From positions 1 through 43,542 of the IMG/VR virus record IMGVR_UViG_3300028654_000029: 43,542 nt of DNA; one strand, written 5' to 3'. The translations under genes and the position numbers were made by a program. Shown here one piece after another: positions 1 to 43,542 of the stretch (position 1 is its first letter; the number at the start of each line of letters is the position of its first letter). The notes below the pieces were generated by a model. That model was not told the DNA's origin. It did no database searches and saw only the letters and a program-made list of their open reading frames with translations. The DNA comes from a virus.

Positions 1-70
1 AAGTATTTATCTCTCCGATCTTTATGGCGATGGAGTTTTCCGCGCTCTTGTTCTGGAGAGATAAATACTT
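1..70. other. Fold-back inverted repeat at contig start, probably artefact
   Basis: Bases 1-16 are the exact reverse complement of bases 55-70. The second copy of this region at the right end of the window (43417 onward) lacks the inverted extension: the base before the shared block is g at 43416, whereas base 12 here is t. Bases 1-12 therefore have no counterpart in the circular genome. This is what a fold-back or template-switch chimera at a contig end looks like. A real terminal hairpin is less likely because the gene crossing this point reads through cleanly in the right-end copy. Confidence 0.75.
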
Positions 71-154
71 GCGGTCCGAGTTCGCGGCCAACACCTGTTG
101 GGGAACCACCGTCACTGTCACTGTGCTTGTCGATACGGATACTTGTTCAGGCAT
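1..154 (-). CDS. Neck decoration protein, N-terminal part (continues at right end)
   Basis: This is the 5' end of the gene whose body is at 42026-43542. The start is ATG at 154-152, with GGGAGG six to eight bases upstream and the stop of the preceding gene 12 bases before it. It supplies an N-terminus (MPEQVSVSTST) that cannot be seen at the right end, where the frame simply runs off the window. The joined protein is about 510 residues. The reading is genuine from 154 down to 13; bases 1-12 are the fold-back artefact and should not be translated. Confidence 0.85.
   Translation of the reverse strand, partial: MPEQVSVSTSTVTVTVVPQQVLAANSDRKYLSLQNKSAENSIAIKIGEINT
13..138. repeat. Terminal direct repeat, left copy (126 bp)
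   Basis: Bases 13-138 are identical to 43417-43542. The repeat lies inside the 5' part of the neck gene that begins at 154 and continues at the other end of the window. It shows that the contig closes to a circle of about 43,404 bp. A circular or circularly permuted, headful-packaged genome would give this overlap; a true short fixed terminal repeat cannot be excluded from sequence alone. Confidence 0.9.
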
Positions 155-166
155 GTCTTCCTCCCG

Positions 167-544
167 TCAGCTTTCTATAAGTACGGCCTGGGCCTTGTAG
201 TGCGGAATCCTCGTCGCTGTCCTGTTCTCTACCTTCATGACCTCGTACTCCCGGTCATTATAGGATACGATGTCACCCTTAGTTTTGTCCTTTTCCATGG
301 TCCTATCGAGCTTGGTTACCGTGTAGATCTTTATCCACTCACTCGTTCGCTGTCCTTCAGGAAGCGACATCGTCTCCTGAGGTGTCATCGGTTGTATGGA
401 TGCCCACATGGAAAATGAGACCTCGGCACCAGTCTCGTCAGTAGGAACGATCTCGTCCCCTTCAACCCAATGGCCGCCAACATACCTGCCGGCGGCGAAT
501 CTCCTGAAGTTGTACTTACTCCCCATGCGTTCAATGATTCCCAT
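167..544 (-). CDS. Head-tail connector / head-closure-like protein
   Basis: A 125-residue protein with the look of phage head-closure (neck) proteins: a basic N-terminus, a beta-rich core with the stretch ASIQPMTPQE, the PEGQR turn, and a C-terminal strand-turn region ending in AVLIES. Proteins of this kind sit between the connector ring and the tail terminator. It overlaps the preceding gene by 14 bases and is followed at 12 bases by the neck decoration gene. The position after DUF4054 and HK97-gp10-like genes supports the call. It is recognised by pattern and context, not by a catalytic motif. Confidence 0.65.
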   Translation of the reverse strand: MGIIERMGSKYNFRRFAAGRYVGGHWVEGDEIVPTDETGAEVSFSMWASIQPMTPQETMSLPEGQRTSEWIKIYTVTKLDRTMEKDKTKGDIVSYNDREYEVMKVENRTATRIPHYKAQAVLIES

Positions 545-1061
545 CGTGCCTGCTCCAATGTATGGACCCGAGAAGTTGCCCGAAGTTTATGAGCGTCCGG
601 TTCCCGGGGTTACCGTCGCGGGTCTTCTGGTCGATGGTCGCCTGCGCGTTGGCCGGACTTATGTTAGAGAGTATGCGGTCCTTGATGTCCTTCTGAATCA
701 TCTCTCCCATGAGCCCAAGCGCCTGTTCCGTGGTTATATCCCCGCGCATTACTCGCTTGCGGAGTTCATTCGTCCTGCGGATCCACTCTGCCTTTTTGTT
801 GTCGTGCGTCCATCGGATGAAAGACCGTTCCGGGATCCTTCCGTTCGATGTTCCAAACTCGTTGTAGACCGCGGTCTCCCCAAGCGTTGGTACATTAGAT
901 TTTCCTTTTCCTTTAGACGTTCCGACCTTCTTGTCTTCAGAGAAGTTCTCCGAGAGTACTCCAACCTTGACGTATGGCTTCTTATGCAGGGCCTTGATTT
1001 GCTTCTCCAATGCCTTGCCATATGAGGTGGCCTTGTCGGTCGTCATGCCCTTGGACCTCAT
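531..1061 (-). CDS. HK97 gp10-like / tail completion protein
   Basis: This 176-residue neck or minor tail protein contains VYNEFGT followed by IPERSFIRWT, the signature of the HK97-gp10 and Mu gpG-like group, and a C-terminal LINFGQLLGSIHW stretch typical of the same family. Such proteins complete the head-tail joint or tail tip of the connector. The first ATG (1061) overlaps the previous stop as ATGA but has no Shine-Dalgarno sequence. The ATG at 1046, six codons in, has GAGG upstream and may be the real start. Confidence 0.7.
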   Translation of the reverse strand: MRSKGMTTDKATSYGKALEKQIKALHKKPYVKVGVLSENFSEDKKVGTSKGKGKSNVPTLGETAVYNEFGTSNGRIPERSFIRWTHDNKKAEWIRRTNELRKRVMRGDITTEQALGLMGEMIQKDIKDRILSNISPANAQATIDQKTRDGNPGNRTLINFGQLLGSIHWSRHDGNH

Positions 1062-1411
1062 GGGACGTATAGAGGACGGATGCCGAGCGACTTTTGCCTG
1101 GCGATCCTAAGGTATTCCTGCCCATAACTCGTCAACCCGAGACTGGTCTTCGAGTTCGGCGCCGCGAATTGCTCCGACAGGTCACCAACGCTCTGGCCTG
1201 TCAGTGCCCCTCCGGCGCCCTGATTCTGACTAATCTTCAACAGATGCGCGATAAATAATGCGAGGGCGTACCGAGTCTTTGACCCGAATACGCCCTCTTC
1301 GACGAAGAGCGAGGCGGTCGCGTTAAGAGCGTCAATGCGCTCGGGGTCCTCATTCGCGAATTCCGCGAAGTGGAGGACGAGGTATTCCTTGTCGACCGGC
1401 TCGATAGCCAT
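1058..1411 (-). CDS. DUF4054 head-tail adaptor
   Basis: A 117-residue, mostly helical protein. The order of features matches the DUF4054 family: an N-terminal F.EFAN segment, a central ALALFIAHLLKI helix, the GQSVGDLSEQFA stretch, and a C-terminal LGLTSYGQEYLRI segment. Members act as the adaptor ring under the portal, equivalent to HK97 gp6. It starts at ATG with GGGGGAA a few bases upstream, follows the unknown structural gene after 3 bases, and overlaps the next gene by 4. Confidence 0.8.
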   Translation of the reverse strand: MAIEPVDKEYLVLHFAEFANEDPERIDALNATASLFVEEGVFGSKTRYALALFIAHLLKISQNQGAGGALTGQSVGDLSEQFAAPNSKTSLGLTSYGQEYLRIARQKSLGIRPLYVP

Positions 1412-1414
1412 TGG

Positions 1415-1870
1415 CTATTCCCCCTTGCCGAATGCTTCGTCAGCGTTTTTAATCTTTTCCGACTGGTCCTTGATGGCCTTGAGCACCGCCGGACGTTTTT
1501 CCTTTTTCTTCCAGCGAGTGAGTGATTCTGAATCCATGGTACCATCGACGATGTCGACGGCGATTTTCTGGTCGTACTTCTCGAGTGACTCGATGCGGTC
1601 ATTCCCGGAATCAGACTTAATGGCTCCGGACTTTGAAACGTCTTCAATGATTTGCAGTTCCCCGGACTTAAGTCTCGACACCACGTCCGGGTTGTCCTTG
1701 ATCATCAGCCAGTTCTTGTCAATGATGCTGTTCGTGCCTGGCTTGATCAGGACGGTTCCGCCCTGAAAAACTTTTTCCTGGATGCTCTTGCCTTCCGCGT
1801 CCTTCGGAGCTCCGACCATCTTTCCGTACTGGATGACCCATGCCCCAGCGTGCTTGTAGTTTACGATCAT
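1415..1870 (-). CDS. Unknown head-region protein
   Basis: I do not recognise this 151-residue protein. The first half is beta-rich with a PGTNSIIDKNW stretch followed by IKDNPDVVSRLKSGEL, a pattern seen in small capsid-associated proteins. The second half is charged and helical (many K and E). It sits between the major capsid protein and the DUF4054 adaptor, so a role as a decoration or accessory head protein is reasonable. There is no signal peptide or membrane segment. The gap of 108 bases from the capsid gene contains nothing else I can identify. Confidence 0.6.
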   Translation of the reverse strand: MIVNYKHAGAWVIQYGKMVGAPKDAEGKSIQEKVFQGGTVLIKPGTNSIIDKNWLMIKDNPDVVSRLKSGELQIIEDVSKSGAIKSDSGNDRIESLEKYDQKIAVDIVDGTMDSESLTRWKKKEKRPAVLKAIKDQSEKIKNADEAFGKGE

Positions 1871-1978
1871 TTTAATTTCCCCTTTCGGATGATTGAGGGA
1901 AGACCCGGACAGGCGCAGCCCGGGTCAACCAGTTACTCTCCTTCGCGGATATTTCCACGACGCCTCGGAATTGTGTGC

Positions 1979-2923
1979 TTAGTCTGCCATTATGCCGTCG
2001 GCATATGCGATTGATGCCGGACGCTTCACGCAGACGCCACCGAACTCCTGGTAGCAGTTGACGACGAACCCAAGCCCCTCCTCCTGGGGAGGAAGCATAG
2101 TGAAGTCCTGCGGGATGAACATGACAAGACGAGACGGATCGCGGCGGTATGCGATCATGCGGTCTGTCGTCCCGGAGTCTCCGAGGTTCTTCAGTTCGCG
2201 GATCTTCACGAAGTTGACACCAGGGTTGTTTTCCTTCAGGAACTTCAACACGGTCATGCCACTGTCGATGCCAATCTTCTTGGCCTTCAGGATGTTGTAG
2301 GCGCGGATCGAAAAACCGACGGTGTCTGGGTTCTCGATGTCCTCGGTGGCCTCGCTCGGGGCATTGATCAGGGCTTCGACGTCCCGCACTAACTGGTCAG
2401 CGGTCTTCGTGTCGAAGTGCTTTGACGTTCCGGTGCCGTCGGCGAGCAACGTCACCAACGTCATGTTGGCGTGGTTAAGCAGACCCGCCATATTGTATCG
2501 GCTGTCCCCAATCATTGCCGCGGAGTTCTCGGTGCGGAGAGCGGCCTCGCGAGCTGCGGCGGCCTTCTCCTGCTCCAAGGATACCCCGGTCAGTTGGGCA
2601 CGCTTGATGTCCTGCACGGTGTAACCGAAAGAGTCTCCGATGACGTGTACCTTGGCAGTTTCTTCCTTGCCCAGGATGTCAATGCGAGGAAGATCCTCGG
2701 CGTAGTTGGCGATGATCTTGGCCCAACCCACGCGGTCGAAGATCCGGTAGGTGAAACTTGATGCCCCACTTGGAACCTGTGTGTTTATGGGGATGAGCGT
2801 CCGGGCCTTAAGTTCCGGGTACTCGACGTTGATCACTTCGGTGAAGATGTACTCCAGCTGGCGGGCGAAGAAAACGGATTCCCCCGCGTCCAACCGCTGC
2901 GTGACGATCTTGAATTTACTCAT
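1979..2923 (-). CDS. Major capsid protein (DUF2184)
   Basis: A 314-residue protein resembling the DUF2184 family of major capsid proteins: an N-terminal ARQLEYIFTEVINVEYPEL helix, RTLIPINTQVPSGASSFTYR, the G(D)SFGYTVQDIKRAQLTG segment, and a C-terminal CVKRPASIAYADGI strand. DUF2184 proteins adopt the HK97 fold and form the capsid shell. It lies directly after the protease-scaffold and cement genes, the standard order. A strong AGGAGG lies 11 bases before the ATG. No obvious N-terminal delta domain is present, consistent with the separate scaffold encoded upstream. Confidence 0.88.
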   Translation of the reverse strand: MSKFKIVTQRLDAGESVFFARQLEYIFTEVINVEYPELKARTLIPINTQVPSGASSFTYRIFDRVGWAKIIANYAEDLPRIDILGKEETAKVHVIGDSFGYTVQDIKRAQLTGVSLEQEKAAAAREAALRTENSAAMIGDSRYNMAGLLNHANMTLVTLLADGTGTSKHFDTKTADQLVRDVEALINAPSEATEDIENPDTVGFSIRAYNILKAKKIGIDSGMTVLKFLKENNPGVNFVKIRELKNLGDSGTTDRMIAYRRDPSRLVMFIPQDFTMLPPQEEGLGFVVNCYQEFGGVCVKRPASIAYADGIMAD

Positions 2924-2974
2924 GGCTTTTTAAATCCTCCTTGACGAGTGTGGACTGTCGTCCGTTTTTTTTGC

Positions 2975-3508
2975 TTACAGCCGGATGTCAATCTCTGCCA
3001 GGCCGGCGCCCGTGGTCACGCTCACCCAGTGGGCCTTCTCGCCCAGGTCTGTTGCTTTTGCACTGTCTTCGTCAACCCGGAAGTTGCCTGCGAGTTGGCT
3101 CGTGCTGTTTGCGGTGTGTCGCACGAATACGGGCAGAGAAGGATTGACTGCCTGCTCCGAGTAAACGAAGCAGCGGCCGCGTTTCAGCACGGGGATGGCG
3201 TCATATATGTCGTGGGCAGGAACGTTTGCTCCAGCCAATCCCAACGTGTTCTCTGCGGTCGATTCTTTGCTCGGGTCCTCGAGCGCGATGCCATCGCATA
3301 CCGCGTAACTCGTGGTGTTGATGATGTCGGTCGCGGCCGCGGGGAGTTTAACCTTTCCCTGCGTGGTGTCGAAACTCACAAACCGGCCGAACGGGATCTT
3401 CGCCGCGCTGAACCGAGAAACGATGTCGTTGTCGCTGGCGTCGGAAAGCTGTCCGAGCTTTCCCATCGCCGGAGCGGCGTCATAGGCTGTCTGGAAATTC
3501 GTCGTCAT
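2975..3508 (-). CDS. Structural cement / decoration protein (Gp24-like)
   Basis: A 177-residue protein resembling the phage structural cement group: GKLGQLSDASDNDIVSRF, then IPFGRFVSFD, and a C-terminal beta region with VFVRHTANS. Members bind the outside of the capsid shell and stabilise it. I chose the ATG at 3508 because AGGAGGGC lies eight bases upstream; the open frame extends 28 codons further, but that part has no ribosome site and unlikely composition. It lies between the protease-scaffold gene and the major capsid gene. Confidence 0.72.
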   Translation of the reverse strand: MTTNFQTAYDAAPAMGKLGQLSDASDNDIVSRFSAAKIPFGRFVSFDTTQGKVKLPAAATDIINTTSYAVCDGIALEDPSKESTAENTLGLAGANVPAHDIYDAIPVLKRGRCFVYSEQAVNPSLPVFVRHTANSTSQLAGNFRVDEDSAKATDLGEKAHWVSVTTGAGLAEIDIRL

Positions 3509-3551
3509 GTTATTGCCCTCCTGATTTTTTTCTTGGGATATTATCCCGTGG

Positions 3552-4151
3552 TTATTCGGACAGCGGTTGCTTCCACTTGTCCTTGAGTGCAACCTTACCG
3601 CCGTTCATGTTCTTTCCGCCCATCTCCTCGCCCGCGCAACCGGCCGCGTCCTTGCGGGCTCCGACTACCTCTTTTCCAAACCCTCCGTCTTCGCTCTCTC
3701 TGTTTTCCCGCCTGCTAACCAGCACGTCAAAGTATGCCTTGACGTACTCGTCGCTCTTGCCGTCAAACTTGAAGTCCTTGCTGTCCGCCAGGATGACGGC
3801 CTTCATGATTGCGAGGTCGTCCATCGAATCGAACTTAGCGGCGTCTTCCTCACCGGTCATCGGTTTAGCGATGCCGATCAGGTCGACGCGAACCTTCACA
3901 CGTTCGTTGAACTTTGCGGGATTTTCGAGTTCCTTGATTTTATTCTCCGCCGCATCGGCCCGCCCTTTGGCGGTTTCCAGTTCCTTGGAGACTGCCGGCA
4001 ACTTTTCGGCGTCTGCCTTGGATGCGGAGAGTTTAGCTTCCGCGTCTGCCTTCCCCGTGGTGAGTGCCGCATTCGCGGACATGAGCCCGGAAATGTGGTC
4101 GGCGACTTCCTGGGGGATTTCGAATTCCTTGTCTGAGATCTTGAACTTCAT
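3552..4151 (-). CDS. Nested scaffold protein, internal in-frame start
   Basis: Codon 185 of the protease gene is an ATG (4151-4149) preceded by AAGGAGGATAACACC, as good a ribosome site as that of any independent gene here. Starting there gives a 199-residue protein that holds the whole coiled-coil region without the protease domain. This is the arrangement of lambda C/Nu3 and Mu I/Z, where the shorter product is the scaffold. The ribosome site is seen directly; that the product is made and acts as scaffold is inference. Confidence 0.65.
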   Translation of the reverse strand: MKFKISDKEFEIPQEVADHISGLMSANAALTTGKADAEAKLSASKADAEKLPAVSKELETAKGRADAAENKIKELENPAKFNERVKVRVDLIGIAKPMTGEEDAAKFDSMDDLAIMKAVILADSKDFKFDGKSDEYVKAYFDVLVSRRENRESEDGGFGKEVVGARKDAAGCAGEEMGGKNMNGGKVALKDKWKQPLSE

Positions 4152-4703
4152 GGTGTTATCCTCCTTGACGATGTTTAGTTCTGAGTCTAGGCGCAGCCGC
4201 GCCTCCCTGCCAGCGCGTCCCCTGTCCAGCACCGTTACGTGGTTGTAGCGTCGGTTGCGCTGCACTGCGTCGTACTTCTCCCCGTTAAACTCCCCGGGGG
4301 TCATGTCCAGTTCTGCCGTGTACCCGCAGGATATCTCCTGCATGCCATTGTCGATCATGTCGATCGCGTCCCCGTCCTGGATGACGGCATTTGCCGACAG
4401 GAAGTTCCCGTCCTTAACTATGTTCTCCCCCGTGAGTCCAACCTGGAATACCTTGTAGTTCTTAGCGTCCAGGAATACCTTCGGGTGGTCCTTCACTGTA
4501 ACCGGCTTCAGTGCCAGCGTCCGCATGGAATCAGAGTTAAATAGTTCGTCCTCGGGCACGAATTCCTTAAACGGATTCCCGCTCGCGTCATAGTACTTCA
4601 GGATCCCTACCTTGGCCGCCCGCATGGGAGCGACAAGGTACCCTTCCGGAGTCCTTTCCGTCTTGTCGAACCTTCCGATGTCGTATCTCGATACTCGCGT
4701 CAT
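3552..4703 (-). CDS. DUF2213 prohead protease-scaffold fusion
   Basis: A 383-residue protein with a DUF2213 N-terminal domain (about 1-175) and a long charged, alanine- and lysine-rich helical C-terminal region (about 185-325). The conserved signatures are KDHP (His73), ISCGY (Ser125) and YNHVTVLDRGRAG (His155), a plausible His-Ser-His protease triad. The family lies before major capsid genes, and the layout matches a maturation protease fused to its scaffold. A second strong ribosome site inside the gene gives a scaffold-only product (see separate entry). The tail of the protein is Gly-rich and probably disordered. Confidence 0.8.
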   Translation of the reverse strand: MTRVSRYDIGRFDKTERTPEGYLVAPMRAAKVGILKYYDASGNPFKEFVPEDELFNSDSMRTLALKPVTVKDHPKVFLDAKNYKVFQVGLTGENIVKDGNFLSANAVIQDGDAIDMIDNGMQEISCGYTAELDMTPGEFNGEKYDAVQRNRRYNHVTVLDRGRAGREARLRLDSELNIVKEDNTMKFKISDKEFEIPQEVADHISGLMSANAALTTGKADAEAKLSASKADAEKLPAVSKELETAKGRADAAENKIKELENPAKFNERVKVRVDLIGIAKPMTGEEDAAKFDSMDDLAIMKAVILADSKDFKFDGKSDEYVKAYFDVLVSRRENRESEDGGFGKEVVGARKDAAGCAGEEMGGKNMNGGKVALKDKWKQPLSE

Positions 4704-4745
4704 GGCTTTAAGTTATCACCTCCGTTTTTAAACCGCAATTTATTT

Positions 4746-5600
4746 TTAAAAGTCTAGTATTGGTTCGGCCTGACACCGACACTGAAAATCCTCTCCCGGA
4801 TGGCACTTGCGTCCGTCCGCGCTGACCACGGGAGGGTCGTCCCACCGCTGCGTGGTTCCCTCCAAATCAGCATGAAAAGGCCGCACTCTCTCGTCACGAA
4901 CGGTCCTCCAGGTGTACTCCTTAATTCCGAGGTTCTCCTGCCGCAGGTGGTTCAGGTCGCCGTTGAACTTTCCGACCTGGTCACGGGCAATTAACTCTGC
5001 CCGGTTTGTTGCTTTTTTATTAACTCCGTAGTCGCCCTCAAGTTGCTTCTCAATCTCCTCGACCCTTAGGCCCTGGCGGATTGACTGACCAACAGTGATC
5101 TCAGCGCTTCGCAGCATGTTCCTCGGTATCGATCCGATAAGCGCGACGTTCGTGTTGACGAACCCGTTGAGTTCGGTCGCGAGCCACGGATCACTTAGGT
5201 ATACGTCCACCGACAAAGCGGATGATAGGATGCGAGTCATCTGCTTCCTGTTCCAGTCCGCAATCCTCAGACCCTTCGCCCTGATCGCCTTCTTGATCTC
5301 GTCGTCCGTGAACTGAGTTCCGACCGTTGCCCTGATGGAGTTGAAAATTTCGGTGAGGTCGTCGGTGTACGCATCTGTCCGACGAATTGATGATGACCTT
5401 AAAAGATAAGGCAGGCGCGGAAACAATAAGTTCCGCATCTGCCTATTGGTGAAATCGACTATTGACTTCAGGTACTTTGCGAGGTCTGACTCATATGCGA
5501 TGGGATGAACCATGCGCGGAGCACGTTTTATCTTATAACGCTCGCCATATGTCCTGGCGAAATTACGCTTATTATTTACCAGCTGCCGGAGGGGTATCAC
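4746..5600 (-). CDS. Mu F-like / SPP1 gp7-like head morphogenesis protein
   Basis: A 284-residue minor head protein. The C-terminal third carries the family signature: TNRAELIARDQVGKFNG, then YTWRTVRDERVRPFHADLEG, and near the end KCHPGEDFQCRCQAEP. These proteins bind the portal and are needed for correct head assembly. The start is GTG at 5600 with GGGAGG five bases upstream, overlapping the portal gene end by 29 bases; such coupling to the portal is typical. Confidence 0.85.
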   Translation of the reverse strand: MIPLRQLVNNKRNFARTYGERYKIKRAPRMVHPIAYESDLAKYLKSIVDFTNRQMRNLLFPRLPYLLRSSSIRRTDAYTDDLTEIFNSIRATVGTQFTDDEIKKAIRAKGLRIADWNRKQMTRILSSALSVDVYLSDPWLATELNGFVNTNVALIGSIPRNMLRSAEITVGQSIRQGLRVEEIEKQLEGDYGVNKKATNRAELIARDQVGKFNGDLNHLRQENLGIKEYTWRTVRDERVRPFHADLEGTTQRWDDPPVVSADGRKCHPGEDFQCRCQAEPILDF

Positions 5601-6981
5601 CGGTGCCTCCCGGGTTCTTCGGATCCACTATTCCTGCGGCGGATAGGGTCGCGGGAAGGATCGGTTGCGGGTCCGGTTCAGGGACCGGCGCGTCACCTTC
5701 GATATCTGGAAATTCCCTGTGCCTGACCTCGTCATTGGACAAAACGTTGTCGGTTATGTATATGTGCGCGGTGTCGGCCTTGACCTTGTCGATGTCAGCC
5801 TGTTCCTTCTCGGTTACCTGCCCTAAGGGAGTGAACTTATAGGACCAGTTATCCGGGAGGGCGCCGTTCGTCGGTCCGCGCTTTGCCAAAAACATGATTT
5901 TGAATATCCTGTCCAGCGCCGGCATGAGGTAGGTCTCCTGCTGCGCCTTGACGTAGTCGAACCACTGGGACTCCTCAGTCCTGCCAGTCGCTCCAAGTCC
6001 TGAAGGAGACTCATTGAACAAGATGGTATGCGGGATGTCGACCGCGGACTGCAGGCGCGCCTTCATGCGGTCAACCAGGTCGGCGAGTCCCGCCACTGAA
6101 GACGAGAAGTATTCTACTTCCTCCCCGTCCTTGTCACATAGGAAAGCCCCGGTTATTCCCCGGGACAAGTTCATCGCCTCTATCCTGATTTTAAGCGCCT
6201 CGAGATCGTCGGAGTCAACCATCTCGGAAAGTCCGTCGATCTTATGCACCATGATCCGAAAATCCTGGATGATGTTCGCGATTGATCCGTATGACACACC
6301 GAAATCACGAAGTACTTCATGAATCGGAGTGAATACGTCACTTCCCCAGAGTTGGTTCCCATACGACTTCAGGCGAGGGAGATACAGTCCGTCGAACCGC
6401 ACGATTCGGCTGTGGTGTATCCGAAACATGTTCGCCTTTATTCCGACGGTTCCCTTTGTCATGAGCGTGTAGTAGTCAGGCATGTTGAAATTCGGATCCA
6501 TGATGTTCGTGCAGATGTCGGCCGAGTTTACCTGAAGTTCATAGCGAGTGAACGGAACAAGTGAAATCAATTCCTTGATATTATTCTCGTCGACCGGTTT
6601 GTTGAAGTCGGCCGGCTGATCTCCAACGTTAAGGAACAGGACTCCGCCTCCACACAGTCTCGCGTTGACCCACGACTCTTTTACCTTGGCCTTTATTTTT
6701 AGTCGCTTTATGTCCTCATGGACGTCTCCCTGGTCTTCATTGATGTCCGGGGAGTTGAACTTCAGCCACTGCCGCGTGGCTTCCTGCGGGAGAATGTCCA
6801 CGAGTCGACGGGCCTGACCGTCGGCCGTGTATATATCCTCCGTCTCTTGCTCAGTTAGAAGCCCATCGAAGCTCATCTTCCCGGACATGCGTTTGTCCTT
6901 GAACTTCACGCCGATGCCGGTTGCTATGTTCTGCCAACCGTCACTGCGGTGCTTAAACTGTTTTGGAAGTTTTTCGCTCAT
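5572..6981 (-). CDS. Portal protein (DUF1073)
   Basis: A 469-residue portal of the DUF1073 group. N-terminal features include YTADGQARRLVDILPQEATR and a conserved GGGVLFLNVGD stretch. The middle has RFDGLYLPR and WGSDVFTPIHEVLRDF, followed by a long stem helix and a C-terminal segment with NESPSGLGATGRTEESQWFDYV. It forms the dodecameric DNA channel. The frame is open 16 codons further upstream, but the ATG at 6981 is preferred because it follows the stop of the exported-protein gene by four bases with GGTGA in front. The C-terminus is proline-rich and probably disordered. Confidence 0.85.
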   Translation of the reverse strand: MSEKLPKQFKHRSDGWQNIATGIGVKFKDKRMSGKMSFDGLLTEQETEDIYTADGQARRLVDILPQEATRQWLKFNSPDINEDQGDVHEDIKRLKIKAKVKESWVNARLCGGGVLFLNVGDQPADFNKPVDENNIKELISLVPFTRYELQVNSADICTNIMDPNFNMPDYYTLMTKGTVGIKANMFRIHHSRIVRFDGLYLPRLKSYGNQLWGSDVFTPIHEVLRDFGVSYGSIANIIQDFRIMVHKIDGLSEMVDSDDLEALKIRIEAMNLSRGITGAFLCDKDGEEVEYFSSSVAGLADLVDRMKARLQSAVDIPHTILFNESPSGLGATGRTEESQWFDYVKAQQETYLMPALDRIFKIMFLAKRGPTNGALPDNWSYKFTPLGQVTEKEQADIDKVKADTAHIYITDNVLSNDEVRHREFPDIEGDAPVPEPDPQPILPATLSAAGIVDPKNPGGTGDTPPAAGK

Positions 6982-6985
6982 GATA

Positions 6986-7894
6986 TCACCAGTTCGAACT
7001 ATGAGTTGATCCCGGACCTGCCTGTACATGGGATGGAGTTCTCGTGGCCGTCGGCGTCTTCGTTACGGTTCTGGTTATCGTGATGGTCCTCGTGGCAGTA
7101 GGTGTTGCCGTCGGGGATCTCGTGACTGTCGGAGTCTGTGACGGGCTCGCGGTCCGGCGAGGTGTCGGAGTGAAAGTCTTTGTAGGCGTCGGAGACGTGG
7201 TGCATGTATGTGTCGGAGTTGCCGTTGAGGTGAGTTCCATTCCCACGATTATCAGATTTGATATCTTCGCGAATGAAAACCCATACTTGACTCGCGTGAT
7301 TCCAATGAATGGCGATCCGACGTTGTTGGTTGTCACTGAATCCCGCGCACCCGAGTATGCGGTAAATGTGTTTATCTTCAGGGTTACGATCGGGTTAGAT
7401 TCCGACCCTATGGACGTCATGACGATGTCTCCTGGAGAAAGTGCGTTGACGAGTATTGAGGACGTATTTAAAAATCCCGCGGGAGTTATAATCCAATGTC
7501 CTGATGTCTGCGCTAGCCTGAAATACGCACTGTCTGAAGTTGGGTTACTTCCCAAACTTCTCGGTCCCCATGTGAAACTGGTATTCGTATCAGACGCCAT
7601 GTCAACGACCGTGAAGTACATGGTGTTTGTCCCTATGTTTCCACCTGCCGAAAGTCTCCAAAATGAGGACTTCGACTGCGAGTTGGTCGTGGCGGTCAGC
7701 GCCATATAACCAACGTTCGCGGCGGCCGTGAATGTCACGGCGGACATGGAAGCCGGTGCCGATGTGTAAAACATATCCCATCCGCTCGGAGGTTCACCTG
7801 ACCCCGTCAAAAAACTGTTCGTGTAAATCGGGTCAGCCCATGCGGACGACCCTATTGCGGATAACGCCGCAATGAGCAGAATTATTTTTCGCAT
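6986..7894 (-). CDS. Exported protein with Thr/Pro-rich tail (moron candidate)
   Basis: I do not recognise the 302-residue product, but its layout is clear. It has a signal peptide (residues 1-20: KK-type positive start, hydrophobic core, AWA cleavage motif) and a beta-rich Ser/Thr/Gly domain at about 21-220. A low-complexity Thr-Pro-Arg-Ser tail follows at about 222-290, with repeats such as TPTATRT. Tails like this occur in extracellular bacterial proteins as extended, possibly glycosylated linkers. There is no membrane anchor after the tail. A secreted protein between the terminase and portal genes is not part of the normal head cassette, so a lysogeny- or infection-related accessory role is inferred. 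Confidence 0.7.
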   Translation of the reverse strand: MRKIILLIAALSAIGSSAWADPIYTNSFLTGSGEPPSGWDMFYTSAPASMSAVTFTAAANVGYMALTATTNSQSKSSFWRLSAGGNIGTNTMYFTVVDMASDTNTSFTWGPRSLGSNPTSDSAYFRLAQTSGHWIITPAGFLNTSSILVNALSPGDIVMTSIGSESNPIVTLKINTFTAYSGARDSVTTNNVGSPFIGITRVKYGFSFAKISNLIIVGMELTSTATPTHTCTTSPTPTKTFTPTPRRTASPSQTPTVTRSPTATPTATRTITITRTVTKTPTATRTPSHVQAGPGSTHSSNW

Positions 7895-7927
7895 TTTCCC
7901 TCCTGGGTTATTATTTAATTTTAAAAA

Positions 7928-8332
7928 TTACCGCCAGGGCCAGTACGAAGCAGGACGTTTTGTCTTAAGTTCGACAGTGGCTGAGATTCCGGTCGCAGTG
8001 GTCTTGACATACGTCCCAATCGTTCCCTGGTAGGCAAGGTCTTTGTTCCGTTCCCCAACGAGAATGGTCCAGTAGTAACCGTTCGAGTTCTGCGTGTTCC
8101 CATCGCTGCACACCAAGATCTTATACGTGGCGGAACGCTCGAGGATGTCGGCTTCGCTGAACTTAAGCGTTGATCCTGCAAGTAGGGTCCAGGTCGAGAT
8201 GACTGCAGTGGCGGTCTTCGTTACACCTTCGAGTTTTCCTTGGTCGGCGAACGCGGCATGTGGCAAGGACAGGGAAATAAGCATGATGGGCATGAAAGAC
8301 ATGGCGACGATACTTGCGAAGATCTTCTTCAT
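7928..8332 (-). CDS. Small exported protein of unknown function
   Basis: A 134-residue protein with a clear signal peptide: basic start (MKKIFA), a hydrophobic stretch to about residue 26, and AFA before the mature part. The mature domain of about 105 residues is beta-rich and ends in YWPWR. I do not recognise a family. It is the first gene of a two-gene unit with the other exported protein, 33 bases apart. GGAGG lies nine bases before the ATG, and a consensus-like extended -10 promoter lies about 47 bases upstream. Confidence 0.7.
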   Translation of the reverse strand: MKKIFASIVAMSFMPIMLISLSLPHAAFADQGKLEGVTKTATAVISTWTLLAGSTLKFSEADILERSATYKILVCSDGNTQNSNGYYWTILVGERNKDLAYQGTIGTYVKTTATGISATVELKTKRPASYWPWR

Positions 8333-8378
8333 TGATTTTTTCCTCCAGGCGTTTTCAATGTACTGCTTTATGTCCTGG

Positions 8379-8387
8379 ATTATATCA
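8379..8387 (-). promoter_or_regulatory. Extended -10 promoter for exported-protein genes
   Basis: On the minus strand this reads TGATATAAT, a perfect TGn-TATAAT extended -10 element. No good -35 box lies 17 bases upstream (ATTCCC). It falls in the 81-base gap between terL and the two exported-protein genes, about 45 bases before the first ATG. It would let these two genes be transcribed independently of the late operon. Confidence 0.55.
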
Positions 8388-8413
8388 GCGGGTGATCAAA
8401 TGGGAATTATAAT

Positions 8414-9832
8414 TTATTTTTTACCAAGTTTTCGGATGTAATTAGGTTTCTCAACTAGGCAGTTGTACACCAGCGAAAATCCGTCCACAAAGTCGTCGTT
8501 TTTACCGTTTGGGAACGTGATTAACTCGGAAATGAAGTCAGCGTTCCAGTTCCCCCGGACTATGAACACGTTGCCCGCCTCGCATTGCGCGGACGCCGGT
8601 CCGGCCCTTTCGACTTTGCTACCTGAACTTTTAACACCTTTGAACGAATACCCAGAAAGAACATTCCGTTGATAATGACTAGTCGTTGTCTTCCCTGAGC
8701 TTCCAGGTTCCTCCTCCTGGTATATCTTGACCTTACGTCCGTCCTGTTTGGCGATGTCTGCCGTTAGAATCTCATTTTCGAAAGGACTCTTCCTGAACCT
8801 TATGGCATGCAGGATGTAAACTCGTCCTTCCTTGGTCCTGCCGATCTTCACGCCGGCGGAATAGTCTGGATTTTTTCCGGGAGCGGCCTCTGTCGCAGCT
8901 CTGTCCCAACCCCTTGCCATGACCAAATTTTCCGGTACCTCCTCTGGATCTACATACTTGTCCTTGAACCATGCGGCTTTAAATAAGTCTCCCTCTCCCT
9001 CCTTCGGGTTTTGAAGATACTGCGCGGTCCATACCCTCGGGTTTTTAAAACTTACGGACAATTTTATCTGCTCGAGTTCTTCATCCGACCAACGTTCCGG
9101 AAAGTTCGAGTGACCATTCTCGTCTACGGCCGGGATAGTGAGCACGACCCACTTCTCGCCACCTTCCTCCATCTCCTGAATGAGTTGACCCGATAGGTCC
9201 TGAGTATGAAGTCTTTGCTGCACGATGACGATAGCTGCATTCGGTTCGAGACGACTACGGAACGTACCCTTGAACCACGACACGCACTTGTTGTGGATAG
9301 ACACATTGTCCATGTCGTTCGCATTCGTCGGGTCTTCGATGATTCCGAGGTGACAACCTTTTCCGGTTATTGAACCCCGAGCTCCAGCTGCATAGTAGTG
9401 TCCGCCATTCGTGGAGTGAAAACGTTTGGCTGACTTAGAGTCCTGGCGCAGGCGAACCTCGAAGAGTTGCGCATGTTCCTCCGAGTTGAAGATGTTTCTG
9501 ATCTCGCGTCCGAAGTCTACCGCGATGTCCGCGGAGTATGAGGCGTGAATTATTTTTCGTCTAGGGTTTCGGGACAGGTACCATGCTGGAAAAAACTGAG
9601 ATACCCACCAGGACTTTCCGAACCTGGGGGGCATGTTTATGATGAGCCGTTTTATCTCTCCGCGTTCCACCTTTTCGAGTAGATCTATCATCTCGAGATG
9701 AATGTCCGGGAATAGACAGTATGGGTTCAAGTAAAGACCGTACTCCGCGAGGCTGGACCTGGCGTTGTTGCGCCGTTCCATCTCGTGGAGCAGGTAGGAT
9801 TCCTCTGACAGAAGTTCTGTTCTATTTGCCAT
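8414..9832 (-). CDS. terL: Terminase large subunit
   Basis: A packaging motor protein of about 472 residues, with an N-terminal ATPase and a C-terminal nuclease. Walker A is PPRFGKS (about 68-74), Walker B is LGIIEDP (about 163-168), and a coupling motif region includes QRLHTQDLSG. The RNase H-like nuclease shows RGWDRAA (Asp near 310), a YQEEEPGSSG region and NDDFVDGFSLV (acidic residues near 446-450). This is the Terminase_6/6C type used by many headful packagers. The ATG at 9832 has AGGAAAG upstream and overlaps the terS end by 11 bases. Confidence 0.93.
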   Translation of the reverse strand: MANRTELLSEESYLLHEMERRNNARSSLAEYGLYLNPYCLFPDIHLEMIDLLEKVERGEIKRLIINMPPRFGKSWWVSQFFPAWYLSRNPRRKIIHASYSADIAVDFGREIRNIFNSEEHAQLFEVRLRQDSKSAKRFHSTNGGHYYAAGARGSITGKGCHLGIIEDPTNANDMDNVSIHNKCVSWFKGTFRSRLEPNAAIVIVQQRLHTQDLSGQLIQEMEEGGEKWVVLTIPAVDENGHSNFPERWSDEELEQIKLSVSFKNPRVWTAQYLQNPKEGEGDLFKAAWFKDKYVDPEEVPENLVMARGWDRAATEAAPGKNPDYSAGVKIGRTKEGRVYILHAIRFRKSPFENEILTADIAKQDGRKVKIYQEEEPGSSGKTTTSHYQRNVLSGYSFKGVKSSGSKVERAGPASAQCEAGNVFIVRGNWNADFISELITFPNGKNDDFVDGFSLVYNCLVEKPNYIRKLGKK

Positions 9833-10373
9833 CACTTTCCTGCAGGTGTTTCTTTTCCTTCGCGATTTCCATGAGTCTGTGCTGTATCATCTCGTTTGAC
9901 CAGTCCTGAAGATTGTTTGCGCCCACGTTCGCTACGTTCACCTGCACATTGACGTCCGGCGCCTGGGAATGAGCAGAGGAATTTCCATCTCCGTCCTGCT
10001 CCCTGAGTTCCCTGAGGGCCTTGAGTTGCATGTCAACAGCCAGTCGGACACCGGCGATCGCGTCTGATTCCTTGGAAATTTTCTTCTTGCCCGCGAATGC
10101 ATTCAGACTCAATCCCAATATGACCTGGGCTACCTTCAACTGTTTCTCCACGATCTCAATGTGCCGGCTTGCCCTGAGTTGGGCGGTCTTCTCAGCCACG
10201 ATCTCCTCGACCTTGTCATCTACCGCTTTTTTCTTGTCCGTCCATTTTTCCCTGGCGACGCGCTTAAAAAACGTCGATTTGGGGATCTTCATTTTTTTGC
10301 ACATCTGACTCATGGTCACGTACTTCCCGGACAGCCAGATCTGCTTTAACTTTTTCCAGTCATGCGTAGACAT
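9822..10373 (-). CDS. terS: Terminase small subunit
   Basis: A 183-residue DNA-binding partner of the terminase. The N-terminus has a helix-turn-helix (about 18-45: YVTMSQMCKKMKIPKSTFFK). A basic segment and a long helical oligomerisation region (about 50-130) follow, and then a charged tail with a C-terminal RLMEIAKEKKHLQE helix likely to contact the large subunit. Gene order and overlap with terL make the call secure. Confidence 0.85.
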   Translation of the reverse strand: MSTHDWKKLKQIWLSGKYVTMSQMCKKMKIPKSTFFKRVAREKWTDKKKAVDDKVEEIVAEKTAQLRASRHIEIVEKQLKVAQVILGLSLNAFAGKKKISKESDAIAGVRLAVDMQLKALRELREQDGDGNSSAHSQAPDVNVQVNVANVGANNLQDWSNEMIQHRLMEIAKEKKHLQESDGK

Positions 10374-10379
10374 TGGTTA

Positions 10380-10514
10380 TCAGATCCTCACGCAACAGGC
10401 TATCGCGATGCACGCCGCGATTATGACCATCCACACCAGAACTTCACCGAGCATGCGTTGAGAATTGTCCTCCTCGTATTTCGAGACCATCCGTTCAGCG
10501 TCTGTTTTTTTCAT
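10380..10514 (-). CDS. 44-residue single-pass membrane protein
   Basis: A short frame with ATG at 10514 and stop at 10380. Residues 1-22 are charged (KKTDAERMVSKYEEDNSQRM) and residues 23-42 form one hydrophobic helix (EVLVWMVIIAACIAIACC). GGAGG lies nine bases before the ATG, and the stop of the upstream regulator gene is at 10516, so it fits the compact operon exactly. Function is unknown; small membrane proteins beside terminase genes are common but uncharacterised. Confidence 0.6.
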   Translation of the reverse strand: MKKTDAERMVSKYEEDNSQRMLGEVLVWMVIIAACIAIACCVRI

Positions 10515-10515
10515 G

Positions 10516-10845
10516 TCAGACGTCCTCCGCATACTTGAACTTGAATGTCCTGAGCGTCTGCAGGATCATGGCCATGCCCTCCCTTGGGCGTCCGGTTATA
10601 CTGCACACGGAGTTCCTGCTGTTCTTCTTCTCAACCTGAACTATACCGGCCTTCTGCAACCGCTTTATCTGGTGGCATATCACCACCTGGTTCATGCTGC
10701 TAAGTTTTGAAAGCTCGCATATCCTCTTCTCCGAGGTTAGCAAGAGCATCACAATCTTAATCGCGCATGGGTTGTGTATGGCCTTCAGTATCGCGGCCAT
10801 GTCCTCAATCTTTGAGTATATCTGCGTAGGACCTGAGTATGGCAT
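10516..10845 (-). CDS. ArsR-like winged-helix regulator
   Basis: A 109-residue DNA-binding protein. The recognition region RICELSKLSSMNQVVICHQIKRLQKAGIV matches the ArsR/SmtB-type winged helix (helix-turn-helix, then wing), preceded by the AILKAIHNPCAIKIVMLLL helix usual in that family. Cysteines in the N-terminal helix and in the recognition helix could bind metal or sense redox, but a full metal site is not evident. I prefer ATG 10845, which has GAGGGG eight bases upstream, over a GTG three codons earlier. It lies just before the late operon, so it may control late genes. Confidence 0.72.
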   Translation of the reverse strand: MPYSGPTQIYSKIEDMAAILKAIHNPCAIKIVMLLLTSEKRICELSKLSSMNQVVICHQIKRLQKAGIVQVEKKNSRNSVCSITGRPREGMAMILQTLRTFKFKYAEDV

Positions 10846-11152
10846 CTTCCTCACCCCTCGTCAAAAGTTTGTCTGGCCCGGTGTACGGGCATGACAGTCG
10901 CTCGGTAGATCCGAATAGCCTGCAGGTGAGCGGGCGTCTCTCGTAAACTTCGCACTTTCCGTCGGCGCAGGAGTACTGGCACATGAGCGATGCTTTGTTT
11001 TCGCGTCTGGATTCCGGAAGCCTGTCCCATTCCGCTCGCGACCAGATTGGATGCACGCAACATTCCGAACATCCGCGCCGGCACTCAAACTTTGGGATCC
11101 GCGCATAAAGTTCCTCAAGCCTTCTTACCGTCTGCCTCTTTTCCTCTGGCAT
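10805..11152 (-). CDS. YkgJ-family Cys-cluster protein
   Basis: A 115-residue protein with the YkgJ-type zinc or iron-sulfur cluster pattern: CRRGCSECC (24-32), a spaced Ser-x-x-Glu segment, MCQYSCADGKCEVYERRPLTCRLFG, and a final CP. Cys count and spacing match the family of putative metal-cluster proteins. Biochemical function is not established for the family. GGAGGAG precedes the ATG. It overlaps the Zn-ribbon gene upstream by 38 bases and the ArsR-like gene downstream. Confidence 0.75.
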   Translation of the reverse strand: MPEEKRQTVRRLEELYARIPKFECRRGCSECCVHPIWSRAEWDRLPESRRENKASLMCQYSCADGKCEVYERRPLTCRLFGSTERLSCPYTGPDKLLTRGEEDAILRSYADILKD

Positions 11153-11546
11153 GTTCTACTCCTCCGCTTTTCTCATTCAGTATCGCTACCAGGTCGGGCG
11201 TCAGGTCGATCCCTCCAGGAAGCTTGTCTATCTTGAATACGTTCCCGCAAAAGCAATGGTACACCATTGCGTCCCTACCCATGGGATCGTGGAACTTGTG
11301 ACCGCAATTCGGGCATGTCGCCCGCAGAAAGTTCCCATCATCATCCGCATCGGCCATTCTGAGAAGTTCGACAGAAAGGTGGGATAGATGGTTCGCGCAC
11401 TCATCGAACAGGAACTCATTCCCGCCCCTGGCTTTGATCGACTCTATGCGCGCGACGTTCTCCGCTACCTCCGCCTCCAGTGACTTGATAATAATATACT
11501 TTTTACTGAATGTCACGGCCATGGTGGTCTTAGATTGGTTTTCCAT
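11115..11546 (-). CDS. Zn-ribbon protein of unknown function
   Basis: A 143-residue protein with an N-terminal helical region (about 15-65) and a central zinc ribbon CPNCGHKF...YHCFCGNVF (about 78-102). A C-terminal region with GGIDLTPDLVAILNE follows. I do not recognise a family beyond the ribbon. It is one of several consecutive Cys-rich genes at 10.8-14.5 kb. The ATG has AAAGGAAA upstream and overlaps the preceding gene by 17 bases. Confidence 0.6.
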   Translation of the reverse strand: MENQSKTTMAVTFSKKYIIIKSLEAEVAENVARIESIKARGGNEFLFDECANHLSHLSVELLRMADADDDGNFLRATCPNCGHKFHDPMGRDAMVYHCFCGNVFKIDKLPGGIDLTPDLVAILNEKSGGVEHARGKEADGKKA

Positions 11547-11772
11547 CTGAGTTTCCTTTCGAGAACTGATTCGCGTATGGGCAGTTGATGAAGTGGCTTA
11601 CGTAACCCATGACCTTGTACTCTTCAGCAGGTATTGATCCACACGATTCCATGTTGATGGCTGCCGTCTGAACCAACACCGGAACTTTCTTCGCGTAAAA
11701 CGGTACGCCATGTGCAAAGAAGATGTCCGCTCCGCATCCCCTGCACTTGACAATCTTTCGCTCGCTGCTCAT
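11530..11772 (-). CDS. Small Zn-ribbon protein
   Basis: An 80-residue protein beginning with the half-ribbon KCRGCGADIFFAH (8-20). Its second metal-ligand pair seems to be split between a Cys near residue 44 and HFINCPYA near residue 60. The start resembles a family of phage zinc-finger proteins with CxxCGxxIxF and a later Cys or His pair. Function is unknown. It overlaps the genes on both sides. Confidence 0.58.
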   Translation of the reverse strand: MSSERKIVKCRGCGADIFFAHGVPFYAKKVPVLVQTAAINMESCGSIPAEEYKVMGYVSHFINCPYANQFSKGNSDGKPI

Positions 11773-12242
11773 GGCTTCACCTTGAGCGTCTTGAATCCCA
11801 AACCATTATGGACAAAAAATATTTCTTTCCCGCATGAACTGCATTCTCCGGAGAATTCATTTTCTCCTATGGTTGACAATGCAATTGAAAATTCACGGCC
11901 GCAATTTGGGCAATCGCTTTTTTGAATGTAACGTCCGGACACATTGTCAAATTCGATTGACTTTATCCCGTCCTCGGAAATAGGTTGTTTAATTTTGGAA
12001 GGCAGGAAGTCCTCCTCGATCTCGCAGTCGAAGCATGGCTTAATCTTGGTGGCCACAATACCGCCGACCGACAAATTCATGATGCCTGCATTTAAAAGTT
12101 CGAGGAACGCTGACTTGTGAACGTTTTTGTAGACGTACCGCTTCTTGCTGGACTTGAATTGCACCGTGAGTGTCTCCGTGGCGGTGTCGTAGTCAAACCG
12201 CTCGACGTTGCTTGAGTTTAAATTTGTGACCTGGATTATCAT
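11769..12242 (-). CDS. KTSC domain plus Zn ribbon
   Basis: A 157-residue protein. The N-terminal part (about 8-70: SSNVERFDYDTATETLTVQF, then YVYKNVHKSAFLELLNAG) matches the KTSC domain, often found alone in phages or fused to lysyl-tRNA synthetase-like proteins. The C-terminal part (about 110-145) is a zinc ribbon, CPNCGREF...GECSSCGKEIFF. The fusion of the two is clear in one uninterrupted frame. Function is unknown. Confidence 0.65.
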   Translation of the reverse strand: MIIQVTNLNSSNVERFDYDTATETLTVQFKSSKKRYVYKNVHKSAFLELLNAGIMNLSVGGIVATKIKPCFDCEIEEDFLPSKIKQPISEDGIKSIEFDNVSGRYIQKSDCPNCGREFSIALSTIGENEFSGECSSCGKEIFFVHNGLGFKTLKVKP

Positions 12243-12272
12243 GCTATGCCCCTTTCGTCTCGCCCGCAGGCG

Positions 12273-12557
12273 TTATCGTCTCACGCTTTGAGCAAGTCGT
12301 TCCGAATACTGCTCCTCTTGATTTTTCCGGATGGCCGTCATAATTTTATCCGGTACCCTGGTGACTACGAACCTTGACAGACCCTTGTCGTCGACACGTT
12401 TGGCGATATCTACACCCTGCGCTCGGGCATCGCTCATCCTTCCTGTCACGTTCCGGACTCGGTGCCCTATGCCTTCGAGGTTGGAGTAGATGTCACCAGT
12501 CGTAGAGTCTGGGTGACTCATCATTGCGACAACCAGCCATTCCACCTGTGTCATCAT
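12273..12557 (-). CDS. Small winged-helix-like protein
   Basis: A 94-residue protein starting at the double ATG at 12557, where GGGAGG lies six bases upstream and the preceding gene ends two bases away. The frame runs further upstream, but only as an Arg-rich shadow of that gene. Residues 8-75 (helix, TTGDIYSNLEGIGHRVRNVTGRMSDARAQG, then a beta hairpin with SRFVVT) resemble a winged helix. A DNA-binding role is inferred. Confidence 0.6.
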   Translation of the reverse strand: MMTQVEWLVVAMMSHPDSTTGDIYSNLEGIGHRVRNVTGRMSDARAQGVDIAKRVDDKGLSRFVVTRVPDKIMTAIRKNQEEQYSERLAQSVRR

Positions 12558-12558
12558 T

Positions 12559-13038
12559 TCACGCCTCCCGGGAACTCGAACTCTTTTCTTTCTTTGAACT
12601 CTTGCTGCTTTCCTTTGTTCCATTGCGTCGTTGGCCGGTAGTAACCGACGACTCGCGAATATACCTCGGTCTGCATGCCGCAGACACTTTTTTCAATTCC
12701 TTTGCAACTTGAATTGCGTTCTTCTTTTTTAATTCCCGTTGCGCTTCCAATATCTGCATCCCGATCCTCAATTCGTGCTTTTTCATTATCTCCTTCCGTT
12801 CCAATTCGCTCAGACACGGAAATGACCGCGCCTGCTTCTCGTCCATCGTGAATCTCATAAACGATTCTCTCTCCGGATGATACGGATCGTCTATTATCCG
12901 GCATCGGTCGTCCGTCGGTCCTACCCACTTCGTCTTTCCCGGCAAGTCCCTCAACAATGACCTTATCGACTTTTCCAGTACCTTCGACTCCCTGACCACT
13001 CGCATCAGTTTCCCCGCCAAGTCCTCTTTGAATTTCAT
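12559..13038 (-). CDS. Unknown basic helical protein
   Basis: A 159-residue protein, Lys/Arg/Glu-rich, largely helical to about residue 120, then a Ser/Lys-rich disordered tail (KESSKSSKKEKSSSSREA). I do not recognise it. ATG 13038 is chosen for its GGAGG six bases upstream and the ATGA overlap with the Zn-ribbon gene. A rival frame over the same bases (12554-13087) is open but has no better start and a Gly/Glu/Arg composition typical of a shadow. Confidence 0.55.
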   Translation of the reverse strand: MKFKEDLAGKLMRVVRESKVLEKSIRSLLRDLPGKTKWVGPTDDRCRIIDDPYHPERESFMRFTMDEKQARSFPCLSELERKEIMKKHELRIGMQILEAQRELKKKNAIQVAKELKKVSAACRPRYIRESSVTTGQRRNGTKESSKSSKKEKSSSSREA

Positions 13039-13226
13039 TCGTTGCCTCCAATCCATCCGTCGGGATCCTGTGTTGTTCGCTCATCATTGGCCGACTCTGC
13101 CGGTGGTTTGCTCACGCATTTTGAGCAGATGTGACCGGTCAATGGATTTTCTGTTTTTCTGGTTGGCGCGCTGAACTCCGTCCCGCACCGGATGCAGATC
13201 AATCCATAACTTCTTGTCTCTCCCAT
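13035..13226 (-). CDS. Small Zn-ribbon protein
   Basis: A 63-residue protein with one zinc ribbon, CIRCGTEFSAP...GHICSKC, in its first half and a short acidic tail. The ATG at 13226 has GAGGGCG nine bases upstream; a start at 13262 is possible but lacks a ribosome site. A third frame starting at 13281 overlaps the previous stop as ATGA but encodes no recognisable domain. Function is unknown. Confidence 0.55.
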   Translation of the reverse strand: MGETRSYGLICIRCGTEFSAPTRKTENPLTGHICSKCVSKPPAESANDERTTQDPDGWIGGNE

Positions 13227-13277
13227 GTGGTTCGCCCTCAATTCGTATGTTTCCATGTCCATCGTATTCGTGGCGGT

Positions 13278-13478
13278 TCATGGTTTTTTTTCCATCGCGA
13301 CAGGTATTTTCATGAACTCCGAGAGATCCTTTTTCTTCATCGCGGCCGGCACCGCGCAGTACTTCATGGCGTTCTTCTTGCCATTTGCTGCGATGTTAGC
13401 CTTGTCCTTCTCAGACAGGACCACCATGATCGGAGTGTTTTCGGGAGAATAGATCACGTTCCCAATTTTCACTAGCAT
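13278..13478 (-). CDS. Unknown 66-residue protein
   Basis: A short protein with a beta-strand start (MLVKIGNVIYSPENTPIMVV) and a Lys-rich helical second half. The real start is ATG 13478, six bases after GAGG; the open frame reaches 13709, but that upstream part overlaps another gene and a terminator. It is the first gene after the 13.5 kb terminator, so it must rely on readthrough, antitermination or an unseen promoter. The family is not recognised. Confidence 0.55.
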   Translation of the reverse strand: MLVKIGNVIYSPENTPIMVVLSEKDKANIAANGKKNAMKYCAVPAAMKKKDLSEFMKIPVAMEKKP

Positions 13479-13496
13479 GCCGCACCTCATTGGATT

Positions 13497-13530
13497 AAAA
13501 AGTCCCGGCCCGGTAATTTCCCGGACCGGG
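13497..13530 (-). terminator. Rho-independent terminator
   Basis: On the minus strand a 10-base GC-rich stem with one mismatch (CCCGGTCCGG with CCGGGCCGGG, seven-base loop) is followed within two bases by TTTTT. It lies in the 67-base gap after the double zinc-ribbon gene. It would end transcripts from the replication operon before the small-gene and late region, so a regulated readthrough point is plausible. Confidence 0.8.
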
Positions 13531-13545
13531 GTGTTCACCATCCGG

Positions 13546-14535
13546 TTATTTTTTTTCTTCGAGTTCTTCCCAGCACTTGTCACAGTAAAGTTTCCCTTTG
13601 AGCTCGTCCTGGTGATTTCCGCACCGGACGCACTCGTCCTCCTTGCGTTCCTCTGGAACCAAGTCCTCATCTGAATCTTTTTCGACTTCTGCGTCTGCCT
13701 TAAACTCAATTGGGAATGACTTCCCGCATGACTGGCATTTTAGATCAACTGGGTGGTTTTCCCTGTCTGCCTCGACTGTCGCCCCGCAATGGATACAAAT
13801 GTACTTTTCCATTTTCGCTTTCTTTTCAGAATCCGCCATGGCCATGTTCACCTGCGCCTCGGTAACTGGATCAGGCTTATGCTGTTTGATGTCGTTCGTA
13901 GTCAGTTGAAAAGGCTCGACCGTGACCATCAGCATTTCCGCGCTCTTAAACTGATTGAGCAGTTCGGAGTTAACCCGGGCGATGTCCGTCCCGACAAGCA
14001 TCACGATCTTAAGCAGACGCGTGTCCCCTTGTTTGACGTTCACGTCCACGATCTTCGCGTGGAAGTTTACCATCCGATGACCAGGTTTATCATCTGGATT
14101 GGAGATTGCCTTCGTCGGAACTGGAAACAGTTCTCCAACATGCTCGGGAGTTGGAACATCCGGAAAACTAGCAACTACGGCCGCCTCCTTTACCTGGTCG
14201 GGTCTTTCCCGCGTCTCGGTAATTATGATCTTGTCAACGTCGAGTCCGCGTTTGGTTATCTCGTCCTTGATGGTCTGCTGCGCGTCCATGGCGTTGTGGC
14301 ATTCACTCACCAAAATGCTCTGATGGTACCGTTTGCCGCTGTCAGCCTCATAGCTGAAAACAACCTCATAGGTCATTAGTAGCGCGATCCCGTCCGGCCC
14401 GACCATGGCCTTGACTGTAGATTCAGTTCCTGGCATCGCAGGATCCACACCCATTTTGAAACCCGCCTTCTGCAGTGCGTCCCCCATGACCGTGCCCTCA
14501 TCGGTGACCGCCTTCTTTTCTTTTTTCTTGCCCAT
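13546..14535 (-). CDS. Unknown protein with two C-terminal Zn ribbons
   Basis: A 329-residue protein. The N-terminal half (about 30-225) is mixed alpha/beta and not recognised. The C-terminal third has one ribbon CIHCGATV...LKCQSCGKSF (about 246-275), an acidic linker, and a second ribbon CVRCGNHQ...YCDKCWEEL at the very end. Double ribbons of this type often contact nucleic acid or RNA polymerase. The gene follows the helicase-loader operon and is the last gene before the 13.5 kb terminator. It could be a transcription or replication accessory factor; this is inference. Confidence 0.6.
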   Translation of the reverse strand: MGKKKEKKAVTDEGTVMGDALQKAGFKMGVDPAMPGTESTVKAMVGPDGIALLMTYEVVFSYEADSGKRYHQSILVSECHNAMDAQQTIKDEITKRGLDVDKIIITETRERPDQVKEAAVVASFPDVPTPEHVGELFPVPTKAISNPDDKPGHRMVNFHAKIVDVNVKQGDTRLLKIVMLVGTDIARVNSELLNQFKSAEMLMVTVEPFQLTTNDIKQHKPDPVTEAQVNMAMADSEKKAKMEKYICIHCGATVEADRENHPVDLKCQSCGKSFPIEFKADAEVEKDSDEDLVPEERKEDECVRCGNHQDELKGKLYCDKCWEELEEKK

Positions 14536-14774
14536 TAGATTTTCCCCTTTTCAGTTATTTTAAATCCGTGAACCTCGCCGACCGGTTGGTTCACGTTCAA
14601 AGCCCACTCTTTAACCTTCCAAAGATTAATCGACAAACAATCGACTGGAAGTTCCCCATTGGCAACCGCTTTGATCGCCATCATCCGGTTATCCATGCCA
14701 TCAATGAGGCATACGTTAATTTCGCGGTTTGGTTCCCGCGGTTCCATCGCCGCGAACTTTCTCGCCGCCTTCAC
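14535..14774 (-). CDS. Unknown 79-residue protein
   Basis: The start is GTG at 14774 with AGGGGAA seven bases upstream, overlapping the helicase-loader end by four bases; the stop overlaps the next start. It has no Cys ribbon, signal or membrane segment. A central NRMMAIKAVANGELPVDCLSI segment suggests a small mixed alpha/beta fold. Function is unknown; tight coupling suggests it works with the loader. Confidence 0.55.
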   Translation of the reverse strand: MKAARKFAAMEPREPNREINVCLIDGMDNRMMAIKAVANGELPVDCLSINLWKVKEWALNVNQPVGEVHGFKITEKGKI

Positions 14775-15478
14775 GACTTTCCCCTAAAGGTTTCTCCTGA
14801 AAACACAACCACCATTCCGTCGTTCGTCGCCCGGTCCCATGCGCGGTCACCAATCAACGATTTAAAATCCTTTGGTCCGAGGTTGCTGATGAGTATCGTG
14901 TTTTTATAGTCGTCGTGCCGGCCAATGAGTAACCGTTCCATAAATTCATTCGCGGCTGCGGTCTTAAGCTGCAGGCCTATCTCGTCGATGGCTATTGTGG
15001 CCGGTCTGAGAGCCTCGTTCATGACCTCCATCGTGTCACGTGAAACCCTTTCAGTCAACAGGTCAAAAGAGTAAAAATAGCGTATGCTTCCCCTCGCAGA
15101 AAGCATGCGCAATGCCTGGCATGCGAGGCCAGACTTTCCACGGCCACGGGAACCTACCAGGAGCATCAGTCCCGGACGGTCCCTGGCGACATACCGGTTT
15201 ACCGTTGATACCACGCCACTGTCCTTGTCCGGATACGTTTCAAGCTTAAGATCCAAAAGCCTGGATGGAATTTTCGCTCCCTCAATGCGCATTTCCATCT
15301 GCTTATCAAAAATCTTTTTTGAGTTTGAATTTAAAATGAAACAGTCGCAGTCAGCGACGAGCGCATTCTCGAGCATCGGCAAGTTTGCCTTTTTAAACGG
15401 TCTGCCGCATACGTCGCAAAATCGCTCTTGAATCAATGATCCACTGATTTTTTGAAGTCCTGTCCGATAAATTCCCAT
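14771..15478 (-). CDS. DnaC-like helicase loader ATPase
   Basis: A 235-residue AAA+ protein of the DnaC/IstB type. Residues 21-46 hold four cysteines (CDVCG, CDC) that could form a small metal site. The ATPase core follows: Walker A GSRGRGKS (109-116), Walker B TIAIDEIG (161-168, Asp165 Glu166), sensor 1 ILISNL (195-200), and an arginine-finger region IGDRAWDR (209-216). Loaders of this type place the host replicative helicase on phage origin DNA with the initiator encoded just upstream. No phage helicase is evident in this window, so the host DnaB is the likely partner. Confidence 0.85.
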   Translation of the reverse strand: MGIYRTGLQKISGSLIQERFCDVCGRPFKKANLPMLENALVADCDCFILNSNSKKIFDKQMEMRIEGAKIPSRLLDLKLETYPDKDSGVVSTVNRYVARDRPGLMLLVGSRGRGKSGLACQALRMLSARGSIRYFYSFDLLTERVSRDTMEVMNEALRPATIAIDEIGLQLKTAAANEFMERLLIGRHDDYKNTILISNLGPKDFKSLIGDRAWDRATNDGMVVVFSGETFRGKS

Positions 15479-15505
15479 GGTTTTTGTTCCTCTCCACTGC
15501 CTTTT

Positions 15506-16366
15506 TTATTTATGACCCGATGCTATCTTATCCCACTCGTCAATGTCACTTTCGGATGCCTGTTGGGAAGGTTGAACCTGCGTGAATCCTTTTTTCGATG
15601 GTATCCCGTCCTTAAACCATTCGAGCATGCCTTTTACCCCAACCGGAGAAAATCCGCGCATGAGCCACGCCTTGATGACGATCTCCCAGGTGTCAAGGTC
15701 GGCATCTGTCAAAACGTTCTCATCGATGGCATCCATCTGAACCTTGTTCGGCCATGTTCCAGTAATTTCCTGGTACCTGACAACTGCGAGCGATCTTAAT
15801 TTGTACTTTTTATCTGATTTTGGCTTTTCAGGTTTTTCATGGTCATCAGGAATTAAAATATCATCAGTGGGGGATTTGCAAAGCTCTTTATTCTTTACTT
15901 TACTATCCTTTACTTTACTTTGTGTCAGAATGTTGACATCAATCGGATTGATGTTGCATGAATCGCATTTATGTATACAAGAATCGCATTTATGTATACA
16001 TGTTGGCTTTTTTGGCTTATCCGTACGACGGTCATAAAGTCGACTTAAATTGTCCACCAGGTCCTGGCACCAGATGATTTTTGAGCATTTCCACAATTCT
16101 GCGTCAATATTGCCCCTCTCGGCCAATTTATGCAGTATCAATTCGCCTTTTGTATGCATAATTCCTATTCTTGCATACATCAATTCCATTTCTGTATACA
16201 AATTGACGTCTATAAAGTGTCCCTTTGCCAGGCATAGAAGCTCAAGCAACTGATACCACATGGCATAGCCTTCGAGCCCGAACATCGACTTGAGTATGAA
16301 AACCGTGTTTCCTTGAGCGGCATAGTGCGGGAAATATTCAGCGGTGAGTTTTGGGTTATTTCCCAT
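15506..16366 (-). CDS. DUF4373-like replication initiator
   Basis: A protein of about 286 residues. The N-terminal domain (about 1-110), with YFPHYAAQG and LKSMFGLEGYAMWYQLLELL, matches the DUF4373 winged-helix domain of phage and plasmid replication initiators. A linker follows with a heptad repeat (CIHKCDS twice, near 122-136), then a C-terminal domain (about 190-270) with WEIVIKAWLMRGFSPVGVKGMLEWFKDGI, like DnaD-type ends that recruit a loader. The next gene is the DnaC-like loader. The gene carries 21-bp iterons (separate entry), as lambda O does. The ATG at 16366 is used; a GTG at 16387 is also possible. Confidence 0.75.
   Translation of the reverse strand: MGNNPKLTAEYFPHYAAQGNTVFILKSMFGLEGYAMWYQLLELLCLAKGHFIDVNLYTEMELMYARIGIMHTKGELILHKLAERGNIDAELWKCSKIIWCQDLVDNLSRLYDRRTDKPKKPTCIHKCDSCIHKCDSCNINPIDVNILTQSKVKDSKVKNKELCKSPTDDILIPDDHEKPEKPKSDKKYKLRSLAVVRYQEITGTWPNKVQMDAIDENVLTDADLDTWEIVIKAWLMRGFSPVGVKGMLEWFKDGIPSKKGFTQVQPSQQASESDIDEWDKIASGHK
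15891..16201. repeat. Iterons inside initiator gene: candidate replication origin
   Basis: Five related units end in a GTATAC-like core. The cores are at 15973, 15994, 16152, 16173 and 16194, so neighbours within each cluster are exactly 21 bases apart. The first two units are identical over 20 bases (15960-15979 and 15981-16000); the other three share the pattern aat-tc-catt-tgtataca with changes. Next to the first cluster is a T-rich, C-poor stretch of ctttactttact repeats (15891-15922) that could melt easily. Phased repeats, an AT-rich element and a position inside the initiator gene resemble the lambda ori within O. Confidence 0.65.
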
Positions 16367-16604
16367 CCTTGGCCGCCTTGCTGACACGGGAAGGCCTGTC
16401 GCTTATGTGCCTGAGCATGGCGTCCGGGGAGTCAGACGGGAAGTACAGCGTCCATCTTCCGTGGACCATCTCCTTCCTCGCGCGCTGCAGGATGCCGCTA
16501 TCGCGGGCATACATCCTAAAGCTTCCGACCGGGCACTCGATCCCAAGCGCGTTAAGCATTCCAATCAGTTCAATTCTCGTAACCTCGCCCTTCAGCTTAG
16601 CCAT
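16356..16604 (-). CDS. MerR-like small DNA-binding protein
   Basis: An 82-residue protein with VTRIELIGMLNALG followed by VGSFRMYARDSGIL, reminiscent of the MerR-type helix-turn-helix with its arginine and tyrosine before the wing, then a basic helical tail. ATG 16604 has GAGGGGG about seven bases upstream, and promoter elements lie directly before it. As the first gene of the initiator-loader operon it may regulate that operon. It overlaps the initiator start. Confidence 0.6.
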   Translation of the reverse strand: MAKLKGEVTRIELIGMLNALGIECPVGSFRMYARDSGILQRARKEMVHGRWTLYFPSDSPDAMLRHISDRPSRVSKAAKDGK

Positions 16605-16638
16605 TTTACAGCCCCCTCGTGATTGATAGAGCAATTGA

Positions 16639-16667
16639 ATAATATGTCGTGATAATGGTTTTGTAAA
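16639..16667 (-). promoter_or_regulatory. Promoter of initiator operon
   Basis: The minus strand reads TTTACA, a 17-base spacer, then TATTAT, in the 72-base gap between the cytosine methyltransferase stop and the next ATG. The elements resemble those at 24.0 and 28.3 kb. An inverted pair GTGATA...TATCAC (16649-16654 and 16674-16679 on the plus strand) brackets the -35 box and could be an operator. Confidence 0.65.
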
Positions 16668-16676
16668 CAGTAAATA

Positions 16677-17702
16677 TCACATCTTTAATAACTGTTTTCT
16701 AATCTCGAGTGCGAGTCGCTGCATCATGAACGGCGGAACGCTCATACCGAGTACGTACTTCGCCCGCGTACCGCGGAAGTCAAAGTCGTCGGGAAAAGTC
16801 TGTAGGCGCACGATTTCCGCGTCAGACAGTTCCGCCGGGTCGGACCAGTGGGCCGTAGTCGAGGCGACCGTAGACGTGATCGTGTTCGCCGGCATGTCCG
16901 GGTGCATGCGGTACGAGTTGAAGAACGAACCTTTAGGGTGCGCGAACGAGAACGCCTTTCCAGGCGGAGTTTTCATGTACCACGTTTTGAACGCGCGGGA
17001 CAGCGGTTTCCGGATCCCTCCGGCGCCCTCGATAGCCTGCCTGACCGTGATTATCCTCTCGCCAAAAGACAATAGCAACATAGGGAGTTTGAGGTCCTCG
17101 CGCGTGGCCACAAAGAATACGCGTTCCCTGCGCTGCGGCACGCCCATGTGCTGAGAATTGAGTAGGAACAGTTGCGTTTTGTACCCGGACGCGCGGAACT
17201 GCTCTAATATCCGCTTCACGTACCCACGAGCGTTGCCGAGCAACAGACCCTTAACGTTCTCCGCCACGACGATGCGCGGACGCAGACGATTTGCCAGGTC
17301 GATGAAGTGGAAGAATAGGTCGTCGAGTACCTGGTCGACCTGTCCCTCCCTGAACTTTTTGCTCTTTCCCCATGCCTTCTCCCTGTCTCCACTCATGGAG
17401 AAAGAAGAACACGGAGGGGACCCGTCCAGAACGTCCAGATTGAAAAGTTCCGGTGGCAAGTCCTTTCTGTTCTTGAATGTCTGGATGGCCTCTTGAAACG
17501 AGATTCGCGGGTTGTGGTTAACACGGTATATGTCGATCATCTGCGGGTCTATCTCGTCGCACCCAAGTACGTCGAACCCAGCAAGTTTCCACCCCATGGT
17601 TGACCCTCCGCCGCATGCGAAGCATGAGAACACCGTCGGGGATCCCGGTTCCGGTTTCTTTAGGTCGGATAGTTTCCATGGTATGTGCGCCCTGTCCGGC
17701 AC
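16677..17702 (-). CDS. DNA (cytosine-5) methyltransferase
   Basis: A 341-residue enzyme that transfers a methyl group from SAM to cytosine C5 in DNA. Motif I is FSCFACGGGS (25-34), the catalytic loop is GSPPCSSFS with Cys98, motif VI is ENVKG (148-152) and motif VIII is QRRERVFF (190-197). A target-recognition region follows, then RLQTFPDDF and a C-terminal helix. I chose GTG 17702, two bases after the ParB-like gene stop; an upstream GTG at 17795 would add a Ser-rich stretch overlapping that gene by 92 bases. No cognate restriction nuclease is obvious, so protection of phage DNA is the likely role. Confidence 0.88.
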   Translation of the reverse strand: MPDRAHIPWKLSDLKKPEPGSPTVFSCFACGGGSTMGWKLAGFDVLGCDEIDPQMIDIYRVNHNPRISFQEAIQTFKNRKDLPPELFNLDVLDGSPPCSSFSMSGDREKAWGKSKKFREGQVDQVLDDLFFHFIDLANRLRPRIVVAENVKGLLLGNARGYVKRILEQFRASGYKTQLFLLNSQHMGVPQRRERVFFVATREDLKLPMLLLSFGERIITVRQAIEGAGGIRKPLSRAFKTWYMKTPPGKAFSFAHPKGSFFNSYRMHPDMPANTITSTVASTTAHWSDPAELSDAEIVRLQTFPDDFDFRGTRAKYVLGMSVPPFMMQRLALEIRKQLLKM

Positions 17703-17703
17703 C

Positions 17704-18339
17704 CTAATCCCCGAACTCGAAACCGCACTTTGGGCACTTATGCTCGAGGGAGAGGTCGTCCTCTCTAATTTCCTTCGCTCCCTGGCCATCGGCACTAACC
17801 TCCTTCAGCATTTTTTCAATCTCCTTGTCTGAAAACCCAGTCAATGACATTTCGAAACCACGTCCCAGTAGGTCTCTCATCTCGGACTTGAGCAAGTCAT
17901 ACTCCCAACCGGTTTCCGCGAGTTTGTTGTCCGCTATACGTGCGGCCGCGACTTCGTCTGGTTTCATGTCCGTACGTACAATCACCGGAACAAATGGCAT
18001 TCCGAGTTTTTTTGCCGCCAGTAACCTACCATGTCCTTTGATGACGATCATCTTCCCGTCAGTAACGATTGGTTGGTCAAATCCATGCCTAGCTATTTGC
18101 TCGGCGAGGGAGTCAACCTGGTAGTCATCATGCGTCTTTGGGTTTCGGCCATACGGTTTTAAGGAGTCCGTTGGAAGGTACTTAGCGACCGCGACCCTGC
18201 GTTCAGAAGTCTTATCGCCAACAGACTTTTCAGCTTTATCTCGTCCTTTGTCTGTAATTCCCATATTGTTAAAATCCTCCATATCGTTTTTTTCAGTGCG
18301 CATATTACGCTCTGTTCGGTTATGAACGGTCATCCTCAT
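17704..18339 (-). CDS. ParB/Srx-like protein paired with methyltransferase
   Basis: A protein of up to 211 residues. Residues about 50-125 form a ParB N-terminal-like domain (LKPYGRNPKTH, SLAEQIARHGFDQPIV, VIKGHGRLLAAKKLG). A segment usual in methylase-associated ParB proteins follows (AARIADNKLAETGWEYDLL). It ends with a single CPKCGFEFGD half-ribbon. Such proteins often sit beside or are fused to DNA methyltransferases. The start is uncertain: the first ATG (18339) overlaps the previous gene by 20 bases, while ATG 18264 has GGAGG eleven bases upstream. Confidence 0.75.
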   Translation of the reverse strand: MRMTVHNRTERNMRTEKNDMEDFNNMGITDKGRDKAEKSVGDKTSERRVAVAKYLPTDSLKPYGRNPKTHDDYQVDSLAEQIARHGFDQPIVTDGKMIVIKGHGRLLAAKKLGMPFVPVIVRTDMKPDEVAAARIADNKLAETGWEYDLLKSEMRDLLGRGFEMSLTGFSDKEIEKMLKEVSADGQGAKEIREDDLSLEHKCPKCGFEFGD

Positions 18340-18532
18340 CGCGCATCTGCTTGCGATTGTACCACAACTGGTCTGCGAGTCTGGATCTCGTCACACTGAG
18401 TCTCCTTACCCTAAGCACCGCCTGATTCTCCGTATTGGCAGAAGACTCCACCGCATCGATTATTGTTTGCAGTTGGCTTGATGTCCATGTCATTCTCGAA
18501 ATACTTAAATTTTTAGCCATTGCAATTTTCAT
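18320..18532 (-). CDS. Small SANT/Myb-like helical protein
   Basis: A 70-residue protein (66 if the second ATG at 18520 is used). The MTWTSSQLQTIIDAVESS start followed by two more predicted helices and a late LADQLWYNRKQM resembles a Myb/SANT-like helical bundle. DNA binding is inferred from shape and basic charge. It overlaps the ASCH-HNH gene by 20 bases and the ParB-like gene by 20. Confidence 0.5.
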   Translation of the reverse strand: MKIAMAKNLSISRMTWTSSQLQTIIDAVESSANTENQAVLRVRRLSVTRSRLADQLWYNRKQMRDEDDRS

Positions 18533-19232
18533 TTTTCGCGCTTAATGTGATAGGCATGCCCTCATGGCTTCCCCGTCCCTTCCTGGTCTTACCATGCTCA
18601 AGGTCGTGGCATGTCATACACATGACGTCCAGAAGAGACGGGTCAACGAGAACCTCCTGCCGGATGAACGAAATTATTTTTTCCCAGTCAATTTCTCCCT
18701 TGCGGTGGTGGACCTCAATGGAGACCTCGATTCCCTTGCGAGACGTTTCCCTGGCGTTGCACCTCCGACACTTGTGGCCCTGGTCCCTGATGGCCGCCGT
18801 CCGCTCCCTAGACTGCATCCATAGCTTTCTGATGAAGCTTTTTATTGTCGCGTCGGATGTTTTTCGGTAGTCCTCGATTGCCTGACCGATGTCAAATAGG
18901 CCAAGCTTCCCACGGACAGGGAACGGATGCTCAAACCTGAGCGGGTTACACAGGACCCAGGCGAATGCCCTCGGGTACGGATCGCACTGCGCGGCCGACC
19001 AGTCATTTGGACGCATTGGCCTGCAGTCGACCAGTTCGACCGTGGCGATGGCAGACCCGGATCCGGATATTTTTTTTGACTTGGATGAGCAGATCACCAG
19101 ACGTCCGCGGAACTTTGTGCTCCACTTCCTGGTCTCTATGGTCTTCAATCCGTCAGCTATCATGCCGGCAAATGGTTCCCGGATGCTTATCGCCTTATAG
19201 GATTCGTGGTATGCACTGAGTGGTTTTTCCAT
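18513..19232 (-). CDS. ASCH-HNH fusion nuclease
   Basis: A 239-residue protein with two domains. Residues 13-115 match an ASCH (PUA-like) domain: AISIREPFAGMIADGLKTIE, RKW, FRGRLVICSS, ATVELVDC and a late WVLCNPLRFEHPFPVRGKLG. Residues 150-215 match an HNH nuclease with structural zinc: CRRC (155-158), EVHHRKG (His175-176), CMTCHDLEH (205-213). ASCH and related PUA-like folds bind modified bases or RNA; HNH cuts DNA. The combination suggests a nuclease guided to a modified or structured nucleic acid. It lies among modification genes, next to ParB and the methyltransferase. The exact target is not known. Confidence 0.75.
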   Translation of the reverse strand: MEKPLSAYHESYKAISIREPFAGMIADGLKTIETRKWSTKFRGRLVICSSKSKKISGSGSAIATVELVDCRPMRPNDWSAAQCDPYPRAFAWVLCNPLRFEHPFPVRGKLGLFDIGQAIEDYRKTSDATIKSFIRKLWMQSRERTAAIRDQGHKCRRCNARETSRKGIEVSIEVHHRKGEIDWEKIISFIRQEVLVDPSLLDVMCMTCHDLEHGKTRKGRGSHEGMPITLSAKNENCNG

Positions 19233-19237
19233 TTGGA

Positions 19238-19690
19238 TCAGTCTCCCTGTCCGACCGAAAGTAAAGGCTGATGCGCTGCGCGTCTGATGGATTCTTCAAG
19301 TTCAGGAAGGATTCTCTCTCCGATGGTTTTACCACCGGATGTCACGATATAAGCAAGGAACTCCTCTTCGAATACGGTTATTCCGCTTGACACTGCCTCG
19401 AGTTTGGCCTTTATTACTAGGCACAAAGAACGCCATCTCTCCCGGCATGCCTGCTCCCATTGCTTTTCAGACATTAGTTTTGGTTCTCCACTTATCATTC
19501 GATAGGAGTCTCCTTGTTCTGGAATTGGGAGTATAAATCGGACACGCTTTTCATTCATCTGAAAAGCGATCATGGCGTTTCCATTCCTGACAGCATATGC
19601 AAACTGGGACGCTCCATACTTTCCAAGCGTTTTTTCAATTTCCGTCTTACTTCTTTCGACTGGAACAGAAGTCTTTTTTGCGTATGCCAT
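19238..19690 (-). CDS. Conserved phage protein of unknown function
   Basis: A 150-residue protein. The N-terminus (KKTSVPVERSKTEIEKTLGKYGASQFAYAV, then RVRFILPIP) is a pattern I recall from many unrelated phages and prophages, always without function. A central helix rich in Trp and Arg and a GERILPELEESI segment follow. It lies between the tRNA and the ASCH-HNH gene. A nucleic-acid role is possible but not shown. Confidence 0.65.
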   Translation of the reverse strand: MAYAKKTSVPVERSKTEIEKTLGKYGASQFAYAVRNGNAMIAFQMNEKRVRFILPIPEQGDSYRMISGEPKLMSEKQWEQACRERWRSLCLVIKAKLEAVSSGITVFEEEFLAYIVTSGGKTIGERILPELEESIRRAAHQPLLSVGQGD

Positions 19691-19713
19691 TGTATTCCCC
19701 TTTCAGATTGTGA

Positions 19714-19806
19714 GACCCAGGCTGGACTCGAACCAGCAAGCACCGCGGTAGCGGGCATTTGTACGGTGATGAGCCGCACGGGATTGACCAATTCTCCTAC
19801 TGGGCC
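19714..19806 (-). tRNA. tRNA with long variable arm and CAT anticodon
   Basis: A 93-base tRNA-like cloverleaf. The acceptor arms GGCCCAG/CTGGGTC pair over seven bases with one G-T. The D arm is GGAG/TCCC with one mismatch and a TTGGTC-containing loop. The anticodon stem TGCGG/CCGTA holds loop CTCATCA, giving T33 and anticodon CAT. The T arm is GCTGG/CCAGC with loop TTCGAGT. The 24-base variable region itself forms a stem (GCCCGC with GCGGTGC, one bulge), as in Ser or Leu tRNAs, yet the anticodon is that of Met or Ile2. Base 37 is C, position 73 is T, and CCA is not encoded. It lies in the gap between two genes. Confidence 0.8.
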
Positions 19807-19813
19807 ATGGTTA

Positions 19814-20371
19814 TCATTGCACGAACTTCCTGTACCTATCCATTTGAATCCGTATTCCAATCCACCAGTCAGGATCCTCCGCGAATCCGGGGTAACGTCT
19901 TTTACCCTCCCCAAATCCGTGGTTCAGTCGCTTTATGGAATCCACGGTAACCTCTGGACAAAACTTTTTTATGACTCCGGACGCCCAGCATGCGTGATCG
20001 CAGAACCTTCGCTTCGGGTCGGATATTTTTTCCTTGTGCTCTATACCGAACTCCTTCCAGGCCTTCTCTCCACACTCGTGGTCCATGATGGCCAGGAGTA
20101 GGATGACCTGGTCCTGGTTGAGCCCGTACCAGTCGGCTACAGCCACGGCCATGGATATTTTAGGGATGTCAAATCCATTCTCGGAATTTTCCTGTTTATA
20201 GTCCGACAATTTCATTATCACGATCGGGTCCGGATTGGATGTGACGTGAACATAAAATCCCTTCATGTCCTCGATTGCGACGAATCCAAATGCGATGTTC
20301 GATAGGTATCCAACCAAAAAAATTGTTGCGGCGATTATAGTCCAGTACAGTATGCTTTTAAGTGACTTCAT
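19814..20371 (-). CDS. Membrane-anchored lysozyme-like protein
   Basis: A 185-residue protein with one N-terminal hydrophobic segment (8-30), either an uncleaved anchor or a signal-arrest segment. A domain with lysozyme or transglycosylase character follows: QVILLLAIMDHECGEKAWKEFGIEH (Glu99 as candidate catalytic acid), CDHACWASGVIKKFCPE, and RLNHGFGEGKRRYPGFAEDPDWWIGI, resembling the LN-x-G and W ends of SLT-like proteins. Acting on peptidoglycan from the membrane is likely. It sits in the replication region, far from the amidase, which is odd. The ATG has GGAGGG upstream. The 138-base gap before it holds nothing I can name. Confidence 0.55.
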   Translation of the reverse strand: MKSLKSILYWTIIAATIFLVGYLSNIAFGFVAIEDMKGFYVHVTSNPDPIVIMKLSDYKQENSENGFDIPKISMAVAVADWYGLNQDQVILLLAIMDHECGEKAWKEFGIEHKEKISDPKRRFCDHACWASGVIKKFCPEVTVDSIKRLNHGFGEGKRRYPGFAEDPDWWIGIRIQMDRYRKFVQ

Positions 20372-20509
20372 TTTCCCTCCGATTTTGTTTTTTTAATCGC
20401 ACGGACCGGACTTGAGTACCGGCTTGCAGGCATATCGTTTATCTTACCGGGCGCACCTGCCGAGTTACGTTTGCCCTCTGCGTGTCCATCCAAGTTGCCG
20501 CGCGCCTTC

Positions 20510-21253
20510 CTACTTCGTCAACGACCTCGTACTCGTCTCCAGGTAGAACTCCGCTCCCGGGATGCTCGTCACCCCGGCCTTGTATGCCTCTAACAGTTTT
20601 GCCTCGGATGGTACCTTGTACGCCACCGGGATCAAGTCCGGGTTCAGGACTCGGACCCTCTGTATCTTCGTTATGGAAAGAGTTCCAAGTCCTTCCAGGC
20701 GGGCCGGTCCGGTTTTGATCTCTATCTTCGGAACTACCGCGGCCTGCACAGGAGGCTTTGAAACCGGAACAATGTCCGGAGACGACATGAGGTCAGCGTC
20801 GCACTCCTCTGCATCGAGGTCCTGCTTTGCCTGTTTTTCTTTAGCCTTTCTGTCTTCTTCTTCCTGCAGTTTCTTCCGGATACGTTCCGCCTCGGCCGCT
20901 TTCTCCCGGTCGTCGTATTCCGAATATATTTCGGCGAGTTTAAGTTTGAGAACCGCTATCTCATTGTAGGCGTCCTTGAAAGGCTTTTCGGCATCCGCAA
21001 CGGACTCCTTTATCTTTTTAAGGATTTTGTCCTTCGCCGTGGAGATCTCCTTCAGCCTCCTAGCCATGCGGAGAATAAGGCCGGCACATGTTTCCTTGAC
21101 CGCATAGTCGCCAATCCCGTCCCTGATTATACCGTTGGCCAAGTCCACTATGCTCTTGTTCAAACCGAACCCGACCTGCTCCTGGATCTCTGACTTCTTT
21201 ATGGATATTCCGATCATCTCGACCGGCGCCGTCTCTTTCTCGATTCTAGGCAT
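20510..21253 (-). CDS. Recombination-associated coiled-coil protein (DUF1351-like)
   Basis: A 247-residue protein. The central part (about 45-140) is a long charged coiled coil (AEKPFKDAYNEIAVLKLKLAEIY, EAERIRKKLQEEE), then a Pro/Val linker. The conserved end is VRVLNPDLIPVAYKVPSEAKL...GVTSIPGAEFY. This order is familiar from phage proteins encoded beside annealing proteins and exonucleases (DUF1351-like group). It overlaps the exonuclease by eight bases. It is probably an accessory factor of that recombination pair; biochemical role unknown. Confidence 0.65.
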   Translation of the reverse strand: MPRIEKETAPVEMIGISIKKSEIQEQVGFGLNKSIVDLANGIIRDGIGDYAVKETCAGLILRMARRLKEISTAKDKILKKIKESVADAEKPFKDAYNEIAVLKLKLAEIYSEYDDREKAAEAERIRKKLQEEEDRKAKEKQAKQDLDAEECDADLMSSPDIVPVSKPPVQAAVVPKIEIKTGPARLEGLGTLSITKIQRVRVLNPDLIPVAYKVPSEAKLLEAYKAGVTSIPGAEFYLETSTRSLTK

Positions 21254-22451
21254 GAGTCTTCACTCCATTCCCCGCCAATGCGGACATCTTCTTTAGCCGG
21301 ACGTATGCTGGCTTGAACTCGGACTGCAGGATACCCATCTCGGGTTCGCTGAACGGCGTCTTGGAATGGACCGCCTTGAAGTCCTCTCGGATGACGTTAA
21401 GTTGGTCCGTGGTCCTCGCCATTGCGATCCTGTCCCTGAACGATGCCAGGTCCGGATGTTCCTGGCGTACGGATACTGGATTCTGCACCGGTATTTGGAT
21501 CGCAGGCGACATCTTCTCCATGTCGTCATCGCTCATGACGCGCTCGATGTCGACCTTCCATCCCTTCCCGTATTCCTTACCGGTTATCCTGAAAGGACCT
21601 GCGAGAGCGTAGGTCTTGCCCCTGAGCGTCTCCTTGATGTCTTTGTCCAGGCGGTCAAACTCCTTGCTCTCCTCGTGCAGGGTCTCGCGGCGACGAAGTT
21701 TTCCTATAAATTCCTGGCTGGTTATGTTCTCACCCGCTAAGAACTGCGACTCCGGTCCGCATATCGCATTGAACTCGCACTTCTCGCATATACCGAGCGT
21801 GTAGTCGCACCGTTCTGGATCCGTTCCGGATTTCATATGCGCATTGACGCTTCTCGCCTTGTCGAACGCCGCATCGATGATGTCCTGGCGCATGGGCATC
21901 GAGATGGGTTTGACGAGGTTCTTCTCGGTATGCTTTAGGAAGAAAACCCCAGAATCGTCGAATCCCTCCTTGGTGGACACGTGCAGGATGGCCAACTGCA
22001 ACTGCGTGACGTACTTCGCCTGCCACCAGTTCTTAAGTAGGTCCTCCCAAACATTGATGCTGTCCCATGCATAGGCGGAAACCTTCTTGATCTCGGATGC
22101 CCACTTCCCGACGATCTTACCTCCGACGACCTTTATGGCGACCCCGTCTATCTTTCCGCGAATCTCCAGATCCTTGAACCCGAACGACTCCTGGCTTCGC
22201 TCGTATTTGTACCCGAGCGTCTTTATCTTGGAAATGGTAGATTCCTCCTGCGCGTTCCCCTCATCGAACAGGGACTGAAGGTCGGTGCTTACCGGGACCG
22301 CCTCCTCTCCCCTGGTCCGCTTATACACCAGGTACCGGACGCATGGGTGTCCGATCGCGGACACGTTGTTGCTCATCGCCTGGTATGTCCTGCACCTGGC
22401 GGCGAGCTCATGTTCCTGCTGCGTTAAGAACTCATATACCGGGAATTCCAT
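21246..22451 (-). CDS. Cas4-like PD-(D/E)XK exonuclease
   Basis: A 401-residue nuclease that would resect DNA ends for annealing-type recombination. Signatures: Cys37 in IGHPCVRYLVY, RGKIDGVAIK (Asp102), SEIKKV (Glu120, Lys122), VTQLQLAIL (the QxxxY-like helix), and the cluster CEKCEFNAIC (Cys222, 225, 231), which with Cys37 could hold an iron-sulfur cluster as in Cas4/AddB. The C-terminal 160 residues are not recognised and exceed normal Cas4 length. The gene lies between the annealing protein and the coiled-coil protein. Confidence 0.8.
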   Translation of the reverse strand: MEFPVYEFLTQQEHELAARCRTYQAMSNNVSAIGHPCVRYLVYKRTRGEEAVPVSTDLQSLFDEGNAQEESTISKIKTLGYKYERSQESFGFKDLEIRGKIDGVAIKVVGGKIVGKWASEIKKVSAYAWDSINVWEDLLKNWWQAKYVTQLQLAILHVSTKEGFDDSGVFFLKHTEKNLVKPISMPMRQDIIDAAFDKARSVNAHMKSGTDPERCDYTLGICEKCEFNAICGPESQFLAGENITSQEFIGKLRRRETLHEESKEFDRLDKDIKETLRGKTYALAGPFRITGKEYGKGWKVDIERVMSDDDMEKMSPAIQIPVQNPVSVRQEHPDLASFRDRIAMARTTDQLNVIREDFKAVHSKTPFSEPEMGILQSEFKPAYVRLKKMSALAGNGVKTHA

Positions 22452-22452
22452 T

Positions 22453-23637
22453 TCACAGACCTCCGGTGGACGATGTTATCTCTTCTTGTCGAGCCTGGGC
22501 CATGGACGACAATGCCTTCATCTGGGATGAACTGAGACCCCTGAACATCGCGACCTTCTTCTCGGTTTTAATGATTTCGTCTGGGGTCTTGCATGCCTCG
22601 AGTTCAGATTTGAACCTTCCGTACGCCACCTGCGCAGTCTCTTCCGCCTCGCTTTCCTCTGTCTGAACGGTATCCGCGCCGATTCCTCGGTCCTTCTCCA
22701 TCTTTTCAACCGCCATCGTTATCTTCTTCCATCCGACGCTCTCCTTGCCATTCTTGTCGGTCATGTAAACTTGCGCGATGTTATCGACGCCTGGATTGGC
22801 AGGGTACGTCTTGCCCGTGCTCTTGTTTGTTCCGGCGGGATAGGACGTGGCGTCCTTGATGAACTTCCTTGCAGCGTCCGCCTTTCCATCGTGGACCCGC
22901 AGGATTCTGTCCCACATCACGTCCTTCGCGTCCTTCTCGGCGGGAGTAGATGTCGCGCTCGCGCCGGCCTCGCGCCGCATTGAGTCATGCACGCGGGATA
23001 TGTCCAGACCGCACTGCGCTAGGTCATAGAGCGTGAAGCCTCTCAGTCCCCATACCTCCCGGAAACAGTTGCCCTTGTAGTTGGCCACCGCCTTCTTCAA
23101 TAGCAGTCCGAACTGAACGCTTCGGGGGTCTAGTTTCTCTCCGTACCTTTTGCCCACGAATGGGTCGAGCGTCGACGCTGTTCCCAGGATTGGTTCGATG
23201 CGCTCCGTCTGACCCGTCTGTATGTCCAGCACGCTGACTCCGCCCTGGAGTATAACCTCAAGGTGCGCCACGCCGTCGACGATCTTCTCTATACCCCACG
23301 GCGTCGGGCTGTCCGGGTATACGAGATGCACGGGTTTGTCGATGATGATGTTGTACCCGAACTTTGTCATGAGCATACGACTGACCTGGCTGACCGCGAA
23401 CTCCTGCAGGTACACCTGGCACTTCTTCTGGTCCTTGGGGTCCCCGAACGACACCCAGTCGGTCGGTTTCGTGGCCTTGGGGATCATAGTCCTGAACGCC
23501 CCGATCGCCTCGACGTACCGCTGCGCCGCCGTCGGTTCCCCGATGAACAGCGCGATCTTCTCTATGCCGACAGGTGCGAGTGCCGTCGTCTCAGTTGCCG
23601 TCTCCTCGTCGTTTATGTTAGTTTCCTGCTTATCCAT
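22453..23637 (-). CDS. Putative divergent single-strand annealing protein
   Basis: I do not recognise this 394-residue protein by a named family. Its place directly before a Cas4-like exonuclease is that of a phage annealing protein. Some features fit the Rad52/Sak-like group: FAVSQVSRMLMTKFGYNIII, a beta-sheet region with HLEVILQGG, a helix LLKKAVANYKGNCFREVWGLRGFTLYDL, and a long flexible Ala/Thr/Lys part (about 220-345) before a C-terminal helical tail (GLSSSQMKALSSMAQA). Function as SSAP is inference from context and these weak patterns. The start ATG has AAAGGGG seven to eight bases upstream. Confidence 0.55.
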   Translation of the reverse strand: MDKQETNINDEETATETTALAPVGIEKIALFIGEPTAAQRYVEAIGAFRTMIPKATKPTDWVSFGDPKDQKKCQVYLQEFAVSQVSRMLMTKFGYNIIIDKPVHLVYPDSPTPWGIEKIVDGVAHLEVILQGGVSVLDIQTGQTERIEPILGTASTLDPFVGKRYGEKLDPRSVQFGLLLKKAVANYKGNCFREVWGLRGFTLYDLAQCGLDISRVHDSMRREAGASATSTPAEKDAKDVMWDRILRVHDGKADAARKFIKDATSYPAGTNKSTGKTYPANPGVDNIAQVYMTDKNGKESVGWKKITMAVEKMEKDRGIGADTVQTEESEAEETAQVAYGRFKSELEACKTPDEIIKTEKKVAMFRGLSSSQMKALSSMAQARQEEITSSTGGL

Positions 23638-23709
23638 GGTTTTCCCCTTTTTGTTTTTGTCACCTGGAACACCCAGGCAGTTCTCAACCAGCGCGCGAAC
23701 GAACTATGC

Positions 23710-23991
23710 CTACTTGGCAGTCGCTTGACCATTGACGCGACGGCCTCCGGCCTGATCGGCCTGGATCCCGATAGCCTCCTCAATGTCGTCACCTGGACGT
23801 ACCCCCGATTCCCTTATTTTCCGCTCGAGGAGAATCAACCCCCAGGAAACCAGCTGTTTCCTGATTGCCGCCCCGTACGAGGCCCGGAATGCCTTCTCCA
23901 TCCTATCCTGGGCTTCCAGGGCGTCGGGATGAAATGCGAAAGTGCGCATCACCTTGTACTCACCCTTGCCCCTGATCTTTTTCTTGTGCAT
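23710..23991 (-). CDS. Unknown small basic protein
   Basis: A 93-residue protein with a basic start (MHKKKIRGKGEYKVMRTFAF) and two helices (DALEAQDRMEKAFRAS, AAIRKQLVSWGLILLERKIRE). This could be a small helical or ribbon-helix DNA-binding fold. It is the first gene after the 24.0 kb promoter, 72 bases before the putative annealing protein gene. GGAGGTGAC precedes the ATG. Family not recognised. Confidence 0.58.
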   Translation of the reverse strand: MHKKKIRGKGEYKVMRTFAFHPDALEAQDRMEKAFRASYGAAIRKQLVSWGLILLERKIRESGVRPGDDIEEAIGIQADQAGGRRVNGQATAK

Positions 23992-24023
23992 GTTGTCACC
24001 TCCCTCCGTGTTCGGATGTCAAT

Positions 24024-24052
24024 ATTATTGCCTTTTTTATTATTTTTGTAAA
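24024..24052 (-). promoter_or_regulatory. Promoter of recombination operon
   Basis: The minus strand reads TTTACA, 17 bases, AATAAT, in a conspicuously AT-rich patch that overlaps the end of the preceding zinc-ribbon gene. Downstream of the -10 the sequence AATATT and the leader piece ACACGGAGG are shared with the early promoter at 28.3 kb. It would drive the annealing protein, exonuclease and following genes. Confidence 0.62.
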
Positions 24053-24255
24053 TGGTTTTTTATTATATTTTCGTGCGCGTCATTCGAGGCATCGGACAGG
24101 TCCTTGGCGGCCATCTCGATTCTCAGAATTATGGAGCATCTCCGGCAGTTCGGCGATGTCTCCTTGTCTGTAAATACGAGGAGTTTTCCGCACCGCTCGC
24201 ACTTGGGCGCCAACTTCGATCCTCCGACTGCATGCAACTGACGGATGCGGTCCAT
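24040..24255 (-). CDS. Small Zn-ribbon protein
   Basis: A 71-residue protein with a compact ribbon CERCGKLLVF...NCRRC (19-40) and a helical C-terminus (IEMAAKDLSDASNDAHENII). It abuts the upstream gene with no gap. Its last codons lie under the -35 region of the next promoter. Function unknown; similar single-ribbon proteins recur in this genome. Confidence 0.58.
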   Translation of the reverse strand: MDRIRQLHAVGGSKLAPKCERCGKLLVFTDKETSPNCRRCSIILRIEMAAKDLSDASNDAHENIIKNHLQK

Positions 24256-24462
24256 TTAGACCATCTTCCCGTTTTTGAACAGCGTGGAGAACTCCACCTC
24301 ATCGAACATAACTTCGGAGTCGTGCGGGCACATGTCGATCTTGTCGTCCGCCCATAGACTTGACGCCAACTCCTCCGCGTCATCCTGGTTAAAGGCCTCA
24401 ACCTCGACGACCCGCTTGTATGTCGCGTAAACCGCTATCTCGTACTTGTTCTTTCTCGGCAT
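24256..24462 (-). CDS. Unknown 68-residue protein
   Basis: A small alpha/beta protein: KYEIAVYATYKRVVEVEAFNQDDAEELASSL resembles DpnD/PcfM-like proteins, with two strands, a helix, and an acidic C-terminal strand (EVMFDEVEFSTLF). ATG 24462 is chosen for GGGAGG seven bases upstream. It directly follows the adenine methyltransferase gene. Function unknown. Confidence 0.58.
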   Translation of the reverse strand: MPRKNKYEIAVYATYKRVVEVEAFNQDDAEELASSLWADDKIDMCPHDSEVMFDEVEFSTLFKNGKMV

Positions 24463-24473
24463 GGTATTCCTCC

Positions 24474-25901
24474 CTATGTTTTTCCCGGAAGCCAACCCTT
24501 CATGCGGCAGGCCCGGATGTTGAACTCCTTCCAGGTGAACTCCTCACGGAATGTCAGGTGGACCGTCCCCTTCTTGTAGTACCGTATTGGGAAGAAGTGC
24601 GTACTCTCGCACACGCCCGATGCGTCTCCCTCAAAACTTTTATTAAGGGCATCGGAGACCGTAACGACATTTGATAATTTTTTACCGGAGACGGCATTCA
24701 TGGCGATGTCTATGTCCCGGATCTCATTGTCATAATTGTAGTTTATATGGAATGCCTTACCCCCAAACCATGGACTGATGATGTGTGGTAGTACCACTTT
24801 TCGCGATGCCATCCACGACTTATCGGAGACCCAACCCTCCGGATGGATGCGGTTGTCCGAGTGGTACCGTGTGAAGTAGTCGAACACCTCCTCGATGCAC
24901 GCCTGTTGGATCTCATTCCCATTGGACATGATCATGAGAAACAAGGATTGTATGTTTTCCTTCGTGAACTCGAGTGATTGGTGCGTCTTCTGAAACTTGT
25001 CAAAGTCGTCTCGTACCTTGCGAGTCATGAGGTTTTCTATCTTTACCATACTGAACACATTCTTCCAGCATTCCATCCGGAATTCCTCAATGAATGCATT
25101 ATGCGAGGAACCATAGTCTCCCTTGAATGCGTTCATCAGGTACTCTGGAAACTTGGAATATGACGGAAGAATATGGTCCGCGTGGTAGGACATCCGGCTG
25201 CGAAGTTTGTAATAATCAGCGAATAATTCCTTGACCTTCTCGTACTCCAAAACGACGTTTCCAACCACGTCCCGGACCGCTACCTCATTCGGGATCTCTT
25301 CCTCATTGATCCGGTACTCCTTCTCACTCGTATTGGACGCGTCCTTGAAAAAATCGAAGTCCTCCCCCACGGACTTTTTCGTCAACGTGACCATGACGAC
25401 GTCAACCTGCGTCTTCCGCTCCGCGTCCGAGAAGCACTTCCCGAGTTCAGTTATCTTCCCATGTTCCAGGATGATAGTACCGAGCAACGCTCGCTCCCGG
25501 CTCGCCATTAGGTTGCGAGTCGTCTCCGCGTTAAGCAGACAGACGATCACGCCATCTTTCATGATCTCCCAGGCGCGCAGCAAGTGCTTGGTTCCTGAAG
25601 AGAAAGGCGGGTTCATAACGATTCCGTCGAACCTATAACTCGGGACGTACGTCATAAAGTCGTGCGCCACCAGGTTGAATTTTTTCCCAATTAGTGTCGC
25701 CTGTAGGTCCGGGTCAGATTCAATGACAAAGAGATTCGCGCGGTTTCCGTAGTTCTTTACGAAATCGGCAAGGTCTCCCTTTCCGGCGGATGGTTCGAGT
25801 ATATACGGTTCATCCACGTTCTTAATCGCCTCGAACATCTCGTTGACCATGCGGATGCCTATGCGTTCGGGAGTTGGGTAAAAATCAGGATTGTTCAACA
25901 T
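24474..25901 (-). CDS. DUF4942 N6-adenine DNA methyltransferase
   Basis: A 475-residue enzyme. The SAM site is LEPSAGKGDLADF (35-47), the catalytic motif is NPPF (97-100), and a target region follows with conserved DUF4942 parts: YYKLRSRMSYHADHILPSY in the middle and FFPIRYYKKGTVHLTFRE near the end. FYPTPERI at the N-terminus is common in this family. It probably methylates adenine in phage DNA to resist host restriction. AAGGAG precedes the ATG. It is the only large enzyme of the early region. Confidence 0.85.
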   Translation of the reverse strand: MLNNPDFYPTPERIGIRMVNEMFEAIKNVDEPYILEPSAGKGDLADFVKNYGNRANLFVIESDPDLQATLIGKKFNLVAHDFMTYVPSYRFDGIVMNPPFSSGTKHLLRAWEIMKDGVIVCLLNAETTRNLMASRERALLGTIILEHGKITELGKCFSDAERKTQVDVVMVTLTKKSVGEDFDFFKDASNTSEKEYRINEEEIPNEVAVRDVVGNVVLEYEKVKELFADYYKLRSRMSYHADHILPSYSKFPEYLMNAFKGDYGSSHNAFIEEFRMECWKNVFSMVKIENLMTRKVRDDFDKFQKTHQSLEFTKENIQSLFLMIMSNGNEIQQACIEEVFDYFTRYHSDNRIHPEGWVSDKSWMASRKVVLPHIISPWFGGKAFHINYNYDNEIRDIDIAMNAVSGKKLSNVVTVSDALNKSFEGDASGVCESTHFFPIRYYKKGTVHLTFREEFTWKEFNIRACRMKGWLPGKT

Positions 25902-26152
25902 TTTTTTATCTCCTTTTCCAGCACCGACAAGACGATGTTCTTCGCCTCATTGAGCACCAGTATGGCTTCGTAGTTATAGTCATCCCTTTTAATTATTATA
26001 TTGGAAGATATTCTCCGGCAGATGGAGTTGCGAATGCGCTTTAACGTGAGTTTGTGTTCGTACACCTCGACGCGAAGCCTTCGGACCTCATGGAGTAACC
26101 GCGCCTTATGCGTATCTCCGGCCTTGATCATTTCGAGTTCGTCCCTGTCCAT
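25895..26152 (-). CDS. Unknown 85-residue helical protein
   Basis: Charged and mainly helical: a first helix RLLHEVRRLRVEVYEHKLTLKRIRN with heptad character, a short linker, and a second helix LVLNEAKNIVLSVLEKEIKK. No Cys ribbon, signal or membrane segment. It overlaps the methyltransferase start by seven bases. Function not recognised. Confidence 0.55.
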   Translation of the reverse strand: MDRDELEMIKAGDTHKARLLHEVRRLRVEVYEHKLTLKRIRNSICRRISSNIIIKRDDYNYEAILVLNEAKNIVLSVLEKEIKKC

Positions 26153-26154
26153 GG

Positions 26155-26595
26155 TTACTCACCATTACTTTCTCGTGCTTCAATCCACCTCCGGATCACG
26201 CATGCCTTTACCCTCGCCCCTTGATCTGGCGCGTTCGCGATAAACGCATTCTTGAATTCCTGGTGCATTTTAATCGCGTCGTCCGGCCCGACAAACCGGA
26301 GCAGGATATTATATGCTAGGTCCGCCGGACCACTACCGGCATATCCCCAACCATAACCGGTGGGCGAGTGCATGGCCCTCTGCTGCCTGACATTGGTCTC
26401 TATGTTTCCGTCCAATAGTTTCCTGAAAAACACATCCTCCGGGCATTTTGGGTCATTCGCCACCAGGACGATGTTCGTCCCCTGTTGCAGAATTCCCATG
26501 CCGGAGAGTTTAAACTGCCAGCACTGAGGACCGTATCCGCGCTCAACGGATTTTGGGTGCTTCAATGGCCGCTTGCATTTTTTACATGATGTCAT
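26155..26595 (-). CDS. DUF6011/DUF6166-like protein
   Basis: A 146-residue protein with two recognisable parts. Residues 1-26 (CKKCKRPLKHPKSVERGYGPQC) match the small metal-binding DUF6011 motif. Residues about 78-110 (GYGWGYAGSGPADLAYNILL) match DUF6166. Both are frequent in mobile elements and of unknown function. A strong GGAGGAA precedes the ATG, which overlaps the previous stop. Confidence 0.7.
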   Translation of the reverse strand: MTSCKKCKRPLKHPKSVERGYGPQCWQFKLSGMGILQQGTNIVLVANDPKCPEDVFFRKLLDGNIETNVRQQRAMHSPTGYGWGYAGSGPADLAYNILLRFVGPDDAIKMHQEFKNAFIANAPDQGARVKACVIRRWIEARESNGE

Positions 26596-26810
26596 TACCG
26601 TTCCTCCCGCTTCAGTCTTAGGTCCGTTGCCTGCGATATATTCCGAACTTCCCTGATGATCTCGTTCGTCCCGCCGGTCGCATAGAAGCGAGTTATTGGA
26701 ACGTCCTCCATTTCGGATCCGGTCGTAAGATTGATCGCGTCAACCACTCCGTTACCATGAAAACGCGTGAACATGTACTCGTATTTGCTTCCCCTCAATC
26801 TTATGGCCAT
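26595..26810 (-). CDS. Unknown 71-residue protein
   Basis: A beta-rich start (YEYMFTRFHGNGVVDAINLTTGSEMEDV) followed by a helix and a basic C-terminus (LRLKREER). It ends exactly where the next gene starts. Small, soluble, not recognised; an early host-interaction protein is possible but only by position. Confidence 0.5.
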   Translation of the reverse strand: MAIRLRGSKYEYMFTRFHGNGVVDAINLTTGSEMEDVPITRFYATGGTNEIIREVRNISQATDLRLKREER

Positions 26811-26814
26811 GGCG

Positions 26815-27081
26815 TCACCATATTCCTGAGAAATTCGCTGGCGGGTACTGCATGTCCGTCAGGTTCCACCAGAAGTGTTCCTGGCAATCGCAATGTCTGA
26901 CGAGCCACGCGGCCTTGGCTGATTGCATCTTAACCTGGTAATTTCCGTCGGATACAAACAATTCTCCGGTCACATTTGTCCATATTTTAAGTTCTCCGGA
27001 CTTGAATCCGCATTTGATTGATGCCTCGACCACGCGAGTGAGGTTGCGTTCTATTTTATCGTAAAACCTAAACCTTGGCAT
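26815..27081 (-). CDS. Unknown 88-residue protein
   Basis: Start ATG 27081 is preferred for AAGGGG six bases upstream; an ATG two codons earlier has no spacing. The sequence is mixed with an aromatic C-terminal part (CQEHFWWNLTDMQYPPANFSGIW). Not recognised. It overlaps the upstream gene by 14 bases. Confidence 0.5.
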   Translation of the reverse strand: MPRFRFYDKIERNLTRVVEASIKCGFKSGELKIWTNVTGELFVSDGNYQVKMQSAKAAWLVRHCDCQEHFWWNLTDMQYPPANFSGIW

Positions 27082-27367
27082 GGCCATCCCCTTCGTATTC
27101 CCCCTGGTATTGAATTATTTCTTCGGCCGTGGCCGGCTTGTCAGCATCGCAGAACCTGGAATTGAAGTTATATAGCAGTCCATCAATGTACTCCTTCATT
27201 CCCTTCGCCTTCAATCGGTCCGTCTCGTACATTTTTGACATGACCGGGTCGGTCGATTTTTCCAGGTAATTAACTGCTCGCTTCTCATTGGCCAAACACC
27301 GGTTGCGGTGCTCGACCAGTTCCTGCAGTGTGATGGTGATTGATTTTTTATCCTCGCTTATGAACAT
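27068..27367 (-). CDS. Unknown 99-residue protein
   Basis: Helical, charged protein: a short beta start (KKSITITLQELVEH), then helices through CLANEKRAVNYLEK and KAKGMKEYIDGLLYNFN, and an acidic tail with TAEEIIQYQGEYEG. GGGGAG lies just before the ATG. Family not recognised. Confidence 0.5.
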   Translation of the reverse strand: MFISEDKKSITITLQELVEHRNRCLANEKRAVNYLEKSTDPVMSKMYETDRLKAKGMKEYIDGLLYNFNSRFCDADKPATAEEIIQYQGEYEGDGHAKV

Positions 27368-27410
27368 CTTCTCCCCTTTCAGCGTAAGGCCGCCGCCTTT
27401 CCGTTATAAT

Positions 27411-27806
27411 TCAAACGGTTATTTCACCCACATAACGAGCAATTGCCTCGAGTTTTTGCTGGCAGTCACGTTTGGCATAGTATGACATTTCCAACGGTGA
27501 TAAATACGCCTCCAAAATGTCGTCCAAAAATTTCAATGACAATCTCAGCCTGGACAAATTCAAAAATAGATTTGCACACACCTTTGAAGCTCCGGATTTT
27601 CCATGCAAACTTTTCAACTCTTGTTCAGTAGTAGTTTTCAATTTCAGCAACTGTGATTTTGAGCTTTTTATTAAATCCGGTTGAAATAATTCCGGCGTAT
27701 ACTCTCCGCATGCCTGAGCCGCGGCACACGATTCCATCATCACTGATACGTCGCCAAATAATGCCTGGGATTTTTCCGTCTCCGTTTGAAGAGAGTTTTT
27801 GGTCAT
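27411..27806 (-). CDS. Unknown 131-residue helical protein
   Basis: A helix-rich protein with Leu- and Lys-rich middle (SQLLKLKTTTEQELKSLHG; LFLNLSRLRLSLKFLDDILE) and four scattered cysteines that do not form a ribbon. No signal peptide. It overlaps the preceding gene by four bases. Not recognised. Confidence 0.5.
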   Translation of the reverse strand: MTKNSLQTETEKSQALFGDVSVMMESCAAAQACGEYTPELFQPDLIKSSKSQLLKLKTTTEQELKSLHGKSGASKVCANLFLNLSRLRLSLKFLDDILEAYLSPLEMSYYAKRDCQQKLEAIARYVGEITV

Positions 27807-28018
27807 TTTTTTACACCGATTACGGTGCTTATTACTGAGAACAATTCTTCACTTTCAATCCACACCGTGAATCCGTTTCCATGTTCATCAGAACCCGTTA
27901 TATATCCGACTCCCTCGGTGAGTCCCTTACGAGCATCACATCCGCATTCACAAGGCCGGCAAACTTGAAGTGGACGCCCCTTGTCACCGTTCCATTTTAT
28001 TTGCTTCCAGTTGTTCAT
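27803..28018 (-). CDS. Unknown 71-residue protein with Cys cluster
   Basis: Start ATG 28018 has AAGGAGG upstream; the frame runs further but without a start signal. Cysteines in CRPCECGCDARKG (20-32) are close enough to bind a metal. A beta region follows (GVGYITGSDEHGNGFTVWIESEELF). Second gene of the early operon. Function unknown. Confidence 0.55.
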   Translation of the reverse strand: MNNWKQIKWNGDKGRPLQVCRPCECGCDARKGLTEGVGYITGSDEHGNGFTVWIESEELFSVISTVIGVKK

Positions 28019-28038
28019 TTTAGAACCTCCTTGTTTTT

Positions 28039-28272
28039 TTAGTTTCCCATTCCCAAACGAGTCTTCATGGCGACAAAAACCATCATGGGGTTTCCACCGT
28101 TCTCGATCGCCTGGTCGGCCCAACGAGTTACGAACACCGCACTCCAGGACTGGCTTTCTTCAAATATATTTCGGTTATAGGCGATGAGTTTTTCCATTGC
28201 CTCGCGCGGCGTGTTTGTGAAGGTGTCCATCTTTTTCATGTCGTTTTTCAGGTCTGTGAATTGGTTCGTCAT
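28039..28272 (-). CDS. First early gene, unknown 77-residue protein
   Basis: It starts at ATG 28272 with GGAGG five bases upstream, about 30 bases after the predicted transcription start of the early promoter. The protein is helical (REAMEKLIAYNRNIFEESQSW; NPMMVFVAMKTRLGM). As the first gene after the strongest promoter it is the best candidate for an immediate host-takeover function, but nothing in its sequence proves this. Confidence 0.6.
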   Translation of the reverse strand: MTNQFTDLKNDMKKMDTFTNTPREAMEKLIAYNRNIFEESQSWSAVFVTRWADQAIENGGNPMMVFVAMKTRLGMGN

Positions 28273-28308
28273 GGCGTTCCTCCGTGTCGTTTGTCATCCA
28301 CTATTAAT

Positions 28309-28337
28309 ATTATCGTCCTTTTCGGACAAAAAGTAAA
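28309..28337 (-). promoter_or_regulatory. Early promoter with operator-like inverted repeat
   Basis: The minus strand reads TTTACT, a 17-base spacer and GATAAT, followed by AATATT-like sequence. The spacer contains GTCC-GAAAA-GGAC, a four-base inverted repeat centred between the boxes, a likely repressor or activator site. Upstream is a long AT-rich tract (28338-28375) that could serve as an UP element. It heads the whole early operon. Confidence 0.75.
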
Positions 28338-28410
28338 CAAAAAAATAATATATTTTAATTATTTTTTACAATGGTTTTAGGGTTTGAAATGAGCGGTTTT
28401 GTAGGGATTT

Positions 28411-28477
28411 AAAAGGAAAGCCCCCCAGATGGTCAGTCCGGGGGGCCTAGCCGGCGGAAAGGGGGAAAAACGCCGGC
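28411..28477 (-). terminator. Double-hairpin late terminator
   Basis: On the minus strand the first hairpin is GCCGGCG/CGCCGGC with a 14-base loop (28450-28477). The second is GCCCCCC/GGGGGGC with a 13-base loop (28420-28446), followed by TTTCCTTTT. Both lie 60-130 bases after the last late gene and about 75 bases before the early promoter. They would stop late transcription from running into the early operon. Confidence 0.8.
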
Positions 28478-28537
28478 CTATGGGTATAAGTATCTATGCC
28501 TCTCGACGGGGATAGGGGTTATTCCCAGAGTTCATAT

Positions 28538-29365
28538 TCAGAACTCCAGCGTGTTGATGTAGTCCTCGAAACTGCATTGAAAGCATAACGGTTCAAACCC
28601 ACGTGACACGCACCAATTGGCAATGTCCCTGGGAGCAATACGTTGTGGATCTAATCCCTGCGCGATCATCCAGTTTAGAATCGAGTAGTCCCCGCCCGCG
28701 ATGAACGTTTCAGTGGCCGTGGAACATACCTTGATATCGGGAGGGTTAGGAATGAAAGGCAGTACCCAGTTTCCTATCTCAAAGATGTCGTATATTTCAC
28801 CAACCCACTTATAGGCCTCAATGGCGATAGCCAATTTATCGTCCTCGGTCCAGTCGGTTGGAAGCCAGGCGATGACCTGTTCGTCCTCGCGCGTGACACT
28901 CTGCAATTCATCAATGACGACATAGAGTCCGGATGAAACGCACTCAAACTCTTTTGGTTTCGCGGGTATCCCCTGGACCCATGGCACCGGACGGCCATCG
29001 GTGGTATCTGACCAACGCATATTCATTTTTAAATTGTCAGGATGCGTCGGGGAGTTCCTCCAACGAGGAGAAGGTTTTCGAACCATGAGGTCCGGACATG
29101 TCGCGCGTGCCTTCTTGGCCAAATCATATGGGATGCACAATTCAGAGTGGTACCATGGAGAATTCGTCTGCTTTTTAACCGCCCGGCCAAATGAACTTGC
29201 ATTTATAGCGGTGGTGCAAAGTATTGCTGGACCGCCATGCTCCTGTAATTGCTGATAGAGAGCCTGATTGTTGGTCTTGACAACCGGCAGGGTAATGACG
29301 CTTCCAATTCCAGCAAAAGAACCAAAAGTTTCAATTGTGCTTGAGTTTCGCCACTTCGGAGTCAT
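28538..29365 (-). CDS. Permuted papain-like (NlpC/P60-type) hydrolase
   Basis: A 275-residue protein with a pattern of permuted papain-like cysteine peptidases: WYHSELCI (His73), a middle GEIYDIFEIGNW helix, and KVCSTATETFIAGGDY with Cys214 as the candidate nucleophile. In this group, related to YiiX/YaeF, the His comes before the Cys. It is the last gene of the late region, after the amidase and putative holin, so a second peptidoglycan or amide hydrolase is likely. ATG 29365 overlaps the previous stop as ATGA; the frame is open 13 codons further. Confidence 0.6.
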   Translation of the reverse strand: MTPKWRNSSTIETFGSFAGIGSVITLPVVKTNNQALYQQLQEHGGPAILCTTAINASSFGRAVKKQTNSPWYHSELCIPYDLAKKARATCPDLMVRKPSPRWRNSPTHPDNLKMNMRWSDTTDGRPVPWVQGIPAKPKEFECVSSGLYVVIDELQSVTREDEQVIAWLPTDWTEDDKLAIAIEAYKWVGEIYDIFEIGNWVLPFIPNPPDIKVCSTATETFIAGGDYSILNWMIAQGLDPQRIAPRDIANWCVSRGFEPLCFQCSFEDYINTLEF

Positions 29366-29751
29366 TGTTGCACCGGACCGATTAATTCCGGATTTATTTG
29401 GCATGCGATTTCCGCCCGCCGCTTGGCCGCATAACTGGCCATCTTAGAACAGGCGTCAGACACCGTATAATAGGCGGCGGAAAAGCCGGCGGCAAGCATC
29501 GCATGGTTAGTCCATAGAAGTTTAAGAGACTCCTGCATGGCAGTCGCGTTTTGGGCCCCATCCGACCATCCCATGACGAGCGCAACTGACTTCCCAACCA
29601 AGTCCATGAACTGTCCGGCCAGCACCAGCATGGCTCCAAGTCCGATTGCAACCTGTCCAAGATTGATGGCATACGTCTTCTTGCCCTGCAGCCAAATCTT
29701 TGCCTTGTTGAACATCCCGAAGAACTCACCGATTTTGATTAATAACCCCAT
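29362..29751 (-). CDS. Putative holin
   Basis: A 129-residue protein with an N-terminal amphipathic segment, one clear membrane helix (about 29-52: NLGQVAIGLGAMLVLAGQFMDLV) and a second weaker one (about 84-98: AMLAAGFSAAYYTV), then a polar tail. Size, charge and position between the amidase and the hydrolase fit a class II-like holin that opens the membrane for the endolysin. No family motif seen, so the call rests on topology and context. Confidence 0.55.
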   Translation of the reverse strand: MGLLIKIGEFFGMFNKAKIWLQGKKTYAINLGQVAIGLGAMLVLAGQFMDLVGKSVALVMGWSDGAQNATAMQESLKLLWTNHAMLAAGFSAAYYTVSDACSKMASYAAKRRAEIACQINPELIGPVQQ

Positions 29752-29840
29752 TTTAAGCCTCCCCTTACCGGATATACCCCCGTAACCATTATCACGTCGA
29801 AATAACGGCTCCCAGGAGCTAAAAACCTATATTGTGGACG

Positions 29841-30278
29841 TCACCACTTGTGCATTAACTTGAGAATTCCAGCGATTGAACCAACTATCGTGATTAGTGT
29901 TCCGAGCGTGGCTCCGGAGTTCATGAGCGCTATCTTCCATAGTTGGCCATTCCACTTGTCGAAAAAATTATCCAGTTTAACCAATGTGTCGGCCTTGAAC
30001 TTCGCATTGTCGTCTATCCCTCTGCATATCGTCTCATTCATGATGTGCAACTTTTCCTCCTCGTCCACTCGACGCATTCGTAGTCTTTCGATGTCCTGTT
30101 TGTTCTGGCCAGCGAGTTCCAGCATGTTCTTGGCCACGGCGCCGTACGAACCAACCTTTGACTCCAAGTGTTCAAGTTCATTCCTGGTCCACACATTCTC
30201 CGCATCGATCTTGTCTATTCTGGCGAATATGCGACTGGAGAATCCCTCGTGAAACTTCATGTGTTCAAGTTCCTCCAT
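29841..30278 (-). CDS. XhlA-like coiled-coil protein with C-terminal membrane helix
   Basis: A 145-residue protein: a coiled coil from about 20 to 95 (IDKIDAENVWTRNELEHLES; KQDIERLRMRRVDEEEKL) and one membrane helix near the end (about 116-142: ALMNSGATLGTLITIVGSIAGILKLM). This is the layout of XhlA, which works with a holin in PBSX-type lysis. A spanin is less likely because the helix is at the C-terminus. ATG 30278 follows the amidase stop; GGAGGTGG lies about 11 bases upstream. Confidence 0.6.
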   Translation of the reverse strand: MEELEHMKFHEGFSSRIFARIDKIDAENVWTRNELEHLESKVGSYGAVAKNMLELAGQNKQDIERLRMRRVDEEEKLHIMNETICRGIDDNAKFKADTLVKLDNFFDKWNGQLWKIALMNSGATLGTLITIVGSIAGILKLMHKW

Positions 30279-30282
30279 GGTG

Positions 30283-30882
30283 TTATGCCACCTCCGAGGA
30301 TTCGGGTTGTGCTCCCAGGAAGTCCAAAATGCCATGCGCGATCAAGTCCGCGATCCCGGGAACATGATCCTTGATCATATCCCTGTCGCGGTCATTCGAA
30401 ATGAACCCGACCTCGATAAGTACACTCGGGACAGGAATGTCATTGAGCACCGTCAATCGCTTACCGAGCCATGCCAAATCCTGTTTGATGCCACGGTCTT
30501 CGTCCCATAGGTCGGATCGGGAAATAAGTTTGTTGATGGCCTGGGCCAGTAGCAGATCGCCGGCGTCCCTGTAGAATATCTCCGCGCCCTTGGCTATCTT
30601 ACGCTCGTCCCGAAAAGTAGACGGATCATCCGCTTGGAAGTTGCAGTGTATGGAAACAAACGCATCCGGATTAATATCCATGATTGCGGCGGCACGCGCA
30701 GATAGCGAAACTGGTTTGTCCATGATCCTAGTGTAACTTATCGACCCGAACGGAAGAAGCCTTTCAAGTATTCTTCCGGTCTCGAGTGCGAGCTCAAGGT
30801 TGAAGTCATCCTCCGAGTATCCGGCGTACTGCGCCCCTGGATCCTTTCCGCCATGTCCGGCATCGAGTAAAACTTTTTTCAT
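30283..30882 (-). CDS. N-acetylmuramoyl-L-alanine amidase (Amidase_3), endolysin
   Basis: A 199-residue zinc amidase that cuts the bond between muramic acid and the stem peptide. Zinc ligands and active site: LLDAGHGG (His10), Glu24 in YSEDDFNLE, FVSIHCN (His79), and catalytic Glu157 in LIEVGFIS. There is no signal peptide and no cell-wall binding domain, so release needs the holin. It is preceded by the tail fibre gene and followed by the XhlA-like gene. Confidence 0.88.
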   Translation of the reverse strand: MKKVLLDAGHGGKDPGAQYAGYSEDDFNLELALETGRILERLLPFGSISYTRIMDKPVSLSARAAAIMDINPDAFVSIHCNFQADDPSTFRDERKIAKGAEIFYRDAGDLLLAQAINKLISRSDLWDEDRGIKQDLAWLGKRLTVLNDIPVPSVLIEVGFISNDRDRDMIKDHVPGIADLIAHGILDFLGAQPESSEVA

Positions 30883-30934
30883 GTCAGCACCTCACAAAGA
30901 ATTACAATCCAAGTCCTTCGGTTTTTAATCAAAC

Positions 30935-32074
30935 CTATGCAGGCATAATAAATATATTTGAAGTCGAGAAACCAGCTGCATAGACGAACAAACCATCCGT
31001 GCATATTCCCAGTGGATTTGGAGTCGTTCCTGGGAAAGTAAAGGTCCGAGTGACGGTAGCCGAATATGGATCGATTTGGTCTATCGTGTCATTCCCATAC
31101 TTGCATACCCATACACGAAGTCCATCGAAAGTCATTTTTGTGGGATTGCTTGATCCCGCGAGATTTAGTGTGGTGGTGAGTGTTTCTGTATCCGGGTTGA
31201 CTTTATAGACCTGGTCATTTCCACAAAACCAAACGCTCTGAGTTATTCCGTCGAAGACACCTCCAGAAACCAATGCCGCGCTGACATCCAACTCAACCGT
31301 CGCCGTCACCGTGTTGGTTGAAATATCGACCTTAACCGCATTTTTTCCACTGTAATTTCCAACCCACATATGCGTTCCGTCGCATACGAATGCCCGCGGA
31401 CAATTAAAAGCCGCGTCAGCGATGTCCGTAACGACGAATGTGTTAATATTTATCTTCTTGACATGGCCAACGTCTCCGTCTGGTCCTGTCCACATTGAGT
31501 CGATTCCATCGAATGCGATTCCATTAGGAGTCGCAGCCCCGAGTTCGGCATAGGTTATGGTTCGGATAAGACTTCCGTCAGTCGGATCGATGACCGATAT
31601 GGTGCTGTTTGTCCTATTCACTATCCATAACCTGGTACCGTCAGATTCGATTACATAGGGGCCACTGAATCCCGTGAAAGTCGCCTCGACCGCTTTTGTC
31701 AGTTGATTTATCTTTATAACCGTATTCGTAGATGTCGATATGTATATTTTTCCAAATGCATATTTCATATGCACTGAGTTTCCACCATAACCAAATGTCG
31801 ACACCCTCCGACTGACATAGTCAAGATTGAATGCCGTGGCCTGTTCTATTGTGGCCGAAAGTCCGATTCTCGCCGTTTCGGATTTTGCGGTGCTGAACCA
31901 TTGGGTCCACACATACATGAGATTTAACAGCCAGTTCATGGTGGAGAACGGAGGTTTCTCAGCGATGAACCCTTGGTCCTTTATAGCTTCGGACGGTTCG
32001 ATGATCGCGGTCACGAGCACCGGGTCCGTTGGATTGGTAGTCCAGCGGGGTAATTTAGTTGGTCTGAATATCAT
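30935..32074 (-). CDS. Tail fibre with beta-propeller (YVTN/NHL-like) domain
   Basis: A 379-residue protein. The N-terminus (MIFRPTKLPRWTTNPTDP... PSEAIKDQGF, then EKPPFSTMNWLLNLMYVWTQW) is the anchoring module seen at the start of many phage fibre proteins. Residues about 85-375 contain six to seven repeats of the form D(G/P)xxxWVxNxxxxTVxxID, such as GTRLWIVNRTNSTISVIDP and THMWVGNYSGKNAVKVDIS, the blades of a beta-propeller. ATG 32074 has GGAGG six bases upstream. A receptor-binding or spike-cap role is inferred from position after the DUF2612 baseplate protein. Confidence 0.7.
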   Translation of the reverse strand: MIFRPTKLPRWTTNPTDPVLVTAIIEPSEAIKDQGFIAEKPPFSTMNWLLNLMYVWTQWFSTAKSETARIGLSATIEQATAFNLDYVSRRVSTFGYGGNSVHMKYAFGKIYISTSTNTVIKINQLTKAVEATFTGFSGPYVIESDGTRLWIVNRTNSTISVIDPTDGSLIRTITYAELGAATPNGIAFDGIDSMWTGPDGDVGHVKKININTFVVTDIADAAFNCPRAFVCDGTHMWVGNYSGKNAVKVDISTNTVTATVELDVSAALVSGGVFDGITQSVWFCGNDQVYKVNPDTETLTTTLNLAGSSNPTKMTFDGLRVWVCKYGNDTIDQIDPYSATVTRTFTFPGTTPNPLGICTDGLFVYAAGFSTSNIFIMPA

Positions 32075-32084
32075 AATATCCTCC

Positions 32085-33332
32085 TTAAAATGCGGTGGAC
32101 AATACTCCGCCCACCGTTCCTGTTCCGTCATCGAATCCCGCGGTTTCATCCGGGCCGACGTACTCTGCAAACGCGAACGCCGGGGACGTGGTCAATGAAA
32201 GACTTCCTATTTCTACGCCAGCCGCTTTGCATAATTCAACTGCCGTCCTTGCGGTTTCCATGTCAGGTTCAACCGGCACGCTCGCCTGGATGGAAAAAGC
32301 GGCGGGGAAATACTCGTGGATTTCAACATGGTCCGAATTCATAAGCGACCCGAAAATTTTAACCAGATCCTCGATCGTCCCCTCAGAATTAACCATGTAT
32401 ATTTTGAGATACAGGGCCGTGCGATACAGTGAGTCGGAAAGCGATCCTCTCGGCAAGTTGAGTATTTTACCGAACCCATCCAGTTGCTCTCCAATGGCCG
32501 TGGACAAAGACTCAGATGAGAGAATTGTTTCGAGTGTGTCCACCTCGTAGTAGCACTGGTCCGCGATGGTTCGGACAACGGATTTTAGATTTTCCGCCTC
32601 CTTGTACTGGTGAAGCAGGCGGTCTATGGCCTCATCCTCAAAGTCGATCTTTGGAATAGTGAGAATTTCCAAGTTACAGATCGCCGCCTGGATGCCACTA
32701 TAGTCTGCCCCACTGAACCCGACCGCAGAGTTTTCCAAATAGTACGGAACCGGAGTGGTAAATAATTTAATTCCATTTGAAAACAAAGTTATGTTCTGTC
32801 CATCGTCCCATACTTCAAAATCGAAATAATACGCATCAGGAATCACGCTTCCATTGAATATGGGAATTGGTTGTGCCGCCTCCGGTAGTGAACTTATCGG
32901 TGCTCCTCCTGCGGATCCAGACGGATAGTGCCGCTCCTCAGGGGATCTTGGATCTGAGTCGTTTATCGCCACCATCGGACCAGCGAATCCTACGAATAAA
33001 TACTCCGACAGGTCCGCCTTCGCGCGAATGAAAAATCCTATCTGCCCGAGATCCCATGGGTCCTTGTTCCCAACGGACGTCTGGAAGAACCTCGCCTTGT
33101 ATACTCGGGGAGAGTACGATCCGAGGTCCATGGCCGCGGCCGCAAACGGAGACAGCATATAAGCCCCTGGTTCCCCCCAGTATCCGTACCAGTTGTCATA
33201 CATCCCTATCTGAGCGGTGACAACGAAACTCTTGGGTATCCATGACAATTCCGGGTGACCATAGGGATGATGGTCGGATAATTCCTCTCCGAAGTAATTG
33301 TCCTCTGGACGAAAATCCCTGAGAAGTATCAT
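32085..33332 (-). CDS. Baseplate protein: lectin-like domain plus DUF2612
   Basis: A 415-residue protein with two parts. Residues about 10-210 are beta-rich with DYSGIQAAICNLEI and WDDGQNITLFSNGIKLF, like a LamG or jelly-roll lectin. Residues about 212-375 match DUF2612: AIDRLLHQYKEAENLKSVV, IGEQLDGFGKILNLPRGSLSDSLYRTALYLKI and SEGTIEDLVKIFGSLM. DUF2612 proteins link the gpJ-like wedge to the fibre. The fused lectin domain is unusual and may contact the cell surface. Confidence 0.7.
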   Translation of the reverse strand: MILLRDFRPEDNYFGEELSDHHPYGHPELSWIPKSFVVTAQIGMYDNWYGYWGEPGAYMLSPFAAAAMDLGSYSPRVYKARFFQTSVGNKDPWDLGQIGFFIRAKADLSEYLFVGFAGPMVAINDSDPRSPEERHYPSGSAGGAPISSLPEAAQPIPIFNGSVIPDAYYFDFEVWDDGQNITLFSNGIKLFTTPVPYYLENSAVGFSGADYSGIQAAICNLEILTIPKIDFEDEAIDRLLHQYKEAENLKSVVRTIADQCYYEVDTLETILSSESLSTAIGEQLDGFGKILNLPRGSLSDSLYRTALYLKIYMVNSEGTIEDLVKIFGSLMNSDHVEIHEYFPAAFSIQASVPVEPDMETARTAVELCKAAGVEIGSLSLTTSPAFAFAEYVGPDETAGFDDGTGTVGGVLSTAF

Positions 33333-34513
33333 GCGTGCACCACCGTGATCCTTGAAGTGTCGAACACCGCGAGTTCATCGGCTGCCACGGAGATGTTTGT
33401 GGTCTGCCAGGATGATCCGTTAAGGCTCGCTTCCACGAGTATTCCAAACACGCCCTCAATGGTATTTATCGGAGTATAGAACTGGCTGAGTATGACGTCA
33501 TGCCCCAAAACATATATCGCATCTGAGAACTCGATTATGGCCGAAATTATGGAGTCGTCTCCAGTGGATGGATATACGGTCCCTTCGTTGGGGTCGACAT
33601 TGGGAGTTATCGTCACCCTCAAATATATTTCTTTATTATCGGGACGTGAGAACTTAACCGTATGGGAAGTTCCCTGGCTGTCAACTACCGTCTCCGACTC
33701 CTCTCCGAACGTCTCTATGCCCGCCGCCTTGGACGCGAATATCGCGGCCGCTATGTCGGCGTCATTCCCTCCGGATACTACCGCCTCGAACGAGTGGGGA
33801 GGTCTGCCGTCCGAGTCATACAGTCCGGTATCGTTCTCCACGATGTTCGCCTGCAGGACGTTGTCGACGTTCAAAATCGCATTTCGAATTCCGTTGACCG
33901 TCGCAGTCCCTGGACGGTTAAGGGTGATGGCTCTCCGGATTCTGAGTTGTGTGTCGGTCTCCGTTTCCCTTCCGACGACCGCGTCCAAAGTGTTCGTTAC
34001 GGATGTCACTCCTGAGACCGGGGTCTCTATGACCGTCAACGTCCCGGACGGAGCCTGAGTCGATCCCGCAGTCTCCGCCTCAAAAACAATGTCGACATAC
34101 CCAGACGAAACCGAACCTATAATCCCGGATGCAGCACTGATGAATCTCGACGCTGGACTCCCGGAAACTGAAGCGGTGAAACCGGCTGGAACCGAAGTCC
34201 CGTTCGTTCCTGACACCCTCGCCGTCACGTTGCTCTTCGTGGCCATCAGACGGAATATGTTTGTTACCTCTACCACTCTGTCAAGGCTAACCCCCTCCGC
34301 GGTGGAAGGGTACCTGCTATAGTATACGGCCTCCATCTCCTCCCAGACCAGCGACTCCCGCTCGGATATCGTCCCGATTATCTGTCCAAGCGGACCCTGT
34401 GGATCGATGTTTATAGCCGCGCCTAGTCTGGACTTGAAGTCGGCTTCAAGTTCTGCCTTTATATCCGCGAGTCTTTTTGGCGTAAACCCCGTAACTCCCA
34501 ATCCAAAACTCAT
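33329..34513 (-). CDS. Baseplate J-like wedge protein
   Basis: A 394-residue baseplate wedge. The N-terminus FTPKRLADIKAELEADFKSRLG, then GPLGQIIGTISERESLVWEEMEAVYYS and the AEGVSLDRVVEV segment are signatures of gpJ-like proteins (P2 gpJ, T4 gp6 group), followed by ETDTQLRIRRAITLNRPGTATVNGIRNAI. It forms the ring around the hub. It overlaps its neighbours by four bases on each side. Confidence 0.85.
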   Translation of the reverse strand: MSFGLGVTGFTPKRLADIKAELEADFKSRLGAAINIDPQGPLGQIIGTISERESLVWEEMEAVYYSRYPSTAEGVSLDRVVEVTNIFRLMATKSNVTARVSGTNGTSVPAGFTASVSGSPASRFISAASGIIGSVSSGYVDIVFEAETAGSTQAPSGTLTVIETPVSGVTSVTNTLDAVVGRETETDTQLRIRRAITLNRPGTATVNGIRNAILNVDNVLQANIVENDTGLYDSDGRPPHSFEAVVSGGNDADIAAAIFASKAAGIETFGEESETVVDSQGTSHTVKFSRPDNKEIYLRVTITPNVDPNEGTVYPSTGDDSIISAIIEFSDAIYVLGHDVILSQFYTPINTIEGVFGILVEASLNGSSWQTTNISVAADELAVFDTSRITVVHA

Positions 34514-34866
34514 GGTATTGTCACCTCCGCTACTATGTTTCCCTCAATGGTCTGCGCCACAAATATCAGCGTCCCGACCCTGGTGCTGTCATCCACGGAA
34601 AACGTGTAATTTTCCAAACCAATAACCCCTGGGGATTTTAGTATTTCCTCACGAAGCATGTTATCCCGTAGTGTGGCATTTGGGTTTTTCCTGAGAATTT
34701 CCTGGAAGTACTTGACCCCCTTGGTCATTTCCAAAAACCATTCCCCATAAAAAGTTCTGAGCCGGTGGGTTATTCTCTGACGTATTTCCTCAATACCCGT
34801 AACGATCACGAGCGAGTTTCCAATGATGGATATGTCTCCGGACGAGTCCTGCAGTATGTCGCTCAT
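34510..34866 (-). CDS. gp25-like baseplate wedge (DUF2634 type)
   Basis: A 118-residue protein starting at ATG 34866, where AAGGGGAA lies nearby and the preceding stop overlaps. It has GIEEIRQRITHRLRTFYGEWFLEMTKGVKYFQEIL, the conserved core of gp25/lysozyme-like wedge proteins, where the Glu marks the remnant site. It works with gpJ to nucleate sheath assembly. The gene order, spike then gp25 then gpJ, is standard. Confidence 0.8.
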   Translation of the reverse strand: MSDILQDSSGDISIIGNSLVIVTGIEEIRQRITHRLRTFYGEWFLEMTKGVKYFQEILRKNPNATLRDNMLREEILKSPGVIGLENYTFSVDDSTRVGTLIFVAQTIEGNIVAEVTIP

Positions 34867-34867
34867 G

Positions 34868-35527
34868 TCACTTCCCCTTGACCTTTGTCGTGCCCACGCA
34901 CGCGGTCGCATTTATGGTGCATAGACCGTTCGGGGCCGTTATGACGAGCGCGGAAAGGTCTGACTTAAGCGCCAGAGCAGAACCGGATTCATCCCCGAGA
35001 TTTATGTCCGAACTCGTTACGACGACCTTCGTGGCCGTGACATTCACCCGGCCGCCACTTGTGATCTCTATAAGTGAGTCCCCGTTCACGATCTCCAGGG
35101 ACGTCGAAGGACACTTCGGAACCATGGCCGCCGGCTTGGGGTATATTCCCGGATACGCGACGGCGTCATTGAGAGAGAACTTCGCGGGGTCCTCCGGGTC
35201 AATCGATCCGCCCCGCTCAATCCACAGGTCCAGGGAACGCTCCGAGAAAACCAGCAACACATAGTCTCCGGCCGCTACCGGAATCTTCACCCAAGAGTCT
35301 CCGGCTCGGTAGAAAAGCACCGGCACTCCGGATATTACCGGAAGTTCCACGGCACTGTCCTCGTCAACATACTTCCGCCGGAGCATTGGGACGACCTTCG
35401 CCAATCCGGTAGAAGGGTCGAATGACTCGATCCTTCCGGGAAGGCACGTGTGCACGTCCACAAGTTCCTTCGCGATGGCGTTCGATATCAGTTGTGATAT
35501 TGTGGTCCTAGATCTGTACTCCGGCAT
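34868..35527 (-). CDS. Baseplate spike, Gp138-like
   Basis: A 219-residue spike tip. The N-terminal OB-like part (VDVHTCLPGRIESFDPSTGLAKVVPMLRRKY... SGVPVLF) matches the Gp138 N-terminal domain. The later region (about 140-200) has short beta repeats (LIEITSGGRVNVTATKVVVTSSDINLG) as in trimeric needle shafts. The C-terminus has cysteines (CTINATACVGTTKV) typical of some tips. It pierces the outer cell surface during contraction. Confidence 0.83.
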   Translation of the reverse strand: MPEYRSRTTISQLISNAIAKELVDVHTCLPGRIESFDPSTGLAKVVPMLRRKYVDEDSAVELPVISGVPVLFYRAGDSWVKIPVAAGDYVLLVFSERSLDLWIERGGSIDPEDPAKFSLNDAVAYPGIYPKPAAMVPKCPSTSLEIVNGDSLIEITSGGRVNVTATKVVVTSSDINLGDESGSALALKSDLSALVITAPNGLCTINATACVGTTKVKGK

Positions 35528-36323
35528 TTACCGTTCCCTCCACCTCTGTGTAGTAGTCTCCCATCATCGTGTCCCCAAAATGTCTGACTCTTATGACGTT
35601 GTACGTGCCGCTACCGGTATTCTCTCCGTCCCTAGTCTCAAGTTTGAACTTTCCCCCGGGTATGAGACGGTAGTTGAGCAGACTTCTGGCCATCATTCCC
35701 TTCTCGGTCTTGCTTGGGAGCCCGATTAAACCGGTGGTTGACTTAAGAAGCACGACGGTCTCGACGGCGCTCGCGCCCTTTGGATAAATTTGGATCGAAT
35801 TATTCTGCGTATTCCACGTAAGGCCGCAGTACTCCGTTATCTGGTCGAGCAGTTTCTTGACCGTCCCCGAGAAGGCCTTTCCATTGATGTACTGTTTCGA
35901 CAAGTCTCCGCTCTTAACGGATAGGTGCAGTCCGATCTTGGCGAGGGCCGCGTCAACGATTTGCTGGCACGTTGACCCCTCCTTGAACGAACACTCAATG
36001 TGCGCATTCTGAATCTCATAGAGTCCATCCCCGCACTGCATGGTGGTTATGATGTCCCCGCCATTTCGCTCGTGCTTTATCCCCTTGGTAGCTATGTCTC
36101 CCCAAAACACTATTCCCACGTCACCCTTGTATCCGGCCTCAAGCCTCATCTTTTCCGATGTGTTTTCAATGTATGCCCTGGAGTCCGGACTGAGGTTGTA
36201 GACGGATATCTTAGCCTTGTTCGGGTCACTGCCATCGTCCTTCTTTATGTCGAACGATATGCGGGTATTGAACTGTTTGGTCCCGATCGTAAGGTAAGCT
36301 TCCCGGATGAATAGGCGTGACAT
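35508..36323 (-). CDS. Baseplate hub protein
   Basis: A 271-residue hub subunit of the gpD/gp27/XkdQ type: an N-terminal DIKKDDGSDPNKAKISVYNLSPDSRAYIE segment, GYKGDVGIVFWGDI, then the LysM-like middle CSFKEGSTCQQIVDAAL, and a C-terminal LIPGGKFKLETRDG... YNVIRVRHFGDT. It connects tube and spike. It overlaps the spike gene by 20 bases. The family is seen from these segments; no enzyme site. Confidence 0.75.
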   Translation of the reverse strand: MSRLFIREAYLTIGTKQFNTRISFDIKKDDGSDPNKAKISVYNLSPDSRAYIENTSEKMRLEAGYKGDVGIVFWGDIATKGIKHERNGGDIITTMQCGDGLYEIQNAHIECSFKEGSTCQQIVDAALAKIGLHLSVKSGDLSKQYINGKAFSGTVKKLLDQITEYCGLTWNTQNNSIQIYPKGASAVETVVLLKSTTGLIGLPSKTEKGMMARSLLNYRLIPGGKFKLETRDGENTGSGTYNVIRVRHFGDTMMGDYYTEVEGTVNAGVQI

Positions 36324-36324
36324 A

Positions 36325-36651
36325 TCATGCCTCCGAGAAGTAGACGAGCTTTATGTCCTGGCCAAGATTGTCCCTGGTCGGAATTCTCTCGGCGCCAGTC
36401 TCATCCAGCACCATGAATGCACCCACAGGAAACCCGGGGATGCACCCAATATATTTCGACGTCAGTGGGTATGACGGAAGTAGTGGTATGCCGGCAAGCA
36501 ACATGGTTCCTGCCGCATCCGCTATGTCCATAATCCACCGGTCCATGGTCCCATTGTACCGAAACGAAAGCGTATACAGAACGTCGTCGAGAACCACGTT
36601 TTCGAAGTAACTGTAGACGTCTGTCCTTACCGGTATCTCTATAAGGTTCAT
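36325..36651 (-). CDS. Baseplate hub-associated protein (DUF6983-like)
   Basis: A 108-residue beta-rich protein with EIPVRTDVYSYFENVVLDDVLYTLSFRYN, then GIPLLPSYPLT and DNLGQDIKLVYF. The pattern is that of small baseplate proteins found with DUF3383 sheath systems. It is placed between Dit-like and hub genes with a four-base overlap upstream. Its exact position in the baseplate is unknown. Confidence 0.65.
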   Translation of the reverse strand: MNLIEIPVRTDVYSYFENVVLDDVLYTLSFRYNGTMDRWIMDIADAAGTMLLAGIPLLPSYPLTSKYIGCIPGFPVGAFMVLDETGAERIPTRDNLGQDIKLVYFSEA

Positions 36652-37283
36652 GGCCTCACCAGTCCGTTAAATATAGTTCCGGATCCGAATTTGTCAACGA
36701 GACTTGCCGCGATGGTTTTGTTCTTGTCCGAGGCGGACTTCGTCGCCTGGTGCCCTGAGTTCTCCGTTCCTGCCGTACCGTGTTTGACGTCGTCGGATGA
36801 GTTCGTGGAAGCGACCATGGAGGTTTCCACTATCGTGATCGCATCGAGCGTGGCCGTGAAAACGAGAGCCTTCCCGTTCTTAGAGTCCCTGACTGGACTG
36901 TACTTCGTTATCACCATGTTCTCATACACGCCGAGCGACCCGACGAAGTCGAACGGCTCGCGGCTGTTTCTAAGGTTAAGCAGGAACTGATGCGCAGCTT
37001 CAGACCGGTTCTTAAACTGCTGTCCAGTGAGTATTTTATCCAACCCGACAGGCGTGTTGCTTACGATTCCCTCTATGGTCAGGCTTACGGGATCCAGGGC
37101 GATATGGTCAGTGATGTCCGCCCCGCTCTCAACCTGGGACTTGGTCGGGGTAGCCGAGTAGTTCGGGGTCTCGGAAAGTATGACGTCCATCTCCAATGAA
37201 ATGTTGTCAGTTCCTCCCTTTTTTCCCGGGAGGCAGAATCCCTTCTTGCTGTTCTTCCCCACTATGAGCTGCATCAAGGCCAT
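36648..37283 (-). CDS. Dit-like baseplate/tail protein
   Basis: A 211-residue protein. The N-terminal half (ISLEMDVILSETPNYSATPTKSQVESGADITDHIALDPVSLTIEGIVS) matches Dit-like proteins of contractile tails. The C-terminus is polar and Ser/Asn-rich (about 155-200), probably a flexible extension. It follows the tape measure gene directly and may cap the tube and recruit the hub. Confidence 0.65.
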   Translation of the reverse strand: MALMQLIVGKNSKKGFCLPGKKGGTDNISLEMDVILSETPNYSATPTKSQVESGADITDHIALDPVSLTIEGIVSNTPVGLDKILTGQQFKNRSEAAHQFLLNLRNSREPFDFVGSLGVYENMVITKYSPVRDSKNGKALVFTATLDAITIVETSMVASTNSSDDVKHGTAGTENSGHQATKSASDKNKTIAASLVDKFGSGTIFNGLVRP

Positions 37284-37287
37284 GGAA

Positions 37288-38856
37288 TTACCTCGCTATG
37301 GATGGGGCGAAGTCCATGCTGGACTCCTGGATAAGGTCACCGAAAATCTTGTTTACCACGTCCGCCACGATCCCGCCGGTCTGATCATTCGTCATTCCAC
37401 CGTTGAGAGTTATACTCACGCTCGGCTTGAACTCAATGCGGCCCCCGGGGGTATAGTTAGCGAGCGTGTTCCTATACGATGTCGGCTGCGGGGCGGAGTT
37501 CCTAATCAGGTTGCCGACATTACTTATAGCCTCCGTGCCCATGAGGGGATTACCCTGAATCTCCGCCGACACCCGGGTCATATACTTTCCCATGAGTCCA
37601 GGGACAAGGCGGAAAAGCCTGGTCCAACCCTCAATGGCCCTGTCGAGTAACGACACCATGGGACTCAGGAAGTCCTTGACCGCAGAGTTGAGCCGGCTGA
37701 GCCATCCCCAAATGGTCTTGAATACATTTACCAGCACGTCGAACTGACTGGCCAGGTTACTGAAGACGTCGTAGACGAACTTGAAGGCCTCCGGGAACCG
37801 CTTTTGAATCTCTCCCAGCGCCCTGCCGAGCAGAGAGTCCTTTCCATTGAAGAACCCGACGATGTCGTCCAGTAGGATGTAGATGGCCGCTACGGCCGCG
37901 CCAATTGCGAGCGGGATGGCAAGGAATTTTATTTGCATCCATAATGCGGCGGCGCCAACGGCCGTCAACCCGGCCGCCATGATTCTCGTCCACCGCTCGA
38001 ATCCTCCGGTGCTCTCGATGATCTTCTTGCCTGCCTCGATGATGAATCCGAAAGCCTTCCCCAGATAGGTCGCGTACTTTACGATCTCAGAAAAGAAAAG
38101 CTTAAGGTTCGTACCGATCGCCTGCCGGTTCAACCTGAACCACTCTATGAATTTTTTAAGGAGATCCGAGAATACCGGCATCAATGAAATTCCGATCTCA
38201 TTCCTTAGCCCAGACATGGCGCCTTGAACGCGCTTCATGCTATCCATAAACTCCTCGCTCTGCTTGATGGCGCTCTCGTCCATTACGAGTCCGAAGTTTA
38301 TCGCCTCCTGGGTAATTTCTGCCAAGTGCTTGGAGCCCTGGTTCAGCATTGGGATCATGTTTATTCCGGACCGTCCGAAAAGGTCGACTGCGAGCGCAGT
38401 TTTTTTCGGTCCATCTTCCATTCCCTTGAACTTGTCCGCTATCTGCCCAAGCGCTTGCTCGGTATTCAACATTTTTCCATTAGCGTCCTTATACGACATG
38501 CCCAATGCGTTGAACTTACGTTGCGCTTCGGAAGAACCTCTGGAGGCGTCATAGAGCGCGGTGTTAAGGAACTTCATGCCGACGGTGAGTTCTCCGGTAT
38601 CGACGTCTGCCATTTTAGCGGCATACTGCAGAGCCTGCAAGTTTTGAGTGTTCATGCCTATCTTCTGGGCGGTCTTCGCAGTTTCTTCTCCCCATTCCGC
38701 CGTACTTATTACTATGTCGGCAAACTTCTTTACCGTCTCAACCGCAAAGAGGGCGGCGACCACGTGCTTGACCTGCTTTATGGTCTTCTCCATCTCTGTC
38801 AACTGCTTCGTGTCTATCTCGAATCCCCACGTGGTTACCAGTTCTCTGACTGTCAT
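37288..38856 (-). CDS. Tape measure protein
   Basis: A 522-residue, mainly helical protein: an N-terminal coiled coil (TKQLTEMEKTIKQVKHVVAALF), long Lys/Ala-rich helices, and a central hydrophobic double segment (about 289-337: IMAAGLTAVGAAALWMQIKFLAIPLAIGAAVAAIYILLDDIVGFF, interrupted), followed by a C-terminal beta region. It sets tail length; at about 0.15 nm per residue this would be a short tail near 80 nm. The ATG lies two bases after the stop of the frameshifted chaperone, with GAAGGAGGG upstream. Confidence 0.85.
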   Translation of the reverse strand: MTVRELVTTWGFEIDTKQLTEMEKTIKQVKHVVAALFAVETVKKFADIVISTAEWGEETAKTAQKIGMNTQNLQALQYAAKMADVDTGELTVGMKFLNTALYDASRGSSEAQRKFNALGMSYKDANGKMLNTEQALGQIADKFKGMEDGPKKTALAVDLFGRSGINMIPMLNQGSKHLAEITQEAINFGLVMDESAIKQSEEFMDSMKRVQGAMSGLRNEIGISLMPVFSDLLKKFIEWFRLNRQAIGTNLKLFFSEIVKYATYLGKAFGFIIEAGKKIIESTGGFERWTRIMAAGLTAVGAAALWMQIKFLAIPLAIGAAVAAIYILLDDIVGFFNGKDSLLGRALGEIQKRFPEAFKFVYDVFSNLASQFDVLVNVFKTIWGWLSRLNSAVKDFLSPMVSLLDRAIEGWTRLFRLVPGLMGKYMTRVSAEIQGNPLMGTEAISNVGNLIRNSAPQPTSYRNTLANYTPGGRIEFKPSVSITLNGGMTNDQTGGIVADVVNKIFGDLIQESSMDFAPSIAR

Positions 38857-38858
38857 GG

Positions 38859-39448
38859 CTATCCCTCCTTCGATTGATTTTTTCTATTCTCCCAGTCCTG
38901 GGCCTCTTGTTGTATGTCAAGGGCCTCGTGGGCGTCCGCGAGGTCGTTCAGCGTCCAGTTTCTTGAGATTTCAGTGAGCGTGGCAACTTTTGAGATGACG
39001 GGTCTCCAGACGAACCACTCGACGTTTGAAGGACCTGGCTTAAAGTCCGACGTATTTTTCCTATGACGCCGGACTTTTCGGCCAAAAAATCGGAGTAGTT
39101 GTACTTGAAGGATTCGAATGCGACGTTGAACATGTGAAGCACCCGACCCCTGAACTGGACATCCGGCTGAAGTTCCATGCCCGTCCCGAGATGGACGACG
39201 GACAGGAGTTCCCTGATGATCGCCGTGGTGTCACTGTTCAGGTTGTCGGCCAGGGACATGAAGGCAGACTTGAAGTCGACCTTTTGCTCTGCAATTCCTT
39301 CCAGGTCCGAGATGCCGCCAAATGCTGCGCCAATCGGTTTTAGTATCTTGTTTGAGATTTTCATGAGGAGATCCGCGGACTTGAACGGATCCAGGTACCA
39401 GAACTCGTACTCGTTTTCATCGACCGTTATCTTCTTTGACCCTTGCAT
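38859..39448 (-). CDS. Tail assembly chaperone, -1 frameshift fusion product
   Basis: At A-GGA-AAA (39062-39056) a -1 slip lets translation continue in another frame for 65 codons to the stop at 38859-38861, giving a 196-residue fusion. The added part reads DFKPGPSNVEWFVWRPVISK, then NWTLNDLADAHEALDIQQEA, which is protein-like and resembles the C-terminal domain of gpGT-type chaperones. The stop lies two bases before the tape measure ATG. The zero-frame end, by contrast, has poor composition. The frameshift is inferred from sequence; it is the normal arrangement in lambda G/GT and myovirus equivalents. Confidence 0.75.
38948..39448 (-). CDS. Tail assembly chaperone, zero-frame product
   Basis: This 166-residue protein is the short (G-like) chaperone. 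Residues 1-130 contain the conserved part (DENEYEFWYLDPFKSADLLMKISNK, FMSLADNLNSD, FRGRVLHMFNVAFESFKYNYSDFL). The last 34 residues are Ser/Gly/Arg-rich and look like the wrong frame, as expected past a frameshift site. It binds the tape measure during tail assembly and is absent from finished tails in the known systems. The start lies just after AAAGGGGG. Confidence 0.75.
   Translation of the reverse strand: MQGSKKITVDENEYEFWYLDPFKSADLLMKISNKILKPIGAAFGGISDLEGIAEQKVDFKSAFMSLADNLNSDTTAIIRELLSVVHLGTGMELQPDVQFRGRVLHMFNVAFESFKYNYSDFLAEKSGVIGKIRRTLSQVLQTSSGSSGDPSSQKLPRSLKSQETGR
39056..39062 (-). promoter_or_regulatory. -1 ribosomal frameshift slippery site
   Basis: The minus strand reads A GGA AAA A. 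In the zero frame the codons are ATA GGA AAA ATA. Slipping back one base keeps full pairing in the A site (AAA to AAA) and partial pairing in the P site (GGA to AGG), similar to lambda's GGGAAAG. Residues 130-131 (Gly-Lys) are read before the slip and AAT follows. Confidence 0.7.
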
Positions 39449-39471
39449 TTTAGTCCCCCTTTTTTAATACG

Positions 39472-39891
39472 TTATGAGTTTCCCCCAACAAACACGTCCA
39501 TGGCCGCGCTGTCTAACAGCCACTTGCGGTCAGATGACTTGCTGCCGAACGTGGTGGCTGGCAACTTCTTTATCCAGGTGCTCTCCGAGAAGATCATCGT
39601 CCGGCCGAGCGCGTCGCGTAGGGTTACGGGAACGACGCCCGTCCCGGTAGCGCGGTCGATTGCGGCCTGCGCGGAAAGGTAGTCGTTCGAATCGGACGCC
39701 TGGTCGAGGGTGATGGTGATGTTGCCTGCCGTGTTCGCCGACTGTACCCGGGTGCAGTCTCCGTCAGCCCCGATCTTCTTGGTGAAGGCGTCCTCGTCGT
39801 AGTCTGCCTCAACGAACGTGTCCTCGGCGTATCCGGAGATGATCTTGGCCCCGACGATGAGCGAAATTTTCTTGGGATTGTAGTTCTTCAT
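39472..39891 (-). CDS. Tail tube protein (DUF3277)
   Basis: A 139-residue protein with the DUF3277 pattern: KNYNPKKISLIVGAKIISGYAEDTFVEADYDEDAFTKKIGADGDCTR, then ANTAGNITITLDQASDSND and SQAAIDRA-like helix, RDALGRTMIFSESTWIKKLP. It stacks into the inner tube of the contractile tail. GGAGGA precedes the ATG; a structured leader lies before it. Confidence 0.85.
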   Translation of the reverse strand: MKNYNPKKISLIVGAKIISGYAEDTFVEADYDEDAFTKKIGADGDCTRVQSANTAGNITITLDQASDSNDYLSAQAAIDRATGTGVVPVTLRDALGRTMIFSESTWIKKLPATTFGSKSSDRKWLLDSAAMDVFVGGNS

Positions 39892-39914
39892 GATCCAGTC
39901 CTCCTTTATTTTTC

Positions 39915-39951
39915 GGCCCGGAGTACCTCGCGCTTGCGAAGCCTCCGGACC
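39915..39951 (-). promoter_or_regulatory. Hairpin between sheath and tube genes
   Basis: In the 66-base gap the minus strand forms a nine-base stem (GGTCCGGAG with CTCCGGGCC, one G-T) with a 19-base loop that holds its own short stem (GCTT/AAGC). It is followed by GAAAAATAAAGG and not by a T run, so it is not a standard terminator. It may stabilise or process mRNA to balance tube and sheath. Confidence 0.45.
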
Positions 39952-39957
39952 ATGGTT

Positions 39958-41256
39958 TTAGAAGTGAACTTTTCCGTTGATGACGACCGCATGAATGGCA
40001 CCTGTAGGAATGGCGGTCCATTTCAAGTCAGTCAGAATTCTGGTCTGCTTCTGAAGCGCCGTGAAGTCGGATGCCTTCGGCCGAGTGATAATGTAACTGG
40101 CATATATCCCGTAGTTCACCGCCTGTTTCAGGATCTGCTCCTGAGCATTTGCGATCAGGTCTATTCCCTGGTCGGTGAACGGGATCTTGTCAGTTGTGAC
40201 CATACTGTAGAAAATGTTTTCCGATGATCTCGCTTGCACCCAGTCGTTTCCGACGATGACGTCGATCCACTCGCCCTCAGCCATATTTCCATTCTGCACG
40301 ATATTGACGCCACCAATGCGGACGTAGTAGTTCGCGCCCTTGGCCTTGGCATACGCGATCTCGGATGCGTTCAGGTCGTCGTAGGCGATACCTGCGAGGG
40401 TCTTGAGGGACAGAGTGATGGTTCCAGGTTGCGCCGGAAGCGCGACGCCAAGCCATGCGGCCTCGGGAAAATTAGCCTGGTCACCAGACCAAACGTAGGC
40501 CGTGCGCGCATATGCCCGAGTCTGGAGTTGGGTTGAGATGTCCGTCGATCCTGAGGTAATTACTGCCGCCTCGTCCGAGCATGCGATGAAGATCTTACGC
40601 CGCGACTCGATCCATGCGGCCGCCGCCAGGATGTCGACATTTTGGCGAGAGGTAAGCATGAGCGCATACCACGAGTCTCCAAGCACTCCGGAAGCGACGA
40701 TCTCGTCGAGAGCCGAAGCGACTCCAACGTCTTCGACAGATGCGGCGCGGCTCATGTTTACGGTGACGGTGGCCGTGAAAGGCTCCCCTGCATTGTCCGT
40801 GGTAAGGGTCAGAGTCTCGTTGGGGGCGGATCCGGATAACGATGCCGTTACCGGCTCGGTTCCGGCATTGATTGCGTCGCGTAGGGCCGTGGCGACGGCG
40901 GTCTTGCTCGCAGGAACTCCTCCCGGGGTATAGGTGAAGGCCACACCGTTCAAGGTCACGGTATACGCGGAATCTGACAGGTCCTCGACCGTGATGACGT
41001 CAATCTGCGCCACGTTAATGCCTCTCTTTCCGATCAGGACGTCTACTGGCTTTAACTGCTGTCCAAAAAGCTTTGATGCCGCGATGTACTCAGCATCATT
41101 GATCTCGAAGTCCTCGGCCACATCATCGATGCTTGAATAGAGCTTCAACAGATCCGACGCGTTCTCCCCGAGTATCAGGGCGCGACCGAATCCCGCCTGG
41201 TCAATGGTGGCGGTCTCCCTGCTGATGGTCACGTTTACGACTGACTCAATTCCCAT
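39958..41256 (-). CDS. Tail sheath protein (DUF3383)
   Basis: A 432-residue sheath subunit. The N-terminus (ESVVNVTISRETATIDQAGFGRALILGEN) and the C-terminal part (DVIVGNDWVQARSSENIFYSM... VPFTDQGI-like, then ILKQAVNYGIYASYI) match DUF3383. About residues 92-175 (DSAYTVTLNGVAFTYTPGGVPASKTAVATALRD... LTLTTDNAGEPFTATVTV) form an inserted domain related to one in the neck protein at 42026-43542. It contracts around the tube to drive infection. Confidence 0.87.
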   Translation of the reverse strand: MGIESVVNVTISRETATIDQAGFGRALILGENASDLLKLYSSIDDVAEDFEINDAEYIAASKLFGQQLKPVDVLIGKRGINVAQIDVITVEDLSDSAYTVTLNGVAFTYTPGGVPASKTAVATALRDAINAGTEPVTASLSGSAPNETLTLTTDNAGEPFTATVTVNMSRAASVEDVGVASALDEIVASGVLGDSWYALMLTSRQNVDILAAAAWIESRRKIFIACSDEAAVITSGSTDISTQLQTRAYARTAYVWSGDQANFPEAAWLGVALPAQPGTITLSLKTLAGIAYDDLNASEIAYAKAKGANYYVRIGGVNIVQNGNMAEGEWIDVIVGNDWVQARSSENIFYSMVTTDKIPFTDQGIDLIANAQEQILKQAVNYGIYASYIITRPKASDFTALQKQTRILTDLKWTAIPTGAIHAVVINGKVHF

Positions 41257-41260
41257 GACA

Positions 41261-42022
41261 TTACCTCCCGATATTGTTTTGTGTCTGAACCTCTGCGATA
41301 TCCCCAGAGTCGAAACTCTTTTCAGAAGCCACTAGGATGCCGAAGTCGAACTGCGCCCTGGACTCCCATACGTCATTGTCGAGCAACTGCGTAAGATCGT
41401 TCACGCCTTCGGCGGTTGTCAATCCGATGTTCGCACTGTCAAAGAAGTCTATCACCGTTGGAAGTTGCAGACTTGTCCTTAGGTCCATGGCATTCTGTAT
41501 CGCGTCGTCGGAGTACACGCACACGCTGACCATGAGCAACCTGTTACCGCACAACCGGTTTCCGTCCCTGACATGGTCGTTACCTCCGAACGGAGGGCCG
41601 CTCTTTATCGTCAGGGACACGAACGGCTTAGCCGGCTTGGTTCCGTTCTCATTCTCCCAGATGACCGCGTAGTCACCGAAATTGTTAACTGCCCACTCAT
41701 ATACTGCGTCCTGCACGGCGTAAATCTCGAAACTCTTTCCTGCTGCCAGTGTGGTTGATCCAGAAACGGAAACGGGGGATCCAAGCTCCCCATAGTCGTT
41801 CTCGGAAATCACCCAGAAAAAATATTCAGTATCCGGATCCAGTCCCCTCACCATTGCCCTCTGGAATCCCTGCATCACGAGGCACCCCATCGCGGACAAA
41901 GACCTGTCATTTTCCTTCCCAAAGTAGACGCGGTAAAACTCCGCATCTTCAGCGTCTACCCACGACAGGGTTATCGCCCTGTAAGTGCTCGACTCAACCG
42001 TCAATAGGGAAGGGGATTCCAT
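41261..42022 (-). CDS. FN3 domain fused to tail terminator-like domain
   Basis: A 253-residue protein. Residues 1-92 form a fibronectin type III-like domain (ITLSWVDAEDAEFYRVYFG, LDPDTEYFFWVISENDYGE). Residues about 95-245 resemble tail terminator (LIC_12616-like) proteins: YEWAVNNFGDYAVIWEN, GTKPAKPFVSLTIKSGP, VCVYSDDAIQNAMDLRTSLQ, ANIGLTTAEGVNDLTQLLD. The terminator closes the top of the tail. Such terminators normally lack an FN3 domain. It lies between the neck protein and the sheath, as expected. Confidence 0.72.
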   Translation of the reverse strand: MESPSLLTVESSTYRAITLSWVDAEDAEFYRVYFGKENDRSLSAMGCLVMQGFQRAMVRGLDPDTEYFFWVISENDYGELGSPVSVSGSTTLAAGKSFEIYAVQDAVYEWAVNNFGDYAVIWENENGTKPAKPFVSLTIKSGPPFGGNDHVRDGNRLCGNRLLMVSVCVYSDDAIQNAMDLRTSLQLPTVIDFFDSANIGLTTAEGVNDLTQLLDNDVWESRAQFDFGILVASEKSFDSGDIAEVQTQNNIGR

Positions 42023-42025
42023 CTC

Positions 42026-43542
42026 CTATCCCTCCACGATCTCGAGGTCGGCCGTGCCGTCGTCGCAGGCGGCCCATACGTCGTTTATGAATACCGAGTC
42101 TGCCATGGTCATGCGTGCGCCCGGATCAAGTATTGTCCCTTCGTTTCGGTTTGCGATCCCTGGGATGGGTGTGGTGACGGTTGCCGCCAATGCAGTGTTG
42201 TCCACGCCCTTGATGACTTCGGATACGACGGCGGTTACATTTGCGGGTGCGATGCCTTCGGTTTTGGCATAGACGTCCATCCGGAGTTCTTCACCGTAGC
42301 GTTTGAGCTTGACGTCGTATGGTTGAATCAGTTCCTGGTCCACGTATCCATCGGTCCCGGTGAACCGAACGGACAATCCGCGGTTGTTGGCAACGGTTTC
42401 AACTTCGGTCACGTTCTCAGTTGGCTCAGTGGTAAATGCGATCCCAGGAGTTCTGGCCGTAAGGATAAGTGTTTGGTTTGGATCGGTTCCTCCCAGCGAT
42501 GCCACGAACAAGTCATCCGCGGCATTGATCGTAGCCATAAGTGCCTCGACGACCTCGTTCTTGTCCGCCGGTACGCCGTCTGGAATATAAGTGTAGTCAT
42601 CGTCCGGCGTGGAAATTGTGTAGGGAAATTCCTCGAGACGGTTGACCGTGTAGGTCATAGTCTGCTTCTCGCCCTGGTAACTCGATCCCGTTACCGTAGT
42701 GTTATCGCTGATCGTCGACAGCGCCCTGAGTGCCGTCTGGACTTCTGTGGCCGTGGCGTCAAAGTCAAGTTCGGAGGTTAGTTGCCCTCCAAACTGGAGC
42801 TTGAAGGTACCCTCGGTCGCAGGAAGGTTGACGTAAATTTCCTGGATCTCATCGGTTTCGACAGTTTCATCCTTCAAGGTAGAGTCTGTCACCTGCAGAA
42901 TCGCTGCGTCCGCATGCGATCCCGTGAAGGTAACTGAGAAACCTGCCTCCGGGGAAAGGGCTGCCACGGTCACGGCCTCGAGCCCAGTTACAAGCCGGAT
43001 TGCCTGCTGCACTGCCGCGGCGTTGTCGTTAAAGTTTATCGCGGCGCTCTTGTTAGCGCCGAACTTTACCTTGTACGTCCCGACTGTCGGAGCCGCCGAG
43101 AAAACGATATGCTGGACCTCGTCCGCGTTCCAGTCGTCTGACACCAGCGTGTTTTCCGTGATGGTCAGAAGCGCGATGTCAGCTGCGTCCCCTCCGAACG
43201 TGATTGTGAACCCATCCGGAAAGTTACCATCGACGGATGCGGTATCCAAGCCCGTTAGGGTCCGGATCGCGGTCTGTACGTCAGATGCAACCGCATCGTA
43301 ATTGATGGCAGAGGTTGCGAGGGCGCCGTAGTTCACCTTGAAACTGCCGGCGGAAGGAATCAGCGGATGCGCGAAGGCGATCCTCTGGACCTCGTTCTGC
43401 GACTGCACGAAGTTCGCTCCGATCTTTATGGCGATGGAGTTTTCCGCGCTCTTGTTCTGGAGAGATAAATACTTGCGGTCCGAGTTCGCGGCCAACACCT
43501 GTTGGGGAACCACCGTCACTGTCACTGTGCTTGTCGATACGG
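42026..43542 (-). CDS. Neck decoration protein with triple repeat (body; starts at 154 across junction)
   Basis: This part encodes the last 499 residues from GTG 43525; with the codons at 124-154 the whole is about 510. Numbering from the GTG: residues 1-40 (QQVLAANSDRKYLSLQNKS) and the end (RNEGTILDPGARMTMADSVFINDVWAACDDG) resemble small phage capsid-associated proteins, here split by a large insertion. Three repeats lie at about 46-136, 137-226 and 227-288, each opening VQxIxF/IQEIYV and holding GxF(K/Y)(V/L)xFG and VQxA(I/L)R. Residues about 289-375 are a domain also found in the sheath. It is probably an ornament on the neck or head; binding target unknown. Confidence 0.72.
   Translation of the reverse strand, partial: VSTSTVTVTVVPQQVLAANSDRKYLSLQNKSAENSIAIKIGANFVQSQNEVQRIAFAHPLIPSAGSFKVNYGALATSAINYDAVASDVQTAIRTLTGLDTASVDGNFPDGFTITFGGDAADIALLTITENTLVSDDWNADEVQHIVFSAAPTVGTYKVKFGANKSAAINFNDNAAAVQQAIRLVTGLEAVTVAALSPEAGFSVTFTGSHADAAILQVTDSTLKDETVETDEIQEIYVNLPATEGTFKLQFGGQLTSELDFDATATEVQTALRALSTISDNTTVTGSSYQGEKQTMTYTVNRLEEFPYTISTPDDDYTYIPDGVPADKNEVVEALMATINAADDLFVASLGGTDPNQTLILTARTPGIAFTTEPTENVTEVETVANNRGLSVRFTGTDGYVDQELIQPYDVKLKRYGEELRMDVYAKTEGIAPANVTAVVSEVIKGVDNTALAATVTTPIPGIANRNEGTILDPGARMTMADSVFINDVWAACDDGTADLEIVEG
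43417..43542. repeat. Terminal direct repeat, right copy (126 bp)
   Basis: Identical to 13-138. Together the two copies close the genome. The gene on the minus strand here continues into the left end at 154. The preceding base (43416, g) is where the genuine sequence departs from the left-end artefact. Confidence 0.9.

Follow-up and report, generated by a model that had tools for sequence, protein, structure and literature searches.

RESULTS

The initiator gene and its neighbors

The locus lies in a 43,542-nt stretch of viral DNA that was analyzed whole and is called the window here. A minus-strand open reading frame (15506 to 16387, with a possible start at the ATG at 16366) encodes a predicted replication initiator of 293 amino acids. 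The next gene downstream (14771 to 15478, minus strand) encodes a DnaC-like helicase loader (phrog_50, E = 9.4e-25; IstB, E = 9.8e-8), a neighbor expected of an intragenic iteron origin. The initial annotation had called the initiator DUF4373-like, and profile searches bear this out: the protein matches Lin1244_N (PF14297/DUF4373) with an E value of 1.2e-5 and 26.4 bits, above the curated cutoff of 25, and phrog_2562 (replication initiation) with an E value of 1e-17. The Pfam match spans residues 18 to 109 (16061 to 16336, minus strand), a putative DNA-binding domain that is helical in an AlphaFold2 model. This model, built on 63 sequences with a mean pLDDT of 73.6 (about 95 in the domain and about 42 to 56 in the linker), shows a folded region at residues 1 to 125, a disordered linker at about 130 to 189, and a helical C-terminal domain at 190 to 260. 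A PDB fold search with the model returned nothing significant (best E = 1.5, weak helix-turn-helix-regulator-like matches), so that DNA binding by the Lin1244_N domain remains a prediction. Genes near the replication genes also include those for a C5 cytosine methylase (16677 to 17795), a ParB_N-like protein (17704 to 18339), and a DUF4942/methyltransferase protein (24474 to 25901).

Iteron arrays inside the initiator gene

Repeats resembling binding sites are present inside the initiator open reading frame in two clusters. All five cores reported initially were found in place, at 15973 (GTATAC) and 15994 (GTATAC) in the linker-coding cluster A and at 16152 (GTATGC), 16173 (GCATAC), and 16194 (GTATAC) in the domain-coding cluster B, with a spacing of exactly 21 bp within each cluster. 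Three of the five are exact, and two are one-mismatch variants. The longer core, TGTATACA, is a dyad, and the iterons are given without strand. This core occurs as A1 (15993 to 16000), A2 (15972 to 15979), and B1 (16193 to 16200), while B2 (16172 to 16179) reads TGCATACA and B3 (16151 to 16158) reads TGTATGCA. A1 and A2 lie 21 bp apart and share GAATCGCATTTATGTATACA at 20 of 20 bases, as had been noted; this unit has two matches against zero expected and none elsewhere within three mismatches. Repeat arrays were also called independently by TRF. The linker array is longer than first noted, since degenerate units beginning at 15952 (A3, TGTTGCAT, 15952 to 15959) and 15931 (A4, TGTTGACA, or TGTCAACA on the minus strand, 15931 to 15938) extend it toward the 3' end of the gene in steps of 21, 20, and 21 bp. 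A4 holds the position of the last dyad of relatives, and a gap of exactly 9 nt separates the end of the array from a pentamer tract at 15889 to 15921.

Clusters A and B are 158 bp apart, which is 15.05 turns at 10.5 bp per turn, and on such a helix all seven units fall within 0.1 turn of one face. As 158 bp does not make a whole number of codons, the core is read in different frames in the two clusters, as TGT-ATA-CAT (CIH) in A and as T-TG-TAT-ACA (LYT) in B. The linker array and the tract together (15889 to 16000) encode residues 130 to 166, within the predicted disordered linker, and cluster B (16151 to 16200) encodes parts of predicted helices 64 to 74 and 78 to 90 of the folded domain. 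When the initiator protein was recoded 20,000 times with the phage's codon usage, the three cluster B cores were kept in 23 trials and the two cluster A cores in 4,187, and three or more 21-bp pairs were present in 5. Cluster A alone is unremarkable in this test, given that its two heptads are supplied by the protein. The reported split of the iterons between domain and linker stands in that both clusters are real, but the domain cluster is the weaker part of the claim; no counterpart of it was seen in the domain-coding part of relatives, and cluster B was observed in this phage only. GC skew does not switch near 15.9 kb and thus neither supports nor opposes an origin here.

The pentamer tract

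The tract at 15889 to 15921 (minus strand) reads AAAGTAAAGTAAAGGATAGTAAAGTAAAGAATA, an (AAGTA)n repeat that encodes SKVKDSKVKN, and it is the sole such tract in the window. It had been described as a T-rich, C-poor tract adjoining the iterons; a tract does adjoin them, but it is really a 5-bp-period CTTTA repeat on the plus strand, and its scarce base is G, not C. Its AT fraction is 0.79 versus 0.57 for the whole gene, which in composition only is what the AT-rich or unwinding element of an intragenic origin would have. The tract is conserved in relatives and is a putative unwinding or single-strand recognition element.

Relatives with the tract and iterons

Single-sequence searches with the initiator and with the terminase found no close relatives in IMG/VR, and a search of phages and plasmids produced a single distant match of use, which was without iterons. 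A profile search with the initiator yielded 80 loci, many of which carry a linker tract, AGTAAAGTAAAGGAAAGTAAAG, preceded on its 5' side by direct repeats that are private to each phage and spaced 21 or 32 bp. A spacing of 32 bp does not correspond to whole codons, and repeats at this distance therefore cannot be peptide repeats. All 35 protein-selected genes with an SKV motif, the window included, encode it as AGT-AAA-GTA (background, 0.25, 0.60, and 0.28), and this holds even in genes of 53 to 54% GC. The tract is present in no more than about half of the relatives selected by protein, and those without tract and iterons are mostly GC rich; loci L003, L010, L019, L053, L069, and similar ones are GC-rich relatives of this kind, with neither element inside the gene.

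Scans with DNA patterns led to the same gene family. Pairs of TGTATACA at 21 bp were found at 50 IMG/VR loci, nine of which have a Lin1244_N-type initiator open reading frame as judged by an N-terminal profile; in all nine the pair sits within that frame and never elsewhere in the locus. At a spacing of 32 bp, which is three helical turns and shifts the frame, 3 of 25 loci had the pair in an initiator gene, compared to 0 of 53 at 24 bp, a spacing of whole codons that is out of helical phase. The core in relatives is mostly read in the third frame (aaT-GTA-TAC-A), giving NVYIN-like peptides. A blind scan for the tract pattern CACAAAGTAAAGTAAAGNNNAGTAAAG hit at least 120 viral stretches and 85 genomic ones, which left 142 listed sites once near-duplicates were removed. 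Among these listed matches, 137 of 142 lie in open reading frames, and 133 of those 137 frames are Lin1244_N-type initiators. PF14297 was present in 66 of 66 aligned initiator open reading frames (65 sampled from the tract scan, plus that of the window). The named hosts of tract sites are mainly Bacillota (Firmicutes) and Bacteroidota (Bacteroidetes). The module is also found in the named phages and prophages bIL286, phiFL1A, PG1, B054, and iLp84, and the records viewed for these five carry no origin annotation.

Geometry upstream of the tract was measured in 140 listed sequences. Direct-repeat autocorrelation peaked at 21 (z = 32), 42, 33, 54, and 32 bp, and dyad symmetry peaked at -13.5, -34.5, -55.5, and about -45; the z-scores come from shuffles, which ignore shared ancestry. 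The spacings of 21, 32/33, and 42 bp correspond to two, three, and four helical turns, and the center of the last dyad lies 13.5 nt away from the tract. In a smaller, protein-selected set, the dyad peaks stood at -14, -45, and -55.5, and their z-scores were lower. The gap between TGTnnACA and the tract is 9 nt at 14 sites and 30 nt at 13 sites; the remaining gap lengths between 0 and 39 nt account for two sites in total. The window has this geometry, reading TGTCAACA-TTCTGACAC-AAAGTA with the 9-nt gap and steps of 21, 20, and 21 bp. Many phages that have Lin1244_N initiators thus share a single module, made up of dyad iterons in helical phase, a junction fixed at 9 nt, and a tract of 5-bp period.

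Stop avoidance in coding tracts

An (AAGTA)n repeat reads TAA once per 15 nt, whichever frame is used, and it is for this reason that the third pentamer is always altered in coding tracts, giving a 15-bp super-period of AAGTA AAGTA AAGGA. In the 137 coding tracts among the listed matches, the NNN of the scan pattern is GAA in 100, AAA in 16, TAT in 6, and GAG in 6, with a few others; it is never TAA, and its middle base is always A. The absence of an in-frame TAA is trivially required of a gene, and what is telling is that the pentamer is otherwise retained. Avoidance of stops predicts that untranslated tracts should be pure AAGTA. Outside genes the tract is indeed pure, whereas the coding tracts have each third unit interrupted at the point of the potential TAA stop.

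Copies outside genes

A scan for (AAGTA)5 found 15 loci, most without a covering open reading frame. At least seven pure-tract loci (L135, L137, L143, L144, L145, L147, and L148) have clear repeats directly 5' of the tract when read by eye. At L135, GTATAC units precede the pure tract near a Lin1244_N initiator gene, and at L148 the gene order is Lin1244_N initiator, origin-like site, and DnaC-like loader. At roughly half of these 15 loci no iterons are obvious, and the pure tracts there may be simple repeats. A locus in a Lentilactobacillus genome (L339) has TGTATACA units 32 bp apart, a 9-nt gap, and a pure tract; this origin-like site, at about 2400 to 2520 of a Lentilactobacillus kosonis contig, has an S24 repressor and an integrase as neighbors and could belong to a phage satellite or a prophage with the same initiator specificity. 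Near 4075 of L139 (IMGVR_UViG_3300013119_000685), a DnaA-box-like TGTGGATAA precedes a pure AAGTA tract, an arrangement in which the tract may work with other initiators too. At L137 (IMGVR_UViG_3300010283_000021), the intergenic origin-like site adjoins a gene at 8312 to 10093 that appears to join a papain-fold glutamine deamidase domain to a phage minor-head-type protein.

One phage contig of 58,721 bp (G003) has a single Lin1244_N initiator and carries GCCGAAAC nine times in its 58.7 kb. Eight of these copies form two clusters 11 kb apart, each just 5' of a tract. The cluster in the initiator gene (46,241 to 46,322; spacings of 32 and 42 bp) is followed by a tract with AAGGA, and the intergenic one (35,140 to 35,232; spacings of 32, 11, 11, and 31 bp) is followed by a pure tract.

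DISCUSSION

The segment at 15889 to 16200 is very probably the replication origin of this phage, embedded in its own initiator gene, a reading that rests on sequence comparison. The initial annotation had proposed origin iterons within a DUF4373-type initiator gene, and the proposal gains support from the spacing and geometry kept in relatives, from a core that appears in three frames, and from the copies outside genes. We consider the pentamer tract probably a second essential part of the putative origin and the domain cluster (16151 to 16200) probably a set of auxiliary sites in phase with the linker array. Within the origin claim, we are least sure of cluster B. Whether it matters at all is a subquestion of the origin reading, with which its confidence overlaps: the origin could be real with only the linker array and the tract of importance, and cluster B could be chance combined with a real helix repeat. 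This is quite possible, if not what we expect; relatives do without a second cluster in the domain-coding part and the cluster encodes predicted helices, but so few recodings kept its three cores, and it is in helical phase with cluster A.

The repeats could also be a by-product of protein repeats, with the heptads and the SKVKE linker selected as peptide. A period of 21 bp is seven codons, the translated tract is always in one frame, and the linker could contact the loader. We find this highly improbable. The single reading frame of the tract is forced, because the other frames hit a stop, and the linker is predicted to be disordered. The core is found in three frames, the 32-bp spacing breaks the frame, synonymous codons are fixed, and pure tracts and iterons also occur outside genes. 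Since the same core is read in one frame in the linker and in another in the domain, it is the DNA that is conserved and not the peptide heptads. This agrees with the suggestion in the initial annotation that the DNA repeat shaped the protein, and we regard the linker peptide as largely a by-product of origin DNA. A loss of DNA phase in relatives that keep the heptads would have spoken against the origin reading; the opposite was found, with spacing and geometry kept while sequence and codons change.

Initiators often autoregulate at their iterons. The sites might be operators at which the initiator or a repressor controls the initiator gene or downstream genes, and the TGTATACA dyad has an operator-like form. 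However, they lie in the middle of the gene, in relatives they stand 5' of the pentamer tract at a fixed distance, and operators would predict neither the tract nor a second, intergenic copy; we think such a role improbable as the explanation, only marginally less so than selection on the peptide. Least probable by our estimate, to the point of being nearly dismissed, is neutral slippage, that is, tandem duplication in an unconstrained linker next to an AT-rich microsatellite. Linkers do tolerate repeats and some pure tracts are microsatellite-like, but slippage is contradicted by the geometry of the module, with its fixed 9-nt junction, helical spacing, and dispersed, nonadjacent units, and by the concentration of coding tracts (133 of the 137 among the listed matches) in one gene family.

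For the origin reading, we propose that the N-terminal domain of the initiator would bind TGTnnACA dyads as dimers on one helix face and that, by analogy with lambda and SPP1, the resulting complex would open the neighboring (AAGTA)n tract. The initiator, the loader, or else an activity like that of DnaD might then hold one of the two strands in a sequence-specific manner, and the DnaC-like loader encoded next door would place the helicase at the opened tract. The module offers a readable origin signature for many uncharacterized phages and prophages of Bacillota and Bacteroidota. Its variable recognition part, the iterons, is separable from a near-constant opening part, the tract, and this allows a direct test of how phage initiators open DNA. 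The module also shows with unusual clarity how a DNA element dictates protein sequence, as can be read from the third pentamer and the stop it avoids.

Intragenic phage origins are already known, as in lambda O and SPP1 gene 38. The limited open-license literature searched yielded nothing on the pentamer element or on the coded form in which it avoids stops, on the fixed junction, on the spread of these features over Lin1244_N initiators, or on the linker peptide, and the pentamer element and its fixed geometry appear to be undescribed there.

In Bacillus subtilis oriC, the DnaD recognition element has a TnnT motif (PMC10201434). The complement of our tract, (TTTAC)n, has TACT every 5 nt, which fits that motif (PMC10201434), and as with the DnaA boxes and the DnaA-trios/DnaD element of oriC, duplex boxes stand beside a short-period element, with single-strand binding here by analogy. 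Unlike oriC, the period is 5 instead of 3 and the initiator is another one. The tract is not a DnaA-trio/DnaD recognition element proper, which consists of 3'-GAT-5' trinucleotides beside DnaA boxes, given its 5-nt period and boxes of TGTnnACA rather than TTATCCACA. We see about even chances that (AAGTA)n is the phage counterpart of that element, a sequence-specific single-strand loading element common to phages with differing duplex iterons, the coding version of which would be edited only to dodge stops, so that the origin would write the linker peptide SKVKESKVKE.

The rep gene (orf13) of the lactococcal phage TP901-1 has a similar plan, with direct repeats in its linker and a repetitive, AT-rich tract after them. 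Those repeats were reportedly found essential for replication by Ostergaard et al. in 2001. TP901-1 differs in its initiator type, by annotation, in the 18-bp length of its repeats, and in its tract, AATACTAATATACAAAACACTG, which has no AAGTA pentamers. In lambda, inverted-repeat iterons adjoin an AT-rich tract in the middle of initiator gene O, and replication gene P is next (PMC7466680); the window resembles this plan, shared by lambdoid and Stx phages, in that its iterons are dyads beside an AT-rich tract inside the initiator gene with a replication gene adjoining. The initiator family differs from that of lambda, whose AT-rich tract is not described as a pentamer with a fixed junction (PMC7466680). 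In the module described here, the iterons change in sequence from phage to phage, and the tract stays nearly constant. The phage SPP1 has oriL in gene 38, with direct repeats and an AT-rich unwinding element, the helicase loader gp39, and oriR about 13 kb away (PMC6316719). The G003 phage, compared with the published description of SPP1, has a similar two-origin plan, with one intragenic copy and one intergenic copy.
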